IMG/VR virus record: IMGVR_UViG_3300030107_003104
Coordinates: 44,139-67,682 of that record
Length of the DNA stretch: 23,544 nt
Reading direction: 5' to 3' (one strand)
DNA from: a virus
Each line of letters starts with the position of its first letter. Positions within the stretch are counted from its first letter, which is position 1. The translations under genes were made by a program, and so were the position numbers. Below are positions 1 to 23,544 of this stretch, in pieces. The notes below the pieces were generated by a model. It was not told the DNA's origin, searched no databases, and saw only the letters and a program-made list of their open reading frames with translations.

Positions 1-126
1 TGTATGGCTCTTGAAGTATCATTCGATGACGTAGTTGCAGGTAATGTAGAGAAGTTAAAGAAGAGATATCCTGGTGGAGAGTTTAACGTATATCATTCAG
101 AGAATAGAAAAGCAGGAGATAGATAA
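1..126 (+). CDS. C-terminal fragment of a MazG-like nucleotide pyrophosphohydrolase
   Basis: The frame is open from the left edge to TAA at 124-126 (about 41 residues), so only the C-terminus is present. The residues V-A-G-N-V-E-K-L-K-K-R-Y-P-G-G, followed by a polar tail, resemble the end of MazG-like NTP pyrophosphohydrolases. These often close with an (A/E)N(I/L)xKLxxRYPxGF-type helix. MazG proteins hydrolyse (d)NTPs or related nucleotides, and mazG is common in marine T4-like phages. The catalytic EExxE region would lie left of the window and cannot be seen, so this rests on the tail alone. A small unrelated protein with a similar helix is the alternative. Confidence 0.5.
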   Translation, partial: CMALEVSFDDVVAGNVEKLKKRYPGGEFNVYHSENRKAGDR

Positions 127-132
127 TAAATA
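125..132 (+). promoter_or_regulatory. T4-type late promoter (AATAAATA)
   Basis: AATAAATA matches the NATAAATA -10 element used by late sigma (gp55-like) polymerase in marine T4-like phages. It overlaps the stop codon of the preceding gene and lies 21 bases before the ATG at 154, the expected spacing for a short late leader. Confidence 0.6.
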
Positions 133-153
133 CTTGAAAAAGTAAGTATTATT

Positions 154-1503
154 ATGCCAAGAGGGGGTACAATTAGTAGTGAATCTACTATGACTCGTAT
201 GCAGGAGTTAGGTTCTGCATGGGTGTTTAAAAGAGCTATTCAGGATAATAAAGTATTTGCAAATAAGGATAGTATTAGGAATGATGATAAAACTTTTAAT
301 GAGATAGTTAAGATTTGGAAAACAGTTGGGAAGGTTGATTGGGATGATATGCTTGATGGTGAATGGTTGGAAAGTTTTTGGAAACAACAAAAGGTTTTAA
401 TTCAGGAAATAGGTAAACCCAATTTTACATTGTTTACTCGTGATGGTGGTAAACAAAATGTGGAAGCATTTGCATGGCAAAAGAAAGGTGGTGAAACCTT
501 TATGGAGTGGATAGAAAAATTTATTAATAAAGAAACTGGATTTGAGATAGACAATAAAGATAATTGGAACCCTGCTGATATTTGGTTAATAAGAAATGAA
601 GAGAAACATAAAAGTGAATTAGAAGAAGCTTTTAAAAAGAAATCAAATACTACACCTGGACAAATTGAAGCAAATCTCAGACAGTTTAATGCTTACATGA
701 GAGGTTTATTCATTAAAAAACAAATAATGGGAATCTCTTTGAAAAAAGTTGGTTCTGGTGATGCTATATTTAAAGAAGTTAATGTTACCTCTAGGTTTTT
801 TAAAAAACAAAGAGCAATAGAAATGACATATGTTGGAGCAAGATGTTCTTTAGGTACTAAAGGTATTGATAAAAAACAAGCAGAAAAGAATAGAGGTAAA
901 TTGGGTTTTACTACAACTGAAACTCAAGATGCTAGAATATTCATTAAACATGGTTCTAATACATATGAAATACAGATTAAAGCAAATGACTCTCGTAAAT
1001 TTAGTAATTTAAAGTTCGAACCTACACAAACTAATAGAGGTGCTGCCAAGATGGGTAAGGCAACGAGAGAATATATTATAGATCTTATGAGGGCTTATAA
1101 CTTTGTTAATATTAGTAATTCCTGGCAAGATTATCCTCAATATAGGGACCGTAAACAATCAGGTGATACAAAAGGATTTTCTGGATTTAATATTAAATCT
1201 GGATATTATGGCAAGCAAAAAGAATATATTGATATGATTAGTGAATTGGGTAGTGAAGTGGATTGGGGTGGAGTATCTCCAGAAGTAGGTATGCTTAATC
1301 TTACAGAAACTTTTGGGGCATTGAGAAATCAACCTTGGGTAGCTAATGCTAAGCTTCAAGAGATTTCATGGTTATATGCTTTTCTATCAACTTGTAAAAC
1401 TCAGAAGCAAAGAAATCAATTCGTTACAGATGTTATTTTTCTTGCTGCAAAAGAAGGAAAAGATTTTAATACACGTTATGGTCCTTTTGGGAAGATATAT
1501 TAA
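154..1503 (+). CDS. Phage protein with a possible PD-(D/E)xK nuclease-like core
   Basis: A 449-residue protein read from ATG 154, just behind a late promoter. ATG codons at 190 and 199 are possible later starts and no strong Shine-Dalgarno decides. The most informative stretch is residues 139-210: N-P-A-D-I-W-L at 139-145, then G-I-S-L-K-K at 193-198 and G-S-G-D-A-I-F-K-E at 200-208. An acidic residue on a beta strand followed by a strand ending in Lys, then G-S-G, resembles PD-(D/E)xK restriction-type nucleases. The usual (D/E)xK appears here as S-L-K, so catalysis is not assured. No signal peptide or membrane helix is seen. It abuts a small ORF (TAATG overlap) and lies upstream of the capsid-internal block. 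It could instead be a virion protein of unknown role. Confidence 0.75.
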   Translation: MPRGGTISSESTMTRMQELGSAWVFKRAIQDNKVFANKDSIRNDDKTFNEIVKIWKTVGKVDWDDMLDGEWLESFWKQQKVLIQEIGKPNFTLFTRDGGKQNVEAFAWQKKGGETFMEWIEKFINKETGFEIDNKDNWNPADIWLIRNEEKHKSELEEAFKKKSNTTPGQIEANLRQFNAYMRGLFIKKQIMGISLKKVGSGDAIFKEVNVTSRFFKKQRAIEMTYVGARCSLGTKGIDKKQAEKNRGKLGFTTTETQDARIFIKHGSNTYEIQIKANDSRKFSNLKFEPTQTNRGAAKMGKATREYIIDLMRAYNFVNISNSWQDYPQYRDRKQSGDTKGFSGFNIKSGYYGKQKEYIDMISELGSEVDWGGVSPEVGMLNLTETFGALRNQPWVANAKLQEISWLYAFLSTCKTQKQRNQFVTDVIFLAAKEGKDFNTRYGPFGKIY

Positions 1504-1715
1504 TGGAACTACTTAAATTGCTAATAAAAAGTTTCGAATCTAATACAAGAAATCCTAATGATAGGTATGCAGAATTTCTCTATCATTGCTATTATTCTTT
1601 GGATAAAAATAATAAATCTAAAAAGATGATAAATAAATATATTAACGATAAGGAATCCCTTATTAAATATATAATTGCTAACAAGAAAGCAATAACATCA
1701 GAATTATCTAAATGA
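1503..1715 (+). CDS. Small hypothetical protein (70 aa)
   Basis: A 70-residue ORF starting in the TAATG overlap with the preceding stop and ending in an ATGA overlap with the next gene, so it is translationally coupled on both sides. It is rich in Lys, Asn, Ile and Tyr and probably helical, with no membrane helix or recognisable domain. The tight junctions are the main evidence that it is a gene. I do not recognise the family. Confidence 0.6.
   Translation: MELLKLLIKSFESNTRNPNDRYAEFLYHCYYSLDKNNKSKKMINKYINDKESLIKYIIANKKAITSELSK
1628..1639 (+). promoter_or_regulatory. Possible internal late promoter (overlapping GATAAATA / AATAAATA)
   Basis: Two overlapping NATAAATA matches lie inside the 70-aa ORF, about 75-85 bases before the nucleotidyltransferase start at 1712. 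They could drive the capsid-protein block. In AT-rich coding sequence such matches also arise by chance. Confidence 0.3.
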
Positions 1716-3037
1716 AGTCTTTTCAACAGTTTATATCTGAATCTGCAGCTCAACAGGCACTTCGTCTTGGATTGGAAGGAGACGGACATGGAGGGTGGTA
1801 TAAAGATGGAGAATTCACAGCAAAGACAGAGAAAGGAAGATTAAGATTTTATAATAAGAGACAGAAAGCAGGACAAGATCCTCCACAAACAGAGAAAGAA
1901 AAGAATTTATCTCATTCTTCAACTGCAGGAGAAGAACCAGCAACAGTACAATCTCCTGTATCTCCACAGCAGATACCTAATCCAGCAGCACAACAAGGTG
2001 AAGCACCTGCTGAAGATCCTGCTGCAGCAGAAGGACCAGAACCAGGATCACCACAAGCAGTTTATACTCCACCTGATGTTCCTAAAACAAAAGGAACTCT
2101 ATCAGTTGGATTTGGAAGATTTAATCCACCTCATATGGGACATGGACAGTTAATGGATATTGCTGCAGGTTCTGCTAGGGATAGTGAAGAAGAAAGTGAC
2201 TATATGATTGTTCCATCTAAATCTACAGGTAAGGATACTGATCCATTAGATTTTGAGACTAAAGTTAAAGCAATGAAGGAGATGTTCCCACATCATTCTT
2301 CACATATTAATGATGATCCAGAGTTTAGAACTCTTCTTGATGTTCTTAAGTATGCTCATAATGAAGGATATGCTAATGTAAGAATCATTGCTGGTGGTAA
2401 AAGAGTAAAGCAATTTGGTGAATTATCACAAAAATATAATGGTGCTTTATATGATTTTGGTAATTTAGAAACATTATCATCTGGTGATAGAGATGAGGAT
2501 GGTGAAGGTATTGAAGCAATGTCTGCAACTACAGCAAGACAGGCTGCATTAGATAATGATTATGATACTTTTTCAAGTCAATTACCTAAAGATGATAAAG
2601 GTAATGATTTTGCAGGTGCAGAAGATTTATTTAAAGCAGTTCGTAAGGCATTAGGTGTTGAAGATGATGCAAAGAAAGAGAAGAAGAAAGAAGTTAAGGA
2701 ATGGAAGATTGCACCTAAGTTACATGCAAGAGAATTGAGAGAATATTATATTAGGAATGAAATTTATAATACTGGTGATAAAGTACAGGATTTAAATAAT
2801 GGATTGACTGGACGTATTATGCGTAGAGGAACTAATTACGTTATATGTGTATCAGAAGATAAGATAATGTTTAAGTCTTGGATTACCGATATCACTGAAG
2901 CTACATTCACACAAGTGTCTGGTGTTCCTGCAAGTCAGAGAGAAGTTGGAACAGATTCACTTAGAAAATACACAGAGAGGTTAACACCTGGAAGTACCTG
3001 GGGTAGAGAATTCATAAATAGGTATAGAAAAAAATAA
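1712..3037 (+). CDS. Capsid-targeted nucleotidyltransferase-like protein
   Basis: This 441-residue protein has three parts. Residues 1-11 (M-K-S-F-Q-Q-F-I-S-E-S) match the T4 capsid-targeting sequence of the internal proteins and Alt (MKTYQEFIAEA-like), including an I-x-E|S site expected for the prohead protease gp21. A Pro/Ala/Glu-rich linker follows (about 60-125). Then comes a nucleotidyltransferase-like domain with G-R-F-N-P-P-H-M-G-H (HxGH histidines 141 and 144) and a later S-A-T-T-A-R at 271-276, like the ISSTxxR motif of cytidylyl/adenylyltransferases. The C-terminal domain (about 345-400, N-N-G-L-T-G-R-I-M-R-R-G-T-N-Y) looks like one I associate with other cyanophage proteins. Family members transfer NMP to a phosphorylated acceptor; the substrate here is unknown. 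It starts in an ATGA overlap, with no clear Shine-Dalgarno. I infer packaging in the head. Confidence 0.8.
   Translation: MKSFQQFISESAAQQALRLGLEGDGHGGWYKDGEFTAKTEKGRLRFYNKRQKAGQDPPQTEKEKNLSHSSTAGEEPATVQSPVSPQQIPNPAAQQGEAPAEDPAAAEGPEPGSPQAVYTPPDVPKTKGTLSVGFGRFNPPHMGHGQLMDIAAGSARDSEEESDYMIVPSKSTGKDTDPLDFETKVKAMKEMFPHHSSHINDDPEFRTLLDVLKYAHNEGYANVRIIAGGKRVKQFGELSQKYNGALYDFGNLETLSSGDRDEDGEGIEAMSATTARQAALDNDYDTFSSQLPKDDKGNDFAGAEDLFKAVRKALGVEDDAKKEKKKEVKEWKIAPKLHARELREYYIRNEIYNTGDKVQDLNNGLTGRIMRRGTNYVICVSEDKIMFKSWITDITEATFTQVSGVPASQREVGTDSLRKYTERLTPGSTWGREFINRYRKK
3013..3020 (+). promoter_or_regulatory. Probable late promoter (CATAAATA)
   Basis: CATAAATA matches NATAAATA and lies 37 bases before the ATG at 3057, inside the end of the preceding gene. 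The position suits transcription of the basic capsid-associated protein. Confidence 0.45.
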
Positions 3038-3056
3038 CTCTAATACTGTCGTTACA

Positions 3057-5414
3057 ATGAGTAGTCAAATTTCTGAAGGTAATGACGCAGCCTTACAAAA
3101 AAGGATACGTCAAGCCGTATATGATATTCGTTACAAAGCGAGAAAAGAAGAACTTGATTTAAGACATGCTTATTCCCAATATATTGGGAAGAGTGGATTG
3201 GATCAAACTGGAAAAGAAGCAGTCCAGAATAAACTTTTCGGTAAAGGACAGCAACAGGAATCAAAAGTATTTGAGTCTGCAGATTCAAATAGATATAAAG
3301 TTAGAGTTACTGATAATGAATCTGGCAAAACTTATATCCGTTTTGCAAAACGTGGCAAGATAAACAAACTTCGTACTAAAGGTTCTGTTGAAATGACAGG
3401 ACATGGTAGTCCGAAGGGTGCTAAAAAATCTCCTTCTGTTAAAAAGAAGGATAGGAAAGTAAAATTAACTTCTGCAGGTCCAGCACCTAAAAAACCTACT
3501 AAAGCAACAGTAAAAGCAGGTATTAAAATTAAAGAAAAGCCACCAGTATTAAAAGTAGAACCTAGTAAAATGGAAACAAAAAAATCAGATCCAGTTGGTT
3601 CTGCAGTAGAATCATTACGTAAAGTAGTTAGAAAAGAAGCATTTATTGCTGATGCAGCAGCAGTTGCACCCCCAACAAATAAAAAAATTACAGGAGAAAA
3701 AGTGGACAACAGTAAATTGATTAAAGTATTCCCACAGGACGGTTCTGATCCTCAGATTGGAAGTATAAAATCTTCATACAAACCAGTAGGTGAGGTTGTC
3801 TCTGAAATTCTCGCTAAGGAATCAGCAACTCCTGAATCTGGAACTGGAAAGTATTATGTTCAAGGAAAGCCTACGGCACAACAAAAGAAAAATGCTGCAG
3901 ATAGAGCAGAGATAAGAAATTTAACAAATCAAGGTAGGCATAAAGAAGCAAGTGCTTTACATGCAAAAATTACAAAAACTTCAAAGGAAGAATTTGTAGA
4001 TCCATTCTATAAGTCAGTTGAAGATGATGGTGATGATGGAACAGGAAGATCAATGTATGCTAAGTGGAATAACGTAAAGAATAGATTGAGATCAATGGGT
4101 CTCAAGTGTAATTACGAATTAGAAGGTAATGAGTTAATAGAAGATGCTGTTGAGTACTTCTATGAGCAAGGTATTACAGAAGAGACTATTGATTTAATCG
4201 TTGAAGAAGTTGGACTTGATGATTTTGTTGAGTTTGTTTTAGATCCTCATCAAGATTTGGTTGAAGAGAGAGCAGCAAGAAAAGCAAAAGCAAATGCTCC
4301 TTCATATGAAAAGGTAAAGGCATCTGTTGATGCTGCTGATGCTGCAAAGAAGGCTGCTGGAAAGGGTGAATACTCTAAGACATATGCTAAGAGATCTGGC
4401 GAAACAGAAGATAGCACTAACTACAATGACAAACCTGCTGTTAAGAAAGTTGCTAAGAAAAAAGCAAAGCCAGTAGCAACTCCTGCTAAAAAGGCAGCAA
4501 CTAAAAAGAAAGTTACTACTGCTGTAAAGAAAGTTGCTAAGAAAGACTTTGATGGTGATGGTAATACGGAATCACCAAAGGCAGAATATAAAGGTTCTAA
4601 GGATAAGGCAATCAAAAAAGCAATTGCTAAAAAGGAAGGACTTCGTGGTAAGATTGCTGGTTTCGTTAAGAGGGGTGTCGAGCGTCATAAGGCAGCAACT
4701 AAAAAGGCATCAAGTGAAATTAAAAAGATTAAAAAGGTTACATCAGATACTGCTAAGAAACATTCTCAACATCGTAAGGACTTTGTTAAAGGACTTACAG
4801 AAGAAGAAAAATTAAGAGCATCTGGTAAGTTTACTGAAGAGCAAATAGAAGCAATTCTAGAAAGTGAAGATATTGATGAGGCTCGTAGAGCAGACAAGAT
4901 GGGTATCCCTAGAAAGAAAGTAACCTATGACAAAGGTGAGGAAACTAGAAACCCAAATCCAGATAGAGGACCAGCACCATCATTTAAACCTGAAGGTGGT
5001 TCTTTAGCTGGTAGTAAGGCAGCAAGTCGTGCAAGATCACTTGGAGATGCAAGAAGAAAAGCAAACAGAAAGGGTGCTAATTTGGCATATGGCAAGAGAG
5101 AAGGTAGGTTAGCAACTTTTGCTGCTAATAAAAGGGATTCGGATTCAGATCTTGGATCGCAAAAAGCAGTAACTGATACTGGAGCACATAAGGATAAGCA
5201 GGGATTCCGTCAAGTTCATAAGTATGGTGAGCGTGGTGATAAGAGAAGACCTCAACAGAATCCTAAGCATACAGCAAACACTCAGAAAGAGCATCATCAA
5301 GTAGATGCTAAAGGTAAAGTCATAGAGCATGGTGATGGTACACCAAGTTCTGTTGAAGAAGGATTTGTATGTGAGTCTACTCTTGTAAGGGATATTCTTT
5401 CAAAAAAGAACTAA
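3057..5414 (+). CDS. Large basic, probably capsid-internal protein with H1-like tract; zero-frame product of a frameshift pair
   Basis: This 785-residue, strongly basic protein starts S-S-Q-I-S-E-G, whose I-S-E|G fits the T4 gp21 cleavage consensus (I/L)xE|(A/G/S). Further matches are I-L-E|S and I-D-E|A near residues 600-608. An N-terminal helical segment (A-L-Q-K-R-I-R-Q-A-V-Y-D-I-R) resembles structural proteins of marine T4-like phages as I remember them. A low-complexity Lys/Ala/Pro/Val region at residues 459-496 has 16 Lys in 38 and resembles histone H1 tails. It is followed by D-F-D-G-D-G-N-T-E (497-505), an EF-hand-like loop. Acidic helices lie at about 360-410. DNA condensation or neutralisation inside the head is my inference. 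The frame ends at TAA 5412-5414, immediately after a slippery heptamer at 5402-5408, with a stem-loop at 5415-5437; see the frameshift entry. Confidence 0.8.
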   Translation: MSSQISEGNDAALQKRIRQAVYDIRYKARKEELDLRHAYSQYIGKSGLDQTGKEAVQNKLFGKGQQQESKVFESADSNRYKVRVTDNESGKTYIRFAKRGKINKLRTKGSVEMTGHGSPKGAKKSPSVKKKDRKVKLTSAGPAPKKPTKATVKAGIKIKEKPPVLKVEPSKMETKKSDPVGSAVESLRKVVRKEAFIADAAAVAPPTNKKITGEKVDNSKLIKVFPQDGSDPQIGSIKSSYKPVGEVVSEILAKESATPESGTGKYYVQGKPTAQQKKNAADRAEIRNLTNQGRHKEASALHAKITKTSKEEFVDPFYKSVEDDGDDGTGRSMYAKWNNVKNRLRSMGLKCNYELEGNELIEDAVEYFYEQGITEETIDLIVEEVGLDDFVEFVLDPHQDLVEERAARKAKANAPSYEKVKASVDAADAAKKAAGKGEYSKTYAKRSGETEDSTNYNDKPAVKKVAKKKAKPVATPAKKAATKKKVTTAVKKVAKKDFDGDGNTESPKAEYKGSKDKAIKKAIAKKEGLRGKIAGFVKRGVERHKAATKKASSEIKKIKKVTSDTAKKHSQHRKDFVKGLTEEEKLRASGKFTEEQIEAILESEDIDEARRADKMGIPRKKVTYDKGEETRNPNPDRGPAPSFKPEGGSLAGSKAASRARSLGDARRKANRKGANLAYGKREGRLATFAANKRDSDSDLGSQKAVTDTGAHKDKQGFRQVHKYGERGDKRRPQQNPKHTANTQKEHHQVDAKGKVIEHGDGTPSSVEEGFVCESTLVRDILSKKN

Positions 5415-5437
5415 GCCCAATTAACGAACGATTGGGC
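5387..5437 (+). promoter_or_regulatory. Predicted programmed -1 ribosomal frameshift cassette (dnaX-like)
   Basis: AAGGGA at 5387-5392 is Shine-Dalgarno-like. After 9 bases comes A AAA AAG at 5402-5408, in zero-frame register (tcA AAA AAG). The spacer AACTAA contains the zero-frame stop. A stem then pairs GCCCAAT 5415-5421 with ATTGGGC 5431-5437, plus a T-G pair, closing a 7-base loop. No T-tract follows, so it is not an intrinsic terminator. After the slip, reading resumes at GAA 5408-5410 and continues E-L-S-P-I-N-E-R into the frame that ends at 5875. This arrangement matches the known E. coli dnaX element. A homopolymer sequencing error in the A6 run is the alternative. Confidence 0.7.
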
Positions 5438-5875
5438 GGTAAGGGTTATAAACCTTATACTTCTCTAACAGGGAAGAAGGTTTCTGGTGACTGGGAAGAC
5501 TCTGATAGAGGTGCTGGTAACAAGGCAACCAGAAGATCAGGTGGAAGTGTAAAAGCTAAATCTCCTACTTACCTTGCCCACGTTCATAATAAAGTGAAAA
5601 AAGAAAGTTTCTCTGATTGGAGAAAGGATCTAGGTGAAGAAGGTTCTGATAAGATCAAAGATGCTCGTCTTGTTAACTATGGTATAGGACATGATGGTTC
5701 TGATAAGAAAGGATCAGTCAAACGTGCTCCTGAAACAAAAGTGAAAGGTAAAACTGTTCTTCAAAAGGAAACTGAGAAGAAGTATGGTAAAGGTGCATCT
5801 GTAATGGATGTTGTAAGGGCAAAGATTGAAAAGGAGCATGGTAAGGGTGCAATTTATGATGGAAAGAAAAAATGA
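5408..5875 (+). CDS. Minus-1 frame extension of the basic capsid protein (or separate structural protein)
   Basis: The open frame from 5408 to TGA at 5873-5875 encodes 155 residues. If entered by -1 frameshift at 5402-5408, it adds these to 784 zero-frame residues, giving about 939. The only canonical independent start is TTG 5432, which lies inside the 3' arm of the hairpin and has no Shine-Dalgarno, so stand-alone translation looks poor. The sequence after E-L-S-P-I-N-E-R-L-G-G-K-G-Y is basic and Gly/Lys rich. It includes S-G-D-W-E-D-S-D-R-G-A-G-N-K-A and K-S-P-T-Y-L-A-H-V, a conserved-looking motif set that I associate with cyanophage structural proteins. Coding character is clear in this frame; only the mode of initiation is uncertain. 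Confidence 0.7.
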   Translation, partial: ELSPINERLGGKGYKPYTSLTGKKVSGDWEDSDRGAGNKATRRSGGSVKAKSPTYLAHVHNKVKKESFSDWRKDLGEEGSDKIKDARLVNYGIGHDGSDKKGSVKRAPETKVKGKTVLQKETEKKYGKGASVMDVVRAKIEKEHGKGAIYDGKKK

Positions 5876-6219
5876 TTAATGATTTAGGGGTTGATCCCAA
5901 TGAGTGGTTTGATGATAGGTTTGTGAATCCATTAGATTCTATGCCTATAGCCACAAACGATAGGTTTGATATGTATGGTTCTTCTGATGCAGATTATGCA
6001 TTTATGAAAGCCCAAGTTCAACGAAAAGATCCACCTGCAGAACTTATGGAAATTCCAACATCAGTGACTAATCCCAAACCACCAGAAAAGAAAAAGGAGG
6101 TTAAAACTCCACATCATATAGCGTATGAGATTGCTACTGCAAAGTACAATCCATTTTCTGTAGGTGGTTCTGAAAGTATTCACGATTTCGAAGGAGGTTC
6201 AGAGAATCATGTTAAGTGA
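5872..6219 (+). CDS. Conserved small phage protein (115 aa)
   Basis: Starts at ATG 5872 in an ATGA overlap with the preceding stop, with a GGAAAG Shine-Dalgarno-like sequence upstream. It ends 11 bases into the next gene. The acidic N-terminal half has D-P-N-E-W-F-D-D-R-F and many Met and Asp residues; a Pro/Lys linker follows (about 65-80), then H-H-I-A-Y-E-I-A-T-A-K-Y. No membrane segment or enzymatic motif is visible. The location inside the capsid-protein block suggests a virion or assembly role, but function is unknown. Confidence 0.7.
   Translation: MINDLGVDPNEWFDDRFVNPLDSMPIATNDRFDMYGSSDADYAFMKAQVQRKDPPAELMEIPTSVTNPKPPEKKKEVKTPHHIAYEIATAKYNPFSVGGSESIHDFEGGSENHVK
6191..6197 (+). promoter_or_regulatory. 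Strong ribosome binding site AAGGAGG deciding the 6209 start
   Basis: A near-perfect anti-16S match lies 11 bases before ATG 6209. It selects that start over the longer in-frame ATG at 6164, which lacks such a site. The product then begins exactly at the DUF3008-like domain. It is unusually strong for this window, where most genes rely on coupling. Confidence 0.7.
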
Positions 6220-7972
6220 GAAGGCAAAGTCTAGAGCACAACAAAGATTCTTTGGAATGGTTCGTGCTGCCCAGAAGGGTGAAATGGAAAACCCATCTTC
6301 AGAAGTTTTAGATGCTGCTGATAGTATGACAGTTGATGATGTTAAAAAGTTTGCTAAGACAAAGCATAAAGGATTACCTGAAAAGAAAAAAGTTGAGGAA
6401 GCTGCTTTCTTAGCAGGTTTAGCAAAGGGTGCAATGGTAGCTGCTAAAGGTGCTGTTAAACAAAAAGCAAAACAAGTTATTAAGCAGAAAGCAGCAAATG
6501 TTGCAGCAGGTGTAATACCACAACCTAATAGAGATCAGCAGATGGAAAGTAAAGGAACTGCTGAACTTGCTGCTTTAGCACTTAGAGGTAAAAAGAGATG
6601 TGCAGAGTGTGGTAGTTTTTCACATGTTACTGGTGATTGTCCAAAGAAAGAACATTCAGTTAAGGAATCAAATAAATATAAAGGAGTACTTACAGATCCA
6701 ATGAAAGAAGCATATAGAGTTCTTGCCTCAAGTGATGGACAGGAGAAACCATCTCAATTTTCATATAAAGATGAGAAGACAGCTAAGAAGTATGCTGACA
6801 GTATTAAAAAAGGCGGTGGTAAAGCAACAGTTACTAAAGAAAGTGTTCTAACAAGACTTGGTAGGAAAAAGAAAGTGGAAGAAAAGAAACCAGGAAAGGC
6901 GATGGATGCTGGTGCTAGAGCAAAAAGATTATTGCAAAGAAAAATACATGCTAAGTATGTTTCTGGTAGTCAAGATTTAGTACCTGATGATATAAGAGAT
7001 CATTATGAAGTAGTTGATGAAAAGGTTGCTACTGGTCCTAGATTAGGTGAACCAAGACAGAAGGGTGCTACACATGTTAATGCTGGTGAAGGTGAGAAAG
7101 TTCAGGCAAGAACTTTGGCATGGATGAGAAAGAAAGGGCAGCAGGGTTCTCCTGGTATAAATGCAATGAAGGAAAGAGAAGCAGAGCACAAGGCAAAACG
7201 TGGTGTCAAGAAAGAAGGTGAGAAAGTTCAGGAAGCATCAGCAGTATTAGATGCCAATACTAAAATTAAAAATACACAGGATAGGAAGAAGAAAGAAAAA
7301 GAATATGCTAGACTTATGGGTATATTGGCACATCAAAAAGATCTGAAGAAAAGAGGTTTATCCAGTTCTTATGAATCAGAAGGTGAGATGGTTGAAGCTA
7401 GGGTAGATAAAGGACGTTCAGATTATGGTAAAGCAACTATTAGAAACTGGAGACATTCTGGACCTTCTACTGTAGATCCAGCAATGTTTGATCCTGAGAA
7501 TAAGAGGGGTAAGACAATTGACAAACGTAGAGAAGAGCACAAAGCAAGAAGAGGTGTTAAAGGTGCAAAGGTTCCTACCTATACGAAAAATGAAGAGTTG
7601 AGTATTGTAGATAGAATGCTTATAGAATATTCTCCAAATGTTGCTTATCAAGATAAAAAGAAAGGTAAGTTGGGTAAATCTTCTGTCTATAGTCTTAGGG
7701 GTAAAGATGAAAGTAAGAAAGACTTTAGAAAATCTCATGTTAAAGATATTGAAGGTGGATATGTTGGAGCAGGACACAAACCTACTCCTGGCAAATTGAA
7801 GAAAGAAGAAGTTGTTCTTGAGAAGAAGAAACAACCATCCGTACATGATGATTATTATGATCCTATGGAAGATCCTACATTTGATCCTCATGAGGCAGAA
7901 GCAACCAGAGGACAATCTGGTAGGGGTACAAAAGGGAAAATGAATGTCCGTAAGAAATATCCTGTAAAGTAA
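6209..7972 (+). CDS. DUF3008-like basic phage protein with a CCHC zinc knuckle
   Basis: From ATG 6209 the product is 587 residues. The N-terminus (S-R-A-Q-Q-R-F-F-G-M-V, then M-T-V-D-D-V-K-K-F-A-K-T-K-H-K-G-L-P-E-K) matches the DUF3008 pattern of phage proteins. An Ala/Lys helix follows. At about residues 131-144 comes C-A-E-C-G-S-F-S-H-V-T-G-D-C, a perfect CX2CX4HX4C zinc knuckle as in retroviral nucleocapsids. The remainder is a basic, low-complexity chain with two related segments, E-H-K-A-K-R-G-V-K near 7189 and E-H-K-A-R-R-G-V-K near 7534, and a 19-bp DNA direct repeat. Together with its position after the capsid-targeted proteins, this suggests a nucleic-acid-binding internal head protein. 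That role is inferred. Confidence 0.75.
   Translation: MLSEKAKSRAQQRFFGMVRAAQKGEMENPSSEVLDAADSMTVDDVKKFAKTKHKGLPEKKKVEEAAFLAGLAKGAMVAAKGAVKQKAKQVIKQKAANVAAGVIPQPNRDQQMESKGTAELAALALRGKKRCAECGSFSHVTGDCPKKEHSVKESNKYKGVLTDPMKEAYRVLASSDGQEKPSQFSYKDEKTAKKYADSIKKGGGKATVTKESVLTRLGRKKKVEEKKPGKAMDAGARAKRLLQRKIHAKYVSGSQDLVPDDIRDHYEVVDEKVATGPRLGEPRQKGATHVNAGEGEKVQARTLAWMRKKGQQGSPGINAMKEREAEHKAKRGVKKEGEKVQEASAVLDANTKIKNTQDRKKKEKEYARLMGILAHQKDLKKRGLSSSYESEGEMVEARVDKGRSDYGKATIRNWRHSGPSTVDPAMFDPENKRGKTIDKRREEHKARRGVKGAKVPTYTKNEELSIVDRMLIEYSPNVAYQDKKKGKLGKSSVYSLRGKDESKKDFRKSHVKDIEGGYVGAGHKPTPGKLKKEEVVLEKKKQPSVHDDYYDPMEDPTFDPHEAEATRGQSGRGTKGKMNVRKKYPVK
7088..7232 (+). repeat. Short direct repeat encoding E-G-E-K-V-Q
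   Basis: A 19-base sequence at 7088-7106 recurs identically at 7214-7232, 126 bases (42 codons) later, in the same frame of the DUF3008-like gene. It probably marks internal duplication of the basic segment. Confidence 0.6.
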
Positions 7973-7990
7973 AGTATAAAAAAATAGAAT

Positions 7991-8016
7991 AAGTATGCTA
8001 TATAAAATAGCTACTT
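7991..8016. other. Inverted repeat in the gap between two genes
   Basis: Positions 7991-8001 pair with 8007-8016 (10 pairs, one bulged T, loop ATAAA). No T-tract follows on the plus strand. On the minus strand a T-rich run lies a few bases beyond the stem. It could be a weak terminator, an RNA-processing site or a leader hairpin for the gene at 8026. Confidence 0.4.
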
Positions 8017-8025
8017 AATAAGATC

Positions 8026-8220
8026 ATGCTGTCATTTTTACTTCCAATAGCAACTAAAATCATTTCAGATTCTGTTGCAAAGATCCCAGAGAATGAAGAG
8101 TTGGGAGAAAAACTTATTGAAGTTTGTTTGCTTATCCTATCCAAAGCAGTTAAATTGACTAAGACTGATATGGATGACAAGTTACTAGCACAAGTAACCA
8201 AAGCAATACAGGCTCGTTAA
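8026..8220 (+). CDS. Conserved small phage protein (64 aa)
   Basis: A 64-residue protein with a hydrophobic N-terminus (L-S-F-L-L-P-I-A-T-K-I-I) and an amphipathic helical remainder (E-K-L-I-E-V-C-L-L-I-L-S-K-A-V-K-L-T-K). Similar short proteins occur in cyanophage structural regions as I recall. It follows a 53-base gap with a hairpin and precedes the late promoter at 8224. Function unknown. An opposite-strand reading frame over the same bases has no family-like features. Confidence 0.7.
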   Translation: MLSFLLPIATKIISDSVAKIPENEELGEKLIEVCLLILSKAVKLTKTDMDDKLLAQVTKAIQAR

Positions 8221-8223
8221 TTG

Positions 8224-8231
8224 TATAAATA
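8224..8231 (+). promoter_or_regulatory. T4-type late promoter (TATAAATA)
   Basis: An exact TATAAATA, the T4 late consensus, in the 44-base intergenic gap and 34 bases before the ATG at 8265. Confidence 0.75.
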
Positions 8232-8264
8232 TCTCTAGAAAGAAATTTTCGTAGGTAAAATCAA

Positions 8265-8771
8265 ATGGCTCTTTGGGGTACAAAAGACACAGTATACTCT
8301 ACAGGTAATATCAATGTTAATGTTACCACAGGAGTAGTCACTAAACAGAGTGGCAGTATTGCTTGGACATCAGGTAATGGTTTAAAGGTTGGACAAGTTC
8401 TTACTGTAGAAGGAAGTGAAGGTGTAATTGAAAGCATTGATAGTGCAACTCAACTTACAATTGGTACTGAGTATCTACCAGCTGCTAATATCAGTAATAA
8501 AACTTATGAAATCCGTGAGAAACCAAAATCAACACTTCATGATTCTAACTGGGGTGCTGGTGAAATTTATGGTGTAGATACTACTGAGATTACTGTTGCT
8601 AATGCAGCATCAGGTAATGCACGTAAGTATGCTCCTCCTCATGCAGGATGGGTTGGCATAACTACATACAACGATAATGCAGGAAATCTTAGAGTTAAGC
8701 ATGAAGTTTTAGTTGCTGGTAGCACTATATCTGCTGACTCTGGAGATGATACTTTACTTCCAGATAGTTAA
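8265..8771 (+). CDS. Probable virion structural (head decoration-type) protein
   Basis: A 168-residue beta-rich protein starting M-A-L-W-G-T-K-D, followed by Thr/Gly/Val-rich strands (G-L-K-V-G-Q-V-L-T-V) and ending with an aromatic segment P-H-A-G-W-V-G-I-T-T-Y and K-H-E-V-L-V-A. This layout is familiar from abundant virion proteins of marine T4-like phages. It has its own perfect late promoter at 8224-8231, which fits high late expression. There is no signal peptide or enzyme motif. Decoration of the capsid is an inference; virion protein is the safer description. Confidence 0.75.
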   Translation: MALWGTKDTVYSTGNINVNVTTGVVTKQSGSIAWTSGNGLKVGQVLTVEGSEGVIESIDSATQLTIGTEYLPAANISNKTYEIREKPKSTLHDSNWGAGEIYGVDTTEITVANAASGNARKYAPPHAGWVGITTYNDNAGNLRVKHEVLVAGSTISADSGDDTLLPDS

Positions 8772-8787
8772 TATGAATTGATATATT

Positions 8788-9159
8788 ATGAGATTTGATG
8801 AATTGAACGAGAGCAACTATATGCTCTTCGCTATAAAATTTTACGACAATCCGCAGTCAGTCACTAAAGATGACTTCGAATCTGATTTGAAACGAATTAG
8901 ATATGTCAAAAGATTATTAAAGAGATACAAGAATACAGGTGAGCTTAAGGTTCACCTTATTCTCAATCATTTGATAATCCTTTTTAATGTTTTTAATGAA
9001 GCTGCTGTTCCGTTATTGTTTTATCATTTGGAAGAGGAGTTGTGGCCTGCTATTAAGAGTTTTCTAATATTCTTAAATAGGTTGCCAGAGTTTCCAAAGA
9101 CTAAAATTAATAATATGGACAACGATCCATACTGCTTAGAAGAATTGCAAAACCTCTAA
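8788..9159 (+). CDS. Conserved T4-like phage protein (DUF7207-type)
   Basis: A 123-residue, helical, Leu/Phe-rich protein beginning M-R-F-D-E-L-N-E-S-N-Y. It has the block K-R-I-R-Y-V-K-R-L-L-K-R-Y and then H-L-I-L-N-H-L-I-I-L-F-N-V-F. This pattern recurs in marine T4-like phages as a small protein of unknown role; I recall it as DUF7207 but cannot confirm the accession. The hydrophobic stretches look like buried helices more than membrane spans. It ends in a TAATG overlap with the next ORF. Confidence 0.75.
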   Translation: MRFDELNESNYMLFAIKFYDNPQSVTKDDFESDLKRIRYVKRLLKRYKNTGELKVHLILNHLIILFNVFNEAAVPLLFYHLEEELWPAIKSFLIFLNRLPEFPKTKINNMDNDPYCLEELQNL

Positions 9160-9350
9160 TGGATATTAATAAAGTTATTTCAATAGTAAGAAGACTCAAA
9201 GAAGATGCACCAACTATGAGTGTTGGTGATGGATCTGGTACGGCATTGCCACCAACTCATGAACCAGGTGTAAATAAGAAAAAGAAAAAGAATATCTATC
9301 TGGGAATGCACTCTAGGAAGAAGTGGTTAGATTATATCAATGGAAAGTAA
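9159..9350 (+). CDS. Small conserved phage protein (63 aa)
   Basis: Starts in the TAATG overlap with the previous gene and overlaps the next start by 11 bases. The N-terminus is helical (V-I-S-I-V-R-R-L-K-E-D), then a Gly/Ser/Pro-rich linker, a six-residue cluster N-K-K-K-K-K, and S-R-K-K-W-L at the C-terminus. The basic patch and a C-terminal S-R-K-x-W motif recall small proteins of related phages. Function unknown. Confidence 0.6.
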   Translation: MDINKVISIVRRLKEDAPTMSVGDGSGTALPPTHEPGVNKKKKKNIYLGMHSRKKWLDYINGK

Positions 9351-9738
9351 TAACGCATTAATAGAAAGATTAGAACGTGTAATAGAAACTCTGAGTGAGA
9401 ACTCAATCAAGATGGGGCAGATGCTTGCTGTCCATGATGAAAAATTAGACAAACAGGACAGGATAGATGCAGTATTATTCGAGAAAGTTGAATCGCTTCA
9501 CAGAGAGGTTAGTCGTTCGACTAAGGAGATTAAGGCAGGATGTGAGAGAGATATTCGCAAGGTAGATGAAAGACTCCGTGTAATGGAGAAGAAGATGTGG
9601 AGTATATTTGGTGCATTAAGTATAATAAGTTTCCTTGTAAGTCCAGTTGGACAAAGAGTCTTAAAGACATCATTGACATCAGACGTTCAAACAAGTATAA
9701 TACCAGCAGGTATTACTCTTGTTGATGGATCTAGTTGA
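9340..9738 (+). CDS. Coiled-coil protein with a C-terminal membrane helix
   Basis: A 132-residue protein with a long heptad-like region (about 5-80; E-R-L-E-R-V-I-E-T-L-S-E and D-E-R-L-R-V-M-E-K-K) followed by one hydrophobic segment at about 87-103 (I-F-G-A-L-S-I-I-S-F-L-V). This architecture resembles haemolysin XhlA-type phage proteins and other tail-anchored coiled coils, but no diagnostic motif is present. It starts within the end of the previous ORF and overlaps the primase start. A role at the host membrane is inferred. Confidence 0.65.
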   Translation: MESNNALIERLERVIETLSENSIKMGQMLAVHDEKLDKQDRIDAVLFEKVESLHREVSRSTKEIKAGCERDIRKVDERLRVMEKKMWSIFGALSIISFLVSPVGQRVLKTSLTSDVQTSIIPAGITLVDGSS

Positions 9739-10696
9739 TTCAAAATATATCGGACTAGTTTCATCTAGGTTACAGAAATTCAAGAGGGTTAAGGGAGATC
9801 TTTATAATTTCCGTTGCCCTCTTTGTGGTGATTCTAAGAAGCATAAGAATAAGGCAAGGGGATATGTATATCCTCTTAAAGCTGATATGAATTATAAGTG
9901 CCATAATTGTGGTGCTTCAAGTACCTTTAGTAATTTTCTAAAGCAATTAGATCCTACTCTTCATAAACAATATGTTTTTGAAAAGTTTCAAACTAGGAAT
10001 ACTGGTAAGGGATCTATAATTGAAACACCTAAATTAGATTTCAAGAAACCTGTTTTCAAAAAAAGTCTTGATTTACCAAAGGCATCAGAAGTTCCTGTTG
10101 CTAAGGAATATCTTGAAAAGAGAAAATTAGATCCTACTAAATTTTACTTTGCAAGTAAGTTTAAAAAGTGGGTAAATACTCAAAAGAAAACGTTTGACAC
10201 TACCCATAGGGATGAGTCAAGAATCATAATCCCGATGTATGATACAGAACGTAATCTAATCGGGTTTCAAGGTAGGGCTTTAGGTCCAAACTTTGTTAAA
10301 TATATCACTGTGATGTTGAATGAAAATGCTCCAAAAATTTATGGACTGGAAAGAGTCAATTCAGAAGAAACTGTCTACGTGGTTGAAGGACCTTTTGACA
10401 GCACATTCGTCGAAAATAGTATCGCTCTTTGTGGGAGCGACGGTGATATGGCACATCTTAAAGGAAGCAGCATCGTTTATGTTTACGATAACGAACCTCG
10501 CAACCAAGAAATTCTTGGGAGAATCGAGCGATGCATTGACAGAGGTGAGCGAGTAGTTATTTGGCCTACAGGCATAGAACAAAAGGACATTAATGATATG
10601 TTCCTTGTTGGGTATGATATAATGGATACATTGAAATCCAATACATATTCAGGATTAGAAGCAAAAGTTAAATTTAACAACTGGAAAAAGGTATGA
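9725..10696 (+). CDS. DNA primase, T4 gp61-like
   Basis: A 323-residue protein from ATG 9725 (TTG 9719 would add two residues). An N-terminal zinc ribbon has C31-P-L-C34 and C59-H-N-C62. A TOPRIM-like catalytic core has V-V-E-G-P-F-D (E221, D225) and later V-Y-D-N-E (D255). Size and order fit T4 gp61, which makes RNA primers in partnership with the gp41 helicase on the lagging strand. The stop overlaps the nrdA start (ATGA), so primase and nucleotide-supply genes are co-translated. Codons between about 10360 and 10570 favour C-ending synonyms more than the rest of the gene. Confidence 0.85.
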   Translation: MDLVDSKYIGLVSSRLQKFKRVKGDLYNFRCPLCGDSKKHKNKARGYVYPLKADMNYKCHNCGASSTFSNFLKQLDPTLHKQYVFEKFQTRNTGKGSIIETPKLDFKKPVFKKSLDLPKASEVPVAKEYLEKRKLDPTKFYFASKFKKWVNTQKKTFDTTHRDESRIIIPMYDTERNLIGFQGRALGPNFVKYITVMLNENAPKIYGLERVNSEETVYVVEGPFDSTFVENSIALCGSDGDMAHLKGSSIVYVYDNEPRNQEILGRIERCIDRGERVVIWPTGIEQKDINDMFLVGYDIMDTLKSNTYSGLEAKVKFNNWKKV

Positions 10697-13023
10697 GCAA
10701 CGGCACAAAGGTTGTCAAGAGAAATGGTTCTATTGAACCACTTGATCTAGAAAAGATGCATGTTATGGTAGAACAGGCATGTGATGGATTGGCAGGAGTC
10801 TCTGCTAGTCAAGTAGAAATTAATTCTGGAATACAGTTTTATGATGGTATAAGTACAGAGGAGATACAGGAGATTCTTATTAGATCTGCGAGTGATTTGA
10901 TTGACTTGGATCATCCTAATTATCAATTTGTTGCTGCAAGACTTCTTTTGTTTGCACTTCGAAAACAGTTATTTGGGCGTATGCATGAGATGCCAACCTT
11001 AGAAACTCATGTTAGACGTTGTGTTGAAAAGGGAATATATGATGAAGAGATATTAAGTCTCTATTCACAAGAAGAGTTTGATAAGTTACAATCATTTATA
11101 GATCATGATCGGGATATGTTGTTTACATATGCTGGTTTGAGACAAGTAGTTGACAAATATCTAGTACAAGATAGAAGTAATGGTGCATTATATGAAACAC
11201 CACAGTTCATGTATCTTATGATAGCTGCAACTATATTTTCTAAATATCCACAAGAGACGAGATTAGACTACGTTAAAAAGTATTATGACTCAATCAGCAA
11301 GCACAGAATCAACATCCCAACGCCAATCATGGCAGGTGTCAGAACACCCCTTCGTCAATATGCATCTTGTGTTCTGGTTGATATTGATGACACCCTCGAT
11401 AGTATCTTTAGCAGTGATATGGCTATTGGCAAATACGTCGCACAACGTGCTGGTATCGGTATTAACGCAGGGAGAATCCGTGGAATCAACGCTAAAATCA
11501 GAGGTGGAGAAGTTCAACACACAGGTGTCGTCCCCTTCCTTAAAAAGTTTGAAAGTACTGTCAGATGCTGCACTCAAAACGGGATCAGAGGCGGCTCAGC
11601 TACTGTCCACTTTCCGATCTGGCATCAAGAAATACAAGACATCCTTGTTCTCAAAAACAACAAAGGAACAGAAGACAACCGAGTCAGAAAACTCGACTAC
11701 AGTATCCAAATAAGTAAGTTATTTTATGAACGATTTATTGCTAACGAGGATGTTAGTTTATTCAGTCCTCACGATGTTCCTGGGTTGTATGATGCTTTTG
11801 GAACTGACAACTTCGACGAGTTATATGAAAAATATGAAGCAGATGAATCCATCCCAAGAACTACTATTGGAGGACAGGAGTTAATACTAGATCTCTTGAA
11901 AGAAAGAGCAGAGACTGGTAGAATATACATCATGAACATAGATCATTGTAATTCTCATTCGTCTTTCCAAGACAAGGTTGAGATGAGCAATCTATGTCAG
12001 GAGATTACATTACCTACTAAACCTATTCAACATATCGATGACAACTCTGGTGAAATTGCTCTCTGCATCCTTTCTGCTATTAATATTGGCAAAATTAGGG
12101 ATGTTTCGGATCTTGAAGTTCTTTGTGATCTTAGTGTTCGGAGCCTCGATGAACTTATTGATTTTCAAGGATACCCCGTCAGAGCAGCAGAAATCGCTAC
12201 AAAGGCACGTAGATCACTCGGAGTTGGTTTCATTGGTTTAGCACATTATCTTGCCAAGCAAGGCGTTAAATACGATGATCCACAAGCATGGAAGATGGTA
12301 CATGGTTTAACTGAATCGTTTCAATATTATTTGATTAAGTCATCTGTTAATCTTGCAAAAGAAAAGGGTGCTTGTACCTATTCAGATAGGACTAAGTATG
12401 CTCAAGGAATCCTTCCTATTGATACATATAAGAAGGACGTAGATGAGATTGTACCAAATGACTTACTACTTGATTGGGAGTCTTTACGGGCAGAGGTACG
12501 GGAATATGGAATTAGGAACTCAACATTGTCGGCACAAATGCCATCGGAGAGCAGTTCCGTTGTGTCAAACGCTACCAATGGAATCGAACCTCCTAGAGAC
12601 TACTTGTCCGTTAAAAAATCAAAGAAAGGACCGCTTAAGCAGATTGTTCCGTCTTATGGGTCTTTAAAGAATAACTATACATTGCTATGGGATATGCCTA
12701 GTAACAAAGGGTATATTAATGTAGTAGCAGTGATGCAGAAATTCTTTGATCAAGCGATTAGTGGAAACTGGAGTTATAATCCACAGCATTATGAGAATAA
12801 TGAAGTTCCTGTCTCTGTAATGGCACAAGATCTTTTAACTACATATAAGTACGGTTGGAAGACTTCTTATTATCAGAATACTTATGATGCTAAAACTGAT
12901 GAAGTTGAAATAGCACTTCCTAGTAGCGATGATGTAGGGATTCAGGGGCATACCCAATTACAATCTCTAGTTAGTGAACTTGTAAATTCCGAGGAGGAGT
13001 CTTGTGAAAGCTGTGCAATTTAG
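10693..13023 (+). CDS. nrdA: Class Ia ribonucleoside-diphosphate reductase, alpha subunit
   Basis: A 776-residue protein of normal length for NrdA. It reduces ribonucleoside diphosphates to deoxy forms together with NrdB. An ATP-cone-like N-terminus is visible (K-V-V-K-R-N-G-S). Catalytic residues map to the E. coli set: C226 and C458 (redox pair), N433-L-C435-Q-E437 (thiyl radical Cys and Glu), Y726-Y727 (radical transfer), and C-terminal C771-E-S-C774 for re-reduction. It follows the primase by ATGA overlap, and its last codons contain the AGGAGG site for nrdB. A segment at 11293-11714 has strikingly different synonymous codon use. No intron or intein interrupts the frame. Confidence 0.95.
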   Translation: MSNGTKVVKRNGSIEPLDLEKMHVMVEQACDGLAGVSASQVEINSGIQFYDGISTEEIQEILIRSASDLIDLDHPNYQFVAARLLLFALRKQLFGRMHEMPTLETHVRRCVEKGIYDEEILSLYSQEEFDKLQSFIDHDRDMLFTYAGLRQVVDKYLVQDRSNGALYETPQFMYLMIAATIFSKYPQETRLDYVKKYYDSISKHRINIPTPIMAGVRTPLRQYASCVLVDIDDTLDSIFSSDMAIGKYVAQRAGIGINAGRIRGINAKIRGGEVQHTGVVPFLKKFESTVRCCTQNGIRGGSATVHFPIWHQEIQDILVLKNNKGTEDNRVRKLDYSIQISKLFYERFIANEDVSLFSPHDVPGLYDAFGTDNFDELYEKYEADESIPRTTIGGQELILDLLKERAETGRIYIMNIDHCNSHSSFQDKVEMSNLCQEITLPTKPIQHIDDNSGEIALCILSAINIGKIRDVSDLEVLCDLSVRSLDELIDFQGYPVRAAEIATKARRSLGVGFIGLAHYLAKQGVKYDDPQAWKMVHGLTESFQYYLIKSSVNLAKEKGACTYSDRTKYAQGILPIDTYKKDVDEIVPNDLLLDWESLRAEVREYGIRNSTLSAQMPSESSSVVSNATNGIEPPRDYLSVKKSKKGPLKQIVPSYGSLKNNYTLLWDMPSNKGYINVVAVMQKFFDQAISGNWSYNPQHYENNEVPVSVMAQDLLTTYKYGWKTSYYQNTYDAKTDEVEIALPSSDDVGIQGHTQLQSLVSELVNSEEESCESCAI
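12991..12999 (+). promoter_or_regulatory. Ribosome binding site for nrdB inside nrdA
   Basis: GAGGAGGAG encodes the Glu-rich end of NrdA and contains GGAGG, 6 bases before GTG 13004. It supports the GTG start. An alternative start is ATG 13034, which has AAAGGA just upstream. Confidence 0.6.
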
Positions 13024-14188
13024 AAAGGATTCAATGGAGAAGCCAGTGATTGATTCGATGACTGTCTTTAATTCTGAAGAGGTTGATACCAAGAAACAAC
13101 CTATGTTTTTTGGTAAACCATTGGGAGTTCAAAGATATGATTCATATAAGTATCCAGCATTTGAGAATTTAACAAAATCTCAGTTAGGTTATTTTTGGAG
13201 ACCAGAAGAGGTATCTCTTCAGAAAGATAGGGGTGATTATCAATCACTACGTCCAGAACAAAAACATATTTTTACATCTAATCTTAAGTATCAAGTAATG
13301 CTTGATTCCGTTCAGGGTAGAGCACCTGGTATGGCATTTTCTCCATACTGTTCTCTTCCTGAATTAGAAGCATGTATGAATGTGTGGCAAATGATGGAGA
13401 TGATTCATAGTCGTTCCTATACGTACATCATAAAGAATGTTTATTCAGATCCTTCTGATGTATTTGATACAATTCTTAGTGATAATCGTATCATGGAACG
13501 TGCAGAAAGTGTTACTGGTGCTTATAATGCATTTATTAACTATGCACAAGAGTGGGCTAGTAGTAGTCAGTGGCAACCTTCAGCAAAGGGATCTCCATCA
13601 GTAGAATGGACTCGTAAAGATTTAAAAAGACACTTATACAGGGCAGTTGCTAATGTTAACATCCTTGAAGGTATTCGCTTCTATGTCAGTTTTGCTTGTT
13701 CTTTTGCTTTCGGTGAACTCAAACTTATGGAAGGAAGTGCAAAGATCATATCTCTTATTGCAAGAGACGAAAACCAACACCTCGCCATCACCCAAAACAT
13801 ATTAAATTATTGGAATAAGGGTGATGATCCTGATATGATTGAGATTGCCAAGGAAGAAGAGCCTTGGTTAATTAAAGCATTTGAAAATACTGTCAATGAA
13901 GAAAAACGTTGGGCAGAATATTTGTTTAAAGAAGGTACAATGATTGGATTGAATGATAAACTTCTTATGCAATATGTTGAATGGATTGCCAATCGTCGTA
14001 TGAAATCAATAGGACTTAAACCACTCTATGACATACCTGCAAAAAATAACCCACTTCCTTGGACAGAGCATTGGATTTCTTCAAAAGGACTCCAAGTTGC
14101 ACCACAAGAAACAGAAGTTGAATCCTATATTGTCGGAGGAATCAAACAGGACGTTACCAAGGACTCCTTCTCAGGATTTAAATTATAG
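13004..14188 (+). CDS. nrdB: Class Ia ribonucleotide reductase, beta subunit (diiron-tyrosyl radical)
   Basis: A 394-residue protein (E. coli NrdB is about 376) that supplies the tyrosyl radical for NrdA. All diiron ligands and the radical Tyr are present: D101, E132, H135, Y139 (in I-H-S-R-S-Y), E222, E256 and H259 (in R-D-E-N-Q-H). The 38-residue Asp-to-Tyr spacing matches E. coli. The conserved C-terminus, needed for docking to NrdA, ends F-S-G-F-K-L. The start is ambiguous: GTG 13004 has the strong Shine-Dalgarno, while ATG 13034 or 13058 would give a length closer to E. coli. The gene overlaps the end of nrdA by 20 bases. Confidence 0.95.
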   Translation: MKAVQFRKDSMEKPVIDSMTVFNSEEVDTKKQPMFFGKPLGVQRYDSYKYPAFENLTKSQLGYFWRPEEVSLQKDRGDYQSLRPEQKHIFTSNLKYQVMLDSVQGRAPGMAFSPYCSLPELEACMNVWQMMEMIHSRSYTYIIKNVYSDPSDVFDTILSDNRIMERAESVTGAYNAFINYAQEWASSSQWQPSAKGSPSVEWTRKDLKRHLYRAVANVNILEGIRFYVSFACSFAFGELKLMEGSAKIISLIARDENQHLAITQNILNYWNKGDDPDMIEIAKEEEPWLIKAFENTVNEEKRWAEYLFKEGTMIGLNDKLLMQYVEWIANRRMKSIGLKPLYDIPAKNNPLPWTEHWISSKGLQVAPQETEVESYIVGGIKQDVTKDSFSGFKL

Positions 14189-14258
14189 TTTAGAAGATTG
14201 TATACAAGCATATAAAGAAGAACCCTGTGAAAACTGGGACGACTATGCAGGTGGATAA
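14130..14258 (+). CDS. Possible small ORF overlapping the end of nrdB
   Basis: A frame with the tail L-N-Y-S-L-E-D-C-I-Q-A-Y-K-E-E-P-C-E-N-W-D-D-Y-A-G-G ends at TAA 14256-14258. TTG 14130 is the nearest plausible start, overlapping nrdB; the only ATG, at 14028, lies deep inside it. The tail beyond nrdB looks protein-like, being amphipathic with two Cys, but there is no Shine-Dalgarno and it is very short. Confidence 0.25.
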   Translation: MSEESNRTLPRTPSQDLNYSLEDCIQAYKEEPCENWDDYAGG

Positions 14259-14261
14259 ATA
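14254..14261 (+). promoter_or_regulatory. Probable late promoter (GATAAATA)
   Basis: GATAAATA matches NATAAATA and lies 26 bases before ATG 14287, in the gap after nrdB. It may separate late expression of the downstream genes from the primase-RNR unit. Confidence 0.5.
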
Positions 14262-14286
14262 AGACGAATGATATAAAAACTATGAA

Positions 14287-14742
14287 ATGGAATCGACTGG
14301 TGAGGGACATTATGAAAACCCCTGGACCTATCAAGGTTCAACTTTTACTTCTGACGACATTAACGATTTCTTCGGTTACGTCTACTGCATTACAAATTTG
14401 CAATCGGGCAAGAAATACATCGGACGTAAATACTTTACCCAACGTAGAAAGCCTAGAGGTGGCAAAAGACGGGTTACGTCTGAGAGTGACTGGAAAAAGT
14501 ACTACGGAAGTTCTCCAGAGCTTAAAGCAGACGTTAAGGATTTTGGAAAACTCAACTTTAAACGAGAAATAATTAGTCTTCATAAAACTCTTGGTAAAGT
14601 AAATTATGAAGAGACTAGACAATTATTTTTAAATAATGTACTAACTGAATCTCTTGACAATGGAGAACCTGCATATTATAATAGCAATATTCTTGGCAGG
14701 TATATGAAAAAAGATTATGGCAACTTTGGACTCAACAGTTAG
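14287..14742 (+). CDS. GIY-YIG family putative endonuclease
   Basis: A 151-residue protein with G-Y-V-Y-C-I-T-N (GIY strand equivalent, about residues 30-37) and K-K-Y-I-G-R-K-Y-F (YIG strand plus following Arg, about 42-50). Later residues N-Y-E-E-T-R-Q-L-F and Y-Y-N could supply the metal-binding Glu and a conserved Asn. GIY-YIG proteins cut DNA with one metal ion. In T4-like phages they are often homing endonucleases, and position beside nrdB would suit a free-standing one. A repair or host-DNA-degrading role is equally possible. A late promoter precedes it, and its 3' end overlaps the next ORF by 26 bases. Codons in the first two thirds are C-rich. Confidence 0.7.
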   Translation: MESTGEGHYENPWTYQGSTFTSDDINDFFGYVYCITNLQSGKKYIGRKYFTQRRKPRGGKRRVTSESDWKKYYGSSPELKADVKDFGKLNFKREIISLHKTLGKVNYEETRQLFLNNVLTESLDNGEPAYYNSNILGRYMKKDYGNFGLNS

Positions 14743-14914
14743 ATTGGCACATGATTGGTCACTTGATAGAATAAATTCAATGTCAAAAGATGTTGAAAGT
14801 ATTCAAGATGCTTATTCAATTTTTCGTGAGTTTGAAGAATGGATAGAACCAGATACTGAATCCCATGAAATTTTTTCACTAGAATATATTGGAGAAGATA
14901 GTGACTATCAGTAG
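14717..14914 (+). CDS. Small hypothetical acidic protein (65 aa)
   Basis: Starts at ATG 14717 inside the end of the GIY-YIG gene and overlaps the next ORF by 14 bases. The product is acidic and helical (S-K-D-V-E-S-I-Q-D-A-Y-S-I-F-R-E-F-E-E-W-I), with no membrane segment or known motif. Evidence is the overlap architecture and protein-like composition. Confidence 0.5.
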   Translation: MATLDSTVRLAHDWSLDRINSMSKDVESIQDAYSIFREFEEWIEPDTESHEIFSLEYIGEDSDYQ

Positions 14915-15074
14915 AACTGGTAAAGACAGACCTAAAAAAGAAAATTGTCGTAAGATACTTTCCAGTTATGGTTACACGGGTTCTTCAGTTGAAGAGTGTA
15001 TAGAAGAGTGGTGTAATAATCAATATACAACAGCAGGGCTTGTCAAATATTATGAAGCATACTATAATAAATAA
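14901..15074 (+). CDS. Small hypothetical protein (57 aa), GTG start
   Basis: I choose GTG 14901 because GGAG at 14891-14894 lies 6 bases upstream; TTG 14889 would add four residues. The product is basic at the N-terminus, then has a Cys/Glu/Tyr-rich helix (S-S-V-E-E-C-I-E-E-W-C-N-N) and a Tyr-rich tail. Its stop overlaps the late promoter of the next gene. Function unknown. Confidence 0.5.
   Translation: MTISRTGKDRPKKENCRKILSSYGYTGSSVEECIEEWCNNQYTTAGLVKYYEAYYNK
15066..15073 (+). promoter_or_regulatory. T4-type late promoter (AATAAATA)
   Basis: AATAAATA matches NATAAATA, overlaps the end of the previous ORF and lies 20 bases before ATG 15093. Confidence 0.6.
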
Positions 15075-15092
15075 ATTACTTATAATAGAACA

Positions 15093-15341
15093 ATGCAAAA
15101 AATTATAAATGTACTTGCTCTTGCGTCTGTCGCTGTATCTGCTGCCGTTGTTGGCACTGGTGCTTACGTTTACATTAATAAAGACGCAATAATCGAAAGT
15201 GTTACTGAAAAGGCACTAGGTTCTCTTGGAGGATTTGGTGGTGCTGCTGGAGGACTTGGTAGCGATTTACCTATAGGCACTCCTGATCTTTCACCTTCTA
15301 CTCCACAAGCTGGTTTACCTTCTACACCAGTACAGTTCTAA
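15093..15341 (+). CDS. Small membrane or exported late phage protein (82 aa)
   Basis: An N-terminal hydrophobic helix (residues 5-28, L-A-L-A-S-V-A-V-S-A-A-V-V-G-T-G) is followed by Y-V-Y-I-N-K-D-A-I-I-E-S-V and a flexible Gly/Pro/Ser tail. This shape recurs in marine T4-like phages as a short protein sometimes found in virions. The helix could be a signal anchor; there is no convincing signal peptidase site. It has its own late promoter, and its stop directly abuts the next ATG. Confidence 0.7.
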   Translation: MQKIINVLALASVAVSAAVVGTGAYVYINKDAIIESVTEKALGSLGGFGGAAGGLGSDLPIGTPDLSPSTPQAGLPSTPVQF

Positions 15342-15677
15342 ATGAAGAGACTTATTAGTAAGTATCTAAATTTAATTAATAAAATAGATGAGAGGCATTA
15401 TTGGCCTCTCTTTATTTTTTTATCATTATACTTTGTTATACCATATAGCGAATTTGTAATCACTGCACTTATTATTTGGTATTTTAAAGGAGGAGAGAAA
15501 CTCCTTCGTAGATGTTACGATGTGGTTACTAGGAGACTTCCTCAATGGATAACGGTTGGTAGTTCTATTATCTTCTTTCTTGTTATGTTAGATGATACAC
15601 TTATGTACCTTACTGTTATTGGAATTGCTTATTGGAGTAATAGGCAAGCAAAGAAATTAAAAGAAAAGGATGATTAA
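15342..15677 (+). CDS. Multi-pass membrane protein (111 aa) with a terminator in its coding sequence
   Basis: ATG 15342 follows the previous TAA without a gap. About three membrane helices are visible: residues 22-48, 71-85 and 86-97, separated by a basic loop (R-R-C-Y-D-V-V-T-R-R), with a Lys-rich C-terminal tail. No family recognised; holin-like roles are conceivable but unsupported. Bases 15390-15421, coding for D-E-R-H-Y-W-P-L-F-I-F, form a textbook intrinsic terminator, so most transcripts from 15066 may stop here and full-length expression would be reduced or need antitermination. Confidence 0.6.
   Translation: MKRLISKYLNLINKIDERHYWPLFIFLSLYFVIPYSEFVITALIIWYFKGGEKLLRRCYDVVTRRLPQWITVGSSIIFFLVMLDDTLMYLTVIGIAYWSNRQAKKLKEKDD
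15390..15421 (+). terminator. Rho-independent terminator inside a coding region
   Basis: GAGAGGC 15390-15396 pairs perfectly with GCCTCTC 15404-15410 around a 7-base loop, followed immediately by TTTATTTTTTT. It is the best intrinsic terminator I found on the plus strand. It lies 49 bases after a start codon and probably ends the late transcript of the gene at 15093. Confidence 0.8.
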
Positions 15678-15680
15678 ATT

Positions 15681-16271
15681 ATGTATTACGCATTATTAAG
15701 TGTTTCAAATAAAGACGGTATCGTTGATTTTGCAGAAGGATTAGTTCGTTCTGGATATACTATTATTTCCAGTGGTGGAACTGCTGCTGTTCTTCAGGCA
15801 GAAGGAATACCTGTAACTAAAGTATCTGAATATACTGGTTCACCAGAAATTCTTGAAGGTAGAGTTAAGACATTGCATCCAAAGATACATGGTGGTATTC
15901 TTGCCAAACGTAATAATATTATTCATGATACAGATCGTGATGATAATGGTATTGGACTTATTGATATTGTTGCAGTAAATTTATATCCATTTAAAGAAAC
16001 TGTTGCTAAACCAGATGTAACTTTTGAAGAAGCAATAGAGAATATTGATATTGGTGGTCCTAGTATGGTAAGATCAGCAGCAAAGAATCATAAACATGTT
16101 GCTGTATTAACTAATCCAAATCAGTATGGAATCTATCTTGATGCATTAAAAGGTAATATATCTTCTGTTACTGTTGAGCAGTTACGTTCTCAATTTGCTG
16201 TAGAAGCATTCAGACATACTTCTGAATATGATGCTGCTATTACTGCATGGATGGAGGATAGAGTATTATGA
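15681..16271 (+). CDS. purH: IMP cyclohydrolase (N-terminal PurH domain only)
   Basis: This 196-residue protein covers only the MGS-fold cyclohydrolase domain of bifunctional PurH, whose full length is about 520 residues. The AICAR transformylase domain is absent, because the frame ends after A-I-T-A-W-M-E-D. Catalytic residues known from human ATIC are present: K63 in R-V-K-T-L-H-P, Y102 in N-L-Y-P-F, D123 in I-D-I-G-G, and K135 in A-A-K-N-H. It should close FAICAR to IMP, the last step of purine synthesis, in the host cytoplasm. It is joined to purM by an ATGA overlap, so the pair is one unit. An AAAGGATG Shine-Dalgarno lies upstream. Single-domain purH is typical of marine T4-like phages as I recall. 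Confidence 0.85.
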
Positions 16272-17263
16272 ATTATAAAGACTCTGGTGTAGATATTGAA
16301 GCAGGGAGATCTTTTGTAGATCAAATTAAAGATACCGTTAAATCCACTCATAGTACTGAGGTACTGGGTGGATATGGTGGTTTTAATGGGATGATGAGAA
16401 TTCCTAGAGGTTATGAGAAACCTGTATTGGTTTCTGGTACTGATGGAGTAGGAACTAAAATACATGTTGCTGAATTGGAAGCAACTGGCAATCCATCTAT
16501 AATGAATGGTATAGGTATTGATCTTGTTGCCATGTGTGTGAATGATATAATCACATGTGGTGCAAAACCATTATATTTCTTAGATTATATTTGTACATCA
16601 GATATAAAACTTCATGGAGAGTTGGTGAAGGAATTAGTTGATGGTATAGCAGTTGGGTGTAAGTTATCTAAATGTTCTTTATTGGGTGGAGAGACAGCAG
16701 AACATCCAAGACGTTCATCAATGGTAGATCCTATTAGAGATACATCAGGATTTTGTACTGGTATTGTAGAAGAGAGTCAAATAATAGATGGTAGATTAAT
16801 TCGTGAGAGTGATGTTGTTATTGGTATAGAGAGTAATGGACTCCATAGTAATGGATTTAGTTTGATTAGAGATATGTTATGGAGGCATAAGATATTTCTT
16901 AAAGAGATGCCAGAACTTCTTAATCCTACAACCATCTATGCTCCTGTGGTTGAGAGTTTAATAAAAGATTTTCCTATCATGGGTATGGCACATATCACTG
17001 GTGGTGGTATACCAGAGAATCTTCCTAGATGTATTCCTGATGGATTGAAAGCAAGAGTTGATTATAATTCTTGGAAGATGCCAGAATTGTTTAGTAAGAT
17101 TATGCTTGCTGGTGAGATTCCTGAAGAGGAAATGAAGAATGTATTTAATCTTGGTATTGGATATTGTGTAGTAGTTCCTGCTAATATAGCAACAGATGTT
17201 CAGTTAAGAATAGAAGGACATGGTTTAAAATCTTGGGTTATAGGAGATATTGTGTCTATATAA
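16268..17263 (+). CDS. purM: Phosphoribosylformylglycinamidine cyclo-ligase (AIR synthetase)
   Basis: A 331-residue protein, about full length for PurM. It converts FGAM plus ATP to AIR in purine synthesis. Visible family motifs: the N-terminal G-V-D-I-E-A-G region; G-T-D-G-V-G-T-K (58-64); L-L-G-G-E-T-A-E (138-145, usually GGETAEMP, here H-P); N-G-L-H-S-N-G-F-S; and [11 protein letters not shown]. It starts in the ATGA overlap with purH. Together they would raise purine flux during infection, feeding the RNR encoded upstream. No truncation is seen. Confidence 0.9.
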
Positions 17264-17284
17264 ACTTAGAGACATTGTATTTTC

Positions 17285-17782
17285 ATGGCAGAAGAAGTAA
17301 AAGAAGAAGAAACGGTAGATTCTCCAGAAGCTTCTGAAGAAGTAAAGGAAGAAGTACAAGAAGAAAAGCCTAAAGGTATGCTTGGTAAACTAACTGATGC
17401 TATTGTTCCTGATCATGATGAGCAGATGGCAATCATTAGTACATTTGTTCGCCTTGGTATTTTGGTATGGTCGGGGGGAATACTGACCCTTAATTACGTT
17501 GCCATTCCAAACTTCCCACAGAAGAATATAGATCCAACTTTCATAGCTTCGGTGTTTACAGGAGTATTAGCAACCTTCGGAGTTCAAACAGCGAAGAATA
17601 AGAGTAATGGTAATGGTAACTCGTCTACTCCTCCAGTTACAGCAAAAGATATGGAGAAGTTAATTGAGAAGGCATCTCAGACTGGTCCTACTCAAACAAT
17701 TAGAATTGAGCAAGCACCTCTTAATCTAACTGCTGCTGCACCAGCACCAGAACCTAAGAAAGAAGAACCTCCAACAGTTTAA
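17285..17782 (+). CDS. Conserved phage protein with membrane helices (165 aa)
   Basis: The N-terminal 35 residues are Glu-rich, then D-A-I-V-P-D-H-D-E-Q-M-A-I-I-S leads into two hydrophobic segments (about 48-68 and 80-96, around L-V-W-S-G-G-I-L-T-L-N-Y-V-A-I-P and F-I-A-S-V-F-T-G-V-L-A-T-F-G). The tail is soluble and Pro/Ala/Glu-rich. I recall similar proteins in cyanophages. A holin-like role would fit two helices with charged ends but cannot be shown here. There is a 21-base gap from purM and no late promoter immediately upstream. Confidence 0.65.
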   Translation: MAEEVKEEETVDSPEASEEVKEEVQEEKPKGMLGKLTDAIVPDHDEQMAIISTFVRLGILVWSGGILTLNYVAIPNFPQKNIDPTFIASVFTGVLATFGVQTAKNKSNGNGNSSTPPVTAKDMEKLIEKASQTGPTQTIRIEQAPLNLTAAAPAPEPKKEEPPTV

Positions 17783-17786
17783 TGCA

Positions 17787-17942
17787 ATGTGGAATTTCAA
17801 TTTAGGAAAAACTCTTACTCAAATAAAAGATCTGGATAAGAAGTGGGCTAAAAAAATCCAAGATAAGTTTAATCTAACAGATTATCAAATGTTATGTTTG
17901 GCATTCGCAAAAGGATTCGTAATAGGAGCAATCCTTCTCTAG
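17787..17942 (+). CDS. Small membrane-associated protein (51 aa)
   Basis: ATG 17787 to TAG 17940-17942 encodes M-W-N-F-N-L-G-K-T-L-T-Q-I-K-D-L, a Lys-rich middle, and a hydrophobic C-terminal helix (A-F-A-K-G-F-V-I-G-A-I-L-L). It starts 4 bases after the previous stop and overlaps the next ORF. The regular amphipathic-then-hydrophobic design and tight packing support a real gene. Function unknown. Confidence 0.6.
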   Translation: MWNFNLGKTLTQIKDLDKKWAKKIQDKFNLTDYQMLCLAFAKGFVIGAILL

Positions 17943-18130
17943 ATAGTAAGAGTAGGGTTATTAACCTTATACAGTTCGTTATCTTTTTTCAGTTAGCAAT
18001 AGTAGGAGCAACCATATTTGGTTGCTTCATGCCTGGTAAAGTATGTGACGATGATGTTAAACAGCATATTGCTAACATGATGACTGTCATAACAACTTCT
18101 ACATTCGCACTATACGCTGCTGAGAAGTAA
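17894..18130 (+). CDS. Small membrane protein (78 aa)
   Basis: ATG 17894 lies inside the 51-aa gene. The basic N-terminus is followed by a hydrophobic helix (about 24-46, L-I-Q-F-V-I-F-F-Q-L-A-I-V-G-A-T-I-F-G) and a second at about 62-74. A shorter product from a non-ATG start after 17942 is possible, because the first 17 residues look like overlap-derived sequence. The stop overlaps the NifU-like start (TAATG). Confidence 0.5.
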   Translation: MFGIRKRIRNRSNPSLDSKSRVINLIQFVIFFQLAIVGATIFGCFMPGKVCDDDVKQHIANMMTVITTSTFALYAAEK

Positions 18131-18360
18131 TGGAACTTAATGACGAAAATATAATAACAGTTCTTGAAGAGCTGTTACCATACATCGAAGCAGATGGTGG
18201 GTGGTTAGAATATGTCGAGCAAGTGGATGGATGGGTTAAGGTAAGACTTGGTGGTGCATGTGCTTCATGTGCCATGAGTACTATAACTTTACGGGATGGT
18301 ATACAAAAGAAACTAATGATGGAGATACCAGATGTTAAAGGAGTTATCCAGGTTCTCTAA
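18130..18360 (+). CDS. NifU-like C-terminal (Nfu) Fe-S scaffold protein
   Basis: A 76-residue protein matching the NifU C-terminal domain almost end to end: an N-terminal helix (V-L-E-E-L-L-P-Y-I-E-A-D-G-G), a beta strand (V-K-V-R-L-G-G-A), then C-A-S-C-A-M-S-T-I-T-L-R-D-G-I. The CxxC pair binds a bridging Fe-S cluster in the Nfu dimer and hands it to client proteins. Such stand-alone domains occur in marine T4-like phages. It may mature host or phage Fe-S proteins during infection; no phage Fe-S client is visible in this window. It starts in a TAATG overlap. Confidence 0.85.
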   Translation: MELNDENIITVLEELLPYIEADGGWLEYVEQVDGWVKVRLGGACASCAMSTITLRDGIQKKLMMEIPDVKGVIQVL

Positions 18361-18377
18361 CAGTGTTCGTGAGTCCA

Positions 18378-18408
18378 CACATAAGTAGGTATTTTTTACT
18401 ACTTTGTG
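18378..18408 (+). other. Long imperfect hairpin directly upstream of a late promoter
   Basis: Positions 18378-18391 pair with 18397-18408 (12 pairs, two single-base bulges, loop of five T). No T-tract follows the stem, so it is not a canonical terminator on this strand. It sits two bases before TATAAATA. Confidence 0.55.
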
Positions 18409-18409
18409 C

Positions 18410-18417
18410 TATAAATA
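18410..18417 (+). promoter_or_regulatory. T4-type late promoter (TATAAATA)
   Basis: An exact T4 late consensus in the 81-base gap after the NifU-like gene, 25 bases before ATG 18442. Confidence 0.75.
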
Positions 18418-18441
18418 TATGCAGTACGGGATTGAAAAATC

Positions 18442-18666
18442 ATGCCCCTGACTCAACAAAGACATTACACTGTAGGTTATCACGACTTACAACAACAACA
18501 TTATGAGATATGTGAGTATGCTATGAGTGCATACGAAGCAATAGAACACAGCAAAGAGGATGTACCAGAGCTACAGGTGCATCCTCATTTTGTTGATTAC
18601 TGCAATAACGATGAGGTTGATAATATCTCTCGTATGATGGCAGCAGGTATTCCAATGGGACATTAA
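18442..18666 (+). CDS. Small hypothetical protein (74 aa)
   Basis: ATG 18442 lies just behind a perfect late promoter. The product is hydrophilic, His/Gln/Glu-rich at the N-terminus (H-Y-T-V-G-Y-H-D-L-Q-Q-Q-H-Y-E-I-C-E-Y), with an acidic middle and a Met-rich end. There is no membrane helix or clear metal-binding motif despite eight His residues. It starts a run of small late genes. Function unknown. Confidence 0.6.
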   Translation: MPLTQQRHYTVGYHDLQQQHYEICEYAMSAYEAIEHSKEDVPELQVHPHFVDYCNNDEVDNISRMMAAGIPMGH

Positions 18667-18668
18667 TC

Positions 18669-18782
18669 ATGAGCAACATAACAAGACATAAGCACGAGAT
18701 TATGTGGTGGATGAGTAGACTAACAGTAATGGGAGTTTCTCTAGGGTTAGCATTCAGACTTGCTGCTGAAGCATATGTCTGA
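18669..18782 (+). CDS. Micro-protein with one membrane helix (37 aa)
   Basis: ATG 18669 follows the previous stop by two bases, and the gene ends 8 bases into the next. The product is basic at the N-terminus (N-I-T-R-H-K-H-E-I) and then hydrophobic (M-W-W-M-S-R-L-T-V-M-G-V-S-L-G-L-A-F). Placement between coupled genes is the main support. Confidence 0.5.
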   Translation: MSNITRHKHEIMWWMSRLTVMGVSLGLAFRLAAEAYV

Positions 18783-18945
18783 AGTGGTTTGGTCAATTAA
18801 TATAATGCTTGGTATCCTTCTTGTTTCTGTGGGAATTGCAATTTACTACATATTCATGTATGATACATGGTATCCTAATGAGCAAGAAGACATTGAAGGA
18901 TCTGAAGGTGGACGCACACATAGCAGTGTTGCACACGAAAGTTGA
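18775..18945 (+). CDS. Small membrane protein (56 aa)
   Basis: I choose ATG 18775, which overlaps the previous stop by 8 bases, over a longer in-frame non-ATG start. One membrane helix spans about residues 5-30 (V-V-W-S-I-N-I-M-L-G-I-L-L-V-S-V-G-I-A-I). An acidic cytosolic-type tail follows. It overlaps the next gene by 68 bases. Function unknown. Confidence 0.55.
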   Translation: MSEVVWSINIMLGILLVSVGIAIYYIFMYDTWYPNEQEDIEGSEGGRTHSSVAHES

Positions 18946-19420
18946 TGCCTTATTAGAAAAACAAAAAGAACTCACAGCACGAGTACGTGCTAATGAGAAA
19001 GTAGTTGCTGCTGTAACCTTATTGGGTACAGTGGCACTTGCTGTTATTGGGGCAGGATATTTTGCACCAAAGGCAGAAGCATGTAGTCCTCCTTTAGATG
19101 GTAGTGAATTTACTTGTCCACCTCATGATGGTGTATTAGTGAGACCTGTTGCAGTTGTAGAACCAGAAGAAGAGGAACCAAGATATATTAGAGATTTGAA
19201 TCGAGGAAAAGTTGTTCTATTGGATACGAGAGATGATAAACCTCTTGTAATTATGGAAACATATCATCATATGGTAGATGCTATTCGTAATTGGAAACAA
19301 GAGAAAGAACGTACTCCAGTAGAGGATATGATAAATAGTTCACTTGCAGAATACAAATATGGGAGCAATGAAACCACCGAGCAGGAAGAGCTGCTACAAC
19401 TTCCGAGTAACAGAGATTAA
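18878..19420 (+). CDS. Coiled-coil, membrane-anchored phage protein (180 aa)
   Basis: ATG 18878 gives M-S-K-K-T-L-K-D-L-K-V-D-A-H-I. An earlier in-frame ATG at 18809 would add residues that only reflect overlap with the neighbouring gene. The protein has an N-terminal heptad-like helix (8-45), a membrane segment (about 46-66, V-A-A-V-T-L-L-G-T-V-A-L-A-V-I-G-A-G), a Cys/Pro-rich stretch (A-C-S-P-P ... F-T-C-P-P), then an acidic and a basic soluble domain. The two Cys could form a disulfide if exported. It overlaps the nuclease gene by about 62 bases. No family recognised. Confidence 0.6.
   Translation: MSKKTLKDLKVDAHIAVLHTKVDALLEKQKELTARVRANEKVVAAVTLLGTVALAVIGAGYFAPKAEACSPPLDGSEFTCPPHDGVLVRPVAVVEPEEEEPRYIRDLNRGKVVLLDTRDDKPLVIMETYHHMVDAIRNWKQEKERTPVEDMINSSLAEYKYGSNETTEQEELLQLPSNRD
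19330..19337 (+). promoter_or_regulatory. Probable late promoter (GATAAATA)
   Basis: GATAAATA matches NATAAATA inside the end of the previous gene, 22 bases before ATG 19359 of the nuclease gene. Confidence 0.4.
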
Positions 19421-19823
19421 TCGTGTTCTTGACGGGGATACTATTGATGTCACCATTGATCTTGGGTTTGATTTATTCAAGAAAGAAAGAGTTAGAGTTG
19501 CAGGAGTTGATACGCCAGAGAAGAGAACCAGAAACCTCGAAGAGAAAGCACTGGGAATAGATGCTACTAACTGGTTAAAGAAAAAACTTGAAGATACTAT
19601 TGCGGGAGATGGAGATGAACTCACTGTTAGAACTGAACTTGTCGGTGGGACTGGGAAGTACGGCAGGCTTCTTGGTTGGTTATATATTAACGAGGATACT
19701 GTTTCATTAAACGAACAGATGATTACTGAAGGGTATGCTCATGCTTACGATGGTGGAACCAAGGATATGAACCTTGAGAAACTACGTGAGATTCGTAGAT
19801 CATTTGGAACACTAACAGAGTAA
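19359..19823 (+). CDS. Staphylococcal nuclease-like (thermonuclease, SNase) protein
   Basis: From ATG 19359 the protein has 154 residues. It matches the SNase OB-fold family: V-L-D-G-D-T-I-D-V (D25/D27, Ca-binding region), R-V-R-V-A-G-V-D-T-P-E (R46, D51, T52, E54 equivalent to R35, D40, T41, E43) and G-K-Y-G-R-L-L-G (R103 equivalent to R87). All catalytic and Ca-ligand positions are therefore present, so it should cleave DNA or RNA. There is no signal peptide, implying action inside the cell, perhaps host DNA breakdown for nucleotide reuse or a virion-linked role. Start alternatives are TTG 19344 and ATG 19368; no clean Shine-Dalgarno decides. The 5' half has C-rich codons. Confidence 0.85.
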   Translation: MGAMKPPSRKSCYNFRVTEINRVLDGDTIDVTIDLGFDLFKKERVRVAGVDTPEKRTRNLEEKALGIDATNWLKKKLEDTIAGDGDELTVRTELVGGTGKYGRLLGWLYINEDTVSLNEQMITEGYAHAYDGGTKDMNLEKLREIRRSFGTLTE

Positions 19824-19827
19824 AACT

Positions 19828-20019
19828 ATGGAAACAATTATTAAAGAACTTCCAATACCAAAGGAAGCAACAAAAATGTTAGAAGAAGTACCTGCTGTTC
19901 AGGAACTTATTGAACCAGAATCTGATGGACTCACTGGTGGAGAAATTGCTATTGTTGTAATTCTTGTTGCTGGAGCACTATCACTTCTTGCTAAGGCAAA
20001 ATGCAAATTTAAGAAGTAA
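19828..20019 (+). CDS. Small membrane protein (63 aa)
   Basis: ATG 19828 follows the nuclease stop by 4 bases. The N-terminal half is acidic and Pro-rich (K-E-L-P-I-P-K-E-A-T-K), then one membrane helix (about 38-56, G-E-I-A-I-V-V-I-L-V-A-G-A-L-S-L-L) and a basic C-terminus, suggesting N-out/C-in orientation. The stop overlaps the next ATG by one base. Function unknown. Confidence 0.6.
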   Translation: METIIKELPIPKEATKMLEEVPAVQELIEPESDGLTGGEIAIVVILVAGALSLLAKAKCKFKK

Positions 20020-20273
20020 TGGACTTACAAAAGATTACCAGTACTGGAACTGCCGTCGCTGTAATAGGTGGTGGCACTTTTATGGGTGGTAATTATGCTG
20101 TTGATCAGGCAACTGGTGGACCTGAGAAAAGAATTAAAGCAAAACAAACAGAACTTCAACTCATAGTAAGAGAAGAAGTTCGTAGTGCTCTAGCAGACAT
20201 GTTACCTAAATCAACAGGTGGTGTCGTTAGAAGTACAACACCAGGAGATTATCGCCAAGAGGTTCTAAAATGA
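20019..20273 (+). CDS. Small phage protein (84 aa)
   Basis: A Gly-rich hydrophobic N-terminal segment (about 8-25, G-T-A-V-A-V-I-G-G-G-T-F-M-G-G) may be a weak membrane helix. A charged helical region follows (R-I-K-A-K-Q-T-E-L-Q-L-I-V-R-E-E-V). It overlaps the next gene (ATGA). The layout resembles other small phage proteins in this run. Function unknown. Confidence 0.6.
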   Translation: MDLQKITSTGTAVAVIGGGTFMGGNYAVDQATGGPEKRIKAKQTELQLIVREEVRSALADMLPKSTGGVVRSTTPGDYRQEVLK

Positions 20274-20521
20274 AAAATTTACCAATCCCATTACTCACAT
20301 TCTTAGCAGCACAGATAGGTGGTGCTGTCTGGTTTGCTGCACAATTAGAATCTAGAGTCTATACTCTTGAGACTGAAGATTACACATCACAACTACAGAT
20401 GATAAAAGAGAATCGTAGATACATCCAAGAAGCAATCATGCCTAGCTATGAAATTGGTGACAACTGGGACAACCCACATCATAATAACTGGGTTAAAGCA
20501 GGTGGTTGGAACGATAAGTAG
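20270..20521 (+). CDS. Small signal-anchored protein (83 aa)
   Basis: N-terminal M-K-N-L-P-I-P-L-L-T-F-L-A-A-Q-I-G-G-A-V-W-F forms one membrane anchor, followed by a short coiled-coil-like segment (Q-L-E-S-R-V-Y-T-L-E) and a polar Asn/His/Trp-rich tail. An anchor plus coiled coil is the arrangement of an inner-membrane spanin, but the protein is short and no partner outer-membrane lipoprotein is evident. It has an ATGA overlap upstream and a TAGTG overlap downstream. Confidence 0.6.
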   Translation: MKNLPIPLLTFLAAQIGGAVWFAAQLESRVYTLETEDYTSQLQMIKENRRYIQEAIMPSYEIGDNWDNPHHNNWVKAGGWNDK

Positions 20522-20787
20522 TGAAAGGTTACACTAAAGAAGATATTAAAAGGATATTAGGAACTTCTTGGCCTACTATGCCTGAAGACCATGAGACTGG
20601 TAATCAGAGAAGGAGGAGAATAGGTAATGAGATGAGAGCAGGATTGAGACCTTATCCCACATATACTGCAAAGAAGGTGGGTCCAAATTTTGATGAGAAT
20701 GGAAAGTATATCTATCCAGAAGGATCTGGTTTTAATTATATGGAGAGACTGGATCCTAATTCTGAATGGGGTGGTAAAGTATCTTAG
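20521..20787 (+). CDS. Small basic phage protein (88 aa), GTG start
   Basis: GTG 20521 lies in a TAGTG overlap with the previous stop. The protein is soluble with Arg-rich N-Q-R-R-R-R-I-G-N-E-M-R-A-G-L-R and a Tyr/Pro/Gly-rich C-terminal half (Y-P-T-Y-T-A-K-K-V-G-P). Its 3' end overlaps the convergent minus-strand gene by 4 bases, leaving no room for a separate terminator. No family recognised. Confidence 0.6.
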   Translation: MKGYTKEDIKRILGTSWPTMPEDHETGNQRRRRIGNEMRAGLRPYPTYTAKKVGPNFDENGKYIYPEGSGFNYMERLDPNSEWGGKVS

Positions 20788-21680
20788 TTTTTCTTTTTGT
20801 AATCCTTTAATCTTTTTTGTTGTTCCTTCTCACTTTTCTTCTCAGACTTCATTCTCTTAGCATGATCTTTAGCAAAATTGATTCCAACTAAACCTTTTTT
20901 CACACGATACTCATTTGTTTTTAGTTCAGCTTGAGTTGGTTTATAAGGAGTCTTACCAAGTATCTTATTAACTTTAGTCAATATCTGTTTGATTGCAGGT
21001 TTAAAAACCCTTAGTAGTAAATCTGCTAGGGGTTTTGCTAATAGTGCAGATGCACCAGCCACTCCTGCAATAGATGCAGTAGTCATTGCAACCTGTGCGG
21101 AGGGTAGATACTGTTCTACTACACCAATATCCTCATACAATTCTACACATATAAGAGTTCCTTGTGGTGTCTTTTGTAATTCATGTCCTATTACTTTTTC
21201 TTTTTCACTAGGACCTACTGCACCAATACGTAGTGATTGTGGACCAGGGCAATCAGGATCTTTATCTGTCTTAGGAATGGTAGGTGTTTCTGGTGTATCA
21301 AGATTTGGTTCAGGTGGTGGTGGAACTACAGGTGGTTTCTGTTCATAAGTCATTATCAATTGTTCTGGTTCATAATTCATTGCATCATAATGGGGGTAAG
21401 AACCATCAGGACATAGCGTCATTGCTTCCCCTTCATCATTCTCTACAAGATCTTTATCGATTGGTATATTGTTCTTATGTCTTTTATTGTCCTTATGTGC
21501 CTTTACACAACCAGGTATATTGATAATAGGATTACCAATATTAACTACTACAGGTGGAAGTAAATAATCGACATTGGGTTGTGTAACCATCCATCTAGGA
21601 ATATAAACATTTTCTACATTAGGAATTTGATAAGTATTAACCTTCTGAACATTATGAATATTAATTTTTGGTATACTCAT
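20784..21680 (-). CDS. Conserved phage protein with Pro-rich linker and hydrophobic segment (298 aa)
   Basis: The last gene of the minus-strand operon, starting in the TAATG overlap with the gene upstream. Order: an N-terminal region of repeated N-I/V-x-N/V motifs; C-P-D-G-S-Y-P-H-Y (about 89-97); a Pro-rich linker with P-V-V-P-P-P-P-E-P; a central domain (L-R-I-G-A-V-G-P-S-E-K-E-K); a hydrophobic Ala/Gly-rich stretch (about 200-215, A-S-I-A-G-V-A-G-A-S-A-L-L-A); and a strongly basic C-terminus with K-S-E-K-K-S-E-K-E-Q-Q-K. No signal peptide, although its three operon partners appear exported. It may stay in the cell or be a virion component. Confidence 0.65.
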   Translation of the reverse strand: MSIPKINIHNVQKVNTYQIPNVENVYIPRWMVTQPNVDYLLPPVVVNIGNPIINIPGCVKAHKDNKRHKNNIPIDKDLVENDEGEAMTLCPDGSYPHYDAMNYEPEQLIMTYEQKPPVVPPPPEPNLDTPETPTIPKTDKDPDCPGPQSLRIGAVGPSEKEKVIGHELQKTPQGTLICVELYEDIGVVEQYLPSAQVAMTTASIAGVAGASALLAKPLADLLLRVFKPAIKQILTKVNKILGKTPYKPTQAELKTNEYRVKKGLVGINFAKDHAKRMKSEKKSEKEQQKRLKDYKKKN

Positions 21681-22567
21681 TAGTCTTTAACATTACCAAT
21701 AGAGAATGTACCTAAATCATCTGCAGTTCCATTTGCTTGAACTTCTTGGGGTGGTTCTATCTTAACTTCATTAGGAGTAAAGGTGTGCATATGAGGAACG
21801 ACTACACCAGCAGGTTGTACTAACATAACATCAGCACATACACTATGATATGGTGATTTTGGGTGGAACATTATACCAGATTTTTTAAGTTCACCACAGT
21901 TCTTAAGTCTTGCCAACTCAAAGTCCAATCTCTTATTTGCAGTCAATTGTCTTTGCATATCAATTTGGACTGCTGCTGCTTCTTTACATTGTGCTTGTAA
22001 GTCCTTATCTAATGGACGACTCCATGTAGCAGAGAGTCCTAGTGACACATTATAACTATCTGACTGATTCGTTCTTGTAGGCATATAATATAAAATATTT
22101 CCTGGATTGTCTATCTGTCCATCATCGTCAGCATCATGAACGTCATACACTGGTTCGTCATAGTATGCTTCATATGGACGTTTAAATGCCATACCTCCAG
22201 TAACATAGGGAGTTACGTTCATGGTAGCACCTTGACATTGGATACCACCACCATAGGTGTTAGTTATGTATGGACCTTGTAAAACCTGTATGGCTTGATT
22301 GGTTACTGAGCCAGAAGAGTTGGCGATTGGATTTGCAGTAGCGGATACACCACCTACGTCTGCTGCATAGGTAGGTGATCCTATGAATAATGCTGCTACT
22401 GCGTAAAGGTACTTGTAGTATCGGTTACGCTGTTTATAGTTGTTGTTCTTTGTATGACTGTGTGATTTGAAAGGCCAGGTCCTTGGTAACTTTCTGTGAA
22501 TTGAAAAGCTGCTCCTGGTGTTACTATTGAGAATTCTGGACGATCCTGTAGATTCAATCCGTTCCAT
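21680..22567 (-). CDS. Exported conserved phage protein; translation start unresolved
   Basis: The convincing protein begins with a signal peptide at about residues 52-69 (K-Y-L-Y-A-V-A-A-L-F-I-G-S-P-T-Y-A, cleavage before A-D-V-G-G). It continues N-Q-A-I-Q-V-L-Q-G-P-Y-I-T-N, the Asp-rich loop D-A-D-D-D-G-Q-I-D (Ca-binding type), a helical middle and F-H-P-K-S-P-Y-H-S-V-C-A-D. I recall similar proteins in cyanophages. The problem is initiation: the only ATG is 22567, which would put some 50 unlikely residues before the signal peptide and overlap the upstream gene by 172 bases. No ATG, GTG or TTG lies in between. Options are a non-canonical start, frameshift from upstream, or an assembly indel. 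Confidence 0.65.
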   Translation of the reverse strand: MERIESTGSSRILNSNTRSSFSIHRKLPRTWPFKSHSHTKNNNYKQRNRYYKYLYAVAALFIGSPTYAADVGGVSATANPIANSSGSVTNQAIQVLQGPYITNTYGGGIQCQGATMNVTPYVTGGMAFKRPYEAYYDEPVYDVHDADDDGQIDNPGNILYYMPTRTNQSDSYNVSLGLSATWSRPLDKDLQAQCKEAAAVQIDMQRQLTANKRLDFELARLKNCGELKKSGIMFHPKSPYHSVCADVMLVQPAGVVVPHMHTFTPNEVKIEPPQEVQANGTADDLGTFSIGNVKD

Positions 22568-22836
22568 GTTGAAGTCACCCCGTCTAATGTTACTTGTGTT
22601 GCGTTAATAGAATCTGCTCCTGTTGGCGTTAGATTTCCATTTGATTCCACATTGGTGCCAGTCACTACGTACTGCCAGCCTGTGTTATAATCCATCGAAT
22701 TTATTGTCTCCGTTACGGTAGACGTAGTTTCCGTATGGCTAGTCATTGATCCCTGGGTAAAATTTGGGACCACAGGCACTGCTCTTGCAGCACCTGTACC
22801 ACTAAGCAGTAGTAATACTGTTAGTATCTGTTTCAT
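22396..22836 (-). CDS. Secreted Thr/Ser-rich protein, paralogue of the upstream gene (146 aa)
   Basis: Signal peptide M-K-Q-I-L-T-V-L-L-L-L-S-G-T-G-A-A-R-A (cleavage after A-R-A at about 19). The mature part is rich in Thr, Ser and Asn and predicted beta-stranded. W-Q-Y-V-V-T-G-T-N-V and A-A-F-Q-F-T-E-S-Y match T-Y-T-V-S-G-S-N-I and S-A-F-S-F-S-E-S-W in the gene upstream, so the two are tandem paralogues. The ATG is 2 bases after the upstream stop. It overlaps the downstream frame heavily. A secreted or envelope-exposed phage protein is an unusual product; function unknown. Confidence 0.75.
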   Translation of the reverse strand: MKQILTVLLLLSGTGAARAVPVVPNFTQGSMTSHTETTSTVTETINSMDYNTGWQYVVTGTNVESNGNLTPTGADSINATQVTLDGVTSTWNGLNLQDRPEFSIVTPGAAFQFTESYQGPGLSNHTVIQRTTTINSVTDTTSTFTQ

Positions 22837-22838
22837 GA

Positions 22839-23354
22839 CTACTGAAGTTCTATTTCAGTCACGAATTGACCAGTAGCTGTTGTGCCAGCTCCACCTGCGG
22901 TTAGAGTCGTCACACCTGCGGAGGTAATAGTACCTGCAAGCGTACCTGCGACACCACCAGACATCGTTAAAACTTCGCCATATGCTGGCAAGTCAGCTAC
23001 GACACCACTGGTAACATCCGCACCAGAACCGATAGCATTTACTACGTCTCCTTGAGTCCAGGATTCACTAAAGCTGAAAGCCGAGCCTGCGGTATTTACG
23101 TCGTATGCACCAACGTCTAGTGTTGCTGCTGCTGTTGCAGTACCAGCAGTTAACTTACCGAAGTGTGCATCATCTGCTACCTTAATATTGGATCCAGATA
23201 CTGTATAAGTACTACCTATACGAGTTGCATCGGTATAAGCTCCATTCACACTCAGTTGAGTTGAGCTAGTCATTCTATGGGTCAGGTCTGCACGAGCTGG
23301 TGCAACTACTGCACCTGTCATCAATAACATAATCAAAGGTAAAAATTTCTTCAT
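22839..23354 (-). CDS. Secreted Gly/Thr/Ala-rich protein, first gene of the minus-strand operon (171 aa)
   Basis: A classical signal peptide (M-K-K-F-L-P-L-I-M-L-L-M-T-G-A-V-V-A-P-A-R-A, cleavage after A-R-A, about 22) leads a low-complexity beta-type protein with many Thr, Gly, Ala and Val and no Cys. It shares the S-G-S-N-I and F-S-F-S-E-S-W signatures with its downstream neighbour. A late promoter on the minus strand at 23389-23382 and TAAGG just before the ATG support the start. It could be a surface or fibre-like exported protein; curlin repeats are not evident. C-ending codons are commoner than in the plus-strand genes. Confidence 0.75.
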   Translation of the reverse strand: MKKFLPLIMLLMTGAVVAPARADLTHRMTSSTQLSVNGAYTDATRIGSTYTVSGSNIKVADDAHFGKLTAGTATAAATLDVGAYDVNTAGSAFSFSESWTQGDVVNAIGSGADVTSGVVADLPAYGEVLTMSGGVAGTLAGTITSAGVTTLTAGGAGTTATGQFVTEIELQ

Positions 23355-23381
23355 ATACCTTATGAGTATTTTACGTAGCTT

Positions 23382-23389
23382 TATTTATG
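23382..23389 (-). promoter_or_regulatory. Probable late promoter on the minus strand (CATAAATA)
   Basis: Read on the minus strand, CATAAATA matches NATAAATA and ends 28 bases before the ATG of the secreted-protein operon. Confidence 0.55.
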
Positions 23390-23404
23390 AATAATAATAT
23401 TAAC

Positions 23405-23431
23405 AAAAAGATACACTAGTAAGTGTGTATC
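23405..23431 (-). terminator. Possible intrinsic terminator on the minus strand
   Basis: On the minus strand GATACAC pairs with GTGTATC (7 bp at 23425-23431 and 23410-23416), and the stem is followed directly by TTTTTG. It would stop transcription arriving from right of the window before the late promoter at 23389. On the plus strand the stem is not followed by T. Confidence 0.5.
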
Positions 23432-23453
23432 CGATGACACTAAATCTAGGGGG

Positions 23454-23482
23454 TTGACACCAAAATAGGTATGTACTATACT
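23454..23482 (+). promoter_or_regulatory. Sigma70-type promoter (TTGACA-17-TATACT)
   Basis: A perfect -35 TTGACA (23454-23459), 17-base spacer and TATACT (23477-23482) point right, out of the window. This is a host-type early promoter, the strongest I found here and distinct from the late NATAAATA sites. Confidence 0.75.
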
Positions 23483-23488
23483 AACTTC

Positions 23489-23508
23489 GTTGGTTCGACG
23501 GAACCGAC
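23489..23508 (+). other. Hairpin at the start of the transcript leaving the window
   Basis: GTTGGTTC (23489-23496) pairs with GAACCGAC (23501-23508) with one G-T pair, closing a GACG loop. It begins 7 bases after the -10 box, so it would form the very 5' end of the RNA. The rest of the RNA runs off the window. Confidence 0.55.
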
Positions 23509-23544
23509 ACGGGAGTGACTGAATTAAACTTGCTGGCAATAGGC

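Follow-up and report, generated by a model that had tools for sequence, protein, structure and literature searches.

Genes at the locus

The window, as the whole analysed stretch of 23,544 nucleotides is called here, lies within a virus contig of 67.7 kb (IMG/VR record IMGVR_UViG_3300030107_003104), and its cytidylyltransferase, primase gp61 and nrdA genes match those of Kyanoviridae (T4-like cyanophages). The features under study (Table 1) centre on the 3' end of a gene, here the zero-frame gene, whose cyanophage relative is PSSM2_195 of P-SSM2, a T4-GC 191 protein, and whose N-terminus also matches phrog_3326. Both its homologous N-terminus and its position right after T4-GC 190, the order found at the equivalent position in P-SSM2, place it in T4-GC 191, and its neighbours are the cytidylyltransferase, a DUF3008-like gene, gp61 primase and nrdA. 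T4-GC 190 has been detected in virions of S-SM1 (PMC3037559), and NMNAT or cytidylyltransferase proteins in those of other cyanophages (PMC9602691, PMC10665884). Judging from these neighbours, it is plausible that the zero-frame product is a structural or virion-associated modular protein; the initial annotation had spoken of phage structural frames, which suits the position beside T4-GC 190, although the gene lies outside the head operon. Pfam holds no family for either the zero or the -1 frame, and in PHROG both frames match only families of unknown function.

The region 3057-7972 of the window and the homologous loci L003-L137 encode a cyanophage protein family built of short modules, among them LGGKGY, GIGHDGSD, KYGKGA, DUF3008-like and KRREEHKARRGVKGAKVP, in an order that varies between phages; most of these modules have no Pfam family.

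Table 1. Coordinates of the proposed frameshift cassette and of the adjoining genes in the window
Feature	Position	Strand	Remarks
Cytidylyltransferase/NMNAT-like gene (T4-GC 190)	1712..3037	+	adjoins zero-frame gene
Zero-frame gene	3057..5414	+	785 aa; T4-GC 191 homologue, Lys-rich, modular
Shine-Dalgarno-like AAGGGA	5387..5392	+	9 nt 5' of heptamer; window phage only
Slippery heptamer A_AAA_AAG	5402..5408	+	in zero frame (tcA AAA AAG AAC TAA); identical in all four phages
-1 extension (P0001)	5408..5875	+	155 sense codons from G5408, stop 5873-5875
Zero-frame TAA stop	5412..5414	+	inside 6-nt spacer; kept in all four phages
Stem-loop GCCCAATT-AACGAAC-GATTGGGC	5415..5437	+	6 nt past heptamer; pairing kept in all four phages
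-1 codons I-N-E-R	5420..5431	+	[LIV]-x-E-R ahead of every LGGKGY domain (41/41 distinct copies)
LGGKGY...GDWEDSDRG...SPTYLAHVHNK domain	5432..5593	+	elsewhere an internal module, or N-terminal with its own ATG
Next gene downstream	5872..6219	+	ATG overlaps -1 ORF stop (ATGA)

Anatomy of the cassette

The zero-frame gene ends in TCA-AAA-AAG-AAC-TAA, so that a heptamer of the dnaX type (X_XXY_YYZ, read in the zero frame) immediately precedes its stop, here as at three homologous loci. The initial annotation had described this as a dnaX-like cassette, and direct reading of the sequence bears out the in-frame heptamer, the stop within the spacer, and a -1 frame open for 155 codons whose one candidate start, a TTG, falls in the hairpin; the product sizes it predicted also agree with those expected from this reading, 785 aa unshifted and 939 aa (784 + 155) for the fusion. 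The hairpin is where it had been placed, 6 bases past the heptamer, but ViennaRNA pairs 8 bp rather than 7, the eighth being a terminal U.G, around a 7-nt loop, at about -9.7 kcal/mol. Counted from the first base of the AAA codon in the P site, the stem starts 12 nt downstream, within the range of 11-12 nt at which the dnaX hairpin pauses ribosomes (PMC7282821). By itself the hairpin is moderately unusual, with 1.5% of 36-nt stretches in the window folding as stably and z = -2.5 against shuffled sequences, and a case built on its stability alone was dropped for that reason; it is the comparative data that lift the case above chance.

The third dnaX element, an internal Shine-Dalgarno about 10 nt 5' of the heptamer, has a counterpart in AAGGGA, which is present as annotated but is not common to the other three loci, designated A, B and C, so that only two of the three elements are conserved. 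The best upstream anti-Shine-Dalgarno energies are -4.4 kcal/mol in the window, -3.1 in A, -3.3 in B (at a distance of 23-25 nt) and -2.2 in C. A Shine-Dalgarno is a stimulator that not all -1 signals need, and in the window phage AAGGGA could add to slippage. Slippage at A_AAA_AAG is favoured by the single tRNA-Lys of E. coli, for which AAA is a better partner than AAG (PMC5009743), and a host with a second tRNA-Lys reading AAG would be expected to show less of it; the window itself contains no tRNA genes.

No start codon precedes the TTG at 5432 in the -1 frame. The first 62 residues of this frame make up a domain, ERLGGKGY...GDWEDSDRG...SPTYxAxVxNK, that is present in many phage contigs, and the remainder of the extension matches the C-terminal module of other proteins, such as PSSM2_212 of P-SSM2. 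An AlphaFold model of the -1 product is poor (pLDDT 55, pTM 0.22). Standard ORF callers would begin the -1 ORF at the in-stem TTG, giving 147 aa and losing the conserved ER; TTG-start calls of this kind are likely to be annotation errors in related genomes.

Conservation of the cassette across four loci

The cassette occurs in four independent contigs: the window (= 3300020395_000138), 3300020473_000087 (A), 3300030107_002649 (B) and 3300030117_004284 (C). Contig 3300020395_000138 is identical to the window over 13.8 kb, and the collected loci L002, L056, L085 and L153, all of which belong to it, were not counted as independent. The cytidylyltransferase gene lies directly 5' of the cassette gene in the window, A and C, while in B one gene intervenes and the N-terminal match to T4-GC 191 is not clear. 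Upstream of the heptamer the zero frame is open for 1246 codons in A and 627 in B, and the gene of C encodes 546 aa.

An ungapped four-way alignment delimits the conserved block sharply, with 2 of 60 identical columns upstream, 36 of 45 in the block itself (5402-5446) and 3 of 30 after it; the 5' edge of the block is the first A of the heptamer, and pairwise identity is 82-96% within it as against 33-67% in the 15 bases upstream. Its nine variable columns are distributed over the loop (four), the spacer (one), third codon positions past the stem (two) and the stem (two), whereas the heptamer and the TAA are invariant. Both stem changes are one-sided and keep the pairing (A-U to G-U, U-A to U-G), all eight pairs form in each of the four sequences, and the stem energies stay between -9.7 and -10.0 kcal/mol despite the differing loops. 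Thus the alignment of homologues proposed as a check in the initial annotation finds the slippery site and the stem kept throughout, but none of the double compensatory changes it had hoped for among the four cassettes, so that covariation support is weak.

Codon choice in the stem provides an additional measure of constraint. The 3' arm encodes R-L-G, for which all four cassettes use TTG GGC, and in the window GGC accounts for 5% of Gly codons and TTG for 17% of Leu codons. None of 32 non-cassette copies of the domain has GGC, in place of which GGT, GGA or GGG is found; the Fisher probability of this distribution (4/4 vs 0/32) is near 2e-5, a value that is overstated if the cassettes share a recent origin. 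Such an origin is a possibility, as the four cassettes, all at a gene end in an equivalent position, may descend from one, and part of the block identity could reflect descent or recombination instead of constraint.

The cassette is rare. Without any protein constraint, the pattern heptamer + TRAGCCC + GGGCGG is found in only these four of 2.9 million IMG/VR contigs, and blastn of the cassette against the phage collection did not find it. Among the collected loci, ten cases combine an in-frame XXXYYYZ near an ORF end with a -1 extension 45 codons or more in length; A AAA AAG occurs in only four of them, all cassette loci, where the in-stem TTG is the sole start near the junction. A scan for heptamers near stops in the P-SSM2, S-T4 and S-SRM01 regions and in the rest of the window contig yielded no comparable start-less site. 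T4-GC 191 homologues number 372 confirmed stretches, yet among the best 80 of these the only cassette is that of the window's own contig (L153), 13 of the 80 being unjudgeable as the gene runs off the contig; the cassette is thus a rare feature of a common gene. Chance matches were set aside: 13 of 17 IMG/VR matches to AAAAAAGNNNTAAGCCCRAT, and all seven pattern matches in genome contigs, have no long zero frame ending there.

The -1 frame and its domain elsewhere

Of 38 distinct copies of the domain, 31 are internal to one long ORF, three are preceded at a short distance by an ATG, and the remaining four are the start-less ones behind the cassette, which is absent from all 34 others. The search for one-frame homologues suggested at the outset therefore found what it sought, since every copy outside the four loci lacks the cassette and is either part of a continuous frame or provided with an ATG of its own. 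The -1 products of the four loci are homologous from the first residue past the slip. In all six pairs of -1 ORFs, with the cassette excluded, dN is below dS, the pairs being divergent and partly saturated and the values approximate. The gene that follows is directly adjacent to the -1 ORF or overlaps it in all four phages (ATGA, TAATG or GTG overlap), as expected of translated neighbours. Block conservation, dN below dS and the stem codons together indicate that selection keeps the signal as well as both frames, as is characteristic of a dnaX-type site.

Proposed frameshifting and its alternatives

Its recurrence in three more viruses that have diverged in other respects makes the signal look real and selected. 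Comparison of the four loci with their diverged flanks supports the initial proposal, and we consider it probable, at roughly 0.86, that the block at 5402-5446 joins two frames as a programmed -1 ribosomal frameshift signal of the dnaX type. Ribosomes translating the T4-GC 191 homologue would be held up on A_AAA_AAG when the stem-loop meets the mRNA entry channel, and in some of them both lysyl-tRNAs would re-pair one base back, on AAA AAA. Slipped ribosomes would go on in the -1 frame and produce a protein of 939 aa with the LGGKGY module at its end; the others would decode AAC, terminate at TAA and release the protein of 785 aa. The purpose may be to set the ratio of short and extended forms of a probably virion-associated modular protein, with the prohead protease perhaps cleaving the extended form at I-x-E. 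We infer the ribosomal nature of the slip, its efficiency and its purpose from this arrangement.

The most serious competing explanation, although an unlikely one, is separate translation of the -1 ORF, which would start at TTG 5432 (or the non-standard ATT at 5420) through internal initiation, or through re-initiation coupled to termination at the TAA of 5412-5414. This works without any frameshift: a -1-frame TTG is present at all four loci, termination occurs just 18 nt upstream of it, and in locus C a GAGG stands 5 nt before it. However, the stem encloses the TTG, the codon for the conserved L of LGGKGY, and a start at this point would cost the protein the ER that all 41 of 41 copies share; in the copies that truly start a protein (L070, L109, L118) the ATG lies upstream of ER. 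Neither is any Shine-Dalgarno before the TTG common to the loci, and re-initiation leaves the conserved A_AAA_AAG at the start of the block unexplained.

Less probable still is transcriptional slippage on the A6-A7 run, by which mixed mRNAs would arise, part of them encoding the fused frame. A homopolymeric A run is indeed present, but efficient transcriptional slippage needs runs of about nine or more, against six here and seven in one locus. The terminal G of the heptamer, the fixed spacing of the stop and the stem 6 nt downstream also fit a ribosome better than a slipping polymerase. On the other side of the balance, a precedent for this mechanism comes from Thermus dnaX, which uses transcriptional slippage (PMC5009743).

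A slight chance is left for the block being mainly a connector at the DNA level, a joint for recombination between modules, with frameshifting incidental to it. The very sharp upstream edge of the block and the different modules on both sides would suit such a joint, which however has no need of the register, the stop and the stem that are preserved through every change, nor does it sit well with the rarity of the block among the best 80 of the numerous T4-GC 191 homologues. Finally, a frameshift mutation, decaying gene or assembly error, in which an indel broke one ancestral frame, agrees with the continuous frame of most domain relatives but is contradicted by the recurrence of the junction in four independent contigs whose flanks have diverged, by stem codons missing from the single-frame relatives and by constraint on the -1 frame, and is given almost no weight.

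Programmed -1 frameshifting of the dnaX type is in itself already known, and the novelty here is that a signal with sharp boundaries has been conserved while the modules on either side diverge. No report of frameshifting in T4-like cyanophages or in the T4-GC 191 gene family was found in the open-licence literature. Conserved as it is within a modular gene that evolves fast, and next to a virion-associated enzyme, the signal makes a clean, testable case of recoding, which would here control protein dosage in abundant marine viruses. Proteins of this kind would be broken in two by gene callers, with a false TTG start assigned to the second part.

Modularity and a possible prohead-protease motif

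Past LGGKGY, the window and C domains are closest to non-cassette copies (0.77 to L007 and 0.86 to L057) and not to those of the other cassette loci. Since these domains resemble non-cassette copies and the upstream sequences differ, the simplest reading is that the modules around the cassette have been exchanged. At the joint itself the block encodes I-x-E, in the [LIV]-x-E-R motif that precedes the domain; L or I takes the first position in 31 of 41 copies, and I-x-E-R is found in all four cassettes. The T4 prohead protease gp21 cleaves after L/I-X-E (PMC9026906), a consensus to which I-N-E corresponds as a candidate site. L/I-x-E is enriched 1.5-fold in the module proteins, but the reversed control E-x-L/I is also enriched, 1.7-fold, so that only the invariant boundary motif was used. 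A cut at this motif would, hypothetically, release the LGGKGY module. A more far-reaching and doubtful proposal takes the block as a self-contained, exchangeable frameshift connector, with modules swapped by recombination on either side and any C-terminal module attached to it supplied automatically at a fixed minor ratio; given the I-x-E at the joint, the prohead protease may then release this module in the capsid. If true, the connector would control the dose of an internal head protein in a gag-pol-like manner. As a separate observation, Lys-rich modular proteins carrying [LIV]-x-E-R may be polyproteins that are cut in the prohead.

Comparison with known frameshift systems

The closest counterpart of the proposed frameshift signal is that of E. 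coli dnaX, with the same A_AAA_AAG heptamer and a hairpin 11-12 nt from the start of the P-site codon. The two differ in that the dnaX slip gives a shorter product whereas that of the cassette would add a C-terminal module, and in the shorter stem (8 bp), the lack of a conserved Shine-Dalgarno and the unrelated gene. Like the tail assembly chaperone of long-tailed phages (lambda gpG/gpGT), the cassette lies in a phage gene and would give, by a -1 slip, a common N-terminus and a C-terminal extension in a fraction of the product. Unlike tail-chaperone genes, which lie between the major tail protein and the tape measure, the cassette gene lies between cytidylyltransferase and gp61 primase and has no tape-measure gene next to it. 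The tail chaperones of T4-like phages are reported to use a mechanism other than frameshifting, according to the title of Vladimirov 2022 as cited in PMC10885494.

Capsid frameshifts, to judge from the titles of cited works, resemble the proposed cassette slip in yielding -1-made, C-terminally extended minor virion forms (T7 gene 10, the major head protein of Lactobacillus phage A2, Listeria phage PSA), but differ from it in that the cassette gene encodes a Lys-rich modular protein and not a major capsid protein. In IS3-family elements an A_AAA_AAG-type heptamer is followed by structure and transposase ORFs occupy both frames, whereas in Pfam and PHROG the two frames of the cassette match no transposase family.

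Other features of the window

Elsewhere in the window, an ORF at 14287-14742 resembles, by eye, a GIY-YIG-type endonuclease (YCITNLQSGKKYIGRKYF) and overlaps a second ORF of 96 aa in another frame. Four ORFs are clustered on the minus strand at 20784-23354, opposite to the strand of the other genes, and some of them have N-termini that by eye look like signal peptides.
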